Shown in pieces: positions 1 through 64,000 of a stretch of DNA of 64,000 nucleotides. Origin of the DNA: Candidatus Rokuibacteriota bacterium (GTDB taxonomy: Bacteria > Methylomirabilota > Methylomirabilia > Rokubacteriales > CSP1-6); NCBI GenBank assembly GCA_003220535.1, contig QHSU01000064.1:62001-126000 (forward strand). Direction: 5' to 3'. Made by a program: the position numbers and the translations under genes. Within the stretch, counting starts at the first letter, position 1; the number at the start of each line of letters is the position of its first letter. The notes below the pieces were generated by a model. That model did not search any database, was not told the origin of the DNA, and saw nothing but the letters and a program-made list of their open reading frames with translations.

Positions 1-223
1 CCCCGACGAAGAACAGGCGGCCGCCGCCGCGGAGGGCGGCGACGATCATGTCCACCGCCGCGGCGATCTGCCTCCGCACGCGCCCCACCGCGAGCACCGC
101 GCGCCGATCCTCGCGGTTCATCAGCGCCGCGATCTCCCGCGGCGTCAAGCGGTCGAGGGCTCGGCTTCGGGGGTTCACGCGCTCCGTGGCGAGGCGCGCG
201 TAACGGATTCGCGAGGCGGTCAC
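1..223 (-). CDS. murQ: N-acetylmuramic acid 6-phosphate etherase, N-terminal part (cut by window edge)
   Basis: First 74 codons of MurQ, the cytoplasmic etherase that converts MurNAc-6-phosphate to GlcNAc-6-phosphate and D-lactate. The translation reads TERVNPRSRALDRLT near residues 13-27, matching the family's TE..NP.S..LD.L opening, then ALMNREDR and a helix leading to GGGRLFFVG, the start of the SIS sugar-isomerase fold. The catalytic part lies beyond the left edge. The GTG start is preceded by TAGCAT exactly six bases upstream and has no Shine-Dalgarno. It is divergent from namZ with only 25 bp between the start codons, which fits a shared role in muropeptide salvage. Confidence 0.85.
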   Translation of the reverse strand, partial: MTASRIRYARLATERVNPRSRALDRLTPREIAALMNREDRRAVLAVGRVRRQIAAAVDMIVAALRGGGRLFFVG

Positions 224-229
224 GCCCGC

Positions 230-242
230 ATGCTACTACTAT
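230..242. promoter_or_regulatory. Back-to-back -10 boxes of divergent leaderless promoters (murQ / namZ)
   Basis: On the minus strand TAGCAT (230-235) lies six bases before the murQ GTG. On the plus strand TACTAT (237-242) lies six bases before the namZ GTG at 249. Transcription should then start at the first base of each start codon. No convincing -35 hexamer is visible; each would fall inside the opposite gene. The assignment is inferred from the same spacing at other genes in the window. Confidence 0.55.
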
Positions 243-248
243 CGGACG

Positions 249-1418
249 GTGCTTCCCGTCGAATCGGGTCTCGAGGTGCTCGTCCACCGTCGTTCGGCGC
301 TCTTGCGGGGCCAGCGGATCGCGCTGCTGGCGCATCAGGCGTCGATCGATCGGCACTACGAGCACGCGGCCACCCTGTTGAGCGACCTCCGCGGAGTCAA
401 GCTCGTCAAGCTCCTGGCGCCCGAGCATGGCCTGTGGGGCGCGCCCCAGGATCACGCGCTCATCGCCGCCGCCCGTGACCCGGCGACGCGCCTGCCGGTT
501 TGGAGCCTCTACGGCGCGCGCCGCGAGCCGACCGCCGCGATGCTCCGGGGAGTCGACGCGATCGTGGTGGATCTGCAAGACGTCGGCTCCCGCTACTACA
601 CCTTCGTGTGGACGATGGCGCTCGCCATGCGCGCGTGCGCGCGGCACGGCGTTCGGGTCGTCGTGCTCGACCGGCCCAACCCGCTCGGCGGCGCGCTCGT
701 CGAGGGCAACGTGGCGGACCCCGCCTTCGCGTCGTTCGTGGGCCTCTATCCGCTCGCGATCCGTCATGGCATGACAATCGGTGAGCTGGCGGCCTACCTC
801 AACGAACGGCACGCCATCGGCTGCAGGCTCTCGGTGGTCCCGATGCGAGGCTGGCGCCGGGCGATGCTCTGGGAGGACACCGGGCTGCCCTGGGTGGCGC
901 CCTCGCCGAACATGCCGACGCCGGACACCGCGCGCGTCTATCCGGGCGGCTGTCTTCTCGAAGGCACGAACCTGTCGGAAGGGCGAGGCACGACGCGCCC
1001 GTTCGAGTGGATCGGCGCGCCCTACCTCGACGCCCACCGGTACGCGGGTGCGCTCGAGCGCGAGCGGCTCCCGGGCGTCCACTTCCGTCCCGCGCGCTTT
1101 CTCCCGACGTTCCAGAAGTGGGCGGGACGGCTCTGCGAAGGTGTCCAGATCCACGTGACCGATCGGGGGCGCTTCAGGCCTTTTCTCACGGGGCTGGTCG
1201 AGATCGCAGTCGCACGCCGGCTGGCGCCCCGCGGCTTCGCATGGCGCCGGCCGCCTTACGAGTTCGAGAAGCGGCGCTTGCCGATCGACATTCTCTGTGG
1301 GACCGACGTGATCCGAAAGGCGATCGAGCGTGGGACACCGCTTCCAGCAATCGAGCGCGCCTGGCAGCGCGATCTCGACCGCTGGAAGCGTCCGCGTGCG
1401 AGCTACCTGTTGTACTAG
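249..1418 (+). CDS. namZ: Exo-beta-N-acetylmuramidase NamZ (DUF1343 family)
   Basis: 389-residue protein of the DUF1343/NamZ family, which removes MurNAc from the non-reducing end of peptidoglycan fragments. Diagnostic segments are VVVLDRPNPLGG near 140, the APSPNMPTPDTARVYPG stretch near 218-234 and CLLEGTNLSEGRGTTRPFE after it, the expected active-site region. Length is normal for the family. No signal peptide is seen, so it probably acts in the cytoplasm on imported MurNAc-GlcNAc, unlike secreted Bacillus forms. Divergent from murQ and near nagZ, a symporter and a sugar kinase, which together make a muropeptide salvage set. GTG start with a leaderless-type promoter. Confidence 0.88.
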   Translation: MLPVESGLEVLVHRRSALLRGQRIALLAHQASIDRHYEHAATLLSDLRGVKLVKLLAPEHGLWGAPQDHALIAAARDPATRLPVWSLYGARREPTAAMLRGVDAIVVDLQDVGSRYYTFVWTMALAMRACARHGVRVVVLDRPNPLGGALVEGNVADPAFASFVGLYPLAIRHGMTIGELAAYLNERHAIGCRLSVVPMRGWRRAMLWEDTGLPWVAPSPNMPTPDTARVYPGGCLLEGTNLSEGRGTTRPFEWIGAPYLDAHRYAGALERERLPGVHFRPARFLPTFQKWAGRLCEGVQIHVTDRGRFRPFLTGLVEIAVARRLAPRGFAWRRPPYEFEKRRLPIDILCGTDVIRKAIERGTPLPAIERAWQRDLDRWKRPRASYLLY

Positions 1419-1753
1419 CTCCCGAACAGCCGCGCGAAGAAGCTCTTCACGCTGTGGCCGAAGTCCGTGGCGCCGTCACGGACGTTTTCCCAGGCGCTCT
1501 TGGCCTGCGGCTCGGCGGCCTTTCCGCCCTCTTTGATCTTTTCGCCGCTGTACTTCGCGCCCTCGACGACGGTGTGGCCGATCCCCTTGGCTGTCTGCTC
1601 GACGCCTTCACCGATCTTGCCGTCGCCGATCTTCTTCGCACCGGTCTCGACCTGCTGAGTTGCGGCCTTCACCTTCGAGTCATCGGCCGCGCGGGCCGTC
1701 AAGGCCGAGCCCGCGAGCACCGCGGAGGCCGCTAGAATCGCAACAGCTTTCAT
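1415..1753 (-). CDS. Small exported protein of unknown function
   Basis: 112-residue protein with a clear Sec signal peptide (MKAVAILAASAVLAGSALTARA, cleavage after ARA) and a mature region of polar, Lys- and Gly-rich amphipathic helix resembling LEA- or apolipoprotein-like periplasmic proteins. No enzyme motif is seen. The ATG at 1753 is preferred over a GTG two codons upstream because GGAGG lies five bases before it. The stop codon overlaps the namZ stop on the opposite strand by three bases. Function unknown. Confidence 0.7.
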   Translation of the reverse strand: MKAVAILAASAVLAGSALTARAADDSKVKAATQQVETGAKKIGDGKIGEGVEQTAKGIGHTVVEGAKYSGEKIKEGGKAAEPQAKSAWENVRDGATDFGHSVKSFFARLFGS

Positions 1754-1805
1754 AAGCACCTCCTCAAGCCCATGCTACCAAGCCCCGGCGAGAGGAGCGA
1801 TCGCG

Positions 1806-2333
1806 TTACCCCGTATAGCCGCGCGAGCGCATGCAGCTCGAGTACGCCGTCCGGTATCTCTCGTCGTTCTTCTTGTTTTCGTTGAGCCCGTAGAGCGTGC
1901 CGCCGCCCGCGCCCACGAGGCCGCCGATCGCGGCGCCCTTGCCCGCACCCTTGCCGCCGCCGGCCATCGCGCCGCCCGCGGCGCCGACCGCCGCGCCGAC
2001 CACGGCGCCGATCGCGACGTCCTTCACGACCTCTTTCGTCTTGTCCTGCTCGCCGACCTGGTTGGCGGCGTACCGGTTACAGGCGTCGACAACCTCTTGC
2101 GTCGGCACCGTCGGCTGGGCCGGCACCGCCTGCGCCATCTGGGACGGCGCTGGCCTGGCGACCGCGGGCCGCGGCGACTGGGCCGGACGGGCTCCTGCAG
2201 GAGTCGCGACCTTCTGCTCCGCGTCCTGGCTCGACCCCGACCAGTTCGCGACGACGAGCCCCGTGATCAGCGCCGTCGTCATCACGAGGATCAGACCGAG
2301 TGCCGTCACCTTCCACGGATTCCACTTGTCCAT
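1806..2333 (-). CDS. Membrane-anchored glycine-zipper protein
   Basis: 175-residue protein. One N-terminal membrane segment (about residues 8-30, VTALGLILVMTTALITGLVV) is followed by a Pro/Ala-rich linker and then a glycine-zipper run (GAVVGAAVGAAGGAMAGG, about 107-124, and a second run near 131-145), as in YMGG-like and SlyB/OmpA-linked Gly-zipper envelope proteins. Two Cys flank the zipper (VDACNRY and SSCMRSRGY). Its ATG overlaps the TGA of the upstream exported-protein gene (TGATG), so the two are translationally coupled. Likely envelope-associated; role unknown. Confidence 0.7.
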   Translation of the reverse strand: MDKWNPWKVTALGLILVMTTALITGLVVANWSGSSQDAEQKVATPAGARPAQSPRPAVARPAPSQMAQAVPAQPTVPTQEVVDACNRYAANQVGEQDKTKEVVKDVAIGAVVGAAVGAAGGAMAGGGKGAGKGAAIGGLVGAGGGTLYGLNENKKNDERYRTAYSSCMRSRGYTG

Positions 2334-2878
2334 CACTTGCCTCCCTTGCCGCCGCCATGAGCCGCAGCGCCCTCAGAGCCGTTCGAGCCGGCTCCGAACG
2401 CGTTGGATCTCCTGTTGCCATTGCCGCCGGCGGTCGCGCCTTGACTGGCGTCGGCGTTGCCGTCGGCGATCCCCGCCGCCTTCCCGCTCGAGCTCGGCCC
2501 CGAGACGATGCGGCCGGACGCCGTTGTCACGACGCCATGGGTGGAGTGGTTGCCGACCACCTGCCCGAGATTCTTCTCCTGCACGAGCCCCTGCGCCTTC
2601 ATGTCCTTGAAGACCTGGCCCCATCCCTGACCGCTCTGCTTCTTCGCCGCGATCTGGTCGAGCGTGAGCGGAGTGACGGGCGTCGTCGTTTCGGTGTTCT
2701 GCGCCTGGAACAAGGCGCTGGCGACCGTCTGGTTTCCGGGCGAGAGCTTGTCGAATGCCCCGGCGGTCTTCGGCGGGGACGTGCTGGACGTCCTCAGCTT
2801 CGACTGGGCCAAGGCGGCCGATGCGGCAACGCCCAGGGCCAGGACCGCGACGACGAGCGCGACGACGCGACGAGACAT
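2333..2878 (-). CDS. Exported protein with Gly/Ser-rich tail, unknown function
   Basis: 181 residues. Signal peptide MSRRVVALVVAVLALGVAASAALA is followed by a mature region with a short ordered block (LTLDQIAAKKQSGQGWGQVF, about 92-111) and a long low-complexity Gly/Asn/Ser/Ala tail. The ordered block resembles short motifs of uncharacterised exported proteins; I do not recognise a named family. It is the middle gene of a minus-strand set of three envelope proteins and couples to the glycine-zipper gene by a TGATG overlap. Confidence 0.65.
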   Translation of the reverse strand: MSRRVVALVVAVLALGVAASAALAQSKLRTSSTSPPKTAGAFDKLSPGNQTVASALFQAQNTETTTPVTPLTLDQIAAKKQSGQGWGQVFKDMKAQGLVQEKNLGQVVGNHSTHGVVTTASGRIVSGPSSSGKAAGIADGNADASQGATAGGNGNRRSNAFGAGSNGSEGAAAHGGGKGGK

Positions 2879-2890
2879 CCAGGTCGCCTC

Positions 2891-3340
2891 TTATTTCCCG
2901 GCCCGGCTGATGGCGGACACCTGGGCGACGCTCCGCTCGGTCTGCGCGACGATCTCGCCCGCCGTCGCACGATCCCGGAAGAACCACCCGCGCCTGGCAT
3001 TGACTCGCATGCGGGTCAGCCGCGACGTCAAACGTTCGAGCTCGATGTCGATCGTGCGGTCGGCCGCCAGCGCCACGAGATGCCGGCCTTCCGCAGTGGC
3101 GTCGTCGGTCTGAACCGTGATGGCCATGCGCTTGAGCGCCGAGAGCGTCGCCCGACGCATGTCGTCGACCGGCGTGGAGAACGTGCGATACGCGACTGAG
3201 TCCAGCGTGTACGAGGTCCCCGTGCCCCCGGCGACGCCGGCGCCCGACCCGAGCGCCGTCAGGCCCACCGCCGCACACCCCTGGGTACCCAGAAGGATTC
3301 CGCCGGCGACGGCCAACACCCGCGTTACGTGGCTGAGCAT
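2891..3340 (-). CDS. DUF3568-like lipoprotein
   Basis: 149 residues. A lipoprotein signal peptide ends in LLGTQGC (lipid-modified Cys near residue 22), followed by AAVGLTALGSGAG and a domain with TFSTPVDDMRRATLSALKRM, the pattern of DUF3568 outer-membrane-type lipoproteins. The ATG has GGAG eight bases upstream. First gene of the minus-strand envelope cluster (3340 to 1806). No catalytic motif is seen; a structural or chaperone-like envelope role is only a guess. Confidence 0.7.
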   Translation of the reverse strand: MLSHVTRVLAVAGGILLGTQGCAAVGLTALGSGAGVAGGTGTSYTLDSVAYRTFSTPVDDMRRATLSALKRMAITVQTDDATAEGRHLVALAADRTIDIELERLTSRLTRMRVNARRGWFFRDRATAGEIVAQTERSVAQVSAISRAGK

Positions 3341-3517
3341 GCTGGTAGCTCCTTGATACGCGCAGGGCTGCAGCCGCCATGCCAGGACCGGGGGGAAACG
3401 GAACCCAAGGATTTATGGGTGTTTATGAGGCGTCAACGGGTCGTCGCGGCACATCGGTGTCAGCCGTCTGACAGTAACGACTTGTCGCAGGCCGCGAGCC
3501 GCGAGTCCCCGCCGGCC

Positions 3518-3523
3518 TATAAT
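3518..3523 (+). promoter_or_regulatory. TATAAT -10 box, leaderless promoter of nagZ
   Basis: A perfect TATAAT sits six bases before the GTG at 3530, so +1 would coincide with the start codon. No Shine-Dalgarno is present upstream of this GTG. The rest of the 189-bp gap (3341-3529) between the divergent lipoprotein gene and nagZ holds nothing else recognisable. Confidence 0.6.
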
Positions 3524-3529
3524 CGCAGA

Positions 3530-5041
3530 GTGACCGATCTCGAGAACCTGGTCGGCGAGCGCCTGATGTTTGGCCTGGCCGGGCCGAAGCTCACCGACAC
3601 GGACGTCCGCCTCTTCCGCGACACGCGCGCCGCCGGGCTCATCCTGTATCGGCGGAACTTCGAGACGCCGGAGCAGCACAGCCGGCTGCTGGACGATCTC
3701 GAGTCGGCTCTCGGCCGTCGCCTGCTCGTCGCCACCGATCACGAGGGCGGCCGCATCGTCATGCTCGGCCAGGCGACGACGATTTTCCCCGACAACCTCG
3801 CGGTGGGGACCGCCGGCGACGAGGCCTTTGCGTATCACCAGGGTCTCTTTGAGGCGCGGGAGCTACGCCGACTGGGAGTGGACGTGAATTTCGCTCCGGT
3901 GCTCGACGTCCTCACGGAGCGCTACAGCCCGAACATCGGGATCCGCTCCTATGGCAAAGACCCGTCCGTGGTCACGAGCTACGGCCTGGCGCGCATCAAG
4001 GGCATGCAGAAGGGCGGGGTCTCGGCGTGCGCCAAGCACTTCCCCGGCAAGGGGCACTCCCCCCTCGACGCCCATCTTCGACTGCCCACCATCGATTCGA
4101 CGTGGGCCGAGATGCAGGCGACGCATCTGCCGCCGTTCCTCGCCGCGGTCGCCGAAGGCATCGACTGCCTGATGACGAGCCATCCTGTGTACTCGAATCT
4201 CGACCCGACGCGCGTGCCGGCGACCTTCTCGCGGCGCATCGTCCACGACTGTCTGCGCGAGGAGATCCGGTTCGGAGGCGTCATCGTCTCGGATGATCTC
4301 GAGATGGGCGCCATCGGCGAGACGTGCCCGATCGGCGAGGCGGTGGTGCGAGCGGCGGCGGCCGGCCACGATCTGTTGCTCGTCTGCCACACGGAGCCAG
4401 CCCAGCGCGCCGCGGCGGTTGCGCTCCTGGAGGCGTACCGGTCGGGCACGCTCCCGATCCGCGACCTCGAGGCGGCGGCCGAGCGTGTGCGCCGTCTCCG
4501 CGAGCGCCGGACGGCCCGCTTCGAGGGTGGGCCGCCCGCGGCGGAGCCCGACGCCGGGCCGCTCGCGCGGGCAATCGCAACGCGCGCCGTCACCGTCGTG
4601 GCACCCGGGCGTCCGGAGCTGCGGCGCGCGCTGAACGGGCGCGTCGGGGTCGTTTTCCCGCGCTTCTCCGATCTGGCGCCGCGGATCACCATCGAGCCCG
4701 AGGTCGCCGCCGAGGCGACGTACGTCGCCGACGCGTTCGGACGCGCGGGCATCGCGCCCCAGACGCGGCTCGTCGGCATCGAGCCGACCGACGCGGAGAT
4801 CGCGGAGGCGGGTGCGCTGGCCGAGGCGTCGGACGCGATCGTGCTGTTCCTGTTCGACGCCCATCTCTACGCGTCGAACGCGGCGCTGCTCGCCGAGCTT
4901 CAGAGGCGGGCGCGCGCGCTCGCCGTCGTGCTCCTGCGCGACCCGTACGACGCGAGCATGCTGGGGCCAGGTGTGCTCGGCATCACCGCCTACGGTTTCA
5001 GGAAGTGCCAGCTCGACGCGGCCATCGCCCGTCTCCTTTGA
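3530..5041 (+). CDS. nagZ: Beta-N-acetylglucosaminidase NagZ (glycoside hydrolase family 3)
   Basis: 503 residues. GH3 beta-hexosaminidase that removes GlcNAc from muropeptides. It shows ATDHEGGRIVML near 75-86, the KHFPGKGHSPLDAHL motif whose Asp and His (D-x-H) form the NagZ-specific acid/base dyad, and VIVSDDLEMGAI carrying the nucleophile Asp. A C-terminal extension of roughly 160 residues makes it longer than the ~340-residue E. coli enzyme, as in two-domain Bacillus-type NagZ. No signal peptide, so it is probably cytoplasmic. GTG at 3530 is chosen because TATAAT lies six bases upstream and the NagZ homology begins there; the frame is open further upstream but without homology. Confidence 0.88.
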   Translation: MTDLENLVGERLMFGLAGPKLTDTDVRLFRDTRAAGLILYRRNFETPEQHSRLLDDLESALGRRLLVATDHEGGRIVMLGQATTIFPDNLAVGTAGDEAFAYHQGLFEARELRRLGVDVNFAPVLDVLTERYSPNIGIRSYGKDPSVVTSYGLARIKGMQKGGVSACAKHFPGKGHSPLDAHLRLPTIDSTWAEMQATHLPPFLAAVAEGIDCLMTSHPVYSNLDPTRVPATFSRRIVHDCLREEIRFGGVIVSDDLEMGAIGETCPIGEAVVRAAAAGHDLLLVCHTEPAQRAAAVALLEAYRSGTLPIRDLEAAAERVRRLRERRTARFEGGPPAAEPDAGPLARAIATRAVTVVAPGRPELRRALNGRVGVVFPRFSDLAPRITIEPEVAAEATYVADAFGRAGIAPQTRLVGIEPTDAEIAEAGALAEASDAIVLFLFDAHLYASNAALLAELQRRARALAVVLLRDPYDASMLGPGVLGITAYGFRKCQLDAAIARLL

Positions 5042-6027
5042 TTGGAATCGCGCCTCGGCCGGCGGGGCCCCAGCCCCGCGACGGCCTGCGGCGCGCACCA
5101 CGGGCGAGCCGGCTTCGACGACTGCCCGCCGAGATCCTGGCGATCGACTGGGGCTCGACGCCCGCCAAGCGCCAGATCTGCCGCGCGGTGCTGCGACGCG
5201 GCCGCTACGTGCTGGCGCCGCCGCGGCCCCTCGAGGACGTTGGGGCCCTCGAATTGCCCGACGGCGCACTCATCGCGTTCGACTGCCCCATCGGCGTCGC
5301 GCGCGAATACGCGGCGACGGCCGGCCTCCGGTCGTTTCGCGCGGCGCTCGGCCTGTTCGGCACGGGCCGGTTCGGGCGTTTCTACGAGATCGCCGCTCAA
5401 GCCGACGACATCACGACCGAGCGTCCCTTCTATCCCTTGCGGGGGGTGCGAGGAACCTCTCGCGACGACCTCCGAAAGGCGCTCGGGGTGGCGGCGTTCG
5501 CGCCGCGCGCGTGCGACCGGCAGGCCGGCGCGGGACCGATCTTCTGGCTGGTCGGGCCCCGGCAGGTCGGACGATCGGCCGCGTGCATCTGGCGCGACAT
5601 CATCGCGCCGCACCTCGGCCGCGTTGCGCTCTGGCCGTTCGACGGACCGTTGACCGCTCTGGTGGCGTCGGGTCGACCCGTCGTCGCCGAAATGTATCCG
5701 GCGTATCTCTTGCGAACGCTCGGGGTCACGGTCGCCCGCAAGTCCGATCCGGCGGCGCGCGCCGCCTGCGGCCGAGCGCTGCTGCGACGCGTCGGGACCG
5801 ACGTCCGGCTCGATCTGGACGCGGTGCGGAGGCTCCTGCGCGGGGGATTCGGACCGTCCAGATCTGGTGAGGATCCCTTCGACGCGACGATCGCGTGCAT
5901 CGCGCTCGCGAAGCTCCTGCTCGACGGCGCGATGCCGGAGGCGCCGGACCACGCGCGCGCCGTGGAAGGCTGGATACTCGGACTCCCTTCAGAGGGGGCC
6001 TCGACGGCCCGACCGGCCTCGGACTAG
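5038..6027 (+). CDS. DUF429-like (predicted RNase H-fold) protein
   Basis: About 329 residues from a TTG that overlaps the nagZ stop by four bases. Conserved acidic motifs in order are ILAIDWGS, LIAFDCPIG, VVAEMYPA and DPFDATIACIALA, the arrangement expected for the DUF429 family of predicted RNase H-like nucleases. Substrate unknown. The first ~37 residues are Arg/Pro-rich and without homology. No other ATG, GTG or TTG lies in frame before the first motif, so the true start is the TTG or a non-standard codon such as CTG at 5122. Coupling to nagZ suggests co-transcription. Confidence 0.6.
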   Translation: MIGIAPRPAGPQPRDGLRRAPRASRLRRLPAEILAIDWGSTPAKRQICRAVLRRGRYVLAPPRPLEDVGALELPDGALIAFDCPIGVAREYAATAGLRSFRAALGLFGTGRFGRFYEIAAQADDITTERPFYPLRGVRGTSRDDLRKALGVAAFAPRACDRQAGAGPIFWLVGPRQVGRSAACIWRDIIAPHLGRVALWPFDGPLTALVASGRPVVAEMYPAYLLRTLGVTVARKSDPAARAACGRALLRRVGTDVRLDLDAVRRLLRGGFGPSRSGEDPFDATIACIALAKLLLDGAMPEAPDHARAVEGWILGLPSEGASTARPASD

Positions 6028-6170
6028 CGGCGCGCGATTTCGGACAGCACGAGCAGGGTCAGAACCCTTTCGGAAGTACGGACCCCACGGGGTACGCTGG
6101 AAGCGATGCCTTCGAGCGGATGTCGGACGATGGACGCGCCAAGGCCGACCTCGGCCGGAACAGGAAGAAG

Positions 6171-7934
6171 GTGGGTCTAGGAACAGAAGGACAGCTTCTA
6201 GTCGATGGAGTCATCATCCTCGTTTACTTCGTCGCCATCACGGCCATCGGGTTGTACATGGGGCGACGGGAAAAGAGCCTGAACGACTTCGCGCTCGGAG
6301 GGCGGCGCGTGCCGTGGTGGGCCGTGATGGCCTCGATCATCGCGGCGGAAACCAGCGCGGCAACCTTCCTCGGCGCGCCCGGAGAGGGCTATACCAACAA
6401 GAGCTTCGCCTACGTGCAGCTCGTCCTTGGCCTCATCATCGGACGATTCGTCGTCGGCCACGTCTTCCTCAAGCCCTACTTCACGTACAAGGTCTTCACG
6501 GTCTACGATTATCTAGGCGTTCGCTTCGGCCCGTGGAGCAAGGGCTACGTCTCGGCTCTCTTTTTGTTCATGCGCACGCTGGCGTCGGGAACACGGCTCT
6601 TCATACCGTCGCTCGTGATGGTGCTCGCTTATCGCATGTTCGTCGCGGGTGGCCAGGTGCAATTCAGCCAACAGGCGGTCACAACCGTCGGTCCCTATCT
6701 GGTCGCGATCATCGTGCTCACCCTCGTCACGTGCCTCTATACGGCGGTCGGCGGCATCAAAGCGGTCATCTGGACGGACGTGATTCAGGCCTGCCTGATG
6801 TTCGGCGGAGCGCTGGTTGCGATCGGCACCCTGCTGCATCACGTCGGAGGACTGCGGGAGGCCTTTCAGGCGGTCCCCCAATTGGCCACCCATGAAGGCT
6901 ACTTCCTCCACGGGTTCGAATCGAGCGTCGTCGCGCGGTGGCAGGAACGCCACCATCTTGCGGCGATGGGCGTGTGGGACTACGTCAAGCTGCTCCTAGC
7001 GAGCGACTACACACTCTTTTCCGCGTTCATCGGGGCGACGCTGGGTAACATGGCCGCCTTCGGCACCGATCAGGACATGGTTCAGCGGATGCTGACAGCG
7101 GAAACTCACCAGAAGGCGCGCCGCAGCCTGATTACCGCAGCCTTCATGGACCTGCCGATCGCCTCAGCGTTCGTGTTCATCGGAATCCTGCTCTTCGCCT
7201 ACTACCAGAAGGATCCCACCTACCAGCCCACGGCCACGGCGGATGTCTTTGGCTCATATATCCTCAATGTCATGCCGGTGGGCATCCGCGGCCTGGTGCT
7301 GGCCGGTATCTTCGCCACCGCCATGGGCTCCTTTTCGGCGGCGCTCAACGCCCTGGCCACCGGCGCCACGAATGACTGGTATATCCGATGGGTTCGCGGC
7401 AAGGCCGAGGCGCACTACGTCCAGGCCGCGCGCTGGTTCACGGTCTTCTTCGCTGTGCTCATGATCGTCATCGCCGGTCTCTTCGCCTATGCGAAGGTGA
7501 CGAATCCAGATTTGAGAATCATTCCAGTCGTCCTTGGAATCGCCGGGTTCATTCTGGGCCCCATGCTCGGTGTCTTCCTCATCGGCATGTTCACGAAACG
7601 GCGCGGCTCCGACGCTGGAAACATGATCGCCATTTCCGCCGGGCTCCTCGCGACTGTCGTCGTCGGCAAGCTGGACATCACGATCCTGAACGCGGTGGCG
7701 CCGTTGTTCGGCATCGACGGTGTGTTCCAGCATCCCGCCGGCATTCCCGAAGTCTCGTTCACCTGGTGGGCCATGATCGGCGCGCTCGTCGTTTTTTGTG
7801 TCGGCATCCTCTTCCGTACACCGGACCAGGTACTGCGGTCTGCCGCCCGACATGCCGAAGAGGCTCAGATCGCCGACGACGTTCCGCTCGCCCTCCGCGG
7901 ATCGCCGGCGGAAGCAACCGTTGGGTCTTCTTGA
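6171..7934 (+). CDS. Sodium:solute symporter (SSS family)
   Basis: About 587 residues with roughly 13 membrane segments, opening with VDGVIILVYFVAITAIGLYM. SSS hallmarks include LNDFALGGRRVPWW, SIIAAETSAATFLG and GIRGLVLAGIFATAMGSFSAALNALAT, where the Na2-site Ser/Thr residues lie. GTG 6171 is preferred because AGGA lies five bases upstream and the first membrane helix follows; ATG 6120 is an in-frame alternative. TACGCT at 6093-6098 may be its own -10 box. Its position among murQ/namZ/nagZ and a sugar kinase suggests import of MurNAc, GlcNAc or their disaccharide, but the substrate cannot be read from sequence. Codon choice looks slightly less GC-biased than its neighbours. Confidence 0.85.
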   Translation: MGLGTEGQLLVDGVIILVYFVAITAIGLYMGRREKSLNDFALGGRRVPWWAVMASIIAAETSAATFLGAPGEGYTNKSFAYVQLVLGLIIGRFVVGHVFLKPYFTYKVFTVYDYLGVRFGPWSKGYVSALFLFMRTLASGTRLFIPSLVMVLAYRMFVAGGQVQFSQQAVTTVGPYLVAIIVLTLVTCLYTAVGGIKAVIWTDVIQACLMFGGALVAIGTLLHHVGGLREAFQAVPQLATHEGYFLHGFESSVVARWQERHHLAAMGVWDYVKLLLASDYTLFSAFIGATLGNMAAFGTDQDMVQRMLTAETHQKARRSLITAAFMDLPIASAFVFIGILLFAYYQKDPTYQPTATADVFGSYILNVMPVGIRGLVLAGIFATAMGSFSAALNALATGATNDWYIRWVRGKAEAHYVQAARWFTVFFAVLMIVIAGLFAYAKVTNPDLRIIPVVLGIAGFILGPMLGVFLIGMFTKRRGSDAGNMIAISAGLLATVVVGKLDITILNAVAPLFGIDGVFQHPAGIPEVSFTWWAMIGALVVFCVGILFRTPDQVLRSAARHAEEAQIADDVPLALRGSPAEATVGSS

Positions 7935-8027
7935 GTTCGCCCACGCGAAACGCGCGCCGACCGCCAGCAGAACGACCAACGAGAACGGTGTCGTCGGGCC
8001 CGCTGAGCACGGGCTGTCCTAAAACGG

Positions 8028-8063
8028 GACGGGGGCCGAGTTCTCGAAAACCCCGCCCCCGTC
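8028..8063 (-). terminator. Probable intrinsic terminator of the mlaC-like gene
   Basis: GACGGGGGC (8028-8036) pairs perfectly with GCCCCCGTC (8055-8063) around an 18-base loop. Read on the minus strand the stem is followed by CCGTTTTAGG, a short T run. It lies about 40 bases beyond the stop of the minus-strand gene at 8104 and also between two convergent genes. Confidence 0.45.
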
Positions 8064-8103
8064 ACTTCGAGCCGTTGGATGGGCGCTCGCCGCGCCTCGA
8101 GGA

Positions 8104-8736
8104 CTAGAGCTTCTTGCCTCCGCGCTCGGCCATGGTGGCCTCGAAGCTCTTCTTGCGCATGCGTTCCAGGAGCGCCGAGTAGGACTCCGCCTGGATGATC
8201 CGATCGAACTGGCTGCGATAGGTCGAGACGAAGCTCACGCCGTCGATCTGAAGGTCGTAGACGCGCCAGCGTCCATCCCGGAGATGGAGGCGGTAGTCGA
8301 GTGCAATCTCGCTGCGGCGGTCCGTGAGCACCTTCGACCGCACCGTGGCGTACCCCGCGTCGACCGCCTCACCAATATAGCTGATGCTCTCGCCCGCGTA
8401 TGCTTCGACCCGCGTGACATAGGAGCGCTCGAGCAATTCGGTGAAGAGCGCGACGAATTCGGCCTTCTCGTCGGCCGAGCGCGCAGCCCAGTGGCGAGAG
8501 AGCGTGCGCCGCGTCACTTCCTCGAAATCAAAGAGGTCGCGCGCGATCTTCCGCACCTCCGCACGCTTGTCGGCCCCCTGCCGGCTGGGTGTCGCCGACT
8601 CGGTTCTCGGGGCATCGGCGTCTTGCAACAGGCTCATGACTCGGCCGACCGCCGACTCGATGGTCTCCCGAGGGCCCATCGCGGGTGCCGCGACGGCCCC
8701 GGCCACCATGATCCACGCGGCGAGTGCCTTGCCCAT
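8104..8736 (-). CDS. MlaC-like phospholipid-binding / toluene-tolerance protein
   Basis: 210 residues with an N-terminal signal-like segment (MGKALAAWIMVAGAVAAPAMG). It matches the MlaC/Ttg2D family: ARDLFDFEEVTRRTLSRHW, the following FVALFTELLERSYVTRVE, then VDYRLHLRDGRWRVYDLQIDGVS-type strands. MlaC proteins shuttle phospholipids across the periplasm in Mla ABC systems. No mlaEFDB genes are next to it, so it is an orphan here. GGAGG lies upstream of the ATG. A hairpin with a T run follows the stop. Confidence 0.8.
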   Translation of the reverse strand: MGKALAAWIMVAGAVAAPAMGPRETIESAVGRVMSLLQDADAPRTESATPSRQGADKRAEVRKIARDLFDFEEVTRRTLSRHWAARSADEKAEFVALFTELLERSYVTRVEAYAGESISYIGEAVDAGYATVRSKVLTDRRSEIALDYRLHLRDGRWRVYDLQIDGVSFVSTYRSQFDRIIQAESYSALLERMRKKSFEATMAERGGKKL

Positions 8737-9002
8737 GGCTAGATCCTCCGGGCCGCTATCTGAGCATCACCCGTGCCAGGGCCTGGATAAGCGGAAAGGC
8801 AGTCATTTCATCGCCCTCCGGACCAGCGCCGGGGGGCCATAATGGCCAGAGTGGCAATCCCGCCTGCGCTTCGACACGATCTCCGGAGACTGCCGGGCAC
8901 CGGAGGGCATCAACGCAAGGATGGAGCCGCGTCGTTGCGAGCCGCAATGAGGGAAACGCCGCAAAACAGAGGCGAAAAACCACGAGGCGATCGGAGCCGG
9001 TC

Positions 9003-9845
9003 TTGACCACGACAATCCGAAAGGCATCGCTATGCGTGGGCGTCGATGTCGGCGGAACGTGGATCCGCATCGCCGGTTGCACTGGAGTGCGCCGCGGCTC
9101 GACGATCGTGGTCCCCACCGAGCGAGACCTGCGCAAGCTCACGCCAGTGTTGCGCGCCGTGTGGCGTCGCCGCGGGTGGAGCCGCCGCCGGGTCGCCGCG
9201 CTCGTGGTGGCCTCGCGCGGGCTCTGGACCGCGGGCGAACGGCAAGCTCTCGCGCGCCGCCTCCGCGGGCTCGCGGAGCGCGTCCTCGTCATCTCCGATG
9301 CTCAGGCCGCGCTGCTGGGGGCGCTCGGGCAGCGCCCGGGCGTGCTCCTGCTCGCCGGCACCGGGTCGATCGTCGTCGGCTGGGACGGGCGCGGTCGCTG
9401 GGCGCGCGCCGGAGGCCTCGGACCGCTCGTCGGCGACGAGGGCTCGGGCTTCTGGCTCGGGCGCGAGTGGCTCCGGGCGACGGTCCGCGACGGAGGCCTC
9501 GTGCCCACCCTCCGGGCCGTCCACGCGCCGGATCCGGTGAGGACGATCGCCGCCCTGGCGCCGGCTGTGCTGGCGCGCGCCCGGCGGGGCGACCGGCGGG
9601 CGCGGCGAATCGCGGCCGAAGGCCAGCGCCATCTCGCAGCAAACGCCCTCGAGGTCGCGCGGGCGTTGAAGCTCGGCCAGCGGGTGGACGCAAGCTGGGC
9701 CGGCAGCGTGCTCGACGATCGGTGGTTCCGCGCCGGGTTGGTCCGCGCCGTCGCCCGCGCCGGGCTGCGGGCACGCTGGCACCGGCCCGCGGAGGAGCCT
9801 GTCGATGTCGCGGCGCGGCTGGCCGCGACATTGGTGCATCGGTGA
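9003..9845 (+). CDS. BadF/BadG-type sugar kinase (probable GlcNAc/MurNAc kinase)
   Basis: 280-residue ASKHA-fold kinase. The phosphate-1 motif is VGVDVGGTWIRIAG near residues 12-25, then VISDAQAALLGAL, LLAGTGSIVVGWD and GGLGPLVGDEGSGFWLGREW, the last being typical of BadF/GlcNAc-kinase proteins. With NamZ, NagZ and MurQ nearby, phosphorylation of MurNAc (MurK-like) or GlcNAc is the likely job; specificity is inferred. TTG 9003 has GGAG six bases upstream; GTG 9036 is an alternative but would cut into the first strand. The 266-bp gap before it (8737-9002) shows only a CATAAT at 8838-8843 as a possible -10. Confidence 0.75.
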   Translation: MTTTIRKASLCVGVDVGGTWIRIAGCTGVRRGSTIVVPTERDLRKLTPVLRAVWRRRGWSRRRVAALVVASRGLWTAGERQALARRLRGLAERVLVISDAQAALLGALGQRPGVLLLAGTGSIVVGWDGRGRWARAGGLGPLVGDEGSGFWLGREWLRATVRDGGLVPTLRAVHAPDPVRTIAALAPAVLARARRGDRRARRIAAEGQRHLAANALEVARALKLGQRVDASWAGSVLDDRWFRAGLVRAVARAGLRARWHRPAEEPVDVAARLAATLVHR

Positions 9846-10195
9846 CTCCGCGCCGGCTCGTGATCACCGTGTGCCCGCGCGAGCCCGGTGCCGTGGCGCT
9901 GCCGATCGCGCGCGACGGCCGCGCGGTGCGGCTCAACGCCGCGGCGATCCTGCGCCACCTGAGGGAGCTCATCGTCGAGCACGGCCTCGACGAACGTGTG
10001 CGACTGCGCGAGGGGTGCGCCGGCGGCTGCACGGGACCGGGCCCCAACGTCTCGGTCGAGATCTTTCCGATGACCCGCCCCGGCGAGCGAGAGGACCACG
10101 TCGCGGTCGGCTGGAAGACCTACGTCTACTCGCTCGGGTCTCTCGACTGCCTGGCCGCCGTCATCGAGGACAACCTCGGGCGGCTCCGGCGGTGA
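9842..10195 (+). CDS. Small four-cysteine protein, possible thioredoxin-like [2Fe-2S] protein
   Basis: 117 residues starting at a GTG that overlaps the kinase stop by four bases. Cys are at 11 (ITVCPREP), 59 and 63 (REGCAGGCTGPGPNVSV) and 103. The spacing and the CxxxC-x4-GPNV element recall thioredoxin-like [2Fe-2S] ferredoxins, where four Cys hold the cluster, but I cannot assign it firmly. Function unknown; co-translation with the sugar kinase may be incidental. Confidence 0.6.
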   Translation: MTPRRLVITVCPREPGAVALPIARDGRAVRLNAAAILRHLRELIVEHGLDERVRLREGCAGGCTGPGPNVSVEIFPMTRPGEREDHVAVGWKTYVYSLGSLDCLAAVIEDNLGRLRR

Positions 10196-10201
10196 GCCGG
10201 C

Positions 10202-11179
10202 TCAGAGCCAGCCGGAGCGTTTGAAGCGGTAGTAGAGGTACCCGCAGGCCCCGAGCATGACGGCCATCGCCACCGGATAGCCGAAGATCCAGTCGAGCTC
10301 GGGCATGAACTTGAAGTTCATGCCGTAGATGCCTGCGATCATCGTCGGCACCGCGATGATCGCCGCCCAGCCGGCCAGCCGCTTCATCGCCTCGTTCTGA
10401 GAGACCGAGATCAACGAGAGGTTCGCCTCGAGGGCGGTGGTGAGGAGCTCACGCAGCGTGTCGATCATCTCGTTGATCCGAATCACGTGATCGTAGACGT
10501 CGCGGAAGTAGACGCGCGCGTCCTCCGGGATCAGCGTGACGTCGGCGCGCACCAGCCGGTTGCACATGTCGACCAGCGGGGCGACCGCCCGCTTCACCTC
10601 GAGGAGAGCACGCTTGAGCTGGTAGATGCGCTCGGTCGTCTCCCGGGTGAGGGTCTGTCTGAAGATGTCGTCTTCGAGCGCCTGCAGCCTGTCCTCGAAC
10701 GCGTCGACCAGCGGGAAATACTGGTCCACGATGAAGTCCATGAGCGAGTAGAGGACGAAGACCGGTCCCTTGGCCAGGAGGTCCGGGTTCGCCTCGCACC
10801 GCGAGCGCACCTCGACGTAGGGCATCGACGGCCCGTGCCGAACCGAGACGACGTAGTTCGACCCGACGAAGAGGTGCGTCTCTCCGAAATCGATCCCGCC
10901 CGTCGTGGGCTCGAGGTGGGCCGTGCGCAGGACGACGAAGAGCGAATCACCATAGCGCTCGAGCTTGGGCCGCTGGTGGGCGCGGGCGGCGTCCTCGATC
11001 GCGAGATCGTGAAGGGCGAACTCCTGCTGGACCTCGGCGAGGAGCTCGTCGTCCGGCTCGTGGAGCCCGATCCAGACGAACCGGCCCGGTTCCTTGAGGA
11101 CCTCGCTGATGTCGGGAATCGCCACCTCGCCCACGCGGAGGCCCGCCGCGTACGCCACACTGTTGACGACGCCCTTCAT
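10202..11179 (-). CDS. corA: CorA-family magnesium/divalent cation transporter
   Basis: 325 residues. A large cytoplasmic N-terminal domain (FVWIGLHEPDDELLAEVQ, ERYGDSLFVVLRT) and long helices (ALEDDIFRQTL, YQLKRALLEVKRAVAPL) are followed by two C-terminal membrane helices with the signature YGMNFKFMPEL between them. GMN is the CorA selectivity loop. It ends in the typical basic tail YYRFKRSGWL. Its ATG overlaps the stop of the upstream permease gene by four bases, making it the last gene of the minus-strand operon. Confidence 0.92.
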   Translation of the reverse strand: MKGVVNSVAYAAGLRVGEVAIPDISEVLKEPGRFVWIGLHEPDDELLAEVQQEFALHDLAIEDAARAHQRPKLERYGDSLFVVLRTAHLEPTTGGIDFGETHLFVGSNYVVSVRHGPSMPYVEVRSRCEANPDLLAKGPVFVLYSLMDFIVDQYFPLVDAFEDRLQALEDDIFRQTLTRETTERIYQLKRALLEVKRAVAPLVDMCNRLVRADVTLIPEDARVYFRDVYDHVIRINEMIDTLRELLTTALEANLSLISVSQNEAMKRLAGWAAIIAVPTMIAGIYGMNFKFMPELDWIFGYPVAMAVMLGACGYLYYRFKRSGWL

Positions 11180-12489
11180 GCCCGGCCTTCCCCGGCCAGC
11201 CTCACGCGTCGCGCGAACAGCCGGAACGCCAGCGGCCCGGTGAGCGCGGCCACGATGCCGGCGACCGTGTTGCGCCACCCGGCCGTGACCATGGCGCCGA
11301 CCGCGAACAGCGCGGGAAACACGATGACGGCGATCGCGCCGGCGAAGCCGCCCGGGACCCGCCACGGGCGGGGCATGTTCGGCGCGGTGACGCGCAGCGA
11401 GACGAACGCGGCCAGCTCGACGAGGAGGCTCAGCGAGTAGAGCCACACGTTCAGGACGACCAGCTCCTTGAAGGAGAACGCGGCGAAGCCCGCGTAGAAC
11501 GCGGCAGAGACGACCACCGCCGTCCACGGCGTGCCGAAGCGCGGGTCGATGGCGCCGAGCCACGCGGGAAGCGCGCGGTCGCGGGCCAGCACGTACGGCA
11601 AGCGGGAGTTCGTCAGCAGCAGCGACGTGAAGAGCCCGGCCGTGCTCACGACCGCGCCGGCCGCCACCGCGTGACCGAGCCACTCGCCGCCGATCGCTTG
11701 AGCGATCACCGGCAAGGCACCCGTCGTCCACTGGCTCCACGGGAGGACGCCGGTCGCCAGCCCCGCGCCCACCGGCAAGAGATACGACGCCGCGAGCACT
11801 GGCAGCGCCAGGAACATCGCCGATCGGAACGCGCGCGCGGGCGCGCGGGTCTCGCCGAGGATCGTCGTGGGCGTGTCCCAGCCCGAGTAGTTCCACATGA
11901 GCACGGCCAGTCCGAGCCCGAGCGTCTCGAGCCCCTGCCCCTCTGGCGCCAGCGGGATCCACGGCAGGATGCGCGGGACCATGAGCGCGACGACCGTCAG
12001 CGCCGCGACCGGAAGGAGCGCGACGACGGCGAGGACGACGACCGCCCCTCCCGTGGGACGCACCCCGAGCAGATTGAGCCCGGTCAGCACGACGATGAAG
12101 GCGACGATCAGGAGCCACCGGTCGGTCGGGGTCATCGCCGGCCGCCAGAACTGGAGGTACTCGACGAACAGCGCCGGGTACACGGCGACGTCGACGAAGC
12201 TGTCGAGCCAGCTCCACCAGCCGACCTGGAACGCCCAGTACGGCCCGAAGGCCTGGCGCGTCCACGTGACGTACCCGCCCTCGTCCGGCATGGCCGCAGC
12301 GAGCTCGGCCATCGCCAGCGCGACCGGCAGGCTCCAGAAGATCGGCGTCAGTACCAGCAGGATGAGCGTCATGCCCGGGCCGAACGCCGTGACCGTGTCC
12401 TCGATTCCGTACGGCCCGCCGCTCACGTTGAAGAAGGCGATCGCGGCGAGCGGGAGGACGCCGAGCCCGCGCTTGAGCTCCGCCGTCAG
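11176..12489 (-). CDS. APC-superfamily amino acid permease
   Basis: About 437 residues, 12 membrane segments. TM1 carries FFNVSGGPYGIEDTV, the unwound GGPYG substrate-binding motif of the APC/LAT group, then FWSLPVALAMAELAAAMP and WNYSGWDTPTTILGE. The first canonical codon in frame (GTG 12426) would remove half of TM1. Upstream in the same frame is CTG at 12489, preceded by AGGGGA with six bases between, and the translation from it (LTAELKRGLGVLPLAAIAFF) completes TM1, so I place the start there. No ATG, GTG or TTG occurs in frame for over 20 codons further up. Amino acid or polyamine uptake is likely. Confidence 0.8.
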   Translation of the reverse strand: MTAELKRGLGVLPLAAIAFFNVSGGPYGIEDTVTAFGPGMTLILLVLTPIFWSLPVALAMAELAAAMPDEGGYVTWTRQAFGPYWAFQVGWWSWLDSFVDVAVYPALFVEYLQFWRPAMTPTDRWLLIVAFIVVLTGLNLLGVRPTGGAVVVLAVVALLPVAALTVVALMVPRILPWIPLAPEGQGLETLGLGLAVLMWNYSGWDTPTTILGETRAPARAFRSAMFLALPVLAASYLLPVGAGLATGVLPWSQWTTGALPVIAQAIGGEWLGHAVAAGAVVSTAGLFTSLLLTNSRLPYVLARDRALPAWLGAIDPRFGTPWTAVVVSAAFYAGFAAFSFKELVVLNVWLYSLSLLVELAAFVSLRVTAPNMPRPWRVPGGFAGAIAVIVFPALFAVGAMVTAGWRNTVAGIVAALTGPLAFRLFARRVRLAGEGRA

Positions 12490-12490
12490 C

Positions 12491-12715
12491 TCACGTCCCC
12501 TGGGCGGCCGCGAGGAGCCGCGGCAGCTCGGCGACCCACTGCTCGATTGGCCGTTCGGCGTCGACCGTGATCTCGAGCTTTCCGTTCGGCAGGCGGCGGA
12601 CGCGCCCGGGCGCGGCCGGACCGAGCGGGATCACCAGCGCCTCGCGGTGGATGCCGAGGGCATCGGTCACCGCGAAGATCGCGTCGATCTCCTTCATCGT
12701 CACGACCTCAAGCAT
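12491..12715 (-). CDS. Small conserved-looking protein of unknown function
   Basis: 74 residues from ATG 12715, overlapping the 3' end of the Ldh-type gene, or 68 residues from ATG 12697, which has GAGG eight bases upstream. Sequence: MKEIDAIFAVTDALGIHRE, then a GRVRRLPNGKLEITVDAERP strand-turn-strand unit and an amphipathic C-terminal helix. The composition is that of a folded cytoplasmic domain. I do not recognise a family. It sits in the dehydrogenase-permease-CorA operon, ending two bases before the proposed permease start. Confidence 0.55.
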   Translation of the reverse strand: MLEVVTMKEIDAIFAVTDALGIHREALVIPLGPAAPGRVRRLPNGKLEITVDAERPIEQWVAELPRLLAAAQGT

Positions 12716-13742
12716 CGACGCCCACCTCCGCGGCGCATTCCTTGATCTGTCGCCACGTCTCGTCGTCGACGGGGACGCCGCCGGCGCGCCGCTCGCGGGC
12801 GGTGCGCGCCTCGGGCTCGCCCGGAATGAGGATCTCTTCCGACCCACCGGCCAGGGGCGCCGAGCGCACGAAGCCGAAGAGGGTGGCGACCTGAGCGTGG
12901 AAATCGGCGGCCGGCAGGAACCGCGCCGGGTCGATGCACATCATGAGGACGCCGTTGCTCACCGGGCCCTTGTCCGGGCGCGCCGCGCCGGTGCCCGAGA
13001 GGATGCCCCCGAGAATCTCCACGGCGAGCGAGAGCCCGTACCCCTTGTGCTCCCCGGCGGTGATGAGCGAGCCGGGCGGATCGGCATAGTACTCGCGCGG
13101 ATCGATCGACGGCTCGCCCCGGCCGTTGCGCATGATGCCGGGGGCGACCTGCTCACCGCGGTTGAACTTCACCTTCAGCTTGCCTTCGGCGACGACGCTC
13201 GTCGCGAAGTCGTGCGACATCGCGACGGTCGCGTTCGGACCGGGGACCGCCACGGCGTGCGGGTTGGTGCCGAGGCGACGGGCCGCGCCGCCCCAGGGGG
13301 CCACGTTCAACGCGGTGGGCGCGTTGACCCAGAGCATCCCGATCAGCCCCTGGACGGCCGCCATCTCCGCGTAGTCGGCGAGCCGGCCCACGTGGTTCGT
13401 CCGCTTGAGCGTGACGGCGGCGAGCCCCTGCGCGCGGGCTTTCGCGATGGCCACCGTGATGCCGTGGCGGGCGACGACCTGGCCGAATCCCCGGTCGCCG
13501 TCGATCTGCGCGACGGTGGCGGTCTCCGATTCGATCTTGATCGAGGGCGTCGGGTTCACCTCGCCCGCCTTGAGCGCGTGCACGTAGTGCGGGATCCGGA
13601 TCACGCCGTGCGAGTCGTGACCGCGCAGGTTGGCGCGGACGAGCAGGGCGGCGACCCAGGCGGCGTCTTCCCGCGGCGCGCGCCAGCCGGCGAAGATGTC
13701 CCGCGTGACCCGTTCGAGCGTCTCGGCGTCGATCATCCGCAT
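12708..13742 (-). CDS. Ldh-family (malate/L-lactate/ureidoglycolate-type) dehydrogenase
   Basis: 344-residue NAD(P)-dependent 2-hydroxyacid (or imine) oxidoreductase of the type 2 malate/L-lactate dehydrogenase family. It shows LRGHDSHGVIRIPHYV (residues about 46-61, with the Ser-His of the active site), KRTNHVGRLADYAEMA, APWGGAARRLGTNPHA and HKGYGLSLAVEILGGILSG. The ATG at 13742 is taken as start; the frame is open upstream but holds only a GGGAGGGAGAGAGG-type leader. TAGTCT at 13795-13800 on the minus strand could be the -10. First gene of the operon with an amino acid permease and CorA, so oxidation of a transported hydroxy- or imino-acid is plausible. Confidence 0.85.
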   Translation of the reverse strand: MRMIDAETLERVTRDIFAGWRAPREDAAWVAALLVRANLRGHDSHGVIRIPHYVHALKAGEVNPTPSIKIESETATVAQIDGDRGFGQVVARHGITVAIAKARAQGLAAVTLKRTNHVGRLADYAEMAAVQGLIGMLWVNAPTALNVAPWGGAARRLGTNPHAVAVPGPNATVAMSHDFATSVVAEGKLKVKFNRGEQVAPGIMRNGRGEPSIDPREYYADPPGSLITAGEHKGYGLSLAVEILGGILSGTGAARPDKGPVSNGVLMMCIDPARFLPAADFHAQVATLFGFVRSAPLAGGSEEILIPGEPEARTARERRAGGVPVDDETWRQIKECAAEVGVDA

Positions 13743-13894
13743 GCCGGGTCGTCCCACCTCTCTCCCTCCCGTCTGTCCGAGCGAACGTGCTGCTAGACTA
13801 ATGGACCGACTGCGCGAAGGCGAGCGCGAAACGCCGCAGCACGTCGCGGGGCGGGGGCCCCGCCGTGCGAGGCGAGCGCAAGACAGGAGACCGC

Positions 13895-15109
13895 ATGCCC
13901 GGATCTGACGAGGCACTCCTCGCCGGCCTCACCGTTCTCGATTTCACGCGCGTGCTGGCCGGCCCGTACTGCACGCGCCTGCTCGCCGACCTGGGCGCGC
14001 GCGTGATCAAGGTGGAGCGACCGGGCGAAGGGGACGAGACGCGACGGGGCTACGTCCAGGTGGACGAGGCGCGCACCGATCAAGCCACCTACTTCATCCG
14101 GGTCAACGCCGGCAAGCGCAGCGTGGCGATCGATCTGGCACACCCGAAGGGTCGAGAAGTGGCGCTGGATCTGGCGCGCGTCGCCGACGTCGCCGTCGAG
14201 AACTTCGTGCCGGGCGTCGTCGCGAAGCTCGGCTGCGATTACCCGGCGCTCTCCGCCGTGAAGCCCGATCTCGTCTACTGCTCGATTTCGGGCTTCGGCC
14301 AGACCGGGCCCCTGCGCCAGCAGCCGGCCTTCGCCCACATCATCAACGCGATCTCCGGGATGATGCACCTCGAGCAGCAGGGCGACCCCGCCCCGCGCGT
14401 CGCTTATATCCAGGCGGCGGACGTGCTGGCGGGAACGCATGCGTTCGGGGCGATCCTCGCCGCCCTCTGGCGCCGGGCACGCACGGGTCAGGGCGCCTTT
14501 CTCGACGTGTCGATGCTCGAATGCCTCGTGGCCGCCGAGGACATCACGTACGGCGCCATGATAAACGGCGGCGACGAATATCGAGGCCCGCGCCCCGGGA
14601 TGATCGTGCAGAGAATCGGCGGCCGCCATCTGGCGCTGCAGACCGTCGGCGCCCCCCAGCTCTGGGCCCGGCTCGCCGCGTTGATGGAGCGCCCCGAGCT
14701 CGCCGCCGACCCACGATTCGCGACGCCGGCGGCGCGGCGCCAGAACTGGGACGAGCTACGCGAGATCGTCTGCGCCTGGATCGAGAAGAAGTTCGAGAAG
14801 GTCGATGACGCGGTGGCGGCGCTGACGGCGGCGCGGGTCCCCGCCGTGCCCGTGCTCTCACCCACCGAGGTCGTGGCCCACCCGCACCTGGCCGCGCGCC
14901 AGGCGTTCCCGATCGTCGAGCACGCGACGCGCAGCGCGGTGCGGGTCACCGCGACGCCATTCCACGTCGACGGCCGGCCGCTCGCGCCGCGTGGGCCGGC
15001 GCCTTATCGCGTCGGCGAGCACACGTACGCCGTCCTCACGGAGGTGCTGGGCTACTCGCCCGATCGGATCGAGGAGCTACGGGGACTCGGCGCGATCGAA
15101 ACGGTCTGA
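13895..15109 (+). CDS. CaiB/BaiF-type (class III) CoA transferase
   Basis: 404 residues. Class III CoA transferase: LTVLDFTRVLAGPYCTRLLA near the N terminus, GARVIKVERPGEGDETR, NAGKRSVAIDLAHPKGRE and ENFVPGVVAKLG, where the catalytic Asp of this family normally follows in VSMLE-type DVSMLE (here LDVSMLECLVA). It moves CoA between carboxylic acids; substrate unknown. ATG 13895 has GGAG five bases upstream. The last 33 bases overlap the 3' end of hemY on the opposite strand. Confidence 0.85.
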   Translation: MPGSDEALLAGLTVLDFTRVLAGPYCTRLLADLGARVIKVERPGEGDETRRGYVQVDEARTDQATYFIRVNAGKRSVAIDLAHPKGREVALDLARVADVAVENFVPGVVAKLGCDYPALSAVKPDLVYCSISGFGQTGPLRQQPAFAHIINAISGMMHLEQQGDPAPRVAYIQAADVLAGTHAFGAILAALWRRARTGQGAFLDVSMLECLVAAEDITYGAMINGGDEYRGPRPGMIVQRIGGRHLALQTVGAPQLWARLAALMERPELAADPRFATPAARRQNWDELREIVCAWIEKKFEKVDDAVAALTAARVPAVPVLSPTEVVAHPHLAARQAFPIVEHATRSAVRVTATPFHVDGRPLAPRGPAPYRVGEHTYAVLTEVLGYSPDRIEELRGLGAIETV

Positions 15110-16522
15110 CACCACCGACTCGACGCCCAGCGCCCGCTCGGCCGCCGCTTCTCCCGACCTGATGCAGTCGGCGATGCCGACGCCCCGATAGGCGCCGCCG
15201 GCCAGATGCAGGCCCGGGAGCGCGGCCGTGCACCGCTCGATCGCTTCGACGCGCCCTCCGTGGCCCACGTGGTACTGCGGCATCGCCTTGGCCCAGCGCG
15301 AGACGCGGGTGAGCACGGGCTCGGCGGTGACACCGAGCGCCTGCCGCAGCTCCTCGCGCGCGCGGGCCACCAGCGTCGCGTCGTCCAGCTCGAGCACGCC
15401 CTCGTTCAACGCGCCGCCGACGAAGCATCGGAGGAGCACGTGCCCTTCGGGCGCGCGGCCCGGGTACTTGACGCTCGAGAACGTGCAGGCCAGCAGCGCG
15501 CGATGCTCCGTGCGCGGGACGACGAAGCCGAAGCCGTCGACCGGATGGGGTACGTCGGTACGGCGATAGCCCAGGGTCACCGTCGCCGAGGAGGCGTAGG
15601 GGATCTCGCCGAGCAACGTCGCGAGCGCTGGATCGACGTACCGCAGCAGGCGGCCGCTGATGTGCGACTCGACCGCTACGATGACGCGGTCGGCCTCGAT
15701 CAACGAGCCTTCGGCACTGACGACGCGCCAGCGGCCGCCGCGGCGCTCGATCTCGTCCACGCGCTGCTTCAAGAGTGTCGCCCCGGGCGGCAGCCGCGAC
15801 GCGAGCGTCGTGACGAGCTCCTCCATGCCGTTCTGGAAGGTCACGAAGAGGCTCCAGCGGGCCCCGCTGGTTCCGTCGAGCGGCGCCCGGCGGGCCGCCC
15901 GCCAGAGCCCCAGGATGACGGACCGGTCGCGCCGCTCGAGCTCGCGGAAGCGCGGCATCGTCGCCGCGAGCGACAAGTCGTCGGGATCGGCCGTGTAGAT
16001 GCCGGCGACCAGCGGCTGGGCGACGCGCTCGAGCGCCTCGCGGCCGAGTCGTCGGCGAACGAACGCGCCAAGGCTCTCGTCGTCTGACACCCCCCGCGGC
16101 AGGATCAGGTCGAGGGCCATGCGGAGCTTTCCTGGCCACGAGAAGAGCCCGGACGTCACGAACGGACCGAACTTCGTCGGTGCCAGCAGCTGGAACCCAT
16201 CCGGCAGGGGATGGAGGCGGCCGGCGCGCCACACGAACACCTTCCTGAACCGATCGTCCGTCCGCACCAGGCGGTCCTCGACGCCGAGACGCCGGCAGAG
16301 CGCCAGCGCCCACGGCTTCTCCGAGAGGAACGAGTCGGGGCCAACCTCGACGAGGAATCCGTCGGCACGCTCGGTCCCGATGGTGCCGCCAAGCCGGGTG
16401 CGCGCTTCGAAGAGCGTCAGATCCAGCGCGATCGCACGCTCGCGCGCGAGCTCGACGGCGCGGTGGGCGGCCGCGAGCCCGGTGATCCCCCCGCCGACGA
16501 CGACGAGTTTCAATCGATCCAT
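15077..16522 (-). CDS. hemY: Protoporphyrinogen/coproporphyrinogen oxidase (HemY type)
   Basis: 481 residues. Oxygen-dependent FAD enzyme of haem synthesis, oxidising proto- or coproporphyrinogen. It begins with the dinucleotide-binding motif VVVGGGITGLAAAHRAV, then LFEARTRLGGTIGTERADG and the substrate-side GPDSFLSEKPWALALCRRLG, and ends with the FAD-binding LHLAGGAYRGVGIADCIRSG motif. Length is typical. Third gene of hemE-hemH-hemY on the minus strand, 56 bp after hemH. Its start ATGGATCGA lies in one copy of a direct repeat whose other copy overlaps the hemH stop. Confidence 0.92.
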   Translation of the reverse strand: MDRLKLVVVGGGITGLAAAHRAVELARERAIALDLTLFEARTRLGGTIGTERADGFLVEVGPDSFLSEKPWALALCRRLGVEDRLVRTDDRFRKVFVWRAGRLHPLPDGFQLLAPTKFGPFVTSGLFSWPGKLRMALDLILPRGVSDDESLGAFVRRRLGREALERVAQPLVAGIYTADPDDLSLAATMPRFRELERRDRSVILGLWRAARRAPLDGTSGARWSLFVTFQNGMEELVTTLASRLPPGATLLKQRVDEIERRGGRWRVVSAEGSLIEADRVIVAVESHISGRLLRYVDPALATLLGEIPYASSATVTLGYRRTDVPHPVDGFGFVVPRTEHRALLACTFSSVKYPGRAPEGHVLLRCFVGGALNEGVLELDDATLVARAREELRQALGVTAEPVLTRVSRWAKAMPQYHVGHGGRVEAIERCTAALPGLHLAGGAYRGVGIADCIRSGEAAAERALGVESVVSDRFDRAESP

Positions 16523-16582
16523 GTCACCGCGCGGCTCGGCCGGCGGCCGGCCTCACCTCGCACGGCCTTCGATCCATGTCAC
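16514..16582. repeat. Direct repeat at the hemH-hemY junction
   Basis: The 14-mer TCGATCCATGTCAC occurs at 16514-16527 and again at 16569-16582, with a looser match continuing on both sides (CGGCTCGG). On the minus strand each copy reads GTGACATGGATCGA: the upstream copy covers the hemH stop and offers an extra ATG, the downstream copy is the hemY start. The upstream ATG would encode a short peptide that stops just before the hemY ATG. Confidence 0.6.
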
Positions 16583-17517
16583 GACTCGGCTCGGCTGTCG
16601 CCACTCCCCCGCACCAGATCGGCGAGCATGGCGATGAAGTCGGGATGGTCGTTCAGGGCGGCGGCGCGGTGCAGCGTGAGGCCCCGCGCCTCAGCCAGGC
16701 GCCGCGCCTCGACGTCGAGGTCGTACAGCACCTCGACGTGATCGCACACGAAGCCGATCGGCACGACGACGGCGTGGCGGTCGCCGTCGGCGGCCAGCCC
16801 CTCCAGCACGGCGGTGACGTCCGGCTCGAGCCACGGCTCGCGCGGGTTCCCGCTCCGACTCTGATAGGCGATCGACCAGCGCGGGTGGCCGAGACGCCCG
16901 GCGACGGCGCGCGCCGCCGTGGTCAGGTCCGAAACGTACGGCGACGCCTCCGCCATCGCGACGGGGACGCTGTGCGCGGTGAAGACCAGCGGCGTCCAGC
17001 CGACCGCGTTCTGGGGAATCTCGGCGAACGCCGCGCGCGCGCGGTCGGCGACCGCCGAGACGAAGTGCCTGTGCTCGAACCACGGGGGCGTGAAGACGAC
17101 CTCGGGCGCCTTCGCGACCCCCGCCCGCGCCTCGGCGACGTCCGTCATGTAGCGCTCCCAGGAGGCCTCGGTCCGGAGCGGCGAAAGGATGATGGCGAGC
17201 GCGCGTCGCACGCCCTTGGCCACCATCTCGGCGAGCGTCTCGTGCAGGAACGGGTGCCAGTTCCGCATGCCGACGAACACGGGCAGCGCTGGCCCTTCCT
17301 GGGCGAGTGCCTGCTCGAGCCCGCGGGCCTGGGCGAACGTGAGCTCGGCGAGCGGCGAGCGGCCGCCCGGCATCTGCTCGTAGTGGTGGGCGACCTCCTC
17401 CACCCGCCCCGCGGAAATGCAGCGTCCCCGAGTGACGATGTCGAGGAAAGGCCGGATCTCGTGGGGCGCTGTCGGGCCACCGAAGGCGACGAGCAGCACC
17501 GAATCGACGGCGCTCAT
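16579..17517 (-). CDS. hemH: Ferrochelatase
   Basis: 312 residues. Inserts ferrous iron into porphyrin in the final steps of haem synthesis. Motifs are VLLVAFGGPTAPHEIRPFL at the N terminus, VFTAHSVPVAMAE with the metal-binding His, WSIAYQSRSGNPREPWLEPD and VVPIGFVCDHVEVLYDLDVE with the second active-site acid. ATG 17517 overlaps the hemE stop by four bases, so the pair is translationally coupled. Confidence 0.93.
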   Translation of the reverse strand: MSAVDSVLLVAFGGPTAPHEIRPFLDIVTRGRCISAGRVEEVAHHYEQMPGGRSPLAELTFAQARGLEQALAQEGPALPVFVGMRNWHPFLHETLAEMVAKGVRRALAIILSPLRTEASWERYMTDVAEARAGVAKAPEVVFTPPWFEHRHFVSAVADRARAAFAEIPQNAVGWTPLVFTAHSVPVAMAEASPYVSDLTTAARAVAGRLGHPRWSIAYQSRSGNPREPWLEPDVTAVLEGLAADGDRHAVVVPIGFVCDHVEVLYDLDVEARRLAEARGLTLHRAAALNDHPDFIAMLADLVRGSGDSRAES

Positions 17518-18551
17518 CGCCGGTCGGAGAGCTCGTGCACCATCTCGACCAGCGCCTTGACGTGCTCGACCGGCGTCTGCGGCAGCACGCCGTGTCCCAG
17601 GTTGAAGATGTGGCCCGGGCGGCCGGCGGCTCGATCGAGGATGTCCTTCACACGCTGGCGGATATAGGGCGGCTTCGAGAGCAGCACCGCCGGATCGAGA
17701 TTGCCCTGAACGGCGACGTCCCCGCCCACCGCCGCCCAGCCCGCATCGAGGTCGACACGCCAGTCCAGACCGATCACGTCGCCGCCGGCGGCACGCATCC
17801 ACGGCAGGAGCGACGCGGTGCCGGTCCCGAAGTGGATGACCGGCACCCCTGGCGTGAGCGCACGGATCAACGCGCGCGTGTGCGGCAGCACGAACGTCCG
17901 ATAATCCTCGGGCGCGAGCACCCCGACCCACGAGTCGAAGATCTGAACGGCCTGGGCCCCGGCGGCGATCTGGCCGTTGAGATAGCGCGCGGTCGCGTCC
18001 ACGAGGATCCCCATGAGCCGGCCCCAGCCGTCGGGCTCCTCGTACATGAGGCGCTTGGTGTGGAGATAATCGCGCGACGGCCCGCCCTCGACGACGTACG
18101 ACGCCACCGTGAACGGGGCGCCCGCGAAGCCGATCAGCGGCACCTTCCCGCCGAGCGCCCGCTTGACCAGCCGCACCGTCTCGAAGACGAACGGCACGGC
18201 CCTCTCGACATCGATCCTGCCGAGCCCCGCGATCGCCAATTCGGTTCGAACCGGCCGATGAATCACCGGCCCTTCACCCTTCGCGAACTCGAGCCCGACG
18301 CCGAGGGGCTCGACGATCAGGAGGATGTCGGCGAAGAGGATCGCCGCGTCGACGCCGAGACGCTGGACGGGCTGGAGCGTGACTTCGGCCGCCGCCTCGG
18401 GGTTCCGGGCGAGCTCGAGGAACCCGTACCGCTCGCGCGTCGCGCGATACTCCGGCATGTAGCGCCCGGCCTGTCGCATGAGCCACACGGGCGTGTACGA
18501 GGTCGGTTGCCGGCGCGCGGCGCGCAGCAGGGTTGCATCTGGCTCTGACAC
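17514..18551 (-). CDS. hemE: Uroporphyrinogen decarboxylase
   Basis: 345 residues. Decarboxylates the four acetates of uroporphyrinogen III to coproporphyrinogen III. Signatures are PVWLMRQAGRYMPEYRATR near 20-38, DAAILFADILL, GFAGAPFTVASYVVEGG and IHFGTGTASLLPWM. GTG start; on the minus strand TAAGCT lies exactly six bases upstream and there is no Shine-Dalgarno, so a leaderless transcript is likely. First gene of the hemE-hemH-hemY operon. Confidence 0.93.
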   Translation of the reverse strand: MSEPDATLLRAARRQPTSYTPVWLMRQAGRYMPEYRATRERYGFLELARNPEAAAEVTLQPVQRLGVDAAILFADILLIVEPLGVGLEFAKGEGPVIHRPVRTELAIAGLGRIDVERAVPFVFETVRLVKRALGGKVPLIGFAGAPFTVASYVVEGGPSRDYLHTKRLMYEEPDGWGRLMGILVDATARYLNGQIAAGAQAVQIFDSWVGVLAPEDYRTFVLPHTRALIRALTPGVPVIHFGTGTASLLPWMRAAGGDVIGLDWRVDLDAGWAAVGGDVAVQGNLDPAVLLSKPPYIRQRVKDILDRAAGRPGHIFNLGHGVLPQTPVEHVKALVEMVHELSDRR

Positions 18552-18557
18552 GAAGAG

Positions 18558-18563
18558 AGCTTA
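18558..18563 (-). promoter_or_regulatory. -10 box TAAGCT of a probable leaderless hemE promoter
   Basis: Minus-strand TAAGCT followed by six bases (CTCTTC) and then the hemE GTG. The spacing is identical to that at six other genes in the window. No clear -35 is seen. Confidence 0.5.
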
Positions 18564-18612
18564 TCAGAACGGGCGGCATCGAGCCGCGTAGCGGCATTCG
18601 ACCCGCCACCGG

Positions 18613-18882
18613 ATGCAAAGCGCCTCGCCGACGAGTACGAGCCGGACCCTGAAGTCGCCCTCTGGATTTTGGTCTGGCTATGCGCTCCTTGTGACCCTCG
18701 GCGTGAGTAGCTATCTGGCGTCGGTGACCGCCGGCGAGCTGACGGCCCAGGCGTCCGTGCTCCAGCGCACGAAGCGCACGGGCGTGCTCGAAGCGAAGGT
18801 GCACGGCGACGGCGGCACGCTCGTCGCCGCCGCGACCGGGACCTTCTTCATCCTGTCGGCGCGCGCGGCGGACGAGAGCTAG
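18613..18882 (+). pseudogene. Remnant of a PaaI-type hotdog thioesterase (C-terminal half)
   Basis: The 89-codon frame ends with AGELTAQASVLQRTKRTGVLE and GGTLVAAATGTFFIL, a good match to the last three strands of PaaI-like acyl-CoA thioesterases (GELTAEA..RG.R.G..E..V...DG.LVA.ATGTF..L). The N-terminal half of the hotdog fold, with the HG..G and catalytic Asp/Asn helix, is missing: only 61 bp separate it from hemE and the first ~35 codons show no homology. Probably a deletion remnant; it may still be read as a small ORF. Confidence 0.55.
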
Positions 18883-18897
18883 GGCGCGCGGTCGGAG

Positions 18898-19917
18898 TCA
18901 CGCCAGCCGGGGGGCCACGCGCTCCGCGAAGAGCCGCATGGAGGCCAGCACGCGCTCGTGCGGGACGCGCGAGCCGACGTTCATCCACACGGCGAGCTTC
19001 GTGTAGCCGATGGCCTCGCGCAAGTCCAGAAGTCGCTCGGTGACCCGCTCGGGCGTGCCGAAGAGGGCGAAATCCTTCAAGACCTCGTCGAAGCTCATGC
19101 GCCGGAGCCGCTCGCCGACCGCGCGTCGCGGCCCGGCGAGCAGCGCCGCGCCCACCGATCGGTAGAAGTGCATCGCGCTGGCCTCGGTCTCCTCGCGCGC
19201 GTCCCGTTCCGTGTCGGCGACGTAGACCGGCACGATCACGCCGATCTCACCGCGACCGGGATGGCCGGCCTCTCGCCAGCCGGCGTGGTAACCGCCGACG
19301 AACCGCTCGAGCTCGCTGACGCTCGACGTCCGCACCGCGAGGAAGATCGGCAGTCCTAGGCGTCCGACCGCGGCGTACGTCTCCTCCGTCACGGCCGCGA
19401 CGCGCAGAGGCGGGTGCGGCTTCTGATAGGGCTTGGGGACCACGCACACGTCCTGGAACTGGAAATACTTGCCCTCGTACGAGAACCGGTCCTCGGTCCA
19501 GGCCCTGCGGAGAATCTCGAGCGTCTCGTCGAACCGCTCCTGGCTCTCGGTGAGCGGGATGTTGAAGCCCGTGTACTGGCTGGGCAGCCCGCTCCGCCCC
19601 ACGCCGAAGTCGAGCCGTCCCTGGCTCACGTGATCGAGCGTCGCCACGTCCTCGGCCAGGCGCAAGGGATGGCTCAGCGGTAGGATCTGGACGGCGAGAC
19701 CGATCTTGACGCGCTTCGTCCGCCCGGCGATGGCCGCGCCGACGACCAGGGGCGAGGACAGGACCGAGCGCTCCTTCTGGAAGTGCAGCTCGGCGAGCCA
19801 CACGGCGCCGTAGCCGAGCTCCTCGGCGAACACCATCTGGGCCAGCGAGTGGTCGAAGGCCTGGGACTCGTCGGCCCCGGGGCGCCATTCGAACTCGGTG
19901 AAGAGGCCGATCTCCAC
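18898..19917 (-). CDS. LLM-class flavin-dependent oxidoreductase (bacterial luciferase-like)
   Basis: 339 residues. TIM-barrel monooxygenase of the luciferase-like family: EELGYGAVWLAELHF (about 31-45), PLVVGAAIAGRTKRVKIG, QILPLSHPLRLAEDVATLDH and QGRLDFGVGRSGLPSQY. Cofactor is FMN or F420, which cannot be told apart here. Substrate unknown. Third gene of a minus-strand set with an acyl-CoA synthetase and an HdrB-like protein. GTG start, 33 bp after the preceding stop. Confidence 0.85.
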   Translation of the reverse strand: MEIGLFTEFEWRPGADESQAFDHSLAQMVFAEELGYGAVWLAELHFQKERSVLSSPLVVGAAIAGRTKRVKIGLAVQILPLSHPLRLAEDVATLDHVSQGRLDFGVGRSGLPSQYTGFNIPLTESQERFDETLEILRRAWTEDRFSYEGKYFQFQDVCVVPKPYQKPHPPLRVAAVTEETYAAVGRLGLPIFLAVRTSSVSELERFVGGYHAGWREAGHPGRGEIGVIVPVYVADTERDAREETEASAMHFYRSVGAALLAGPRRAVGERLRRMSFDEVLKDFALFGTPERVTERLLDLREAIGYTKLAVWMNVGSRVPHERVLASMRLFAERVAPRLA

Positions 19918-19950
19918 GACGGTTTTCGCTCGCGAGCGCGCGAGACGGCG

Positions 19951-20937
19951 CTAGGAGGCCGGCGCGTTTCCCACGCCCGGCGCGGCGGGCAATCGGCCGA
20001 ACGTCTTGGCGACGAGCTCGCGCGCCCGCGCCGGATCGACGTGGTTCGCGCTCTGACACGGCGTCGACTCGGCCAGCACGCGCTCGGGGTCTTCCCAGAG
20101 CCGGTACTTCTTGAAGCGGTCCTCGAACTCGATCCCGAGGGCGCGGGCGAAGACCGAGAGGTAGTGGTCGATGGCGATCGCGCCCTCGGCCTCGAAGCCG
20201 CAGATGAGCCGCTGGCAGCCGTGGTAGATCGTCGCGAGGATCTCGGCGCCACCCGCCCGGGCCCGGCCGATCTCGTCGCGGATCAGCGCGTCCCAGACGC
20301 TTTGCCCCAGCTGCGCCTGCACGTCGGCGGTGCAGAGGCGGCCGAACCGCGGCTCCGGCTCGACCTCGACATAGCGGAGCCCGGGCACCGCTTCCAGCAG
20401 ACGGCGACCGGCGGCGCCCTCGCGCCGGCGCGGCTCGCTCTGCGAGTGGTAGTGCAGCGCCACCGACGCGTCGACCCTGTGGGTGAACTCGATGGTGGGC
20501 AGGCGGTCGGCCAGGAACTCCGTCGCGTGGCGCACCGGGAACGGCCACGGGAACTTCTGCACCTCGTCGTAGAAGTAGGTACACGACGGGCACCACATCA
20601 CGACCTCTTCGGGCTTGTAGCGCTGGAACAGCTCGACGGTGCGCTTGTTCATCCCGTCGGACGCCGCGGTGTCGCCGTTCCGGTGGTGGACGATGCCACA
20701 GCAGTAGGTGGGCCCCCCAACCGCCACGTAGTCGAGCCCGAGCCGGTCGAAGATCGCGGTGACCGTCCGGATCATGTGCGAGGTGCGCAGCACGTTGCAG
20801 CCGAGATAGAGCACGATCTGGTGTGGCTCGGGCTCCCGCTCGGGCGCGGCGAGACGCCACGTGCGCTCCTCGGGCAGCGTCGTCAGGTCGTGGGTCAGCG
20901 TGATCTCACCGAAGTGCTTCTTGTAGTCGTAGGGCAT
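19951..20937 (-). CDS. HdrB-like Fe-S oxidoreductase (CCG domain protein)
   Basis: 328 residues. The first CCG module is complete: YLGCNVLRTSH near 45-55, GGPTYCCGIVHHRNGD about 30 residues later, then WCPSCTYFYDEV, the Cys pattern that binds a [4Fe-4S] cluster in heterodisulfide reductase subunit B and related electron carriers. The second module is degenerate: the expected HDPC is ALHYHSQSE, and only GRLCTAD and GCQRLICGFE keep Cys. An electron-transfer or thiol-redox role is likely. Its ATG follows the acyl-CoA synthetase stop directly. Confidence 0.75.
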   Translation of the reverse strand: MPYDYKKHFGEITLTHDLTTLPEERTWRLAAPEREPEPHQIVLYLGCNVLRTSHMIRTVTAIFDRLGLDYVAVGGPTYCCGIVHHRNGDTAASDGMNKRTVELFQRYKPEEVVMWCPSCTYFYDEVQKFPWPFPVRHATEFLADRLPTIEFTHRVDASVALHYHSQSEPRRREGAAGRRLLEAVPGLRYVEVEPEPRFGRLCTADVQAQLGQSVWDALIRDEIGRARAGGAEILATIYHGCQRLICGFEAEGAIAIDHYLSVFARALGIEFEDRFKKYRLWEDPERVLAESTPCQSANHVDPARARELVAKTFGRLPAAPGVGNAPAS

Positions 20938-20938
20938 C

Positions 20939-22591
20939 TCAGATCTCCCGTGCTCGCTGCTGTCGATCGAGCTGCCGCAGCTCGGCGCGCTTCACCTTGC
21001 CCGTCGTCGTCACGGGTAGGGCGTCGATGAATTCTATCTCACGCGGGTACTCGTGCGCCGACAAACGCGTGCGCACCCAGGCCTGGAGCTCGCGCCCCAG
21101 CTCGGCCGTGCCGGCGCCGCCGGGGTGGAGCTGGACGAACGCTTTGACCACCTCGCCGCGCACGGGATCGGGCGCGCCGATCGCCGCGGCGAGCGCGACG
21201 GCCGGATGGCCCTGCAGGCAGTCCTCGATCTCGCCGGGGCCGATGCGGTAGCCTCCGCTCGAGATGACGTCGTCCTTGCGCCCGACGAACCAGAAATAGC
21301 CGTCGGCGTCCTTGCGAGCGAGATCGCCGGTGAGCGCCCAGTCGCCGACGAACTTTTCGCGGGTCGCTCGCTCGTTGTTCCAGTAGCGAAGGAACATCAC
21401 GGGATCGGGCCGCCGCACGGCCACCTCACCGGTCTCGCCGACGGGGACGGCGCGCCCCGCGTCGTCGACCACGTCCACGACGTGGCCGGGAATCGGGCGT
21501 CCCATGGACCCGGGCTTCACCGGCATCAGGAGCGAGCAGTTGCCGAGCACCAGGTTCACCTCGGTCTGGCCGAAGCCTTCGTGGGGCGTGACGCCGAGCG
21601 CCTCGCGCGCCCAGCGGATGACCTCTTCGCCGACCGCCTCGCCGCCCGTGAACATCGAGCGCAGCGCGAGCGTCCAGCGTTCGCGCGGGTTCCCGATCGA
21701 CCGCATCATCTTCAGCATGGTCGGGACCAGGAACGTGTTGCGCACGCGATGGCGCGCGAGGATGTCGAAGGCGCGCTCGGCGTCGAACTTCTTCGGCCGG
21801 TGGGCGACGACCGTCACGCCGTAGTGCCAGCTCGGAAGCAGCACGTCGAGGAGCCCGCCCGCCCACGCCCAGTCGGCGGGACTCCAGTGACGGTCGCCGG
21901 GCCTGGGGAAATACTCGTGATAGAACTCGATCGCCGGCAGGTGGCCCAGCAGCACGCGATGCGCGTGGAGCGCCCCCTTCGGCGGCCCCGTCGTCCCCGA
22001 GGTGTAGATGAGGAGCGCCGGGTCCTCGGCCGCCGTCCGCACGGGGTCGAGGGAATCGGGAACACCCGCGATGGCCCGAGCGTACTCGACCACGCCGTCG
22101 GCGTCGGCGCGGTCGACGCACAGCACGCGCGCGAGCGCCGGGAGCCCGTTGGCGACGGCCAGCACCCGCTCGAGGTTCTCGCCGTCGGTCACCACGACCC
22201 TCGCGTCCGCGTCCCGCAGCCGATACTCGAGCGCCTCGGGGCCGAAGAGCGTCGAGAGCGGCAATGCGACGGCGCCGAGCTTGTAGGCCGCCAAATGCGC
22301 GATCGCCGTCTCGGGTCGCTGCGGCAGCACGATCCCGACACGGTCGCCGCGCGCGACCCCGAGGCCCGCGAAGACGCGCGCGAGCTGGTTCGAGCGCGCG
22401 CGAAACTCGGCAAAGGTGTGCTCGCTCACGCGCCCCGCGTCGTCCTCGTACACGAGTGCCACGCGCGAGCGGTCGCCGGCATGGCGGTCACAGGCGTCGA
22501 CGCCGATGTTGTAGACCGCCGGAACCGTCCAGCGGAAGCGGGCGTAGACGTCCTCGTAGCGCTCGCCCCGGGGCAGCAGCGTGTCCACCAT
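20939..22591 (-). CDS. AMP-forming acyl-CoA synthetase
   Basis: 550 residues. ANL superfamily: ALLIYTSGTTGPPKGALH (phosphate-binding A3), HEGFGQTEVNL (A5), WALTGDLARKDADGYFWFVG (A7/A8) and the catalytic Lys in LPVTTTGKVKRAEL (A10). The C-terminal GRKDDVISSGGYRIGPGEIE hinge is also present. Closest in feel to medium-chain or AcsA-like synthetases; the carboxylic acid substrate is unknown. ATG 22591 is chosen; minus-strand TAGGCT lies eight bases upstream. First gene of the operon with the HdrB-like and LLM proteins. Confidence 0.88.
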   Translation of the reverse strand: MVDTLLPRGERYEDVYARFRWTVPAVYNIGVDACDRHAGDRSRVALVYEDDAGRVSEHTFAEFRARSNQLARVFAGLGVARGDRVGIVLPQRPETAIAHLAAYKLGAVALPLSTLFGPEALEYRLRDADARVVVTDGENLERVLAVANGLPALARVLCVDRADADGVVEYARAIAGVPDSLDPVRTAAEDPALLIYTSGTTGPPKGALHAHRVLLGHLPAIEFYHEYFPRPGDRHWSPADWAWAGGLLDVLLPSWHYGVTVVAHRPKKFDAERAFDILARHRVRNTFLVPTMLKMMRSIGNPRERWTLALRSMFTGGEAVGEEVIRWAREALGVTPHEGFGQTEVNLVLGNCSLLMPVKPGSMGRPIPGHVVDVVDDAGRAVPVGETGEVAVRRPDPVMFLRYWNNERATREKFVGDWALTGDLARKDADGYFWFVGRKDDVISSGGYRIGPGEIEDCLQGHPAVALAAAIGAPDPVRGEVVKAFVQLHPGGAGTAELGRELQAWVRTRLSAHEYPREIEFIDALPVTTTGKVKRAELRQLDRQQRAREI

Positions 22592-22703
22592 GGCTCGGTA
22601 GCCTATCACCATCCTGGAGTCGCACCGCCCTGACACGAAGCTGTGATTGACGGAATTTCTCTCCGACCTCGACCGAGGCAAGGAGCCCAACCCGGGTCGA
22701 TGG

Positions 22704-22709
22704 TACCCT
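22704..22709 (+). promoter_or_regulatory. -10 box TACCCT near the alkX-like start
   Basis: TACCCT lies seven bases before ATG 22717, one base more than the six-base spacing seen at other genes. There is no Shine-Dalgarno next to this ATG, so a leaderless or one-base-leader transcript is plausible. Confidence 0.4.
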
Positions 22710-22716
22710 CCATCGG

Positions 22717-24057
22717 ATGCCACGCCCGGCGTTTCCACTCCGCGCCGTCACCGCGCTCTTCCTGGAGCGTCAGCACCTCACCCGTCCCCGCGCGACCACG
22801 CTGACCGCGCGGCGGCTCGGCCGCTTCGTCGAGGACGTCGGCGGGCTCCAGCTCGACTCGATCAACGTCCTCGACCGCGCCCACTACCTGACGGTGTGGA
22901 GCCGCTTCGGCCCGTACGACCGCGCGCGGTTTGACCGGCTCGTCTACCGCCGCCGGCTTCTCTTCGAGTACTGGGCGCACGCCGCGTGCCTGGTGCCGGC
23001 ATCGGCCTTGCCGTGGTGGCGCCGCGCCATGCTCGACTATCGCAGCCGCCACACCGGCTGGTCCGGCTGGTTGCGCCGGAACGCGAAGGTGTTGAGCACG
23101 GTGCAGGCGGCCGTGCAGGCCAGCGGGCCGATGGGCAATTCCGACTTCGAGGGACGGCGCCCGGCCGGCGGCGGGTGGTGGTCGTGGCGGCCCGTCCAGC
23201 ACGCGCTCCACCACCTGTGGATGACCGGCGCGTTCACGATCCACTCGCGGCAGCATTTCCAGAAGCGCTATGACCTCCTGGAGCGCGCGATGCCGGATGT
23301 GCTCGGCGTCGAGCCCGTCTCGTCAGAGGAGTTCCGGCGCTGGCACCTCGAACGCTCGCTGCGCGCCATGGGGGCCGCGAACGAGCTCGACCTGACGCGC
23401 TATCTCACGTTTCCGCGCTTCGCGCCGGGCGTCCGTCGGGCCGCGCTCCGCGCCATGCTCGAGCGGGGCGAGGTCACCGAGATCGAGCTGGAGGGGACGC
23501 CCGGCCGCTGGCTCGTGCTCACGAGCGATCTATCAGCGTTGGCCCGCGCCGGGCGGGCCGCAGCTCCCTCGCTCGGGACGACGTTTCTCACACCCTTCGA
23601 TTCGCTGCTCTGGCATCGCGACCGGGTGGCGCGGCTGTTCGGCTTCGACTACCGCATCGAGGTCTACACGCCCGGGCCCAAGCGCGTGCACGGCTACTAC
23701 ACGCTGCCAATCCTCCACCATGGTCATCTCATCGGCCGCGTCGACGCCAAGAGCCATCGCGCCGAGCGCCGTCTGGAGGCTCGTCACGTGCACTTCGAGC
23801 CCTGGTTCGCTTCGGCGCGGCCCACGCCGGGCGGCGGGGAACGAGTCGATCAGGACGAAGCGCTCGCGGGTGTCATAGAGGCGCTGAGCTCGCTGGCCGA
23901 GTTCGTGAGCGCCGACGAGATCGAGATCGGCCGCGTGACGCCGCGCCGGCTCCGGGCGCCGCTGGCGCGCTTGCTCCGCCTGCCCGCGCACGAGTCCCAC
24001 CCGAGGGCTCGGCTCGGTCGTCAAGAGGACGTTGAGTCGGCCGACTCGATTTCCTGA
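22717..24057 (+). CDS. AlkX/YcaQ-like DNA glycosylase (HTH_42 family)
   Basis: 446 residues of the YcaQ/AlkZ winged-helix family, which unhooks DNA crosslinks and excises bulky alkylated bases. GGLQLDSINVLDRAHYLTVW near residues 42-61 holds Q45 and D47, the Q-x-D catalytic pair of the AlkX (YcaQ) branch rather than the QxQ pair of AlkZ. The C-terminal part shows TPFDSLLWHRDRVARLFGFD and a following DYRIEVYTPGPKRVHGYYTLP stretch typical of the fold. Standalone, divergent from the acyl-CoA synthetase operon. A housekeeping repair role or self-resistance is possible. Confidence 0.85.
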   Translation: MPRPAFPLRAVTALFLERQHLTRPRATTLTARRLGRFVEDVGGLQLDSINVLDRAHYLTVWSRFGPYDRARFDRLVYRRRLLFEYWAHAACLVPASALPWWRRAMLDYRSRHTGWSGWLRRNAKVLSTVQAAVQASGPMGNSDFEGRRPAGGGWWSWRPVQHALHHLWMTGAFTIHSRQHFQKRYDLLERAMPDVLGVEPVSSEEFRRWHLERSLRAMGAANELDLTRYLTFPRFAPGVRRAALRAMLERGEVTEIELEGTPGRWLVLTSDLSALARAGRAAAPSLGTTFLTPFDSLLWHRDRVARLFGFDYRIEVYTPGPKRVHGYYTLPILHHGHLIGRVDAKSHRAERRLEARHVHFEPWFASARPTPGGGERVDQDEALAGVIEALSSLAEFVSADEIEIGRVTPRRLRAPLARLLRLPAHESHPRARLGRQEDVESADSIS

Positions 24058-24157
24058 ACGACGAGGCACATCCCGAAAAGGAGATCGATCCGGCAGTGGG
24101 CGTCACGCCTGGATTCCTGCTACCATCCAGGCAATCTGGCTCCAAGAGGGCTCGGCC

Positions 24158-25291
24158 ATGGACAAGGAAGGCAGTCAACTCATCCGCGGGCTCGAGGGCG
24201 TCGTCGCCGCCGAGACGAAGCTCTGCGATCTCGACGGGCGGAATGGCCGCCTCGCCTACGGCGGGTACGACATCGAGGACCTGGCGCGGAAGGCGACGTT
24301 CGAGGAAGTCTGCCACTTGCTCTGGCACGGCGAGCTGCCGACGACGGCGCAGCTCGACAAGACCACGCTCGCGCTCATCGCGGCCCGCGAGGTTCCCGCC
24401 GATCTCGTCCAGACCTTCAGGTTCATGCCGAAGGCGACGGACCCGATGCGCGTGCTGCAGGCGGCGGTAGCGATCCTCGGCATGAGCGACCCGGACACCA
24501 CCGACAACTCCCGCGAGGCGAATCTCCGGAAATCGGTGAGGCTCACGAGCCAGATGGCGACGGCGATCTGCGCGCATCACCGCGTCCGCAGTGGCCAGGA
24601 CCCGATCCGTCCGGCCTCCGATCTCTCCCATGCCGCGAACTTTCTCTACATGCTCACGGGCAAGCGGCCGAGTGGGGTCGTCGCCAAAGCGTTCGACGCG
24701 AGCTTGACGCTCTACGCCGAGCACGAGCTGAACGCCTCCACCTTCACGACGCGCGTGATCACCTCGACCCAGTCCGATCTGCACTCGGCCGTCGCCGGCG
24801 GCGTCGGCGCGCTGAAGGGGCCGCTCCACGGCGGCGCCGGCGAAGCGGTCATGCGCACGCTGATGGAGATCGGCGAGGTCGGCAACGTCGACGCCTTCAC
24901 CGAGAAGGCGCTCACCGGCAAGCGCCGTCTCATGGGCATGGGCCACCGCGTCTACAAGGCGGGCGACCCGCGCGCCGCGATCCTCAAGGGGATGGCCGAG
25001 GAGGCCTGTCGCCAGTCCGGCCAGTTCAAGTGGTACGAGATGGCCGTGAAGCTCCACGCGCGCGTCAACGAGGCGAAGAAGCTGATCCCCAACGTGGACT
25101 TCTACTCCGCGCCCCTCTTCTACTCGCTCGGCATCCCGGTGGACCTCTTCACCCCAGTGATCGCCGCCGGCCGCGTCGCGGGCTGGACGGCGAACATCAT
25201 CGAGCAGCACGACGACAACCGGCTCATCCGACCACGCGGCGACTACATCGGCCCCGGGCGCCGCGCCTGGATGCCGCTCGACAAGCGATGA
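24158..25291 (+). CDS. Citrate synthase (or 2-methylcitrate synthase)
   Basis: 377 residues. Type II citrate synthase: LRKSVRLTSQMATAICAHH, ANFLYMLTGKRPS, the catalytic His regions LYAEHELNASTFTTRV and GPLHGGAGEAVM, then GMGHRVYKAGDPRA and the catalytic Asp near NVDFYSAPLFYSLGIP. Short and without N-terminal domain, like methylcitrate-synthase/CitZ proteins. AGAGGG lies seven bases before ATG 24158, and TACCAT at 24121-24126 is a likely -10. It leads an operon with aconitase and PrpF, which makes a methylcitrate-type role possible. Confidence 0.88.
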   Translation: MDKEGSQLIRGLEGVVAAETKLCDLDGRNGRLAYGGYDIEDLARKATFEEVCHLLWHGELPTTAQLDKTTLALIAAREVPADLVQTFRFMPKATDPMRVLQAAVAILGMSDPDTTDNSREANLRKSVRLTSQMATAICAHHRVRSGQDPIRPASDLSHAANFLYMLTGKRPSGVVAKAFDASLTLYAEHELNASTFTTRVITSTQSDLHSAVAGGVGALKGPLHGGAGEAVMRTLMEIGEVGNVDAFTEKALTGKRRLMGMGHRVYKAGDPRAAILKGMAEEACRQSGQFKWYEMAVKLHARVNEAKKLIPNVDFYSAPLFYSLGIPVDLFTPVIAAGRVAGWTANIIEQHDDNRLIRPRGDYIGPGRRAWMPLDKR

Positions 25292-25373
25292 GAGCAGCGG
25301 TGAGAGCAGCGGCGTTCGAAACGATGGGGGGTCTGGGGGAGGAGCGGCGCTCGCTCCCTCCCAGTCCAACTAA

Positions 25374-27293
25374 ATGCCCAAGAGCCTCACGCGCAAGCTG
25401 ATCGAGAGCCACCTCGTCGCCGGCAAGGCGGAGGCGGGCGAGGAGATCGGCATCGCCGTGGACCAGCTGCTCCTCACCGACACCAACGGCACGATGGCCT
25501 GGCTCCAGTTCGAAGCGATGGGCTTCCCGCGCGCCGTGCCCGGCCGCATCGTCAGCTACGCCGATCACAACGTCTACCAGGTCGACTCGCGGAACTCCGA
25601 CGACCACCGCTACATGCAGGCCGTCTCGCGCAAGTACGGCGCGGTCTTCTCGAAGCCCGGCAACGGCATCTGCCACCAGGTCCACATGGAGAGCTTCTCC
25701 ATCCCGGGGCAGACGCTGCTCGGCACCGACAGCCACACACCTCTCTGCGGCGCGGCGGGCATGCTGGCGATCGGCGCGGGCGGGCTCGACGTGGCGGTGG
25801 CGCTGGGCGGCGGGCCGTACTTCTTCCAGATGCCGCAGGTCGTGCGCGTCTGGCTCACGGGCGCGCTCCAGCCCTGGGTCACCGCGAAGGACGTCATTCT
25901 CGAATTGCTCCGGCGCCTCACGGTGCGCGGCGGGAGCGGCAAGATCTTCGAGTACGGCGGCCCCGGCCTCGGGAGCCTGCTGGCCGCCCAGCGCATGACC
26001 ATCGCCAACATGGGCGCCGAGCTCGGACTGACGACGAGCGTCTTCCCGTCGGACGACGTGACCCGCTCGTTCCTCACGCGCCTGGGCCGGGGCGACGACT
26101 GGCGTTCCGCCGCGCCCGACGAGGATGCGACCTACGACGACCAGATCGAGCTCGATCTCGCCGCGATCACGCCGCTGGTCGCGCTGCCCGGCTCCCCCGA
26201 CCGGGTGGTGCCCGTCGAGGAGGTCGCCGGGACCGCGGTCGAGCAGGTCATGGTCGGCTCGTGCACGAACGGCTCGTGGCATGACATGGCGTCGGTGACG
26301 GAGGTGATCCGCGGCCGGCGCGTCCACCCCTCGATCTCGTTCGTTCTGTTCCCGGGCAGCCACAAGATTCTCGAGACGATGGCCCGCGAGGGGCTCCTCA
26401 CCGATCTGCTCGCGGCGGGGGCGACCGTCTCCGAGTCCACGTGCGGCGCGTGCGCCGGCATCGGCCACGTGCCGGCCGCCGGGGCCAAGAGCCTCCGCGC
26501 CTTCAACCGGAACTTCTCGGGGCGCAGTGGCGTGAAGGACGACGAGGTCTATCTGTGCTCGTCAGTGGTGGCCGCCGCCTCGGCGCTCACCGGCGTGATC
26601 ACCGATCCGCGCACGCTCGGCACCCAGGCGCCGGTGACGCTGCCACCTCGCTTCGCATCGTCGACGGCGGGATTCGTCGAGCCGGACGGTCAGGGTGAAA
26701 TCCTCCGCGGACCGAACATCAAGCCGGTGCCCCTGGGCGAGCCCGTCGCCGAGACGCTGGAAGCCCCGGTCCTCTTGAAGCTCGGCGACAAGGTCTCCAC
26801 GGACGACATCTCGCCCGCCGGCGCCGCGGTGCTCGTGTTCCGCTCGAACGTCCCCGCCATCTCGGAGTTTTGCTTCAAGTACGTCGACGCCGAGTTCGTG
26901 GCGCGCGCGAAGGCGGCGGGGCGCGGGATCATCGTCGGCGGCGAGACCTACGGTCAGGGGTCGTCGCGCGAGGCGGCGGCGACGGGGCCGATGTATCTCG
27001 GCGTCCGCGCAGTCATCGCGAAATCGTTCGCCCGGATCCACCGGACCAACCTGATCAACTGGGGCGTCGTCCCGCTCGTCTTCGACGATCCGGCGGCCTG
27101 GAGCGGTATCGAGCGCGACGACCGCCTGCGCCTGCCCGGGCTCCGCGCCGCGCTGGCGGTCGGCGCGCGCGTGCGCGTCGAGAACACACGCTCGGGGACC
27201 GCGTTCGACGCGTCGTGCGTCCTCACGCCCCGCGAGCGCGACATCTTGCTGTCCGGCGGCATCCTCGCCCACACGAAGGCCGGGCGCGCGTGA
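25374..27293 (+). CDS. Aconitate hydratase (aconitase family)
   Basis: 639 residues. [4Fe-4S] hydro-lyase interconverting citrate and isocitrate, or a methylcitrate analogue. Cluster ligands lie in VGSCTNGSWHDM and STCGACAGIGH. Substrate-binding HQVHMESFSIPGQTLLGTDSH and the swivel-domain GETYGQGSSREAAATGP with its catalytic Ser region are present. Length fits the compact single-chain aconitases. Eighty-two bases follow the citrate synthase stop; no good Shine-Dalgarno adjoins the ATG. With PrpF immediately downstream it may handle methylaconitate as well. Confidence 0.88.
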   Translation: MPKSLTRKLIESHLVAGKAEAGEEIGIAVDQLLLTDTNGTMAWLQFEAMGFPRAVPGRIVSYADHNVYQVDSRNSDDHRYMQAVSRKYGAVFSKPGNGICHQVHMESFSIPGQTLLGTDSHTPLCGAAGMLAIGAGGLDVAVALGGGPYFFQMPQVVRVWLTGALQPWVTAKDVILELLRRLTVRGGSGKIFEYGGPGLGSLLAAQRMTIANMGAELGLTTSVFPSDDVTRSFLTRLGRGDDWRSAAPDEDATYDDQIELDLAAITPLVALPGSPDRVVPVEEVAGTAVEQVMVGSCTNGSWHDMASVTEVIRGRRVHPSISFVLFPGSHKILETMAREGLLTDLLAAGATVSESTCGACAGIGHVPAAGAKSLRAFNRNFSGRSGVKDDEVYLCSSVVAAASALTGVITDPRTLGTQAPVTLPPRFASSTAGFVEPDGQGEILRGPNIKPVPLGEPVAETLEAPVLLKLGDKVSTDDISPAGAAVLVFRSNVPAISEFCFKYVDAEFVARAKAAGRGIIVGGETYGQGSSREAAATGPMYLGVRAVIAKSFARIHRTNLINWGVVPLVFDDPAAWSGIERDDRLRLPGLRAALAVGARVRVENTRSGTAFDASCVLTPRERDILLSGGILAHTKAGRA

Positions 27294-27306
27294 AGCGAAG
27301 GGACCG

Positions 27307-28404
27307 GTGAGCCAGACCAAGATCCGCGCGGTCTACATGCGCGGCGGCACCAGCCGTTGCCTGGTCTTCCACGCGCCGGATTTGCCGGCGCCCGGCCCGG
27401 CGCGCGACCGAATCCTGCTCGCCGCGCTCGGGAGCCCGGACCCCTACGGCCGACAGCTCGACGGCCTGGGCGGTGGCATCTCATCTCTGTCGAAGGCGTG
27501 CATCATCGGCGCCCCGACCCACCCAGACGCCGACGTGGACTACACGTTCGCGCAGGTCGAGGTGGCGAAGCCGGTCGTCGACTACAAGGGAAACTGCGGC
27601 AACTGCTCCTCCTCGGTGGGGCCGTTCGCGATCGACGAGCGGCTGGTGAAGGCGGTCGAGGGCGAGACGCTCGTCCGCATCCACAACACGAACACGAAGA
27701 AGATCATCGTGGCCCACGTCCCGGTGGAGGCTGGCGAGGCGGCGGTCGAGGGCGATTTCGAGCTGGCGGGTGTCGCAGGGCGCGGCGCGCGCATCGCGCT
27801 CGACTTCTTCGACCCGGGCGGCGCCGGCACCGGGCGCCTGCTGCCGACGGGCGCCGCGCGCGAGACCATCGACGGCCTCGACGCCTCGCTCGTGGACGCG
27901 ACCAACCCGGTCGTCTTCGTGCGCGCGAAGGATCTGGGGCTCGCCGGGACGGAGACGCCGCAGGCCATCGACGCCGACCGTGCGCTGTCGGCGCGGCTCG
28001 AGGCGATCCGGAGCGAGGCAGCGCGGCGTATGGGCATTCCCGGGAGCGCCGCGCAGCCGAAGATCGCCATGGTCGCGCCGGCGACCGCGTTCACCGCGCT
28101 CGACGGCGTCGAGCATCGGGCCGACGCCGTGGACGTCGTGACGCGCGTCATCTCGATGGGGAACTGCCACCGCGCCGTCGCGCTCACCGTCGCGATGTGC
28201 CTCGCGGTGGCCGCGCGCATCGACGGCACGGTCGTGCGCGAGTGCGCCGGCCGCGCGGCCCACGACATCCGCCTGGGCCACCCGTCGGGCGTGCTGCCCA
28301 TCGACGCCGCGGTGCGGCCGCGGGACGGCGCGCCGTGGGCGGAGCGCGTCACCGTCTATCGCACGGCGCGCCGGCTCATGGAAGGCTTCGTCCGCGTTCC
28401 GTGA
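27307..28404 (+). CDS. prpF: PrpF-like 2-methylaconitate isomerase
   Basis: 365 residues of the PrpF/DUF453 family, with a diaminopimelate-epimerase-like fold. IRAVYMRGGTSRCLVFHA at the N terminus, DGLGGGISSLSKACIIG, KGNCGNCSSSVGPFAID with a catalytic-type Cys, and ISMGNCHRAVALTVAM with a second. PrpF isomerises trans- to cis-methylaconitate in the methylcitrate cycle; other members act on related tricarboxylates. GTG start 13 bp after aconitase. No prpB lyase is in the window. Confidence 0.82.
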   Translation: MSQTKIRAVYMRGGTSRCLVFHAPDLPAPGPARDRILLAALGSPDPYGRQLDGLGGGISSLSKACIIGAPTHPDADVDYTFAQVEVAKPVVDYKGNCGNCSSSVGPFAIDERLVKAVEGETLVRIHNTNTKKIIVAHVPVEAGEAAVEGDFELAGVAGRGARIALDFFDPGGAGTGRLLPTGAARETIDGLDASLVDATNPVVFVRAKDLGLAGTETPQAIDADRALSARLEAIRSEAARRMGIPGSAAQPKIAMVAPATAFTALDGVEHRADAVDVVTRVISMGNCHRAVALTVAMCLAVAARIDGTVVRECAGRAAHDIRLGHPSGVLPIDAAVRPRDGAPWAERVTVYRTARRLMEGFVRVP

Positions 28405-28949
28405 GCCGGCTGTACCTGACGACCGAGAAGGGCGAGATCGCGCGGCGCCGGGCGCTCATTCCAAAGGGGCGAGTGGTCGAGGCGTGGGCCGACCACCACG
28501 ACGGGGGCGCCTTCTGGATCGGCGAGGAAACGAAGACGCTGCTCGAAGAGGTCGGCGCCCAGCTCGTCGTACAACTCTCGCTGCCCGCCGACAGCGTGCC
28601 GGTCTACTACGGCCCAAAGGTCTGCGACCTCGAGTCGATGCCTCGCGAGGAGTCGCTCAAGACGCGCGTGCTCTCCGCCCACGGGATTGCGGTGGCGTGG
28701 ATCACGCTCGACCGTTTCGGCGAGCACGCCTCTTACGAGCCCCAGTCGCCCGCGGATCCCGTGTTCCACCTCCGCCGCGTCGGCGGCGGCGCCGGCCACC
28801 TCTGGCGCCTCTTCCAGACGAAGCGGGAGGCCGTCGTCTACATGGGTGAGTCCTACGGCAAGGATTCCGAGGGCGCCGAGTGGGCTCAGGGGCTCGCCGC
28901 GACCGACTTCGCCGAGCTCGTGAAGCGCTTCGCCCGGCGGGAGTCATGA
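28401..28949 (+). CDS. Protein of unknown function in the citrate synthase-PrpF operon
   Basis: 182 residues from a GTG overlapping the prpF stop by four bases. It reads as a folded alpha/beta protein: RLYLTTEKGEIARRRALIP, EAWADHHDGGAFWIGEETK, VPVYYGPKVCDLESMPRE, HLWRLFQTKREAVVYMGES. No catalytic motif or membrane segment is recognised. It overlaps the following acyltransferase by four bases, so it is firmly inside the operon. I cannot name a family. Confidence 0.7.
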   Translation: MSRLYLTTEKGEIARRRALIPKGRVVEAWADHHDGGAFWIGEETKTLLEEVGAQLVVQLSLPADSVPVYYGPKVCDLESMPREESLKTRVLSAHGIAVAWITLDRFGEHASYEPQSPADPVFHLRRVGGGAGHLWRLFQTKREAVVYMGESYGKDSEGAEWAQGLAATDFAELVKRFARRES

Positions 28950-30352
28950 ACGCGACCCTCGATACCGGACTCCGCCCGGACACGATGGACGGCTTCTATC
29001 GCGCGGTGCGCTCCCTCGGGCGCTTCTGGCTCTGGTTCTTCTTCCGCTCGGTGGACGTGCGCCACCCCGAGCGCGTGCCGGCTCGCGGGCCCGTGCTCCT
29101 CTGCATCAACCACCCCAACAACTTCATCGATTCGCTCCTGGTCGGCGGCGCACTCCGGCGGAAGGTGCACTACCTCGCGACCGCCGCGCTCTTCCGCAAC
29201 ACCCTCGCCGCGCGCTTTCTCCGATCGTGCGGCGCGATCCCGGTTTACCGCAAGCAGGACGATCCGGACAAGATGCGCCAGAACGCCGGCACCTTCGAGG
29301 CGTGCTTCAAGGCCTTCGGCGAAGGCCGGCTCGTCGCCATCTACCCCGAGGGCACCACCCACGCCGAGGTGCGCGTGCAGCGCATCAAGACCGGCGCTGC
29401 GCGCCTGGCCCTCGGCTACGAGGCCGAGCGGCCGGGTGAGCTCCGCCTGATTCCCGTCGGCCTCAACTTCGACGCGCGCAAGTCGTTCCGGGGGCGCGTC
29501 CTGGTCTCGTTCGGCTCGCCCGTTCCGGTGACGCCGTACCTGAGCGCCTACCGGGCGGATCCCGTCAAGGCGGTCGAGGCCCTCACCGACGCGATCCAGT
29601 GGGCGATGGAGGCCGAAGTCGTCCACGTCGAGCGGATCGACGAGAGCCGGCTCGTGACCGCCGTCCAGGAGCTGTACCGCGGCGAGCTCGTGCGCGAGCT
29701 TCGGGAAGAGCGCGGGCTCGCGGAGCGGCAGATCGACCTGGTCCGGCTCTCGCGGGCCATCGTGGACTCGATCGACTACTTCAAGCGACGCGATCCCGAG
29801 CGGGTCGAGCGCATCTGGCAGCGCATCCAGAGCTACCGCGCGCTCCTGGCCGAATACCGCGTCAAGGACGAGGCGGTGCGCGCTCGGCTTGAGCGGACCC
29901 GGCCGCGCCAGCGCATCCGTCGCGGCTGGGAGGCGATCGTGGGCTTCCCGTTCTTCGTCTACGGCGCGACGGTGAACTTCCTCCCCTACTGGATCCCGCG
30001 TTGGGTGGCGCGGCGCATGTCGCGCAAGGAGACCGACTACGCGACCTGGCGGTTTCTCACGGCCATGCTCGTCTTGCCGCTCTGCTGGGGGCTTGAGACC
30101 TGGATCGTCGCGCGACTCGCCGGCGGCGCGGCCGCGCTGGTCGTGGCGCTCTCACTGCCGGTTTCGGGCGTCGTCGCGTACCGTTACTGGGTGGGCGCCG
30201 GTCGGCTCCGGAGCCGGCTGCGCTTCGGCGCGCTCGCCCTGACCCGCGAGCACGTGGCCCGACGGCTTACGACCGAGCGCCAGGCCGTCATCGCCGAGCT
30301 CGAGCGGGCCAAGAACGACTACCTCGCCGCGACGAAAGGGAGCTCGTTTTGA
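28946..30352 (+). CDS. Glycerolipid acyltransferase (PlsC-like) with C-terminal membrane segments
   Basis: 468 residues. The acyltransferase domain (about 30-240) has LLCINHPNNFIDSLLVGG, a His-x5-Asp version of the NHx4D motif like the HANQFVD form of yeast-type GPATs, then IPVYRKQDDPDKMRQN and VAIYPEGTTHAEVRVQRIKTG (EGT block). A helical middle region follows, then two or three hydrophobic segments (about 385-435) near the C terminus. It probably acylates glycerol-3-phosphate or lyso-PA at the inner membrane. ATG overlaps the previous stop. Confidence 0.82.
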   Translation: MNATLDTGLRPDTMDGFYRAVRSLGRFWLWFFFRSVDVRHPERVPARGPVLLCINHPNNFIDSLLVGGALRRKVHYLATAALFRNTLAARFLRSCGAIPVYRKQDDPDKMRQNAGTFEACFKAFGEGRLVAIYPEGTTHAEVRVQRIKTGAARLALGYEAERPGELRLIPVGLNFDARKSFRGRVLVSFGSPVPVTPYLSAYRADPVKAVEALTDAIQWAMEAEVVHVERIDESRLVTAVQELYRGELVRELREERGLAERQIDLVRLSRAIVDSIDYFKRRDPERVERIWQRIQSYRALLAEYRVKDEAVRARLERTRPRQRIRRGWEAIVGFPFFVYGATVNFLPYWIPRWVARRMSRKETDYATWRFLTAMLVLPLCWGLETWIVARLAGGAAALVVALSLPVSGVVAYRYWVGAGRLRSRLRFGALALTREHVARRLTTERQAVIAELERAKNDYLAATKGSSF

Positions 30353-31320
30353 CCGTGCACCTGCTCGAAGAGATGTCGAGCCCCGCGCTCGACGCGCTCG
30401 ACCGCACGCGTACCGTCGTGGTCCTGACCGTGAGCCCGCTCGAAGAGCACGGACCGCACCTGCCGGTGGGCGTCGATGCGATCGCCGCCCGCTACTTCGC
30501 CGAGACGCTCGGCGAACGCCTCACCGCCGCGCGGCCGGACTGGACCACGCTGCTGGCCCCCACGCTCCACCTCGGCTCCTTCACGTTCGACTCCGTGGGG
30601 ACGGTGAGCGTGCGGCAGCGCGTGGTGCGTGACGCGCTCGTCGACTACGGCGCCTCGCTGGCGCGCGCCGGCTTCCGGTACATCCTCGTCGCCAACGGCC
30701 ACGGCGGGCCCGGGCACCTCACGGCGCTCGAGGAGGCCTCGGCGATCGTCTCGCGACGACACCGCGTGACGATGGTCTCGTTCACGGGCCACCTGGCCTG
30801 GCACTTCCTCCGCGGCCGGTACCTCGAGAAGATCGCGACGGCGCTCGGGCGGCCCCTGTCCGACGACGAGCGGCAGGCGTTCGCGGACGACGCACACGGC
30901 GGCTGGTGGGAGACGTCGTTGATGCTGCTCCTCCGGCCCGACCTCGTCGACGAGGCCTATCGCACGCTGCCGCCGGCCCGCTATTCGTTGGCCGAGCGCG
31001 TCGTGCCGAACTATCCGCTCCGGAACGGGGGCCGGGGGTACGTGGGCCATCCCGCGCTGGCAGATCCGGCGTTCGCGAAGGCGGCGACCGAGGTGCTGAT
31101 CGGCGAAACGATGGAGCTGGTCGAGGGGTTGCTTGACGGGAAGATCCGTCCCCACGAGCGCCGCTCGCCGTTCTACGCGCTCCCTTTCTTCAGGACCGAC
31201 TTCTGGCCGATCGTAATCACGGCGACGGTTGGTCTCGCGATCGGAGCCGTCACGTACCTATCGCTCGCCACCCTCGGCCAGCGGCGGACTCATGGCACCC
31301 GTTCCAGTGATCGAGCTTGA
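30349..31320 (+). CDS. Creatininase-family amidohydrolase with C-terminal membrane segment
   Basis: 323 residues. Creatininase fold: VVLTVSPLEEHGPHLPVGVD (metal-binding Glu/His/Asp, about 27-46), LVANGHGGPGHLTALEEA and HGGWWETSLML. The metal ligands of the family appear intact. The last ~30 residues (FWPIVITATVGLAIGAVTYL) form a hydrophobic helix and polar tail, unusual for this soluble family and suggesting a tail anchor. TTG 30349 has GGGAG six bases upstream and overlaps the acyltransferase stop. Substrate unknown. Confidence 0.78.
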   Translation: MTVHLLEEMSSPALDALDRTRTVVVLTVSPLEEHGPHLPVGVDAIAARYFAETLGERLTAARPDWTTLLAPTLHLGSFTFDSVGTVSVRQRVVRDALVDYGASLARAGFRYILVANGHGGPGHLTALEEASAIVSRRHRVTMVSFTGHLAWHFLRGRYLEKIATALGRPLSDDERQAFADDAHGGWWETSLMLLLRPDLVDEAYRTLPPARYSLAERVVPNYPLRNGGRGYVGHPALADPAFAKAATEVLIGETMELVEGLLDGKIRPHERRSPFYALPFFRTDFWPIVITATVGLAIGAVTYLSLATLGQRRTHGTRSSDRA

Positions 31321-32047
31321 CGCGAAGGACGGTGTCGCCTGGCTCCGGCTCAATCGCCCCGAGGCGCTCAACGCGCTGAACCGCCTGCTCACCGCCGCGC
31401 TCGAGGAAGCGCTCGAGCGCGTCGCCGCGATGAGCGACGTGAGCGTCCTCGTCGTCGCTGGCCGGGGACGCGCCTTCTGCGCCGGCAACGACATCAAGGA
31501 GATGGCGACGGTCACGCCCGAGGAGGCCGAGGCGCTCGCCCGGCGCCACGCGGCGCTCATGGACCGGTTCGCGACCCTGCCCCAGGTGACGATCGCCGCC
31601 GTCGACGGCTGGGCGCTCGGCGGCGGTCTCATGCTCGCGGTCGCGCAGGACCTCCGCGTGGCCTCGGATCGCGCGCGTTTCGGGCTCCCCGAGGTCACCC
31701 TCGGCTTCAACCCGGGCTACGGGATCGCGCGCCTGCTCGATGTCGTGGCGGGCGGCCACGCGCGCGACCTGCTCCTCACCGGCCGGACGATCCACGCAAC
31801 GGAGGCGCTGCGGATGGGGCTCGTCAACCGCGTCGTCGCCCCGCCGACGCTCGAGGCGAGCGTCGCGACCCTCGCGGCGGACATCGCGCGATCACCGCGC
31901 GGCGGCCTCGCCGCGACGAAGGAGATCGTGGCGGCGATCCGCGCGGGCGGGCGAGGCCGCGAGGCCGAGGGGTACAGCCAGGCACTCAGGACGAGCCCGG
32001 CGGCGCGGGAGCGGATCAGGGATTTTGCGAGCCGGAAGAAGCGGTAG
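31292..32047 (+). CDS. Enoyl-CoA hydratase/isomerase
   Basis: 251 residues of the crotonase family. VAWLRLNRPEALNALNRLL, RAFCAGNDIKEMA (oxyanion hole and CoA binding), AVDGWALGGGLMLAVAQDLR and FGLPEVTLGFNPGYGIARLL. One of the two catalytic Glu positions (PEVTLG) is kept; the other is not clearly present, so hydratase or isomerase activity is open. ATG 31292 lies inside the 3' end of the creatininase-like gene (29-bp overlap). Last gene of the plus-strand operon; it ends six bases from the convergent signalling gene. Confidence 0.85.
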   Translation: MAPVPVIELDAKDGVAWLRLNRPEALNALNRLLTAALEEALERVAAMSDVSVLVVAGRGRAFCAGNDIKEMATVTPEEAEALARRHAALMDRFATLPQVTIAAVDGWALGGGLMLAVAQDLRVASDRARFGLPEVTLGFNPGYGIARLLDVVAGGHARDLLLTGRTIHATEALRMGLVNRVVAPPTLEASVATLAADIARSPRGGLAATKEIVAAIRAGGRGREAEGYSQALRTSPAARERIRDFASRKKR

Positions 32048-32052
32048 CCCGA

Positions 32053-34299
32053 CTACCGCTTGCGGCGCAGCATGTCCTGGTCGGCTTCGCGCAGCAGATC
32101 CTCGGCGCTCTCTGGCGGCGACTGGGCGTACGCGGCGCCGAAGTTGCACGTGACCGCGACGGGAATCCCGCGCTTGCCCGAGAGCCCCTTGATCTTCTCG
32201 CGAACCCTGCCGATGACGGTGTCGACGTCGCCAGGCCCGGCATCCGGGAAGAACACGACGAACTCGTCGCCGCCGTGGCGGACGATCAGATCCGTCGTGC
32301 GGGTCGCCTCGACCAGCGCGTCGCCCACGGTCCTCAACACGTCGTCGCCGACCCCGTACCCGAAGCGGTCGTTGATCGCCCGGAGCTGAAAGACGTCGAG
32401 CACCAGCAGGAGCGCGCCGGTCTTGCGACGGCGCGCGACGGCGGCCAGCCGACGGTATTGATCGTGAAAGGCCCGGCGACCCGCCAGGCCGGTGACCGGG
32501 TCGGGGGCGTAGCGGGACAGGCGGCGATCGGTCTCGTAGAGTCGCCCGGCGAGCATCCGGAGCAGGGACACCGCCAGGTCCGCCGAGTTCTGCAGCACCT
32601 TCAGGAACTCGCTCTGCGGGATCACCAGACAGTGCGTTCGCTCGACCGCGACGACGGTCGCCGAGCGCGGCTGGTTCCGGAGCGCGCTCAGCTCGCCGAG
32701 GATCTCGCCTTCTCCCAGCTCACCCACGATCAACTCGACGGGAGAGTCGGGAGCGACTTCGAGGACGCGCACGCGCCCGGAGAGAATCACGAAGAGGCGG
32801 TCCGGCGGGTCGTTCTCGCGGATGAGCACCTGGCCGGGCGCGAAGCTCTGCTCGGCCGCACTGGCGAGGAGCATATCGCGCTGCTCGCCGGTGAGCTTCC
32901 GGAAGAGCGGGATGGCGGCGAGCAGGCTCGAGAATCGAGCGCGACCGTCGCCCCCAGCGGGTAATCGCTCGCCACCCGACGCGACGCGCTCGGCCGGGTC
33001 GAAGACCATGAGCGTGCGGGCCAGCCAGGCGCGGACCCGGGCACGCAGCATGGGAGGGCTGAAGGGCTTGGCCAGGTAGTCGGTCGACGAGGCCTCGCCA
33101 CGGTACACCGCATCGGACGGGATCGAGCTGTCGGCGAGGACGACGATCGGAAAGTTGCGCCGGCCGAGGCGGTCTCGCAGCACGTCCAGCACCACGTCGC
33201 CGTCGCCGTCCAGGAGGAGCCGGTCGATGATCGCGATGTCGGGCAGGAGCTCGGGGCCGCGCGCCAGCGCCGCGCGCATGTCGGCCTGGCGCAGGAAGAC
33301 CAGCCCGTCGTCGACGAGCACCTCCTCGATCTCGGCGACCTCTGGCTCGTTCGTGCTGACCACGAGCACCCGGCCGCCCACGATCTGGCGGTGCTGGAGC
33401 GCGGACGCTTCGGGCATGGCGGGCACAGCGCCGGTGCCGCCGAGTACCTCCAGCTCGAGCCCCTCCCGGGCCGCGAGCACGTCCAGGGCCTGGTGGCGAC
33501 GGGCGACGTGGGCGCGCGCCATCGCCTCCATCTGCTCCATCGTGGCGTCGTCGTGCGCCGGATCGTGATGGAAGAGCACGAGGCGCTCCACCCCGGCGGC
33601 GAGGGCGACGTCCACGGCGTACTCGAGGCTGCTGTGCCCCCAGCCGACTTTGTCGCGGTACTCCTCGTCGGTGTACTGCGCGTCGTGGATGACGAGGTTC
33701 GCGCCTTTCAGGAAGGCGATGTGGCGCTCGTCGCCCGGGTGCTGGGAGACCCGTCCCGGCGCGTTCCAGAAGGGTTCGTGGTCGGTCGCGTAGGCGATGG
33801 TCGCGCCGTCGCTGGTCATGCGGTACGCGACGGTGGGCGCCGTGTGATTCAAGAACTGCGTCTCGACGAGCACGTCGCCGACCCGGAAGAAGCCCTCGTC
33901 GAGCTCCGTGAAGTGGATCCGCGAGCGCAGATCGCGCATCTTCACCGGGAAGTACGAGTACTCCATCTGCCCCGCCATCGCCTCCTCGAGGCCACGCTGG
34001 AAGCCGATCGGCGCGTAGATATTCAGCTCGGAGCCCGGCAGGAACGCGGGAACGAAGAACGGAAAGCCCTGGATGTGGTCCCAGTGGGTGTGCCCGATGA
34101 AGAGGTGGAGCCGGATGGGCTGCGGCATCGTCTGCGCGAGGTGGATCCCGAGCTCGCGGGCGCCCGTGCCGCAGTCGAGGATGATCACGGTTCCGTCGGC
34201 GGCGCGGACCTCGACGCAGGAGGTGTTGCCTCCGTAGCGAGCGGTCGTCGGCCCAGGCGCCGCGATCGACCCACGAGTGCCCCAAAAGCGGATCTGCAT
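32053..34299 (-). CDS. Four-domain signalling protein: MBL phosphodiesterase - receiver - cNMP-binding - GGDEF
   Basis: 748 residues. (1) 1-290: metallo-beta-lactamase domain of the cyclic-nucleotide phosphodiesterase / RNase Z-like group, FWGTRGSIAAPGP, ligands H70, H72, D74, H75 (GHTHWDH), H152, D173. (2) 308-428: receiver-like domain with D359 in AIIDRLL and K411 in DYLAKPF. (3) 465-575: cyclic-nucleotide-binding domain, GEILGELSALRNQPRSATV with E536 and R545 at the phosphate-cassette positions. (4) 598-748: diguanylate cyclase, GGDEF at 676-680, D635, N643 and D652 conserved, and an RxxD inhibitory site at 667-670. No membrane segment. It probably links cNMP hydrolysis or sensing to c-di-GMP synthesis. 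Start at ATG 34299; ATG 34317 is an alternative. Confidence 0.85.
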   Translation of the reverse strand: MQIRFWGTRGSIAAPGPTTARYGGNTSCVEVRAADGTVIILDCGTGARELGIHLAQTMPQPIRLHLFIGHTHWDHIQGFPFFVPAFLPGSELNIYAPIGFQRGLEEAMAGQMEYSYFPVKMRDLRSRIHFTELDEGFFRVGDVLVETQFLNHTAPTVAYRMTSDGATIAYATDHEPFWNAPGRVSQHPGDERHIAFLKGANLVIHDAQYTDEEYRDKVGWGHSSLEYAVDVALAAGVERLVLFHHDPAHDDATMEQMEAMARAHVARRHQALDVLAAREGLELEVLGGTGAVPAMPEASALQHRQIVGGRVLVVSTNEPEVAEIEEVLVDDGLVFLRQADMRAALARGPELLPDIAIIDRLLLDGDGDVVLDVLRDRLGRRNFPIVVLADSSIPSDAVYRGEASSTDYLAKPFSPPMLRARVRAWLARTLMVFDPAERVASGGERLPAGGDGRARFSSLLAAIPLFRKLTGEQRDMLLASAAEQSFAPGQVLIRENDPPDRLFVILSGRVRVLEVAPDSPVELIVGELGEGEILGELSALRNQPRSATVVAVERTHCLVIPQSEFLKVLQNSADLAVSLLRMLAGRLYETDRRLSRYAPDPVTGLAGRRAFHDQYRRLAAVARRRKTGALLLVLDVFQLRAINDRFGYGVGDDVLRTVGDALVEATRTTDLIVRHGGDEFVVFFPDAGPGDVDTVIGRVREKIKGLSGKRGIPVAVTCNFGAAYAQSPPESAEDLLREADQDMLRRKR

Positions 34300-34483
34300 A
34301 GCGGTTAGTCCTATCATAGCGCGCGCCGCGGACCTCCTTTCTGCATTGAATTCCCGGAGCTCGCGGCCCCCCGCGCACCCGCAAAAGGTCGTGCGCGTCC
34401 CCGACTCGCGCCCTGGCGCCGACGGACGCCGGGCGGGTGCGCCGCCATTGCCAAGCGCCGGTCCCTCTGGTAAAGAACAGCGC

Positions 34484-35521
34484 GTGAGCGCCGCGCTGCC
34501 GCCGATTCCGACGCACGTGATGGGGAGCCACGGCTTCCCCGGCTGGTTCTGGACCGCGCTCGACAAGATCAGGGCGGGCGAGTACGGCCAGACCGACGTC
34601 AAGGAGACGTTCGACGACGCGACCCAGCTCGCCATCCGCGACCAGGAGCGTGCGGGCGTCGACGTCATCTGCGACGGCGAGATGCGGCGCTTCTTCTTCG
34701 TGCAGACCTTCTACGAAAAGATGGAGGGCCTCGACCCGGTCGAGCCGCTCCGGAAGACGGGACTCTACGCCTACGACTCGGCGCCGCGCTATCGGCCGCG
34801 CCAGCGCATCAAGGTGCCGCGCGGGCTCGGCGCCGTCGAGGAGTTCCGCTACCTGGTGACCCAGACCGAGAAGCCCGTGAAGGCGACGTGCCCGGGCCCG
34901 GTCACGCTCTCGATCCACGTGCAGCTCCGGCCCGGTGACGTGTACGGCAACGATCGGCTCGCCCTCTGCTGGGACTTCGTCCCGGCCATCAACGCCGAGC
35001 TCCGCGCCCTGGTCGAGGCGGGCGCGGACTACATCCAGATCGACGAGCCGTCGGCGGCGATCGTGCCGGGCCAGATCGCCGAGTACGTGAAGATGTTCAA
35101 CGCCTGCGTCGACGGCGTGCGCGCGCGGATCGCCTACCACGTCTGCTTCGGCAACCTCCTGTCGCGGCCACGGGGTAAGCGCTCGTACCGCTGGATGTTC
35201 CCGGCCCTACTCGACGCGAAATGCCAGCAGTTCGTCTTCGAGTACGCCAACCGCGAGATGGCGGAGATCGAGCACTGGAAGGAGATCGGCGTCGACCGCG
35301 ACGTGGCCTGCGGCGTCGTCGACGTGAAGTCGTTCTACATGGAGACGCCGGAGGACGTCGCCGAGCGGCTCGCCCTCTGCGCCAGGTTCATCCCCCTCGA
35401 GCGCCTGTCCGCGGTGCCCGACTGCGGCTTCTTTCCGGTGCCGCGCTGGGTCGCGTTCGAGAAGCTGAAGCGGCTCGTCGCCGGCACCAGGCTCGCGCGC
35501 CAGCAGCTGGGGCTCGTGTAG
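34484..35521 (+). CDS. MetE-C-domain-like zinc methyltransferase, paralogue 1
   Basis: 345 residues, homologous to the C-terminal half of cobalamin-independent methionine synthase and lacking the N-terminal half. The zinc site is intact: H219 and C221 (YHVCFGN), E253, C314 (VPDCGFF). Also PTHVMGSHGFPGWFW at the start and VDVICDGEMRR. Such short proteins transfer methyl or alkyl groups to or from thiols (core-MetE, coenzyme M transferase relatives). GTG 34484 follows TAAAGA by seven bases. It precedes a Liv-type transporter by three bases, and a second paralogue follows that transporter. Confidence 0.78.
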   Translation: MSAALPPIPTHVMGSHGFPGWFWTALDKIRAGEYGQTDVKETFDDATQLAIRDQERAGVDVICDGEMRRFFFVQTFYEKMEGLDPVEPLRKTGLYAYDSAPRYRPRQRIKVPRGLGAVEEFRYLVTQTEKPVKATCPGPVTLSIHVQLRPGDVYGNDRLALCWDFVPAINAELRALVEAGADYIQIDEPSAAIVPGQIAEYVKMFNACVDGVRARIAYHVCFGNLLSRPRGKRSYRWMFPALLDAKCQQFVFEYANREMAEIEHWKEIGVDRDVACGVVDVKSFYMETPEDVAERLALCARFIPLERLSAVPDCGFFPVPRWVAFEKLKRLVAGTRLARQQLGLV

Positions 35522-35524
35522 CGT

Positions 35525-36796
35525 ATGCGGACCTCACGACGACAGTTCCTCGAGCTCCTGGGCGCCGGTGCCGGCGCGGCCGCGGCGGCGCGGCTCGACG
35601 CCCCGCCCGTCTTCGCGCAAGCGGCCGGTCCCGTGAAGATCGGCGTCCTGGCCATCCGGGCCGGCATCGCGGCGCCGGTGGGCATGGCGGGGCTCCGCGG
35701 CACCGAGTGGTGGGCCGAGCGCGTGAACAGGGCCGGAGGGATTCTCGGGCGACCCGTGCAGCTCGTCGTGGAGGAGGAATCGAACCCGAAGGACACGGTG
35801 GAGCGCTACCGCAAGCTCGTGTTGCAAGATCAGGTCGAGGTCGTGCTGGGCGGGATCTCCACGGGCGTGACGCTCGCACTCGGCCCCGTGGCGGAGGATC
35901 TCGGTACGCCCTGGCTCTCCTGGGACGGCACGACCCAGAAGGGCGTCGAAGAGACGATGCCGAGCCCGAAATGGGCGTTCAAGAGCGTGGACAACGAGGT
36001 CGAGGCGATCGTCGCCGGGATCCTCACGCCGAAGTACTTCAAGGGCATCAAGACCGTCGCCGGCATCGGCAACGACTACTCCTACGGCCACGACTGCTGG
36101 GAAGCCTACCAGGCCGTGCTCAAGCGCTACCTCCCCGACGTGAAGTTCGTGCTCGAGCTCTTCCCCAAGCTCGGAGTGACGGACTTCACCTCGCACATCG
36201 CCGCCATCCAGCAGTCGAAGGCGGACCTCCTGATGTGCTCCTTCTGGTCCGGCGACGCGACGATCCTCATGAAGCAGGCCGCCGCGGTCGGCCTCTTCAA
36301 GACCATGAAGGGCGTTTTCACCACGGCGGGCGGCGTCCACGACTCGCTGAAGAAGGAGTTCACGCCGGAAGGGCTGCTGCTCGGCTACAACACCATGTAC
36401 TTCCACGACCCCAAGGGCAGCCCCCTGCTCAAGCAGTTCGTCCGCGAGTACAAGGCGAAGTACAACGAGTATCCGCCTTATGAGTGCGACCACGCCTACT
36501 TCAACGCCGAGTCCTACAAGGCCGCGGTCGAGAAGGCCTCCGGACCGGCCAAGAAGTGGCCCGAGAAGGGGCCGGTCGTCAAGGCGCTCGAGGGCATCGA
36601 GGTCGAGTCGCTCTCCGGCCGGCGGAGCTGGCGCGAGGACCACGTCCAGATGTGCAACTTCTATCAGGGGATCACGACGCATAAGAACGGCTACGACTTC
36701 GTGACGATCAGCCCCATCGAGGTCGTGTCCACCAAGCAGGCGATGAAGCCCGCGGGGGCGAAGCTCTTCGAGTGGATCAACGGCTGGAAGATCTAG
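35525..36796 (+). CDS. Liv-type ABC transporter substrate-binding protein, system 1
   Basis: 423 residues. Twin-arginine signal TSRRQFLELLGAGAG with cleavage after VFAQA, then a type I periplasmic-binding fold: VKIGVLAIRAGIAAPVGM, EWWAERVNRAGGILGRPVQL and GISTGVTLALGPVAEDLGTP. Captures a small molecule in the periplasm for the LivHMGF-like permease that follows. The ligand is not obvious; the bracketing MetE-like genes suggest a methylated or thio compound. ATG 35525 directly follows the paralogue-1 stop. Confidence 0.85.
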   Translation: MRTSRRQFLELLGAGAGAAAAARLDAPPVFAQAAGPVKIGVLAIRAGIAAPVGMAGLRGTEWWAERVNRAGGILGRPVQLVVEEESNPKDTVERYRKLVLQDQVEVVLGGISTGVTLALGPVAEDLGTPWLSWDGTTQKGVEETMPSPKWAFKSVDNEVEAIVAGILTPKYFKGIKTVAGIGNDYSYGHDCWEAYQAVLKRYLPDVKFVLELFPKLGVTDFTSHIAAIQQSKADLLMCSFWSGDATILMKQAAAVGLFKTMKGVFTTAGGVHDSLKKEFTPEGLLLGYNTMYFHDPKGSPLLKQFVREYKAKYNEYPPYECDHAYFNAESYKAAVEKASGPAKKWPEKGPVVKALEGIEVESLSGRRSWREDHVQMCNFYQGITTHKNGYDFVTISPIEVVSTKQAMKPAGAKLFEWINGWKI

Positions 36797-36844
36797 CGGC
36801 GTGAGCGCGGGTCGCGAGCCGGCGCGGCGGCCGCCAGGAGCCGG

Positions 36845-37732
36845 ATGACCCCGCACGTCGTCAACGTCCTGCTGAGCGGCGTCTTCCACGCGAGCATCCT
36901 GTTCCTGGTGGCCGCGGGCCTCCAGGTCGTCTTCGGCGTCCAGAAGATCTTCAACCTCGCGTGCGGGTCGTTCTACGCGCTCGGCGCCTACGTCGGCGTC
37001 TCTGCCGTCGGCTGGTACGCGGGCGCCGGCGGGCCGCCCGCGCTGTTCATCGTTCCCCTGGCGCTGGCCGGCCTCGCGGTGGGGGCGGTCGGCGTGGTCG
37101 TCGAACGCGGGCTTCTCAGCTTCGTCTACGACCGCGACGAGACCTTCCAGCTCTTGCTGACGTTCGCGGTCGTCCTCATGATGGAGGACGCGATCCGCCT
37201 GACGTGGGGGACGGCGCCGCGCTCGACCGCCGGGCTCTATCTCGCCTACGGCCAGGTCCGCCTCCTCGGTGCGACCGTGCCCGTCTACAACCTCGTCGTC
37301 ATCGGCGCCAGCCTCGCGATCGCGCTCGCCATCGGCTGGCTCCTCACGCGCACCGCCTTCGGCCGCATCATGCGCGCCACCGCCGACAATCGCGAGATGG
37401 CCGAGGCGCTCGGCGTCGACATGCGCCGCGTCTCCGCCAAGGTCTTCACGCTGGGCGCCGCCCTCGGCACGCTCGGCGGCGCGCTCGTCATCCCCGCGAC
37501 GGCGGCGATGAGCGAGATGGGCATCGAGCTGATCGTCGAGGCCTTCGCCGTCGTCGTGATCGGCGGGCTCGGCTCGATTCGAGGTGCGTTCGTGGGCGCG
37601 CTCGTCGTCGGTGTCCTCCGTTCGGTCGCGATCTCCGTGTATCCGGAGCTCGAGATGCTGCTGATCTATCTCATCGTGATCGTGGTGCTGGTGTTGCGGC
37701 CGCGTGGTCTCTTCGGCGGAGCCGCGACGTGA
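36845..37732 (+). CDS. Branched-chain amino acid-type ABC permease, LivH-like, system 1
   Basis: 295 residues, about eight membrane segments. LivH pattern: LQVVFGVQKIFNLACGSFY at the N terminus, then GVVVERGLLSFVYDRDE, ATADNREMAEALGVDMRRVS (the cytoplasmic coupling loop) and VVVIGGLGSIRGAFVGALVVG. AGGAG lies upstream of ATG 36845. It overlaps the next permease gene by four bases. Confidence 0.88.
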   Translation: MTPHVVNVLLSGVFHASILFLVAAGLQVVFGVQKIFNLACGSFYALGAYVGVSAVGWYAGAGGPPALFIVPLALAGLAVGAVGVVVERGLLSFVYDRDETFQLLLTFAVVLMMEDAIRLTWGTAPRSTAGLYLAYGQVRLLGATVPVYNLVVIGASLAIALAIGWLLTRTAFGRIMRATADNREMAEALGVDMRRVSAKVFTLGAALGTLGGALVIPATAAMSEMGIELIVEAFAVVVIGGLGSIRGAFVGALVVGVLRSVAISVYPELEMLLIYLIVIVVLVLRPRGLFGGAAT

Positions 37733-38685
37733 AGCGGGGTCTGGTCGTGACGGTGGCGACGGCCGCGGTCGCCGCGGCGCCGTTCGTCGCGTCGACCTAC
37801 CACGTCCTGCTCATGCTGCCGTTCATGGCCTACGGGGTCATCCTGCTCGGACTCAACCTCCTGTTCGGGTATACCGGCCTCGTCTCGTTCGGCCACGCGC
37901 TGTTCGTCGCGATCGGCGCGTATACCGGGGCGTTCCTCACGACCCACGGCAAGGTCCGTTCTCTCGAGGTGATCCTCGTCGCCGCGGCGTCGTTCGGCAC
38001 GCTGGTCGCGGTCCCGGTCGCGGCGCTCTGCGTGCGGTACGTGAAGATCTACTTCGGCATGCTCACCCTCGCCTTCGGCATGGTCTTCTACACGTTCGTC
38101 CTGAAGTTCTACCGGCTCACCGGAGGCGACGAGGGCACGCCGTTCCTGCGCCCGTCACTGCTCGGGCAGAGCCTCGACGCGATGCCGAAGGTCGACTATC
38201 TCGCCGGGCCCTACTACTACTACTCGCTGGCCGTGCTCGGGCTGGCGGCTCTCTGCATGTGGCGCATCGTCCATTCGCCGTTCGGTTTGTGCCTCAAGAC
38301 GATCCGCGACAACCCCGCGAAAGCCGAGACGCTCGGCATCGGGGTCACGCGCTACCGCTTCTACGCCTTCGTCATCTCCGCGATCTACGCCGCCGTCGGG
38401 GGCGCGCTCCTGGGTCCGCCGACCGGGAACGTCGACCCGACCCTCGCCTACTGGACGCACTCCGGCAACCTTGTGTTCATGACGCTCCTCGGCGGGTTCG
38501 CCAGCTTCTTCGGTCCCGTGGTCGGCGCCTTCGTGTTCATTTATCTACAAAACTGGGTGATGTCGATCGTGCCGTACTGGCGGCTGATCTTCGGCGCGAT
38601 GCTCGCGGTGATCGTCATCTTCGCGCCGGAGGGGCTCATGGGGCTCGTGACCCGCCGCGGCCCGGCGCCGACGTCGCGGGCATGA
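37729..38685 (+). CDS. Branched-chain amino acid-type ABC permease, LivM-like, system 1
   Basis: 318 residues, about nine membrane segments. LivM pattern: GLNLLFGYTGLVSFGHALFV, then FRLTGGDEG-type loop (YRLTGGDEGTPFLRP), CLKTIRDNPAKAETLGIGV coupling loop and LLGGFASFFGPVVGAFVF. GTG 37729 overlaps the livH stop, and its own stop overlaps the ATP-binding gene. Confidence 0.88.
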   Translation: MKRGLVVTVATAAVAAAPFVASTYHVLLMLPFMAYGVILLGLNLLFGYTGLVSFGHALFVAIGAYTGAFLTTHGKVRSLEVILVAAASFGTLVAVPVAALCVRYVKIYFGMLTLAFGMVFYTFVLKFYRLTGGDEGTPFLRPSLLGQSLDAMPKVDYLAGPYYYYSLAVLGLAALCMWRIVHSPFGLCLKTIRDNPAKAETLGIGVTRYRFYAFVISAIYAAVGGALLGPPTGNVDPTLAYWTHSGNLVFMTLLGGFASFFGPVVGAFVFIYLQNWVMSIVPYWRLIFGAMLAVIVIFAPEGLMGLVTRRGPAPTSRA

Positions 38686-39440
38686 TTCTGCAGGCGGACG
38701 GGCTCAGGAAGTTCTACGGAGAGTTCTGCGCCCTCGACGGCGTGAGCCTCGGGGTCGACGCGGGCGAGTTCGTCTCGATCATCGGACCGAATGGCGCCGG
38801 CAAGTCGACGCTGATCAACATCCTCACCGGCATCACGCGGCCGAGCGCGGGCACCGTGCGCTTCAAGGACCGGGAGGTCGGCGGCATCGGCCCGGTGCGC
38901 CTGGCGCGGCTCGGCATGGCCCGCTCCTTCCAGCTCGTCCAAATCTTCCCCGACCTTACGGTCCTCGAGACGCTCCAGGCCGCGGTCGTGGCCCGACTCG
39001 GGCGCGGGACCCGCCTGTTCGCGTCGCTGGCCGGAGACCACGAGGTGCAGGAAGGCGCGCTCGAGGTCGCCGAGCTGTTCGGCCTCGGCGACCAGCGCCA
39101 CATGCCGGCCAGACACTTGCCGCAGGGTGACAAGAAGCTCCTCGACGTGGCTTCCGCGTTCGCGCTGAAGCCGGAGATCATCCTCCTCGACGAGCCGACG
39201 TCGGGGGTCAGCACCGCGGACAAGACGGCGATCATGGAGACCCTGGTGGCGGCGTCGAAGCGGATCGGGCTCCGAGCCATCATCCAGGTGGAGCACGACA
39301 TGGACATCGTCTTCGCGTACTCGGACCGCATCATCGCGCTCCACCAGGGCAAAGTGCTGGCCGACGCCGCGCCGGCGGCGATTCTGTCCGACCAGCGGGT
39401 GATCGACGCCGTGATCGGCCGCAGGGCCCGGGCGTCTTGA
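38682..39440 (+). CDS. ABC transporter ATP-binding protein, LivG-like, system 1
   Basis: 252 residues. Walker A GPNGAGKST, Walker B IILLDEPTSG and switch His in QVEHDMDIV are intact. The ABC signature is unusual: LPQGDKKLLDVA instead of the LSxGQ form, as in a divergent LivG branch. ATG 38682 overlaps the livM stop by four bases. Confidence 0.88.
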   Translation: MILQADGLRKFYGEFCALDGVSLGVDAGEFVSIIGPNGAGKSTLINILTGITRPSAGTVRFKDREVGGIGPVRLARLGMARSFQLVQIFPDLTVLETLQAAVVARLGRGTRLFASLAGDHEVQEGALEVAELFGLGDQRHMPARHLPQGDKKLLDVASAFALKPEIILLDEPTSGVSTADKTAIMETLVAASKRIGLRAIIQVEHDMDIVFAYSDRIIALHQGKVLADAAPAAILSDQRVIDAVIGRRARAS

Positions 39441-39450
39441 GCGCCGTGCG

Positions 39451-40161
39451 ATGCTGACCGTCACCGACGTCGACGTCTTCATCCAGACGAGTCACATCCT
39501 GCGCCACGTGTCGCTCGAGGTCGGCGCCCGCGAAGTCATCTGCCTGGTGGGTCGCAACGGCTCGGGCAAGACGACGACCCTCAGGACGATCATGGGCTAT
39601 CACCGGCCGCGAGCGGGTCGGGTCGAGTTCCGGGGCCAGCCCATCCACGGCCGCCGCACCCACGAGATCGCCTTGCTCGGGCTCGGCTGGGCCCCCGAGG
39701 ACTCCGCCATCTTCTCGGATCTCACCGTCGCCGAGAACATCGAGATCGCAACCTGGACGCGGCCGGGAGGCCGCCCCGCCGCCGAGCGCATCGAGCTGGC
39801 CTACGACGTGTTTCCGGGGCTTCGTCGCTATATGGCGCGCAAGGGCCCCGCGATGAGCGGGGGCGAACGCAAGATGCTCTCGATCGCCCGCGCCCTGGCC
39901 CTCGACCCCGAGCTCCTGCTGCTCGACGAGCCGTTCGAAGGTCTGTCCCCCGCCATCATTCCCGCCGTGAGCCTCGGCATTGCCGCGATCACGAGGCTCG
40001 GCCGCGCGATCCTCATCGCCGAGTCCAACATCCACCACGTGCCCGACTACACGACCCGACTCTACGTCATCGAGCGCGGCGAGATCATTTTCGACGGACC
40101 GCCCGACGACGCCTGGCGGGATACCACCGTTTCACGGATAATCGGAGGTGCTCCGCGATGA
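39451..40161 (+). CDS. ABC transporter ATP-binding protein, LivF-like, system 1
   Basis: 236 residues. Walker A GRNGSGKTTTLRTIMG, signature MSGGERKMLSIA, Walker B LLLLDEPFEGLSP; the LivF-type AEDSAIFSDLTVAENI segment precedes. The switch His is replaced: LIAESNIHHVPDY has Glu-Ser-Asn where LivF usually has EQN/EQH, so only the following His residues could serve. Its stop overlaps the start of MetE-like paralogue 2. Confidence 0.86.
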   Translation: MLTVTDVDVFIQTSHILRHVSLEVGAREVICLVGRNGSGKTTTLRTIMGYHRPRAGRVEFRGQPIHGRRTHEIALLGLGWAPEDSAIFSDLTVAENIEIATWTRPGGRPAAERIELAYDVFPGLRRYMARKGPAMSGGERKMLSIARALALDPELLLLDEPFEGLSPAIIPAVSLGIAAITRLGRAILIAESNIHHVPDYTTRLYVIERGEIIFDGPPDDAWRDTTVSRIIGGAPR

Positions 40162-41201
40162 CGAATCTCTCCGAGGCCACCTTGCCCCTGATCCCGACTG
40201 CGGTCGTCGGCTCGCACGGCAAGCCCGGCTGGTGGTTCGCCTCGGTCAAGGCCCTCGAGCAGGGCGACTTTGGCCCCGGCGACATGGAAGAGATGTTCGA
40301 CGACGCCGCGAACACCGCCATCCGCGACATGGAGCGGGCCGGGATCGACATCATCACCGACGGCGAGGTCCGCCGGCTGGACGGCTACGTCGACTCCTAC
40401 TACGCCATCATCAAGGGCATCGAGCCCCTCCCCGTCCGCCGCAAGGCGGGCCCGTGGGGCTACGACCAGCAGACGCGCTACGAGGCGGTCGGCCGCATCG
40501 AGACGCCACCGGGTGGACTCGGCATCGTCAAGGAGTTCGAATTCCTCCGCGCCCACACCACGCGACACACCAAGGCGACCTGCGCCGGCCCGCTCACGTT
40601 CGGCTCGCGAATCCATCCGGGCAAGCTCTACAAGAGCGTCGTCGACGTGGCGGAGCGCTTCGCCGAGGTCATCAACGAGGAGCTGCGCGGGCTCGTCGCG
40701 GCCGGCGCCGACTTCATCCAGCTGGACGAGCCGGCGCGCGGCAACGTCTCCGGCGAGGAGATGGCCCGGCTCTTCAATGTGGCCACCGCGGGCGTCAAGG
40801 CGAAGCTCGCCTTCCACATCTGCTTCGGCAACCGGTTCGGCCGCTCGCGCTTCAGCCGCTCCTACGAGGCGTACTTCCCCGGACTGCTCAAGGCACGCGC
40901 CGACCAGCTCGTCCTGGAGTTCGCGGGCCGGGAGCTCAGCGAGCTCGACCTGTGGAAGCGTTACGGCGAGGGCCGCGAGCTCGGGGCGGGTGTGATCGAC
41001 GTGAAGGGGTTCAACCAGGACACCGTCGAGGAGGTGGCGACGCGGATCCGGCGCGTGCTCCAGGTGTGCCCGGCCGAGAAGCTGACCGTGAATCCCGACT
41101 GCGGCTTCGGCTGGTCGCCGCGCTCCATGTGCAACCAGAAGCTCGCGGCCCTGGCCGCCGGCGCCGCCCTCGTGCGCAAGGAGCTGTCGGGCCGCAGCTG
41201 A
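40158..41201 (+). CDS. MetE-C-domain-like zinc methyltransferase, paralogue 2
   Basis: 347 residues, same family as the gene at 34484. Zinc ligands H220 and C222 (FHICFGN), E254 and C315 (NPDCGFG) have the same spacing. PTAVVGSHGKPGWWF opens the barrel and IDIITDGEVRRLDGY follows. ATG 40158 overlaps the livF stop by four bases, so it is translated with the transporter. Substrate probably related to the cargo of system 1; a thiol or corrinoid methyl transfer is the family reaction. Confidence 0.8.
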   Translation: MTNLSEATLPLIPTAVVGSHGKPGWWFASVKALEQGDFGPGDMEEMFDDAANTAIRDMERAGIDIITDGEVRRLDGYVDSYYAIIKGIEPLPVRRKAGPWGYDQQTRYEAVGRIETPPGGLGIVKEFEFLRAHTTRHTKATCAGPLTFGSRIHPGKLYKSVVDVAERFAEVINEELRGLVAAGADFIQLDEPARGNVSGEEMARLFNVATAGVKAKLAFHICFGNRFGRSRFSRSYEAYFPGLLKARADQLVLEFAGRELSELDLWKRYGEGRELGAGVIDVKGFNQDTVEEVATRIRRVLQVCPAEKLTVNPDCGFGWSPRSMCNQKLAALAAGAALVRKELSGRS

Positions 41202-41228
41202 GCCGGGCTCGCGGCGCCCGCGCTCCCC

Positions 41229-42185
41229 TCACACGCAGGCGTGCGCGGCGCCCTTGCCGCGCAATCGCTCCATGCCCGCAAGCATGCGCGGCAGGTCCAT
41301 CGGCTGGTCCAGCTCGTCACGGAACTCCTGGTAGCAGCGCATGACGTTCGGCAGGATGCGCTCGGCGTCGCTCCAGGACGCGTACACGCCGAGCTTGATG
41401 TCGCCGGCCGCGGCCTCCGCCGGCATTCCGGCGTCGAAGCGCCGCTTGGCCTCGCGCCGAACCAGGGCCAGGTACTCGCGCATGTGCTTGAGATCCGTCC
41501 TGGTGCCGATAGGGCCGTGGCCGGGCACGATGACGTCCGCCTCGTAGCGCAGCAGGCGGTCGGCGGCCTTGATCCAGTTGCCGACGTGGCCCTGGAAGGC
41601 GAGCGGTGTGACGTAGTGGAACGCGATGTCGCCGGCGAACAGGATCCGCTCCTTCGGGAGGTACGCGACGGCATCGCCGACCGTGTGCGCAGCGAAGCCC
41701 GGGTGCCAGAGCTGGATCTCCCGATCGCCGTCGTGGAGGACCATGCGATCGTCGAAGGTCACCGTCGGCAGCACGACCTCGAGCTTCGCGAACTCGGCGG
41801 CGAATCGCGGCATGAAGCGCTGGAGCAGCGGCAGGGGTGGAAATCCGGGGGCGAGCGCCTCGCGACACTTCTCGCTCGCCACGATCGTCGCGCCCCGGAA
41901 GAACCGGTTGCCGCCGGTGTGGTCGAGGTGGTGGTGGGTGTTGATGAGCTGGGCGATCGGTCGGCGCGTCGTCTTCTTGATGGCCGCCACGAGGCGCTTC
42001 GTCATGGAGGGGACCATCAGCGCGTCCACGGCCACCGCGGTCTCGGGTCCGACGATGAGCCCGGCGTTGGCGACGCCGGTGTCGCCGCTCGGATCGATGC
42101 CCGCCCCCTGCACGTAGGCGAAGACCCGGGCACCGATCTCGATCATCCCGCTCTTCCACCGCGTGGGTACCGCGTGACGGGCCAT
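41229..42185 (-). CDS. Metallo-beta-lactamase-fold hydrolase
   Basis: 318 residues. Zinc motif INTHHHLDHTGGN (HxHxDH near 83-95), second His in LWHPGFAAHTVGDAV, Asp in ILFAGDIAFHY and a final His in VIVPGHGPIG. It resembles SoxH-like or quinoprotein-relay MBL proteins, without a signal peptide. ATG 42185 is taken; ATG 42146 is an alternative close to the first conserved strand. The frame stays open far upstream only as antisense of the LivG-like gene. Product and partner unknown. Confidence 0.82.
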   Translation of the reverse strand: MARHAVPTRWKSGMIEIGARVFAYVQGAGIDPSGDTGVANAGLIVGPETAVAVDALMVPSMTKRLVAAIKKTTRRPIAQLINTHHHLDHTGGNRFFRGATIVASEKCREALAPGFPPLPLLQRFMPRFAAEFAKLEVVLPTVTFDDRMVLHDGDREIQLWHPGFAAHTVGDAVAYLPKERILFAGDIAFHYVTPLAFQGHVGNWIKAADRLLRYEADVIVPGHGPIGTRTDLKHMREYLALVRREAKRRFDAGMPAEAAAGDIKLGVYASWSDAERILPNVMRCYQEFRDELDQPMDLPRMLAGMERLRGKGAAHACV

Positions 42186-42217
42186 GTCCGCGCGGAACGA
42201 TAGCACACCTCGGTGCC

Positions 42218-42246
42218 TTGACACGGCGAAGCCCCCCGTGCACTCT
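42218..42246 (+). promoter_or_regulatory. Promoter of the second livG/livF pair
   Basis: Consensus -35 TTGACA (42218-42223), exactly 17 bases, then a weak -10 CACTCT (42241-42246), exactly six bases, then ATG 42253. The six-base gap is the same as at the other leaderless starts, so this transcript is also likely to lack a leader. Confidence 0.5.
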
Positions 42247-42252
42247 CCCGCT

Positions 42253-43002
42253 ATGCCCGACGCCGTCCTGCTGCGCACCGAGCGCCTCACGCGCGCGTAC
42301 GGCAGCCTGCTGGCGGTGTCCGACGTCGACGTCAGCGTCCGGCGGGGCGAGCTGCGGTCGATCATCGGCCCCAACGGGGCCGGCAAGACGACCTTCTTCC
42401 GTCTGATCTCCGGCGAGACGGTACCGACCTCCGGCCGGATCTGGTTCGACGGCGCGGACATCACCGGGATGCCCCAGCACGCCACGGCGCGGCTGGGCAT
42501 CGCGAAGTCGTATCAGATCACCAACGTCTTCCCGCATCTCAGCGTGCTCGAGAACGTGCGGGTCGCCGTGCAGGGCTATGCGAGGTCCTTCAATTTCTGG
42601 TCGCGCTCCGATCGGCTCACCGACGTGCGCGACCGCGCCGCCGCGATCCTGAAATCGATCGGGCTCGCGAGCAAGCTCGACATGCTCGCCGCGCATCTCT
42701 CCCACGGCGAGAAGCGCCACCTCGAGCTCGCCATCGCGCTCGCGTCCGATCCCACCCTGCTGCTCCTCGACGAGCCCACCGCGGGCATGAGCCCGGAGGA
42801 GACCGACTCGACGATGGGACTGATCCGCGAGCTGGGCGCCGGGCGCACGGTGGTGCTGGTCGAGCACAAGATGAAGGTGGTGATGCGGATATCCGACCGC
42901 ATCACGGTGCTCCACCAGGGCCAGGTGCTCGCCGAGGGCACGCCGGAGGAGATCCGCGCCAACGAGCGCGTGCAACAGACCTATCTAGGCGCCGGCCGAT
43001 GA
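42253..43002 (+). CDS. ABC transporter ATP-binding protein, LivG-like, system 2
   Basis: 249 residues. Walker A GPNGAGKTTFFRLISG, LivG-type YQITNVFPHLSVLENVRVA, signature LSHGEKRHLELA, Walker B LLLLDEPTAGMSPEE and switch His in LVEHKMKVV. ATG 42253 has a -35/-10 pair with leaderless spacing. Its permease and binding protein partners are probably the convergent genes at 45509-48577. Confidence 0.9.
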   Translation: MPDAVLLRTERLTRAYGSLLAVSDVDVSVRRGELRSIIGPNGAGKTTFFRLISGETVPTSGRIWFDGADITGMPQHATARLGIAKSYQITNVFPHLSVLENVRVAVQGYARSFNFWSRSDRLTDVRDRAAAILKSIGLASKLDMLAAHLSHGEKRHLELAIALASDPTLLLLDEPTAGMSPEETDSTMGLIRELGAGRTVVLVEHKMKVVMRISDRITVLHQGQVLAEGTPEEIRANERVQQTYLGAGR

Positions 43003-43709
43003 GCCTGCTCGCCGTCGAGGACATCCACACCTACTACGGCGAAGCCCACATTCTCCAGGGCGTGTCGCTGACGGTCGCCGAGGGCGAGGTGGTCACGCTC
43101 ATCGGGCGTAACGGCGCCGGCAAAACGACGACGCTCCGCTCGATCATGGGGCTCGCGCGACCCCGGCGGGGCCACGTGCGGTTGCGCGGCGAGGACCTCA
43201 CGCCGCTGGGGACCCACGAGATCGCGCGTCGTGGCATCGCGTGGATTCCCGAGGAGCGGCGGGTGCTGCCGAACCTCACGGTGCTGGAGAACCTCCGGCT
43301 CGGAATGCTCGGCGCCTCGGCGCGGAACGGCGACGCCGAGGTACTGGAGGAGGTCTTCGACTATTTCCCCCGGCTGCGCGAGCGCATCGAGCACCGCGGC
43401 CGGTTCCTCTCGGGCGGCGAGCAGCAGATGCTCGCCATCGCTCGCGGAATGGTGAGTCGGCCGTCGGTCATGCTGGTGGACGAGCCGACCGAGGGACTGG
43501 CGCCCCTGCTCGTCCAGAACCTCACCGAGATCCTCGCCGCCATCAACCGGCGGGGCACCACGATCTTGTTGGTGGAGCAGACCCTCGAAGTCGCGCTGGC
43601 TCTCTCACATCGCCTGTACGTCATGGACCAGGGGCGGATCCAGTTCGAGGGCACGCCCGACGCGCTCCGCCGGGACCCGACGGTCCAGCAGCGCTTCCTC
43701 GAGATCTAG
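42999..43709 (+). CDS. ABC transporter ATP-binding protein, LivF-like, system 2
   Basis: 236 residues. Walker A GRNGAGKTTTLRSIMG, WIPEERRVLPNLTVLENL, signature LSGGEQQMLAIA, Walker B VMLVDEPTEGLAP, and LLVEQTLEVAL with the usual EQ switch. ATG 42999 overlaps the livG-like stop by four bases. Confidence 0.9.
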   Translation: MSLLAVEDIHTYYGEAHILQGVSLTVAEGEVVTLIGRNGAGKTTTLRSIMGLARPRRGHVRLRGEDLTPLGTHEIARRGIAWIPEERRVLPNLTVLENLRLGMLGASARNGDAEVLEEVFDYFPRLRERIEHRGRFLSGGEQQMLAIARGMVSRPSVMLVDEPTEGLAPLLVQNLTEILAAINRRGTTILLVEQTLEVALALSHRLYVMDQGRIQFEGTPDALRRDPTVQQRFLEI

Positions 43710-43744
43710 CGTCGGGATCCCGGCGGCGAAGCTTCGGAACTATC

Positions 43745-44116
43745 TCAGTCGCGTCCGTGCCAGCGGTGGCCGTTCCTGCCGTGGCCGGGCGCCCAGCCAC
43801 GCTCTTTGATCACGACCGCGCGCGCCGGCGCATAGTGGACCGGTGGGTAGTAGACCGGTGCTGGCGCGTAGTACGTCGGGGGCTGGACGTAGACCGGATA
43901 GTACTCGCGAACGATCACGTGCGGACGGACCGGAGGCTGCACGACGACCGGCTGGGGAGCCGGATGGTAACCACCGAAGATGCCCGTGCCCGAGATGATC
44001 TGGTTGAAGACGGCGAAGGCACCGAGGCCGAGCGCTGCATCGGTCGACGACCCCGCGAATGCCGCGCCGGGGACGAGCAACGCCATCAAGACCGCAAGGA
44101 CCGTGAGCTTTTTCAT
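43745..44116 (-). CDS. Small exported Pro/Tyr-rich protein
   Basis: 123 residues. Signal peptide MKKLTVLAVLMALLVPGAAFA, a short hydrophobic stretch (ALGLGAFAVFNQII), then a Pro/Tyr/Val-rich segment (YYPVYVQPPTYYAPAPVYYP) and a Gly/His/Arg tail. Similar low-complexity proteins are common envelope proteins of Proteobacteria and relatives; function unknown. AAGGGA precedes the ATG. Confidence 0.65.
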   Translation of the reverse strand: MKKLTVLAVLMALLVPGAAFAGSSTDAALGLGAFAVFNQIISGTGIFGGYHPAPQPVVVQPPVRPHVIVREYYPVYVQPPTYYAPAPVYYPPVHYAPARAVVIKERGWAPGHGRNGHRWHGRD

Positions 44117-44228
44117 GTCAGTCCCTTCCGGGGAAGCTATGCCTCTGACCTCCCCTTCTGCCCGGATTAGACTAACGGTCGGCCAAAACTATTTAGTCGA
44201 CGACCTCGTCAGATTGGCTACGGTTCGA

Positions 44229-44248
44229 GCGCCGGCTTTTGCCGGCGC
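44229..44248. other. Perfect GC hairpin downstream of the acyl-CoA dehydrogenase-like gene
   Basis: GCGCCGGC (44229-44236), loop TTTT, GCCGGCGC (44241-44248). It lies 38 bases past the stop of the minus-strand gene at 44287. No T run follows on either strand, so it may be a weak or factor-assisted terminator. The rest of the 170-bp gap shows nothing else firm. Confidence 0.4.
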
Positions 44249-44286
44249 AACCGATCGACATACTCGTCGGCGAGAGATTCCTTCGA

Positions 44287-45435
44287 TTAGGACACGTTGA
44301 ACATCGACGCATCGAGCCCGAGCGCGCTCTTGCCGATGGCCTCGAGCATTCGATCGACGGTCGGCGGCATCAGCGTGCAGGTTCTGAGATCACGGAACGC
44401 GCGCTCGGCCGGGTAGTCTTTGTACGCGCCCCGGCCACCGACGATCTGGATGACCTTCGAGGTGACGTGCAGGCCGACCTCGGTCGTCATGTACTTCGCT
44501 CGATTGGCGAGCGGTCCACGCTCGAGCACGTCGGCGGCATCCCAGCGCGCCGCGGAGTCCGCGACGACCAGACCGGCTGCGTCGAGCTGCGCGGCCAGCT
44601 CGCCGACGTGGCGCTGGACGGTCGGATCCGCGGCGACGGCGATGTTCTCCGGCCTCACGACGCGCTTCTTGGCGTAGTCCATCGCGAAGGCCAGCGCGGA
44701 CTCGGCGATGCCGAGGTACACCGCCGCGTAGCCGAGGGCAAAGCTCTCGATGATACCCCCCCGGATCGCGGCGCCCGGATCGCCGAGCATCCCGTCGCCG
44801 GGAACGCGCACCCCGGTGAAGGTGACCGACGGACTGAAGGTCGCGCGCATGCCCAGCGTGTCCCACTTGCCGTCCGTGGTGATACCAGGTGTGTTTGCGG
44901 GCACCAGCGCCAGCTGGAGCGACTTCGCCATGTCGGTGCCGCCGTCGAGGGCGCACCAGACCATGTAGTACGAGGCGCCCAGGGCCATGGTGCAGAAGTG
45001 CTTGACGCCGTCCACCACGTAGCCGGCGCTGTCCTGGCGGATCACCGTCTCCATGAGCAGGGTGCGGGAGAGGCTCACGGCGGGCTCGCTGCCCCAGCTT
45101 CCGAAGAGCTTGCCGTCCCGCACCACCTCGTCGAAGTACCGTCGCTTCTGGGCGCCGGTGCCGAGCGCGTCGATGAACCGCATGACGGTGGAGTGCATGT
45201 GGACGGTCATGGCGGTGCTGGCGCAGCCACGGGCCACCGCGCGAATGACCGCGACGTAGGTCGCCATGTCGAGCCCCAGGCCGCCGTACCCGGTCGGGAT
45301 GGTGCCCGCCAGCAGGCCTTCCCGCCAGAGATCACGCCAACTCTCCACCGGATTCGCGCCGGCGACGTCGTAGTCACCGGCCCGCTGAGCGATCCGCTCT
45401 CGCGTCAGTTGTTCGGCGCGCTCGACGACGTTCAT
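44287..45435 (-). CDS. Acyl-CoA dehydrogenase-family flavoprotein
   Basis: 382 residues with the acyl-CoA dehydrogenase fold: IPTGYGGLGLDMATYVAV, SWGSEPAVSLSRTLLM (FAD loop) and QIVGGRGAYKDYPAERAFRD. After this, where classical enzymes have the YEGxxEI catalytic Glu, it reads CTLMPPTVDRMLEAIGK, so the base is elsewhere (a Glu in GGIIESFALG is a candidate) or the protein is a flavin monooxygenase of the same fold. It follows livM of system 2 by 73 bases on the same strand, so its substrate may be that transporter's cargo. Confidence 0.8.
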   Translation of the reverse strand: MNVVERAEQLTRERIAQRAGDYDVAGANPVESWRDLWREGLLAGTIPTGYGGLGLDMATYVAVIRAVARGCASTAMTVHMHSTVMRFIDALGTGAQKRRYFDEVVRDGKLFGSWGSEPAVSLSRTLLMETVIRQDSAGYVVDGVKHFCTMALGASYYMVWCALDGGTDMAKSLQLALVPANTPGITTDGKWDTLGMRATFSPSVTFTGVRVPGDGMLGDPGAAIRGGIIESFALGYAAVYLGIAESALAFAMDYAKKRVVRPENIAVAADPTVQRHVGELAAQLDAAGLVVADSAARWDAADVLERGPLANRAKYMTTEVGLHVTSKVIQIVGGRGAYKDYPAERAFRDLRTCTLMPPTVDRMLEAIGKSALGLDASMFNVS

Positions 45436-45508
45436 CTCGACTCACCTCGGACGGCGGCGCTCCGGCCCGCGACGGCCCGCGGCTCGTACAACGTCGGTCG
45501 GATCTGGC

Positions 45509-46474
45509 TCATCGCTGGACCCCGGGCCCCGTCAGTGTGCCCCAGATCCCGCGGGGAAGGAACAGGACGAACGCCATGAAGATCACGCCGATCACGAGCG
45601 GCCAGAACTCGAAGAAGATGCTGAGGCGGTCGGCCAGCACGAGGTAGGCCGCGGCGCCCACGAAGGGACCGAAGAACGTCCCCGCGCCTCCGAGCAGCGT
45701 CATGATGACGACCTGCGCTGACGTGGTGTAGTAGAGCGAATCGACGGGCACGACGGTGAGGCGGAGCGCGTCGAGCGCGCCGGCGAGTCCCGCGAACGAA
45801 GCGGAGAAAACAAACGACAACAACTTGATCCGGTTGATGTCGTAGCCGCACGCGACGGCGCGATCGCTGTTCTCGCGGATCGCCTGCAGCACGGCGCCGA
45901 ACGGCGAGTCCAGGATGCGCTTGAGGGCGGCCACCGCGAGCACCACCAGCACATACGCGAAGAAGTAGAAGGCCAGGGGGTGGCGGAGCGACACGGACAC
46001 GCCGGGCAACGCGAGCGGATGCAGCGGGATGCCGCGTAGGCCGTCGTCGCCGCCCGTCAAGTCGGAGGCGTGGAAGGCGATGAAGTAGAGCATCTGTGCG
46101 AAGGCGAGTGTGAGCATCGCGAAATAGATGCCGCGCCGGCGCAGGCAGAAGAACCCCACCAGGGCGCCGCCAACCATCGCCGCCCCGAAGCCGAGGCCGA
46201 GGGCGACCCACAGCGACGTCAGCTTGAGCTTGGCCAGGGCGACGCCGGTTCCGTACGCGCCGAGCCCATAGTAGGCGGCATGACCGAACGAAAGGAGCCC
46301 GGTGTAGCCATAGAGGAGGTTGAAGCCGAGAGCGAAGAGACCGAAGATCAACACCTGCGTCGCGAGCGACTGGTAAGGGACGAGAAACGGAAAGACGGCG
46401 AAGAAGAGGATGAAGGAGACGATGGGGTGGACGGTCACCCACGTCGTCAGCCGTCGGAACACCTCCCGGATCAT
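45509..46474 (-). CDS. Branched-chain amino acid-type ABC permease, LivM-like, system 2
   Basis: 321 residues, about nine membrane segments. GFNLLYGYTGLLSFGHAAYYG, SDLTGGDDGLRGIPLHPL, the coupling loop AIRENSDRAVACGYDINRIK and LLGGAGTFFGPFVGAAAYL are LivM hallmarks. ATG 46474 overlaps the livH stop by four bases. Confidence 0.88.
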   Translation of the reverse strand: MIREVFRRLTTWVTVHPIVSFILFFAVFPFLVPYQSLATQVLIFGLFALGFNLLYGYTGLLSFGHAAYYGLGAYGTGVALAKLKLTSLWVALGLGFGAAMVGGALVGFFCLRRRGIYFAMLTLAFAQMLYFIAFHASDLTGGDDGLRGIPLHPLALPGVSVSLRHPLAFYFFAYVLVVLAVAALKRILDSPFGAVLQAIRENSDRAVACGYDINRIKLLSFVFSASFAGLAGALDALRLTVVPVDSLYYTTSAQVVIMTLLGGAGTFFGPFVGAAAYLVLADRLSIFFEFWPLVIGVIFMAFVLFLPRGIWGTLTGPGVQR

Positions 46475-47355
46475 TCCGCCAGACCCGCCTCGCCGAAGAG
46501 TCCGCTCGGACGGACGAGCAGCACCACCGCCATCACGACGAAGACGACGATCTCGGCGAGCCTGGGGGCGAAGAACGTCGTGAGGCTGACGATCTCGCCG
46601 ATGAGCAGACCGGCCACGATGGCGCCGGCCAGGCTGCCCATGCCGCCGACCACCACCACCACGAAGCAGTCGATGATGATTTCCACGCCCATCTCGGCGT
46701 AGACCCCGCGCATCGGGCCCGCGAGAACGCCTGCAAGACCAGCCATGCCGATCCCGATCCCGAAGACGAGGAGCCAGATGCGGTTGAGGTCCAGGCCGAG
46801 GGCGCGGACCATCAGGGCGTCGCGCGAGCCCGCCCGAATGATGAGCCCGATGTTGGTCTTCTCGAGGAACAACCAGAGTGCCACCAGGACGGCCGCGGTC
46901 ACGGCGATGACGAACAGTCGGTAGATCGGAAAATTCATGAAGCCAAGATCGGCGGCGCCGGCCAGCTGCTTCGGCGGGTCGACGGTGAGGCCGATCTTCC
47001 CCCACAGGAGCTTCACGCCTTCCACCATGGCCAGCGACAGCCCGAACGTCAGCAGCAGGGGGTCGTCCGGACTGCGTCCGTAGAGCCGCCGGATCAGGAA
47101 CCGCTCGACCAGAAGGCCGAGCGAGCCCACCACCAGCGGCGCCAGGACCAGCGTCGCCCAGAAACTCCTCGTCAGCCCGAGCACGGAGAACGCGACGTAG
47201 GCCCCGAGCATGTAGAAGGCGCCGTGAGCGAAGTTCACGACCGTCATCAGCCCGAAGATCAGGCTGAGACCGATGGCCATCAGAACCAGGATCCCGCCCA
47301 GGACGAGCCCGGTGAACACCTGAGCGGCGAGCGCGGACAGGGAGACGTCGAGCAC
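46471..47355 (-). CDS. Branched-chain amino acid-type ABC permease, LivH-like, system 2
   Basis: 294 residues, about eight membrane segments. LSLIFGLMTVVNFAHGAFYM is the LivH opening, then FGLSLAMVEGVKLLWGK, AGSRDALMVRALGLDLNRIW (coupling loop) and VVVGGMGSLAGAIVAGLLIG. GTG start four bases after the binding-protein stop. Confidence 0.88.
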   Translation of the reverse strand: MLDVSLSALAAQVFTGLVLGGILVLMAIGLSLIFGLMTVVNFAHGAFYMLGAYVAFSVLGLTRSFWATLVLAPLVVGSLGLLVERFLIRRLYGRSPDDPLLLTFGLSLAMVEGVKLLWGKIGLTVDPPKQLAGAADLGFMNFPIYRLFVIAVTAAVLVALWLFLEKTNIGLIIRAGSRDALMVRALGLDLNRIWLLVFGIGIGMAGLAGVLAGPMRGVYAEMGVEIIIDCFVVVVVGGMGSLAGAIVAGLLIGEIVSLTTFFAPRLAEIVVFVVMAVVLLVRPSGLFGEAGLAE

Positions 47356-47359
47356 GCCG

Positions 47360-48577
47360 CTATGCGAACCCCTTCTCGGCGCACGTCCGATCCAGCTCCT
47401 CGTTGGCCGCTACTTTGCCGATGACGTCGAACAAGCCCCACTCGCCCTTCACCTGCTGCGGTGAGCGGACCTTGAGGATCCAGAGGTCTTGGAAGGACTT
47501 GTTGTCGCAGGCCCGCCACCACTGCTTGCCCTTGTAGTGGTCGTACTCGCGGTTCTTGCGGAGCGCGTTGGCCACCGCGTCGGAGTCGGTCGACTTGGAC
47601 AGCTCGACGCCGCGGGCCACTTCCATGATGCCGTTGTAGCCGTAGCCGGAGTACGCGTCCGGGGGCGTCTTGAACTGCCTCGTGAAGGCTTCGACGTAGC
47701 GCTTGGCCTGGGGCATGGTGTCGGCCAGCTCGTGGCAGAAGTGGGTAGCCCCGTAGATGTCCTGGAAGACTTCGGCGCCGCCCTCCTTCGTGTAGTAGAG
47801 GAAGTGAAGCGGCTGAGCGATCTTCGCGTCCTTCTTCAGGCCGAAGCTGATCGCCTGTTTCAGGAAAGGAACGTTGTCGGCGCCCGGGGTGACGGCGTAG
47901 ATCACCTCGGGTCTGGCGGCCTGGATCTTCGGGAGGTGCGCCGAGAACTCGGGTTTGCCGAGCGGATACGGCGTGCTCCCGAGAATGGTCCCACCGAGCT
48001 TGGTGATGGCCGCCGTGAACACCGCGTTGTTCTGCTTACCCCAGGCGTAGTCGGCGTAGACGACCCACCATTTCTTGCCCAGGTTCTGGATGCCGTAGCT
48101 GGCCATCGCGCGGCTGGTGATCGTCGGGTTCAGCGCCTCGTGGAAGGTCAGGGGGCTCGTGTCGGGCTTGGCGCTGATCTCGTCGGACTGGCTCACCGAG
48201 ATATAGAGCTTCTTCGCCGCCTTGGTCTGCTCGTTGATCGCCATCTGCACGTGGGCGGCCAGACCGCCCACGACGAAGTCCACCTTCTGGTTCTCGATCA
48301 GCTCCTTGGTGCGCTGGGCACCGACGGCCGGCTTGAGCTCGTCGTCACGGAACAGGACCTCGATCTTGCGACCCATCACGCCGCCCTTGGCGTTGAGCTC
48401 TTCCATGGCGAGCTGGGCGCCTTTCTGCAAATCGGCGGCGATGGCGGCGAACGTGCCCGTCAGAGGCAGCGGGAATCCGATACGGATCGGCTCCTTGCTC
48501 TGCGCGCGCAGAACAGCGGGGAAGGCCAGGACGGTTGCCCCGGCCGTTGCGGTCGTCAGGAACTGACGTCGATGCAT
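47360..48577 (-). CDS. Liv-type ABC transporter substrate-binding protein, system 2
   Basis: 405 residues. Twin-arginine signal HRRQFLTTATAGATVLAF with cleavage after VLRAQ, then a type I binding-protein fold: IRIGFPLPLTGTFAAIAADL, ELNAKGGVMGRKIEVLFRDD and VDFVVGGLAAHVQMAINEQT. ATG 48577 is chosen, with GGAGG five bases upstream; a GTG two codons earlier lies inside the Shine-Dalgarno. First gene of the minus-strand half of system 2. Confidence 0.87.
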   Translation of the reverse strand: MHRRQFLTTATAGATVLAFPAVLRAQSKEPIRIGFPLPLTGTFAAIAADLQKGAQLAMEELNAKGGVMGRKIEVLFRDDELKPAVGAQRTKELIENQKVDFVVGGLAAHVQMAINEQTKAAKKLYISVSQSDEISAKPDTSPLTFHEALNPTITSRAMASYGIQNLGKKWWVVYADYAWGKQNNAVFTAAITKLGGTILGSTPYPLGKPEFSAHLPKIQAARPEVIYAVTPGADNVPFLKQAISFGLKKDAKIAQPLHFLYYTKEGGAEVFQDIYGATHFCHELADTMPQAKRYVEAFTRQFKTPPDAYSGYGYNGIMEVARGVELSKSTDSDAVANALRKNREYDHYKGKQWWRACDNKSFQDLWILKVRSPQQVKGEWGLFDVIGKVAANEELDRTCAEKGFA

Positions 48578-48661
48578 GACCACCTCCGTCGGTGCAGGTG
48601 TGTGAAAACTCGCTCAGATCGCGCCGATGATAGGGGGCCGGTCCGCGGGTGTCAATCGTGA

Positions 48662-48667
48662 TAGATT
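48662..48667 (+). promoter_or_regulatory. -10 box TAGATT, leaderless promoter of the molybdenum hydroxylase gene
   Basis: TAGATT followed by six bases (CCCGCC) and GTG 48674. No Shine-Dalgarno. Divergent from the binding-protein gene, which by contrast has a strong GGAGG. Confidence 0.55.
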
Positions 48668-48673
48668 CCCGCC

Positions 48674-51025
48674 GTGTCGGCGCCGGCGGGCCGCATCGGA
48701 GCGCGCGTGAAACGCGGCGACGACCCGCGCCTGCTCACCGGGCGCGGCCGGTACGTGGACGACCTGACGCTGCCGCGCATGGTCCACGTCGCCTTCGTTC
48801 GCAGCGTTCACGCCCATGCGCGCCTCGCCCGCGTCGGTGTCGACGCCGCGCGCCGCGTGCCCGGCGTCGTCGGCGTGCTCAGCGGCGATGCCGTCGCCAG
48901 GCTCTGCAAGCCGTACCGCGGCATCCTCCTCCACTACAAGGGCATGAAGACGGGCGCCATGCTTCCGCTCGCCGTCGAGCGCGTGCTCTACGTCGGCGAA
49001 CCGATCGTGGCGATCGCCGCCGTGAGCCGGGCGGCCGCCGACGACGCCGCGGCGCTCGTCGACGTGCAGTACGAGCCGCTGCCCGCGGTGCTCACGCCCG
49101 ACGCAGCGCTCGCCGCCGGCGCGCCCCTGATCCACCCGGAGCTCGGCGACAATCTTCTCTACGAGACGCGACTCTCCGCCGGCGACGCCGACCGCGCGTT
49201 CGCCCGCGCTCACCGGACGTGGGCGCGCACGTTCACGACGGGCCGCCACACCGGCGTTCCGCTCGAGCCACGGGGCCTCGTCGCCGACTACGAGCCCGCG
49301 ACGCGCTCGCTCACGGTCTGGATCTCAACGCAGGTTCCGCACATGATGCAGGCGGTGCTCGCCGAGCTCTTCGACCTCCCCGAGCACCGTCTCCGCGTCA
49401 TCGCCCCCGATGTCGGCGGCAGCTTCGGCATCAAGATTCACGTCTATCAGGACGACATGGCCGCCTGCGCGATGGCCCTGAGGCTCGGTCGCCCCGTCAA
49501 GTTCGTCGCCGGCCGTCGCGAGTCCTTCCTGTCCGACATTCACGCGCGCGAGCAGACGATCCGTGTCGAGGTTGCGGCCGATGGCGACGGTATGCTGACG
49601 GCGATGCGGGCGTCGATCACGGCGGCGGTGGGGCCGTACTCCGCCTATCCCCGCTCGAGCGTGGTCGAGGGAGGCCAGGTGCTCCGTCTCCTCCCGGGCC
49701 CCTATCGCGTGCGCAACTACGACGCCGCCCTGCGCGTCGTGACGCAGAACAAGGTCGTCACCTCGCAGTACCGCGCCGTGGGACACCCGATCGCCACCGC
49801 CGTGACCGAGAGCATGATCGATCTGATCGCGCGCGATCTCGGACTCGACCCCGCCGAGGTGCGCCGCCGCAACCTCGTACGACCCGAAGAGCTCCCGTAC
49901 ACCTCGGCGACCGGCAACGTGTACGACAGCGGCAGCTACCACGCGGCGCTGGCACGTCTCCTGGACGTCGCGTCCTATGACCGCCTGCGACGGGAGCAGG
50001 CGACGGCCCGCGCGGAAGGACGGCATCTCGGAATCGGGCTCTCGTGCTTCGTCGAGCTGACCGGTCCGGGTGCCCAGTTCTACGGGGTCGGCGGCGCACC
50101 GATCTCGGGCCAGGAGGGGACGACGGTGCGCCTCGAGCCGGGTGGTGCCGTCACGGCGCTGGTCGGCGTCACCAACCAGGGGCAGGGCACCCACACGGCG
50201 CTCGCGCAGATCATCGCGGACGAGCTGGACATGCCGCTCGACCGTATCGCCGTGCTCTCCGGTGACACGGCCGTGGTGCCCTACGGCGGAGGCACCTGGG
50301 CGAGCCGCGGCATGCCGATCGGCGGCAGCGCCACCCTGCTCGCGGCGCGCGCGCTCGGCGAGCGGATCCGCACGGTCGCCGCGGCCCTCCTGGAGGCGCA
50401 CGTCGACGACCTGGAGCTGCGCGATGGACGCGCGATGGTCCGCGGCAGTCCCGAGCGCGGCCTGAGCTTCGGAGAGCTCGCCCGCACGGCCCACTTCCGG
50501 TCGAACGAGCTCCGAGGCGTGGAGCCGAGTCTCGAGGCGACCGTGCACTACACGAATCCAGCGGCGTGGACGTTCACCAACGGCGCGCACCTCGCCGTCG
50601 CCGAGGTGGACATCGAGACCGGTCGGGTCCAGGTGGTGCGGTACGTCGCCGTCGACGACTGCGGGCGGATCGTGAATCCGGCACTCGTGGAGGGCCAGGT
50701 CGCCGGCGGGATCGCCCAGGGACTCGGCGGAGCGCTCAGCGAGCATTGTCGCTATGACGACGCCGGGCAGCTCCTCTCCGCAACGCTGATGGACTACGCG
50801 GTGCCGACCTTCGTCGACGTTCCACCGCTCGAGATGCACCACCTCGAGACCCCCGCGCCGGGAATCGCCGGCGGCTTCAAGGGCGCCGGCGAGGCGGGAG
50901 CGACCGGGGCCCCCGCGGCGATCCTCAACGCGGTCAACGACGCGCTGGCGCCGCTCGGTGTGATGCTGACCGACCAGCCGATCACACCGGAGCGCGTGAT
51001 GGAGGCGCTCCGGCGGCGGAAATAG
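48674..51025 (+). CDS. Xanthine dehydrogenase/CoxL-family molybdopterin-binding large subunit
   Basis: 783 residues. Molybdenum hydroxylase large subunit: VKRGDDPRLLTGRGRYVDDL opening, VHVAFVRSVHAHARL, YVGEPIVAIAAVSRAAADDA, GGSFGIKIHVYQDD (molybdopterin contact), SQYRAVGHPIATAVTES (substrate-channel loop, not the AYRCSFR of CO dehydrogenase) and GAGEAGATGAPAAILNAVND with the catalytic Glu. The FAD and [2Fe-2S] subunits that normally accompany it are absent here. Aldehyde or heterocycle hydroxylation is likely; substrate unknown. Confidence 0.88.
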   Translation: MSAPAGRIGARVKRGDDPRLLTGRGRYVDDLTLPRMVHVAFVRSVHAHARLARVGVDAARRVPGVVGVLSGDAVARLCKPYRGILLHYKGMKTGAMLPLAVERVLYVGEPIVAIAAVSRAAADDAAALVDVQYEPLPAVLTPDAALAAGAPLIHPELGDNLLYETRLSAGDADRAFARAHRTWARTFTTGRHTGVPLEPRGLVADYEPATRSLTVWISTQVPHMMQAVLAELFDLPEHRLRVIAPDVGGSFGIKIHVYQDDMAACAMALRLGRPVKFVAGRRESFLSDIHAREQTIRVEVAADGDGMLTAMRASITAAVGPYSAYPRSSVVEGGQVLRLLPGPYRVRNYDAALRVVTQNKVVTSQYRAVGHPIATAVTESMIDLIARDLGLDPAEVRRRNLVRPEELPYTSATGNVYDSGSYHAALARLLDVASYDRLRREQATARAEGRHLGIGLSCFVELTGPGAQFYGVGGAPISGQEGTTVRLEPGGAVTALVGVTNQGQGTHTALAQIIADELDMPLDRIAVLSGDTAVVPYGGGTWASRGMPIGGSATLLAARALGERIRTVAAALLEAHVDDLELRDGRAMVRGSPERGLSFGELARTAHFRSNELRGVEPSLEATVHYTNPAAWTFTNGAHLAVAEVDIETGRVQVVRYVAVDDCGRIVNPALVEGQVAGGIAQGLGGALSEHCRYDDAGQLLSATLMDYAVPTFVDVPPLEMHHLETPAPGIAGGFKGAGEAGATGAPAAILNAVNDALAPLGVMLTDQPITPERVMEALRRRK

Positions 51026-51045
51026 CGCCGGCCGGCGTCCTGAGG

Positions 51046-51051
51046 TACCCT
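51046..51051 (+). promoter_or_regulatory. -10 box TACCCT, leaderless promoter of the selenoprotein gene
   Basis: TACCCT followed by six bases (GCGCGC) and ATG 51058. No Shine-Dalgarno is seen. The short gap after the molybdenum hydroxylase gene suggests both read-through and its own promoter are possible. Confidence 0.5.
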
Positions 51052-51057
51052 GCGCGC

Positions 51058-51612
51058 ATGAGACCTTGGGTCCGTATCGCGAGCTTGACTGTGGGCCTCG
51101 TGGTCGCGGCGGTGATCGCGCCCCGGGCGGCCACTCCGCCCGACTTCGCAAGCATGCAGGTTCAGCCGTACACGCCGCCGAAACCGGCACCGGCCTTCGC
51201 GCTGCCGGATCTCGCCGGCAAGTCGGTCAGCCTCGCCGATCTTCGGGGCAAGGTCGTGATGCTCTTCTTCTGGGCCACCTGGTGACCGACCTGCCGGGAG
51301 GAGTTGCCTCCCGTCCAGAAGCTCCACCGAGATTTTCGCGGTAAGGGACTGGAAGTCCTGCTCATCGATTTCCGGGAGGACCCAGAGCGCGTCCGGCAGA
51401 CCGTCAGGGAGCGGGGCTACACCGCGCCGGTGCTGCTCGACGAGAGCGGCGACGTGACCGGGAAGGTGTACGGGGTCTGGGGCCCGCCGACGGTCTACAT
51501 CGTCGACCGCCAGGGACGGCTGGTCGGACGTGCCACCGGGCCGCGACCGTGGGACGGCCCGGCTGGACGAAGGTTCATCGAGGCGCTGCTCGCCGCACCC
51601 GCCACGCCCTGA
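51058..51612 (+). CDS. Periplasmic TlpA-like thioredoxin selenoprotein (TGA read as selenocysteine)
   Basis: 184 residues if the in-frame TGA at 51283-51285 is Sec (residue 76). The signal peptide (about 1-25, ending RAA) is followed by a redoxin domain: APAFALPDLAGKSVSLADL, GKVVMLFFWATW, then Sec-Pro-Thr-Cys (U76, C79) and REELPPVQKLHRDF, and the cis-Pro loop GPPTVYIVD. TGA stands exactly at the first Cys of the WCxxC motif; the frame is open and homologous on both sides. A hairpin at 51291-51318 resembles a bacterial SECIS. Without Sec it would be a 75-residue fragment plus a 102-residue frame from TTG 51304. Likely a periplasmic disulfide or peroxide reductase. No sel genes are in the window. 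Confidence 0.8.
51291..51318 (+). promoter_or_regulatory. SECIS-like hairpin downstream of the TGA
   Basis: Five bases after the TGA, CGGGAGG (51295-51301) pairs perfectly with CCTCCCG (51307-51313) around the loop AGTTG. Outside it, CTG (51291-51293) pairs with CAG (51316-51318), leaving an internal loop of C opposite TC. A GU-containing apical loop and an unpaired U near the stem are features SelB-bound bacterial SECIS elements share. The pairing is seen directly; the role is inferred. Confidence 0.6.
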
Positions 51613-51755
51613 GACTGCCAGGCCGCTTGTTTGCTAATTTCGGAACGCGGATGCTAGGCTGCTATTCTACTGGTGTTCCAACCTTGGGCTAGCAGGCTGC
51701 CGTCGGCCTCCCGGCCATACATGTGGCGACGGAACGCGCCCCGGAGCAGACGAGG

Positions 51756-52145
51756 ATGGCGATGGACCCTGCATCCGCTGCTGAAGCGCGAGAGCGAGTA
51801 GCGAAGTGGATCGAGGAGACGCGACAGGTCTTTGGTCTCCTGCCCGAGCTGATGGCTGGCGACCACGAGGCTGGCGAGCGGGCTACGGCGGCGCAGAAGG
51901 AACTGGAAAAGCTCCACAAGGACATCGAGGATCTCAAGCGCGAGAATCACGTGCTCCGGCTCGAGAAGGACGAGATCGCGCAGGCGATGGCGCACATCGC
52001 CGCGAAGCTCGGGATCACACCACGCCGGAGCCCCTTCGAGCGCTCGGGCGTGGGCGAACAACCGAAGCTGGCCGACCACGTGAAGCCGCCCGAGCCACCG
52101 AAGCCGGTGGAGCCCCCGAAAGCGGTCGACCCCGCGAAACCCTGA
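51756..52145 (+). CDS. Coiled-coil protein with Pro-rich tail, unknown function
   Basis: 129 residues from ATG 51756 (GTG 51723 and ATG 51762 are alternatives; GAGG lies six bases before 51762). A helical region (about 30-80) contains heptads such as QKELEKLHKDIEDLKRENHV and is followed by LGITPRRSPFE and a tail of PPEP/PPKPVEP repeats. No membrane segment, no known domain. Cytoplasmic scaffold-like protein; role unknown. It converges on the unknown gene ending at 52149. Confidence 0.6.
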   Translation: MAMDPASAAEARERVAKWIEETRQVFGLLPELMAGDHEAGERATAAQKELEKLHKDIEDLKRENHVLRLEKDEIAQAMAHIAAKLGITPRRSPFERSGVGEQPKLADHVKPPEPPKPVEPPKAVDPAKP

Positions 52146-52148
52146 ACC

Positions 52149-53813
52149 TCAGGCGGTTCGCGCCGAGCGGAAGGTACCGGCTGACTGCTTGGCGGACTGC
52201 TTGAGGCTCAACGTCAGCTCGTATTTCTTCTCCGTGTGCGGATCGGGATTGAACACCGCCACCCACAGAGTCGCGTAGTCCCGCCCCAGCCCCGGCACTG
52301 ACGTCCCCTCCGGGAAGAGCCGTAACACTTCCGACTTGAGATCGGCTCGTCCGACCGGTGGCATGGTCAGAAGCCACGCGTGATCGGAGTCGTTGCGGCC
52401 GTCTGTGAGCTTCACGTCGATCGAGCGCGGCTCCCTGAGATCGGCGGCGATGGCGAAGAATCGCGTCGTGAACGGCGCCACGACGACCGGGAACCGATGG
52501 TCGGCGAATCGCTGTCGCTCCTGCGTCAGCCGCTGCGAATTGTGCTCGGGATCACCGATCCGGTTGCTCGGGTGCGTGAAGATGCGCGTCTCGGTGGTCG
52601 ACTCGAGAATCCGCGCGTGGGTCCAGAGGCCGGGCTCCGGCACGGCGGCGAGCAGGACGGCCTTGACGAACTCGGGATACTGCTCGGGCAGGTGTCCATC
52701 GCTCACGAGGATGTTGTAGAGGTGCGCGCCCACGGACTTCGGCTGGCCGGCGGAGCCGGGCTGAAACGTCTTGAGGCTGTTGAGCGCCTTGTTGACGAAG
52801 CCCGAGTACTTGTGCTCGATGTGCTCGAGGAGGATCGAGTAGCCGTACGCCAGGAGGCCTTCCTCGTAGTCGGTGCTCTTCTGGATCGGGACGCTCAGCA
52901 CGTAGCTGTACTTGCCGAGCTCCTCCTTGACGGCATCCGCGAAGGCGAGCGTGCCCCTCCAGCTCGTCCAGCGCGCCCACGCCGAGACCCACCACTGCGC
53001 GGCTTCGTCTTGCGCGGCGTGCTCGACCGCCTGGGCCGCCTCGAGCTCGGCGCCGGCCCTCACCACAGGGACGCTGGCCGCGACGGGCGCCGGCGCGGCC
53101 GCCGCGGGTCGAGCCGCCGGTTCTCTTGGCGCCGGCGCGACCGGCCGTTCAACGGCCGGGGCGGGCGGCGGGGCGCCGATCACGAGCTTGCCGCGCGCCG
53201 CCGCGACCGCCAGGGTCCTGCCGAAGGACTGCGTCACGGTCTCGTCGAGGGCGGCGAACTTCTCGTCGTCGAGGGCGTCGCGTCCTTCGATGATCGAGAG
53301 CAGCGCGGCGAACGACGGCGTGCTCTCGAGGAACGCGGGTGCATTCTCCGTGTCGAACGCCTTGGGGTCGAGGGCGGCCTCACGGATCTCCTTGGCCTTG
53401 GCCAGGCACTGGACGAGCGCCGGGAAGCTCGGGCCATCGACGTGGGAGACTGTCAGCACCCGGTCGAGCACCGCCAGGACCCGTGTGCGTGCCTCGGCCA
53501 GGGCGGCCTTCTTCTCCTGAATGGCGAGCGCCTGCACCACCGTCTCGAGCACGGGTTCGAGCGCTTTGAGGCCATCGATCTCCGCCATCCCTGGAGCGTT
53601 GATCGAAAGCGACCGCGCGGCCTCCAGAACCCGATGGCGGACGTCCACGAAGTCGGTGCGGACCCTCGTGATTTCGTCGAGCAGGGATTCGGGGGGCAGG
53701 GCGCCGGACGCCTGAATCTGCTGGGCCGTCTGGGCGAGCGTTGCTGCCAGGCCCGAGAACCTTTCATTCAACGCGGTGAGACGTTTGGCCAGGTCGTCGG
53801 CGTTCAGCGCCAT
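52149..53813 (-). CDS. Large protein of unknown function
   Basis: 554 residues from ATG 53813. The N-terminal ~200 residues are helical (NADDLAKRLTALNERFSGL, LLDEITRVRTDFVDVRHRVL), then an Ala/Pro-rich linker (about 235-280), then a folded C-terminal region (WWVSAWARWTSWRGTLAFAD, SVGAHLYNILVSDGH, EPGLWTHARILESTTETRIF) ending in beta-rich sequence with LWVAVFNPDPH. No signal peptide or transmembrane helix. TAGAAT lies 13 bases before the ATG on the minus strand with no Shine-Dalgarno, giving a leader of about six bases. I do not recognise a family. Confidence 0.65.
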   Translation of the reverse strand: MALNADDLAKRLTALNERFSGLAATLAQTAQQIQASGALPPESLLDEITRVRTDFVDVRHRVLEAARSLSINAPGMAEIDGLKALEPVLETVVQALAIQEKKAALAEARTRVLAVLDRVLTVSHVDGPSFPALVQCLAKAKEIREAALDPKAFDTENAPAFLESTPSFAALLSIIEGRDALDDEKFAALDETVTQSFGRTLAVAAARGKLVIGAPPPAPAVERPVAPAPREPAARPAAAAPAPVAASVPVVRAGAELEAAQAVEHAAQDEAAQWWVSAWARWTSWRGTLAFADAVKEELGKYSYVLSVPIQKSTDYEEGLLAYGYSILLEHIEHKYSGFVNKALNSLKTFQPGSAGQPKSVGAHLYNILVSDGHLPEQYPEFVKAVLLAAVPEPGLWTHARILESTTETRIFTHPSNRIGDPEHNSQRLTQERQRFADHRFPVVVAPFTTRFFAIAADLREPRSIDVKLTDGRNDSDHAWLLTMPPVGRADLKSEVLRLFPEGTSVPGLGRDYATLWVAVFNPDPHTEKKYELTLSLKQSAKQSAGTFRSARTA

Positions 53814-53921
53814 GGGATTGAAATTGATTCTAACGCGGGGCTCCCGGCAGGTGTCAAACAGTCCGGGAGGGGGCCCCTCTCCCCCCAGGGTCCGGCCCAG
53901 TGCTGCATGGTCTCGCGATGA

Positions 53922-53927
53922 TAGACT
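53922..53927 (+). promoter_or_regulatory. -10 box TAGACT, leaderless promoter of the CoA transferase operon
   Basis: TAGACT followed by six bases (CCTGGC) and GTG 53934, with no Shine-Dalgarno. Confidence 0.55.
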
Positions 53928-53933
53928 CCTGGC

Positions 53934-55124
53934 GTGGCGCACCCGCTCGAAGGCATGGTCGTTGCCGATCTGACCCAGAACGTCGCCGGGCCCTTTTGCA
54001 CCCAGATTCTCGGGGACATGGGAGCCGAGGTCATCAAGGTCGAGCGGCCGGGACGTGGCGACGACGCGAGGGCGTGGGCGCCGCCCTACTGGGGCCAGGA
54101 GAGCGCGACGTTCATCGCGCTGAATCGCAACAAGAAGAGCCTGGCCCTCGATCTCAAGTCCCCGGGCGGGCTCGAGATCCTGCAGCGACTGGTCCGTCGG
54201 GCCGATGTGTTCGTCCAGAGCCTCCGGCCCGGGGCCGTCGACGAGCTCGGCCTCGACTTCGCCGGGGCTGTCCGCCTCAATCCGAGGATCGTCTACTGCT
54301 CGATCACCGCATTCGGAGCGCGGGGGCCGCTCCGGCACCTGCCCGGATACGATCCGTTGATGCAAGCGTACAGCGGCCTGATGTCGGTGAATGGCCATCC
54401 CGGGATGGAGCCGGCCCGGGTTGGGACGTCGATCGTCGACATGGGCACCGGGATGTGGGCGGCCCTCGGCGTGGTCGCCGCGCTTCGCCAGCGCGACGCG
54501 ACCGGGCGCGCCGTCGAGGTCACGACGGCGCTCTTCGAGACGGCGCTGATGTGGATGTCCTATCACGCCATGGGCTATCTCGCCTCGCGCGAGGTGCCCC
54601 AGCCGCAGGGCTCGGGGACCGCGATGATCGCGCCGTACCAGGCGTTCCCGACGTCCGACGGCTTCGCGATGATCGGCGCGGCCTCCGACGCGTTGTTCGC
54701 GCGTCTCGCGGTGGCGCTCGGTTGCCCCGAGCTCGTCGCCGACGAGCGGTTCAAGGACAATCCCGCGCGGGTGACGAATCGCGCGGCGCTCGTCGAGGCG
54801 CTCTCGAAGCGGACGCGCGAGCGGAAGGCGGCCGAGCTCGTCGACGCGCTCCGCGTCGCCGGGGTGCCGGCGGCCCCGATCCTGACCGTGGACCAGATGC
54901 TGGACGAGCCGCAGACGCTCGAGAGCGGCGTGCTCGTCGGTGCCCACCACCCGCGCTTGCCCGAGTACCGGAGCATCGGCCTGCCGCTCACCTGGGACGG
55001 AATCCGGCCGACGGTCCGCCGCGTCCCTCCACTCCTCGGCGAGCACAGCAGCGACGTCCTCACCTGGCTCGGCTACACGCTCGACGACGTCCGGAGTCTC
55101 CGGGGCAACGGCGTCATCCAGTGA
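53934..55124 (+). CDS. CaiB/BaiF-type (class III) CoA transferase
   Basis: 396 residues. VVADLTQNVAGPFCTQILGD, GAEVIKVERPGRGDDARAW, NRNKKSLALDLKSPGG and VQSLRPGAVDELGLD are family motifs; the catalytic Asp position is in GTSIVDMGTGMWAAL. Substrate unknown. First gene of an operon with an enoyl-CoA hydratase and an acyl-CoA dehydrogenase, suggesting activation and beta-oxidation of one acid. Leaderless-type promoter at 53922. Confidence 0.88.
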   Translation: MAHPLEGMVVADLTQNVAGPFCTQILGDMGAEVIKVERPGRGDDARAWAPPYWGQESATFIALNRNKKSLALDLKSPGGLEILQRLVRRADVFVQSLRPGAVDELGLDFAGAVRLNPRIVYCSITAFGARGPLRHLPGYDPLMQAYSGLMSVNGHPGMEPARVGTSIVDMGTGMWAALGVVAALRQRDATGRAVEVTTALFETALMWMSYHAMGYLASREVPQPQGSGTAMIAPYQAFPTSDGFAMIGAASDALFARLAVALGCPELVADERFKDNPARVTNRAALVEALSKRTRERKAAELVDALRVAGVPAAPILTVDQMLDEPQTLESGVLVGAHHPRLPEYRSIGLPLTWDGIRPTVRRVPPLLGEHSSDVLTWLGYTLDDVRSLRGNGVIQ

Positions 55125-55918
55125 GCGCCGCGACCTATCGCCACCTCCTCGTCACGCGCTCGGACGACCAGCGGATCGTCACGGTGACGCTGAACCGCCC
55201 GGAGCAGATGAACGCCATGAACACGGCGATGGGCGAGGATCTGCTCGCCTGCTTCGACGGTCTGCAGCACGATCCCAACGTACGAGTGGTCGTCTTCACC
55301 GGTGCTGGCGATCGGGCGTTCTGCGCGGGGGGCGATCTCAAGGAACGCAACGCGATGACCGACGAGGCGTGGCGCGCGCAGCACGTGATCTTCGAGCAGG
55401 CGGCGTTCCGCGTGCTCCGGTGCCCGGTCCCGGTGATCGCGGCGGTCGAGGGATTCGCCCTCGCCGGGGGATGCGAGCTCGCGATCCTGTCGGACTTCAT
55501 CGTCGCGAGCGAGACGGCGGTCTTTGGCGTGCCGGAGACGACGCTCGGGATCTTTCCCGGCATCGGCGGCACCCAGCTCCTGCCGCGGATCGTAGGCGCG
55601 CCGCTCGCCAAGGAGCTGATCTTCACGGGGCGCCGCATGCGGGCCGACGAGGCCAAGGCGGCGGGCCTCGTCAACCACCTGGTTCCGCCGGGCCAGGCGC
55701 GCGCGACGGCGACCCAGATCGCCGGCACGATCGCCAGGAACGGGCCCATCGCCGTGCGTCAGGCGAAGAAGGCCATCGCCTACGGCGCCGAGACGGACCT
55801 CGACACCGCCATGATCCTCGCGATCGAGGCCTATAATGCGACCGTCGTGACCGAGGACCGTCTCGAGGGCGTCCGCGCCTTCAACGAGAAGCGGAAACCC
55901 GAGTTCAAGGGGAAGTGA
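55121..55918 (+). CDS. Enoyl-CoA hydratase/isomerase
   Basis: 265 residues. IVTVTLNRPEQMNAMNTAM, RAFCAGGDLKERN, AVEGFALAGGCELAILSDF with one catalytic-type Glu, FGVPETTLGIFPGIGGTQLL with the second, and LIFTGRRMRADEAKAAGLVN. Both Glu positions of true enoyl-CoA hydratases are present. GTG 55121 overlaps the CoA transferase stop by four bases. Confidence 0.9.
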   Translation: MSAATYRHLLVTRSDDQRIVTVTLNRPEQMNAMNTAMGEDLLACFDGLQHDPNVRVVVFTGAGDRAFCAGGDLKERNAMTDEAWRAQHVIFEQAAFRVLRCPVPVIAAVEGFALAGGCELAILSDFIVASETAVFGVPETTLGIFPGIGGTQLLPRIVGAPLAKELIFTGRRMRADEAKAAGLVNHLVPPGQARATATQIAGTIARNGPIAVRQAKKAIAYGAETDLDTAMILAIEAYNATVVTEDRLEGVRAFNEKRKPEFKGK

Positions 55919-55920
55919 CG

Positions 55921-57087
55921 ATGGCGTCGATCGATCTAGCGCTCAGCGAAGAGCAGCGCGCGCTCCGGGCGGGTGTGCTGGAGATCTGCAAGCGGTACCC
56001 CGGCGAGTACTGGCGCGATCTCGACACGAGGCGCGAGTACCCCGAGAAGTTCGTGGCCGAGCTCACCCAGGCGGGCTACCTCGCCGCGCTGATCCCGCAG
56101 GAGTACGGGGGCGCGGGGCTCGGCATCCGCGAGGGCGGCTTGATCCTCGAGACGATCAACTACTCGGGCGGCAACGCGGGGGCCTGTCACGCCCAGATGT
56201 ACATCATGGGCACCGTGCTGCGACACGGCTCCGCCGAGCAGAAGCGCGAGTACCTGCCCAAGATCGCAACGGGGGCCTTACGGCTCCAGGCCTTCGGCGT
56301 GACCGAGCCGAACTCGGGCTCGGACACCACGCAGCTCCAGACCACGGCGATCCGCAGGGGCGATCGCTACGTCGTCAACGGCCAGAAGATCTTCATCTCC
56401 CGCGTGCTGCAATCCGACCTGATGCTGCTCCTCGCGCGCACGACGCCCGCGGACGGGGTGAAGCGCCGGACCGACGGGCTGTCCGTCTTCCTGATCGACA
56501 TCCGCGACCTGAAGGGGTTCGAGGTCCGCCCGCTCCGAATGATGATGAACCACTCGACGAACGCGTTGTTCTTCGACAACGTCGAGATTCCGGCCACGAG
56601 CCTGATCGGCGAAGAGGGCAAGGGGTTCTCGTACATCCTGGACGGGATGAACGCCGAGCGCATCCTGGTCGCCTCGGACTCGCTCGGCGATGCGCGCTGG
56701 TTCATCGAGAAGGCGGTGGCGTACTCGAACCAGCGCGTCATCTTCGGCCGGCCCATCGGCGCCAACCAGGGCGTGCAGTTCCCGATCGCGCGTGCCCACG
56801 TCTCGACCGACGCGGCGCAGCTCATGCGTGACAAGGCGGCGGCGCTGTTCGACGCGGGCCAGCCATGCGGGGGCGAGGCCAACATGGCGAAGTACCTCGG
56901 CGCCGAGGCGGCCTGGGAGGCCGGCAACGCGTGCATCGACTGTCACGGCGGCTACGGGTATGCCGAGGAGTACGACGTGGAGCGCAAGTTCCGCGAGTGT
57001 CGCCTCTACAAGACGGCGCCGGTCAACAACAACCTCGTGCTCGCCTACGTCGGCGAGCACGTGCTCGGGATGCCGCGGAGTTATTAG
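55921..57087 (+). CDS. Acyl-CoA dehydrogenase
   Basis: 388 residues. IPQEYGGAGLGIREGGLILE, QAFGVTEPNSGSDTTQLQT (FAD binding), DGLSVFLIDIRDLKGFEVR and CHGGYGYAEEYDVERKFREC. The usual C-terminal catalytic Glu is replaced by TAPVNNNLVLAYVGEHVLG, but GMNAERILVAS carries a Glu at the position used by isovaleryl- and long-chain acyl-CoA dehydrogenases. ATG 55921 has AGGGG eight bases upstream; a GTG two codons earlier overlaps the hydratase stop. Last gene of the operon; a terminator follows. Confidence 0.88.
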   Translation: MASIDLALSEEQRALRAGVLEICKRYPGEYWRDLDTRREYPEKFVAELTQAGYLAALIPQEYGGAGLGIREGGLILETINYSGGNAGACHAQMYIMGTVLRHGSAEQKREYLPKIATGALRLQAFGVTEPNSGSDTTQLQTTAIRRGDRYVVNGQKIFISRVLQSDLMLLLARTTPADGVKRRTDGLSVFLIDIRDLKGFEVRPLRMMMNHSTNALFFDNVEIPATSLIGEEGKGFSYILDGMNAERILVASDSLGDARWFIEKAVAYSNQRVIFGRPIGANQGVQFPIARAHVSTDAAQLMRDKAAALFDAGQPCGGEANMAKYLGAEAAWEAGNACIDCHGGYGYAEEYDVERKFRECRLYKTAPVNNNLVLAYVGEHVLGMPRSY

Positions 57088-57091
57088 GAAG

Positions 57092-57128
57092 ATGGGGGGC
57101 CCCGACATGGCCCCCCATGGGCCTTTTT
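57092..57128 (+). terminator. Strong intrinsic terminator after the acyl-CoA dehydrogenase gene
   Basis: ATGGGGGGCC (57092-57101) and GGCCCCCCAT (57109-57118) pair perfectly over 10 bp with a 7-base loop, followed by GGGCC and five T (57124-57128). It lies just after the stop of the plus-strand operon and before the convergent dps gene. Confidence 0.85.
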
Positions 57129-57138
57129 CAGCAGCCTG

Positions 57139-57636
57139 CTAGCGGGAGCGGGTTGGGGTCTTGCTCTCCAGGAACGAGCGGAGCATCCACGCCATCTTCT
57201 CGTGCTTCTCCATGAGCCCGACGAGGAAGTCGTTCGTGCCGGTGTCGTGATACTTGTCCGCGGTCGCGTCGGCGTCGGCGCGTAGCTGGCGGACGATCGC
57301 CTCGTGGTCGGCCACGAGGTTCTCGAGCATCTCCACCGCGGCCGGGTACTGGCCGGGGTGCTCCTTGAGGCGCGCGGCATCCTGGAACTCGACCAGGGTC
57401 GCCACCGTGTGCCCGCCCAGCGTGCGCGCCCGCTCGGCCACGTCGTCGACGATGTCGTTCAGCTCCGCGTACTGCTCGGCGAAGAACTTGTGCAGGTCAT
57501 TGAACTGCGGGCCGACCACGTTCCAGTGGTAGTTACGGGTCTTCGTGTAGACGACGTACTCGTCGGCCAGCAGCGCATTCAGGATCTTGACCACGCTCAC
57601 GCGGTCCTTGTCCGCGATTCCGATGTTGGGGTTCAT
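57139..57636 (-). CDS. dps: Dps-family DNA-protecting ferritin
   Basis: 165 residues. Ferroxidase motifs of Dps: TRNYHWNVVGPQFNDLHKFF (His, Asp) and EQYAELNDIVDDVAERARTLG (Asp, Glu), then the helical VEMLENLVADHEAIVRQLR. Forms a 12-subunit cage that oxidises and stores iron and shields DNA. ATG 57636 has GGAG six bases upstream. The open frame further upstream has no homology. Confidence 0.92.
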   Translation of the reverse strand: MNPNIGIADKDRVSVVKILNALLADEYVVYTKTRNYHWNVVGPQFNDLHKFFAEQYAELNDIVDDVAERARTLGGHTVATLVEFQDAARLKEHPGQYPAAVEMLENLVADHEAIVRQLRADADATADKYHDTGTNDFLVGLMEKHEKMAWMLRSFLESKTPTRSR

Positions 57637-57734
57637 CCGGTTCTCCTCGTCTGTTGGATGCCGGCCAGCTCCCGAGGGGTTCGCCCGCCGCCGTGCTACA
57701 GTTCTCCACACCCCCCGGAGGTCTGGAGGATGCC

Positions 57735-58688
57735 ATGAAGCTGCCCGCACGTGTCACGATTTGTGAGGTGGGGACCCGGGACGGGTTCCAGATCGAGCCC
57801 GACTTCATTCCGACCGAGCAGAAGGTCGAGGTGGTGGACCTCTTGGCCGACGCCGGCCTGCCCCGCATCGAGGTGACGTCCTTCGTCCATCCCAAAGTCG
57901 TCCCGCAGCTGCGCGACGCCGAGGCGGTCATGGCGCGCATCGCGCGCCGCCCGGGCACGCGCTACGCGGCGCTCGTGCCCAACGACAAGGGCGCCGTGCG
58001 CGCGGTCGACGCCGGAGTCGATGCGATCCACACCGTGGTCTCCGCCAGCGAGAGCCACAACCTCGCCAACGTCAACATGACGATCGCCGAGTCGATGGAG
58101 AAGCTGCGCGCGGTGATGCAGGTGGCCGAGCGCGCGAAGGTGTCAGTGGGATGCGGCGTGTCCACCTCGTTCGGCTGTCCGTTCGAGGGCGACGTCCCCC
58201 TTGGACAGCTCGAGAGCGTCGTGCGGCGGCTGACCGACATCGGCGCGCACGCGATCGGCCTCGCCGACACGACTGGGATGGCGAACCCGCGCCAGGTCGC
58301 GCGCGTCTTCGAGCACCTGATGCCAAAATTCCCGGCGATCGAGTGGACGTTGCACACGCACGACACCCGCGCGATGGCGATCCCGAACATCCTGGCCGCG
58401 ATGGAGTACGGCGTCACGAACTTCGACGCCTCGATCGGCGGTCTGGGCGGCTGCCCGTTCGCCCCGGGCGCCTCCGGCAATGTCTGCAGCGAAGACCTGG
58501 TCCACTGTCTCTCCGCCATGGGGATCGAGACCGAGATCGACCTCGACCGGCTGATCGCGGTGTCGCGGCGGGTCCAGGCGATCGTCGGCCGCACGCTCCC
58601 CGGCCAGATCGTCAAGGCGGGCAAGTCGACGCGACGCTACCCCCTGCCCGATACCGTCGCGTCACGCCTGCCCGCCGCCCGCGCGTGA
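57735..58688 (+). CDS. Hydroxymethylglutaryl-CoA lyase-like aldolase
   Basis: 317 residues of the HMG-CoA lyase/DRE-TIM family. CEVGTRDGFQIEPDFIP (metal-binding Asp and catalytic Arg), EVTSFVHPKVVPQLRDAE, VSTSFGCPFEGDVPL, LHTHDTRAMAIPNI (metal His pair) and GGLGGCPFAPGASGNVCSED with the catalytic Cys. Cleaves HMG-CoA or a similar 3-hydroxyacyl-CoA in leucine or acid breakdown. GGAGG lies five bases before ATG 57735. Coupled to the methyltransferase by a four-base overlap. Confidence 0.88.
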   Translation: MKLPARVTICEVGTRDGFQIEPDFIPTEQKVEVVDLLADAGLPRIEVTSFVHPKVVPQLRDAEAVMARIARRPGTRYAALVPNDKGAVRAVDAGVDAIHTVVSASESHNLANVNMTIAESMEKLRAVMQVAERAKVSVGCGVSTSFGCPFEGDVPLGQLESVVRRLTDIGAHAIGLADTTGMANPRQVARVFEHLMPKFPAIEWTLHTHDTRAMAIPNILAAMEYGVTNFDASIGGLGGCPFAPGASGNVCSEDLVHCLSAMGIETEIDLDRLIAVSRRVQAIVGRTLPGQIVKAGKSTRRYPLPDTVASRLPAARA

Positions 58689-59242
58689 CCAAGCAGGCGC
58701 GCCGGATGCTGGCGGTGATGGATCGTGCCACGACCGCGTGGCACATCCCGAACGTCGGGCGGGCCAAAGGCCGTCTCCTCCGCCGGCTCATCGACCGCCA
58801 CCGGCCCACGCGCGGGATCGAGCTCGGCTCGCTCCTCGGCTACTCGGCCATCCTGATCGCCGGCTCGATGCCACCCCGCGGACGGCTCACGTGCATCGAG
58901 GCGAACCCCTTCCTGGCCTACCTGGTGCGCGCGAACGTCGCCGAGGCGGGCCTGGGTCGGCGCGTGAAGGTCGTCGGCGGCGACGCGCTACGGACGATCC
59001 CGCTCCTGCCCGGCCGCTTCGACTTCGCCTTCATCGACGCCGAGAAGGAAGACTATCTCGACTACCTTCGCCAGCTCGAGCCCAAGCTCGTCCCCGGCGC
59101 CGTCGTCGTCGCCGACAACACGGGCATCGCGCGCCGGGAGGTGGCGCCCTACCTCGACTACGTGCGGACCGGCGGCCGCTATGAGAGTCGCGGCTACGAC
59201 TTCGACGACGACGCCATGGAGGTCTCGGTCCTGCGCCGCTGA
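58685..59242 (+). CDS. Class I SAM-dependent O-methyltransferase
   Basis: 185 residues. Rossmann-fold methyltransferase of the catechol/CCoA-OMT type: GIELGSLLGYSAILIAGSM (SAM motif I), RLTCIEANPFLAYLVRANV (motif II), GRFDFAFIDAEKEDYLDYL (metal-binding Asp and substrate loop) and VVVADNTGI (metal Asp/Asn). GTG 58685 overlaps the lyase stop. Its last 49 bases overlap the 3' end of the second citrate synthase on the other strand. Confidence 0.85.
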   Translation: MTKQARRMLAVMDRATTAWHIPNVGRAKGRLLRRLIDRHRPTRGIELGSLLGYSAILIAGSMPPRGRLTCIEANPFLAYLVRANVAEAGLGRRVKVVGGDALRTIPLLPGRFDFAFIDAEKEDYLDYLRQLEPKLVPGAVVVADNTGIARREVAPYLDYVRTGGRYESRGYDFDDDAMEVSVLRR

Positions 59243-60390
59243 TCGGGCAGGATCGGCCGAGGCGCCGGCCCGACGTAATCGGCGCGCGGCCTGATGAGCC
59301 GGTTGTCGGCGAACTGCTCGAGCGCGTGCGCGCACCAGCCGGCGACGCGCCCGACCGCGAAGATCGACGTGCAGAAGTCGGGCGGGATCCCGAGCGCGTC
59401 GTAGACCACGGCCGAGAAGAAGTCGACGTTCACCGGCAAGGTCGTCCGGGCCCGCATCGCGTCGTAGACGCGCTCGGCGACCTCGAAGAGCTTCTGCCGG
59501 CCGGTGGCCTCGGCCATCGACTTCGCCATCCCCCGGAGGACTCGCGCTCGCGCGTCGTCCACGCGGTAGACGCGGTGGCCGAACCCGGGCACGCGCGCCC
59601 GAGGGTTCCCGCGCTCGTGCCTGGACAGCCCGGCCCGCGCCCCCAGGCGTGACTCGATGTAGCCCTCGGCGCGTGCCGGCTCGTCGATCTCGAGCAGCAT
59701 CGCCAGCACGTCCTCGTTGGCGCCACCGTGCCGCGGCCCCTTCAGCGTCGCGATCGCCGACACGATCGCGGCGTGGAGATCAGCGAGCGTGGCGACGGCG
59801 ACGCGCGCGGCGAACGTCGAGGCGTTGAGCTCGTGGTCGGCGTGCAGGGTGAGGACCACGTCCAGGACCCGCGCGACCTCCCGCGACGGCGCCTGCCCGT
59901 CCAGGAGCTCGAGGAAATACGCCGCGTGGGAGACCGCGGCCGGCGTCGCCACGGGCGCCCGGCCCGTCCGGATCCGCTGCCAGGCCGCGACCGTCTCCGG
60001 CACGAGGGTCATGAGCCTGAACGCCTTGCGCAGATTGGCCTCGGGATCGCTCGCGCGGACGTCCGGATCGCGGGTCGCGGCGAGCGACACGGCCGTCCGG
60101 AGCGCGTCGAGGGGGTGGCTGTCACGGGGTAGGCTCTGGAGCAAGTCAGCCACGGGTGCCGGCAGGCCGCGGGCCGCCTCGAGCCGCGCCTTGAACTGGG
60201 CCGATTCGGCGGCGGACGGCAGCTCGCCCCGCCAGAGCAGTACCGTAACGTCCTCGAACGAGGCGGTCCCGGCGACCTCGCCGATCTCGTAGCCCCGGTA
60301 GTAGAGCCTCCCCGCCGCACCGTCGACCTGGCAGATCGCCGAGCGCGTCGCGATGACGTCTTCGAGCCCCGCCTTCCATTCGCTCTCCAT
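59194..60390 (-). CDS. Citrate synthase, second copy
   Basis: 398 residues. RLYYRGYEIGEVAGTASFED, LRKAFRLMTLVPETVAAWQR, the catalytic His regions LHADHELNASTFAARV and GPRHGGANEDVLAM, GFGHRVYRVDDARA and VNVDFFSAVVYDALGIP with the catalytic Asp. Divergent in sequence from the copy at 24158 and without an N-terminal HTH. A Ser/Arg-rich tail of ~14 residues follows the family's normal end. AGGAGG lies five bases before ATG 60390, and a perfect minus-strand TATAAT is at 60425-60430. Faces a small HTH gene across a repeat-rich promoter. Confidence 0.88.
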   Translation of the reverse strand: MESEWKAGLEDVIATRSAICQVDGAAGRLYYRGYEIGEVAGTASFEDVTVLLWRGELPSAAESAQFKARLEAARGLPAPVADLLQSLPRDSHPLDALRTAVSLAATRDPDVRASDPEANLRKAFRLMTLVPETVAAWQRIRTGRAPVATPAAVSHAAYFLELLDGQAPSREVARVLDVVLTLHADHELNASTFAARVAVATLADLHAAIVSAIATLKGPRHGGANEDVLAMLLEIDEPARAEGYIESRLGARAGLSRHERGNPRARVPGFGHRVYRVDDARARVLRGMAKSMAEATGRQKLFEVAERVYDAMRARTTLPVNVDFFSAVVYDALGIPPDFCTSIFAVGRVAGWCAHALEQFADNRLIRPRADYVGPAPRPILPDQRRRTETSMASSSKS

Positions 60391-60410
60391 CGCCGCCTCC
60401 TGAGGTCTGT

Positions 60411-60447
60411 ATTGATTTTTATTGATTATACTTTACTAAGATTGATT
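60411..60447. promoter_or_regulatory. Operator-like ATTGATT triple repeat over the citrate synthase promoter
   Basis: ATTGATT occurs at 60411, 60421 and 60441, spaced 10 and 20 bp, so all three copies face one side of the helix. This is an AT-rich island in GC-rich DNA. The copies lie at the predicted start of transcription, across the minus-strand TATAAT (60425-60430), and just upstream of it, a layout expected of a repressor or activator site. The neighbouring HTH protein is the obvious candidate binder. Confidence 0.55.
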
Positions 60448-60506
60448 CGACCAGGCGACCCTGGACGCGGCCGGCCGCGCCTGTTAGGGTCGGGAAGCGT
60501 GGGGTC

Positions 60507-60779
60507 ATGATCAGCGTGAACGGCGAGGAATACCTGACGGTCAAGGAGGCCACGCGGCTGCTCGGGGTGAAGCCGGCGACGCTCTATGCCTACGTGAGCC
60601 GCGGCGTGCTCCGGAGCTACCGTCAGGGGATCAAGCGCCAGCGGCTCTACCGTCGGGTGGAGGTCGAAGGCCTCCTGCGCCTGGCGCCGAGCACGACGCG
60701 CGGAGCGAACGTGATCCCGTTCCGCCCCGCGACGCGACGGCCCCGCATCCCGCTGGCCGAGTCGTGGATCCGAGACTGA
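60507..60779 (+). CDS. Small MerR/excisionase-type HTH protein
   Basis: 90 residues. Winged-HTH of the MerR/excisionase group: EEYLTVKEATRLLGVKPATL, YAYVSRGVLRSYRQG and RLYRRVEVEGLLRLA. This sequence type, with VKPATLYAYVSRG, is what is found fused to the N terminus of some citrate synthases. Here it is a free protein, divergent from citrate synthase copy 2. The tail (about 65-90) is Arg/Pro-rich. TAGGGT at 60485-60490 is a possible -10. Probably regulates the adjacent citrate synthase. Confidence 0.75.
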   Translation: MISVNGEEYLTVKEATRLLGVKPATLYAYVSRGVLRSYRQGIKRQRLYRRVEVEGLLRLAPSTTRGANVIPFRPATRRPRIPLAESWIRD

Positions 60780-60780
60780 C

Positions 60781-61740
60781 GTGGCGACCCTCCGGCGCGC
60801 CGCCTTCCTCAACCCGGGTCGCGATCTGGCGACCGCCGTCGACCTCGCGCGCCGGGCCGAAGCGCTCGGCTACGAGAGCGCCTGGGTGACCCACGGCGCG
60901 GGGCGCGACTCGTTCCTCGTTCTCGCGGCCTACGGCGCCGCGACGACGCGGCTCGGGCTCGGCAACGGCGTCGTCCCCATCTACCCGCGGCACCCGGTCG
61001 CGATGGCCCAGGCGGCGCTCACGCTCTCGGAGCTCACCGGGGGGCGTTTCAGTCTGGGCATCGGCGTGAGTCACCGCGCCAGCATGGAGGCGACGCTCGG
61101 CCTGCCCCTGCGCGAGCCTCTGGCCGTGATGCGGGAATACGTCGCCGTGCTCCGCGGCGCTCTCGGTGGCGTCGCCGCCTTCGAGGGCCGGCACTACCGC
61201 GTCAACTGGAGCCTAGCGGTCCCCGAGCGCCCGCCGGCACCGCCGGTCTACCTCGCCGCGCTGTCCAGGAAGATGCTCGAGCTGGCCGGCGAGATCGCCG
61301 ACGGCGCGGTGCTCTGGCTCTGCTCGCCCGCTTACGTGCGCGACGTCGCGGTGCCCGCCCTCACGCGCGGGCGGGCGCGAGCGGGCAAGACGCTGAGCGG
61401 CTTCGAGATCGTCGCGGCCGTCCCCATGGCGGTCACCGACGACGCGGCCGGCGCTCTCGCCGCCTTCCGCGCCGAGCTGACGCGCTACCTCGCGCTGCCG
61501 TTCTACCGCGCGATGCTCGACGCCAGCGGCCTCGGGAAGGAGATCGCCGCGTTCGATCGCATCAAAGAGGTGGCAGAGGGGCTGGCCGCCGCCGTCGGCG
61601 CAGTCGGCGACGCCGGGGCCGGTCGATCGTTCGTCCGCGCCTACCGCGAGGCCGGCGTCACGTTGCCGGCGATCCGCCCGATCACCTTCCCCGACGCTCC
61701 GTGGTACCGCCGAACCCTCGAGGAAGCCTCCGGCTGGTGA
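60781..61740 (+). CDS. LLM-class flavin/F420-dependent oxidoreductase
   Basis: 319 residues. Luciferase-like TIM barrel: ARRAEALGYESAWVTHGAG, TTRLGLGNGVVPIYPRHPVA, ALTLSELTGGRFSLGIGVSH and PVYLAALSRKMLELAGEIAD (F420-type segment). It resembles F420-dependent dehydrogenases such as the MER/G6PD group. Substrate unknown. GTG 60781 starts one base after the HTH stop; the stop overlaps the SGNH lipoprotein gene. Confidence 0.85.
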   Translation: MATLRRAAFLNPGRDLATAVDLARRAEALGYESAWVTHGAGRDSFLVLAAYGAATTRLGLGNGVVPIYPRHPVAMAQAALTLSELTGGRFSLGIGVSHRASMEATLGLPLREPLAVMREYVAVLRGALGGVAAFEGRHYRVNWSLAVPERPPAPPVYLAALSRKMLELAGEIADGAVLWLCSPAYVRDVAVPALTRGRARAGKTLSGFEIVAAVPMAVTDDAAGALAAFRAELTRYLALPFYRAMLDASGLGKEIAAFDRIKEVAEGLAAAVGAVGDAGAGRSFVRAYREAGVTLPAIRPITFPDAPWYRRTLEEASGW

Positions 61741-62435
61741 CGCGCATCGCGGCGCTCGTCGCGCTGCTTGCGACGGCGTGCACGAGCGGCCGGGGAGAGA
61801 GCGTTCGGGCCCTTCCCGCCGACCGCAGCGCGGCCGTGCGGTACGTGGCCCTCGGCGACAGCACGGTCGAGGGCGTAGGTGCGAGCAGCCCCGACCGCAA
61901 CTACGTGAGCCGGGTTCACGAGCGCCTGCGCGACGTGTACCCGAACGCGCGAGTCACCAACCTCGGCGCCGGCGGCGCGACCTCGGCCGACGTGCTGGTG
62001 CGCCAGCTCGACAGGGCGATCGAGCTGCGCCCTCACCTGGTCACGCTCTCGATCGGACCGAACGACATCACCACGCGGGTGACGGTGGACACGTACGAGA
62101 AGAATCTCGACACGATCCTCGGTCGCTTACGTCACGAGACCACGGCGGTCGCCGTCGTGAACCTGATCCCGGATCTGGCGGTGACCCCGCGCTTCAGGCG
62201 CAGCCGTGCGAGAGACGCGGTCGGCCGGCAGACCGTCGTGTTCAACGAAGCGCTCGAACGACAGGGGCGGGCGCATGGCGCCGAGCTGGTGGACCTCTAC
62301 GCCGCCAGCCGGCGCGAAGTGCCCCTCCACCCGGAGCTCATCTGGTCGGACGGCTATCATCCGTCCGACGCGGGCTACGCGCTCTGGGCGGAGCTCGTCT
62401 GGACAGGGGTCGAGGCGCGGATCGCCGTCAGGTAA
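61737..62435 (+). CDS. SGNH/GDSL-type hydrolase, lipoprotein
   Basis: 232 residues. Signal peptide with lipobox LLATAC (lipid Cys near 16), then the SGNH blocks: VALGDSTVEGVGA with the nucleophile Ser, NLGAGGATSADV (Gly), LSIGPNDI (Asn), and DGYHPSDAGYALWAE (Asp-His). Envelope-anchored esterase, lipase or deacetylase. GTG 61737 overlaps the LLM stop by four bases. Confidence 0.86.
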   Translation: MTRIAALVALLATACTSGRGESVRALPADRSAAVRYVALGDSTVEGVGASSPDRNYVSRVHERLRDVYPNARVTNLGAGGATSADVLVRQLDRAIELRPHLVTLSIGPNDITTRVTVDTYEKNLDTILGRLRHETTAVAVVNLIPDLAVTPRFRRSRARDAVGRQTVVFNEALERQGRAHGAELVDLYAASRREVPLHPELIWSDGYHPSDAGYALWAELVWTGVEARIAVR

Positions 62436-62488
62436 AGTAAATAGAGAACCAGAACCCGGAGTCGAACCGTAGGAGAGCAGAGAGGAGA

Positions 62489-63010
62489 ATGGGCGTGGGC
62501 ATCGTGGTGGGTCTCCTGTTGGCGCTGCTGGTCGCGGGCGCTCCGACGCCTGCCGACGCAACCGGACTCAAGATCACCGGCAATAGCGCGGCCTACCGGC
62601 GTCAGAATGTCATCGGTCGTGATACGCGGGCCGGCTCTCGTGACCCGCGGGACGGCTACACCGACCCGCGGGCTGATTTCACCGATCCGCGCGCTGGTTA
62701 CACCGATCCGCGCGTCGGCGTCGATCAGCGCGATCCGAAGGGCGACCGCTTCCACCGACGCCCCGACGGCAGTCATCAGACGCCAGTGATCGTCGTCCCG
62801 CAGCCGGTGTACGTCATCGCTCCACAGCGCTGCGTCGTCCAGGGCTATTGGGCCTATACCTGGGTGCCCCAGAGCTATGTCTCCAACGAGTGGGTCCCCG
62901 GGTACTACAACACGGACGCGCTGTGGGTCGAGGGACACTACGAGCCCCGCGCGAACACCTGGGGGTACTACCAGCCCTACTGGGTCCCGGAGCGCTCGAC
63001 GGCCTGCTGA
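62489..63010 (+). CDS. Exported repeat protein with YxWVPG-type domain
   Basis: 173 residues. A signal peptide (about 1-25, ending ADA) is followed by tandem seven-residue repeats of the form (Y/F)TDPRAG, about residues 51-78, then QTPVIVVPQPVYVI and a Trp/Tyr/Pro-rich end (GYWAYTWVP, NEWVPGYY, LWVEGHYEPR) typical of YxWVPG envelope proteins. The start is uncertain: ATG 62489 lies only one base after GAGGAG, whereas GTG 62495 has a better distance. TAAAGT at 62434-62439 may be the -10. Function unknown. Confidence 0.65.
   Translation: MGVGIVVGLLLALLVAGAPTPADATGLKITGNSAAYRRQNVIGRDTRAGSRDPRDGYTDPRADFTDPRAGYTDPRVGVDQRDPKGDRFHRRPDGSHQTPVIVVPQPVYVIAPQRCVVQGYWAYTWVPQSYVSNEWVPGYYNTDALWVEGHYEPRANTWGYYQPYWVPERSTAC
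62641..62720 (+). repeat. 21-bp coding tandem repeat
   Basis: About four copies of a 21-bp unit centred on GACCCGCG / GATCCGCG, encoding (Y/F)TDPRAG. Copies differ mainly at third codon positions. Confidence 0.6.
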
Positions 63011-63065
63011 CCCGCGCCTACCGCCGGCGAGACCCCGCGGAGCGCCATGATACAACTGTAGGCCC

Positions 63066-63983
63066 ATGCGGGCCTACGTCGCGTCCCGCCTCGCGCAAAC
63101 CGCGCTCGTCGTGTTTCTCTCCCTCACCGCCGTCTTCGTCATGGTTCGCCTCTCGGGGGACCCCGTCCTCCTCTTCATGCCCATGGACATCCAGGCCAAG
63201 GACGTGAACGAGTTTCGCCAGCGCCTGGGCTTCAACGACCCGCTGCCCCTGCAGTACGCACGGTTCGTGGGCGGCGCGGTGCGCGGCGACTTCGGTGAGT
63301 CGCTCCGCTACCGTCGCGACGCCCTGGGTCTGGTACTCGAGCGGCTTCCGGCCACGCTCCTGCTGGCCGGCACTTCGCTGATCCTCACATTCGTCGTCGC
63401 GGTGCCGCTCGGCGTCGTCTCGGCGGTGCGGCGTGACGGCCTGCTCGACCACGTCGCGACGATCTCAACCGTGCTGGGCCAGGCGACCCCTGGTTTCTGG
63501 CTCGGCCTGATCCTGATCTATCTCTTCTCGGTGCAGCTTCGCTGGCTGCCGACGGGCGGGATGGGCGGGGTCGCCCATCTCGTCATGCCATCGATCGTGC
63601 TGGCGGCGTTCTACTCCGCCCGGGTCGCGCGCCTCACGCGCTCGGCGGTGCTCGACGTGCTGGGCGAGGAGTACATCCTGACCGCGCGCGCCAAGGGGCT
63701 CGGGGAGGGGCGCGTGATCGGCAAGCACACGCTCCGCAACTCGGCGATCCCGATCGTGACCCTCGCGGGCCTCGAGGTGGGGCAGGTGCTCGGCGGCGCG
63801 GTGATCACCGAGACGATCTTCGCCTGGCCCGGCCTCGGCCGGCTCACGGTCCAGGCGCTCCTCAACCGCGACTTTCCGGTCGTCCTCGCGGCGGTCTTCT
63901 TCGTCTCGCTGATGTACACGCTGATCAACCTCGCCGTCGACCTGCTCTACGGATGGCTCGACCCGCGCGTGAGGTTGAGATGA
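63066..63983 (+). CDS. Dipeptide/oligopeptide-type ABC transporter permease (DppB-like)
   Basis: 305 residues, six membrane segments. DppB features: N-terminal YVASRLAQTALVVFLSLTAV, then FVRLSGDP-type loop (MVRLSGDPVLLFM), GFNDPLPLQYARFV, FGESLRYRRDALGLV and the cytoplasmic EAA loop EEYILTARAKGLGEGRV. Imports peptides, nickel or similar cargo with partners beyond the right edge. It overlaps the next gene by four bases. Confidence 0.9.
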   Translation: MRAYVASRLAQTALVVFLSLTAVFVMVRLSGDPVLLFMPMDIQAKDVNEFRQRLGFNDPLPLQYARFVGGAVRGDFGESLRYRRDALGLVLERLPATLLLAGTSLILTFVVAVPLGVVSAVRRDGLLDHVATISTVLGQATPGFWLGLILIYLFSVQLRWLPTGGMGGVAHLVMPSIVLAAFYSARVARLTRSAVLDVLGEEYILTARAKGLGEGRVIGKHTLRNSAIPIVTLAGLEVGQVLGGAVITETIFAWPGLGRLTVQALLNRDFPVVLAAVFFVSLMYTLINLAVDLLYGWLDPRVRLR

Positions 63984-64000
63984 GCTCTGGTCGCGCGAAT
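63980..64000 (+). CDS. Start of the next transporter gene, probably DppC-like permease (cut by window edge)
   Basis: ATG 63980 overlaps the DppB-like stop (ATGA) and encodes only MSSGRAN before the window ends. The identity is inferred from position: dppB is normally followed by dppC. Confidence 0.45.

Follow-up and report, generated by a model that had tools for sequence, protein, structure and literature searches.

Redoxin-type selenoproteins have been described from ocean-sampling data. A UxxC thiol-disulfide isomerase-like selenoprotein from the Sargasso Sea (cd02966) and the Trx-like 1 and Prx-like 1 selenoproteins of the GOS catalogue are listed in the literature (PMC13188914, PMC1088965, PMC2398784). 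Neighbouring selenoprotein genes are also on record, and one of these papers describes ocean reads in which Prx selenoprotein genes lie next to SelW or Prx-like 2 (PMC2398784). According to a 2026 review, the selenoprotein-richest bacteria are mostly anaerobes, and one Methylomirabilota MAG is cited with 63 predicted selenoprotein genes (PMC13188914).

Here we describe a TlpA/ResA-type gene from a 64-kb window (the whole stretch of 64,000 nucleotides that was analysed), codon 76 of which, TGA, is on sequence grounds almost certainly read as selenocysteine (Sec, U). Judging by its relatives, a Sec-peroxiredoxin and a Sec-TlpA form a tandem unit throughout a phylum known from uncultured bacteria, and these loci are concrete, testable proteins behind a selenoprotein count such as 63.

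The gene and its in-frame TGA codon

When TGA is translated as Sec, the plus-strand reading at 51058-51609 is 184 residues long; codon 76 is its only internal TGA, and a normal TGA stop at 51610-51612 terminates the gene (Table 1). The active site reads FFWATW-U-PTC (UxxC). According to the original prediction, the TGA at 51283-51285 takes the place of the first Cys of WCxxC in a TlpA-like thioredoxin, and this was confirmed by the in-frame translation and by conservation in relatives. The predicted splitting of the gene was found as well: mechanical gene calling cuts it into 75-aa and 102-aa pieces, which appear in the mechanical ORF list as a fragment at 51058..51285 and a TTG-started ORF at 51304..51612.

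Table 1. Features of the selenoprotein locus, in window positions
Feature	Position	Strand	Evidence
Orphan molybdenum-hydroxylase large subunit (CoxL/XdhA-like)	48674..51025	+	32 bases upstream of selenoprotein gene
TlpA/ResA-type selenoprotein gene, 184 residues, UxxC	51058..51612	+	AhpC-TSA 97.7 bits, Redoxin 82.4 bits, conservation
Signal-peptide-like N terminus, residues 1-25	51058..51132	+	Hydrophobic stretch, by eye
TGA codon 76, predicted Sec, position 1 of WCxxC-type site	51283..51285	+	TGA in 48/48 loci at ≥55% identity
Cys79 codon TGC, second UxxC position	51292..51294	+	TGC 43, TGT 9 among 52 TGA loci
Predicted SECIS hairpin: 7-bp stem 51295-51301/51307-51313, loop AGTTG 51302-51306	51295..51313	+	Folding, conservation, published constraints
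Predicted cis-Pro codon, Pro144 of GPPT	51487..51489	+	P143, P144, T145 invariant, 14 rows

Both Pfam models listed in Table 1 match across the TGA with scores above gathering. An AlphaFold2 model calculated from 14 sequences (pLDDT 75.7) has as its best PDB match 3kcm, a thioredoxin structure from Geobacter metallireducens (40% identity), with ResA and TlpA next in rank, and a sequence search agrees in returning 3kcm, ResA and TlpA as solved relatives. Residues 1-6 and 12-21 of the modelled protein have pLDDT values below 50. Pro144 is presumably the cis-Pro residue, going by the anatomy of TlpA and ResA. None of the NCBIfam models for ResA, TlpA, DsbE and StoA reaches its curated cut-off (92.7 of 170 bits for ResA), and NF041054, a model of WAxxUGC ResA-like proteins, gives 65.5 bits where its cut-off is 300; the protein is covered by no NCBIfam model at cut-off. 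A generic scan through all six frames, on both strands of the window, looked for an in-frame TGA that is flanked on either side by open sequence with coding-like GC3 and is accompanied by a bacterial-SECIS-like hairpin; with thresholds set in knowledge of this case, 51283 was its sole match.

The UGA could in addition act as a selenium-dependent switch, whereby low selenium would leave only the 75-residue fragment and the protein would be lost. This is a general consequence of UGA/SECIS decoding and is not specific to this gene. Such a switch would be compatible with the selenoprotein explanation; we regard it as fairly unlikely.

Conservation of the TGA and gene neighbourhoods

The full 184-residue reading, searched against 95 phylum genomes, has matches in 93 of them (E ≤ 1e-20, among the matches listed). 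Codon 76 was extracted from 60 loci, drawn from the phylum match list and the window's own genome, and was TGA in 52, TGC in five and TGT in three. At 55% identity or above it is TGA in 48 of 48 loci (the window and 47/47 relatives), and these genes of the same build come from 42 of the 95 phylum genomes among the matches listed. Codon 79, three positions on, encodes Cys (TGC/TGT) in all 52 TGA loci. The 12 loci below 55% identity comprise eight with Cys, at most 48.8% identical, and four with TGA (39.8-50.7%), which fall into related groups. Two phylum matches (G090:C92 and G083:C24, 64%) and two from a scan of named genomes (L152 and L155) leave codon 76 uncovered and stand outside all TGA counts. 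A tree was built from 58 rows, the 60 minus two of the eight Cys loci (L025 and L027); in it a supported branch (99/99) parts all 52 TGA rows from six Cys rows.

The named-genome scan extends this pattern. Among its best 80 of 547 relatives, 26 share at least 55% identity, with titles naming Rokuibacteriota, Rokubacteria or Methylomirabilota; 24 of these cover codon 76, each with TGA, and the remaining 54 of the best 80 all have Cys there, in a scan whose first peptide pattern favours Cys genes because its alignment had C for U. The U/C pairs expected under the original prediction are thus present, with TGA in the subfamily versus mostly TGC/TGT in distant homologues. No Cys form of the subfamily was found at 55% identity or above among the 60 loci and the best 80 of 547 named-genome relatives, and selenium therefore looks fixed rather than optional. 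As sampled here, the subfamily is confined to a single phylum, whose bacteria are uncultured.

The window gene belongs to the supported branch A (99/96), which comprises eight loci, all from the window's genus, and occurs in eight of nine genomes of that genus among the matches listed; the genus also has B copies. A molybdenum-hydroxylase neighbour acting as redox partner had been hinted at in the original prediction. That the two genes are adjacent was confirmed, and the genus conserves this arrangement: the molybdenum subunit lies directly upstream in 8/8 A loci, that is, in the window and all seven congeneric ones. At L068 (genome G054, 4641-4819) it is reduced to a C-terminal piece before the selenoprotein gene. 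The best model for the molybdenum subunit is glyceraldehyde dehydrogenase alpha, below cut-off. In the A loci the two genes sit inside a conserved block that also holds a gene for a periplasmic-binding protein and, by eye, branched-chain-type transporter and acyl-CoA genes.

The partnership itself fared less well. In favour of a dedicated redox partner of the hydroxylase, the window and 7/7 congeneric A loci have the subunit or its C-terminal piece immediately before the selenoprotein gene, and co-transcription is likely in the window because only 32 bases separate the genes. However, an export signal is seen by eye on the redoxin and none on the molybdenum subunit, the rest of the subfamily lies mostly beside peroxiredoxin genes, and the flanking genes are not for electron-transfer subunits: one encodes a periplasmic-binding protein, the other a protein of 140 aa that matches no family. 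We consider such a partnership quite unlikely.

Branch B comprises 40 loci, 38 of which are informative in that 500 nt or more of upstream sequence is available. In 33 of the 38 the next gene upstream is of peroxiredoxin type and on the same strand; no peroxiredoxin match was found upstream in the other five, nor within about 1.5 kb in any of the eight A loci. The peroxidatic codon of the upstream gene is TGA in 31 loci and TGT in one, and lies outside the match in one; the motif is typically AFTGTUTKE. This peroxiredoxin matches AhpC-TSA and has a signal-like N terminus by eye, and the hairpins behind its TGA vary (14 of the 31 loci and the own-genome copy were inspected). The copy at L046 is matched in two separate pieces. 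The window's own genome carries a Sec-peroxiredoxin with TGA at C136:127359-127874, with no TlpA match beside it among the matches listed. In the accessible text of open PMC papers no mention of a Sec-Prx/Sec-TlpA tandem was found, and the arrangement seems unreported.

Loci with a Sec-peroxiredoxin upstream of the TlpA match include L078, L080, L084-L091, L093-L096 and L098-L101, among others. At L152 (about 2730-3258) the front of a Sec-peroxiredoxin joins the back of a TlpA gene with a change of frame, skipping the TlpA active site, through either a deletion or an assembly join. L076 (G000:C142, about 6400-8431) holds a possible multi-selenoprotein operon that runs from a small thioredoxin-like reading (APGUGKC) through a membrane protein that matches DsbD_TM at 29.8 bits (cut-off 27.1) and a GMVUNSC reading, which we take to be HMA/MerP-like, to a branch-B Sec-TlpA. 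The DsbD_TM protein, the HMA/MerP-like reading and the Sec-TlpA are likewise present at L077. The own genome (G000) has at least 13 redoxin places with TGA in an active-site motif (for example TPGU, RWUPYC and SWUGC), on C21, C64, C9, C39, C127, C121, C45, C116, C136 (two), C84, C130 and C142; these were found through redoxin similarity alone, in a bin rated 8% contaminated.

Decoding of the TGA and a proposed mechanism

The stem of the predicted hairpin begins nine bases past the TGA. Bacterial SECIS criteria, as given in a review, are a loop of 3-9 nt, a stem of 4-16 bp, a G in the first two loop positions, a distance of 16-37 nt from the UGA and an MFE of at most -7.5 (PMC13188914). The hairpin falls within these published limits, with a 5-nt loop, a 7-bp stem, a loop start 16 nt after the TGA and an energy of -15.8 kcal/mol, and the MFE is at most -7.5 in 48/48 subfamily windows. 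The originally predicted 7-bp stem and AGTTG loop are present and conserved, whereas the basal CTG/CAG helix that went with them (51291-51293 with 51316-51318, five bases past the TGA) is not conserved, two of its three pairs forming in just nine and eight of 37 distinct windows.

With the loop position fixed, a stem of at least 6 bp forms in 52/52 TGA loci (42 with seven consecutive pairs, ten with six), compared with 35 of 15,600 synonymous shuffles (0.22%), and at this position just 0-2 pairs form in the eight Cys homologues. The codon for the loop residue Leu83 is TTG in 39 and TTA in 13 of the 52 TGA loci and CTN in none, while elsewhere in the same 60 genes 46 of the 1,076 Leu codons (4.3%) are TTR. 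The 37 distinct subfamily windows all keep six of the seven stem pairs, and 31 of them keep the remaining one. In the fourth pair both sides change (G-C 15, G-T 14, A-T 8) through E/K and P/S codon changes; support from covariation comes from this one pair because five of the seven are invariant and one is kept in just 31 of 37. The folding energy of the 45-nt window gave a weak signal against synonymous shuffles (mean z -1.79, median p 0.027, largest p 0.64), and the fixed-position stem test was therefore relied on. The predicted element is a good bacterial SECIS under synonymous constraint.

All of the sel genes sought were present in the window's own genome: tRNA-Sec at C107:50131-50224 (69.8 bits, anticodon TCA), selB at C107:45484-47367 (354.3 bits), selA at C107:47409-48764 (592.7 bits) and selD, itself with an in-frame TGA, at C1:110596-111537. 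Of the 95 phylum genomes, 79 have a tRNA-Sec match (E ≤ 1e-9) and 84 a selB match (E ≤ 1e-60), the latter above cut-off in 83. Two tRNA-Sec matches each above cut-off were seen in G002, G026, G034 and G035. Of the 42 genomes with the selenoprotein gene, 34 have a tRNA-Sec match among the matches listed, and all eight others have a TGA-containing selD. Four of these eight also have selA and/or selB, some of them partial: G038, G052 and G054 carry both genes (selA as a fragment in G052), and G055 has a partial selA. In G004, G060, G076 and G087 the gene is present and searches for tRNA-Sec, selA and selB found none of them; these absences are likely to be bin or assembly gaps, although G087 is rated 100% complete. 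The notion that sel genes are strict companions of the selenoprotein gene was dropped, since four of the 42 genomes lack tRNA-Sec, selA and selB matches.

For decoding of the TGA as Trp, or by near-cognate readthrough, without selenium, no supporting point was found. Against it, the TGA sits at the catalytic Cys position and is followed by a SECIS-like hairpin, and TGA also serves as a stop because the selenoprotein gene itself ends in it; this reading is very improbable.

Relative to seven congeneric orthologues, dN/dS is 0.04-0.26 over codons 26-75 and 0.10-0.14 over codons 93-184, and relative to three wider relatives it is 0.15-0.25 downstream of the TGA. Purifying selection thus continues past the TGA, and the downstream half is evidently translated in frame. 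Disabling mutations in relatives, which would weigh against a selenoprotein, were seen in one case: G054:C226 (branch B, 66%) carries a TAG in addition to the TGA, and its C terminus deviates. Like the four genomes without tRNA-Sec, selA or selB matches, this counts against the selenoprotein in detail only. A pseudogene or sequencing error, with the TGA as a real stop, would take a single base change from the TGC or TGT of most distant homologues, but the identical TGA in 47/47 relatives at 55% identity or above argues strongly against it, as do the downstream selection, the synonymous constraint on the hairpin and the Sec machinery in the genome, leaving it a negligible chance. Together with other codon meanings, it was rejected on conservation, selection and SECIS constraint. 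The selenoprotein interpretation is supported by the Sec machinery, the U/C pairs, the SECIS constraint and the downstream purifying selection.

For the selenoprotein we propose the following mechanism. The protein would be a thiol:disulfide oxidoreductase of the TlpA/ResA type, probably exported or membrane-anchored, with selenocysteine as its nucleophile (U76-P-T-C79). Its UGA would be decoded by SelB with Sec-tRNA-Sec, guided by the adjacent hairpin. The U76 selenolate may attack a substrate disulfide or an oxidised Sec/Cys, C79 would resolve the intermediate through a selenenylsulfide, and the electrons may be returned by a membrane protein of CcdA/DsbD type; two DsbD_TM places exist in the own genome. 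The roles of U76 and C79, export and re-reduction are presumed here from TlpA/ResA and selenothiol chemistry. The parent subfamily most likely reduces the exported-looking, usually Sec-bearing peroxiredoxin that is encoded directly upstream in most of the loci analysed. The tandem with a Sec-peroxiredoxin makes peroxide reduction the likeliest ancestral task, and the genus-level copy in the window is separated from the peroxiredoxin gene. We hold this joint explanation, an exported or anchored Sec-TlpA with SelB/hairpin decoding, a U76/C79 cycle and a parent subfamily that reduces the upstream peroxiredoxin, to be very probable. More tentatively, and with considerable doubt, it is possible that in Rokuibacteriota/Methylomirabilota an exported all-selenium peroxide-reducing chain runs from CcdA/DsbD through Sec-TlpA to the tandem Sec-peroxiredoxin, with the window's branch a duplicate of the Sec-TlpA that took on a new task beside the molybdenum hydroxylase gene.

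Comparison with described families

The protein resembles the TlpA, ResA and CcmG/DsbE reductases in fold, active-site position, signal-like N terminus and GxP loop. It differs from them in having Sec in place of the first Cys and in scoring under the named-family cut-offs. NF041054 is likewise ResA-like and its name refers to a Sec motif, but that motif is UGC and the profile has 354 positions.

A redoxin-type domain with Sec first in UxxC is shared with cd02966 and with GOS Trx-like 1 and Prx-like 1. Those families, compared here by their published descriptions, come from ocean-sampling data and have many or widespread Cys forms; in contrast, the subfamily described here showed no Cys form at 55% identity or above, and the members found come only from Rokuibacteriota/Methylomirabilota. 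The tandem is similar to the ocean Prx neighbours (PMC2398784) in that two redox selenoprotein genes are adjacent. The ocean cases are reported from ten, one and one reads and involve partners of other families, whereas the tandem has a TlpA-type UxxC partner and is seen in 31 assembled loci. Since UxxC TlpA-like selenoproteins were already catalogued, the genes described here represent a new subfamily within a known type.
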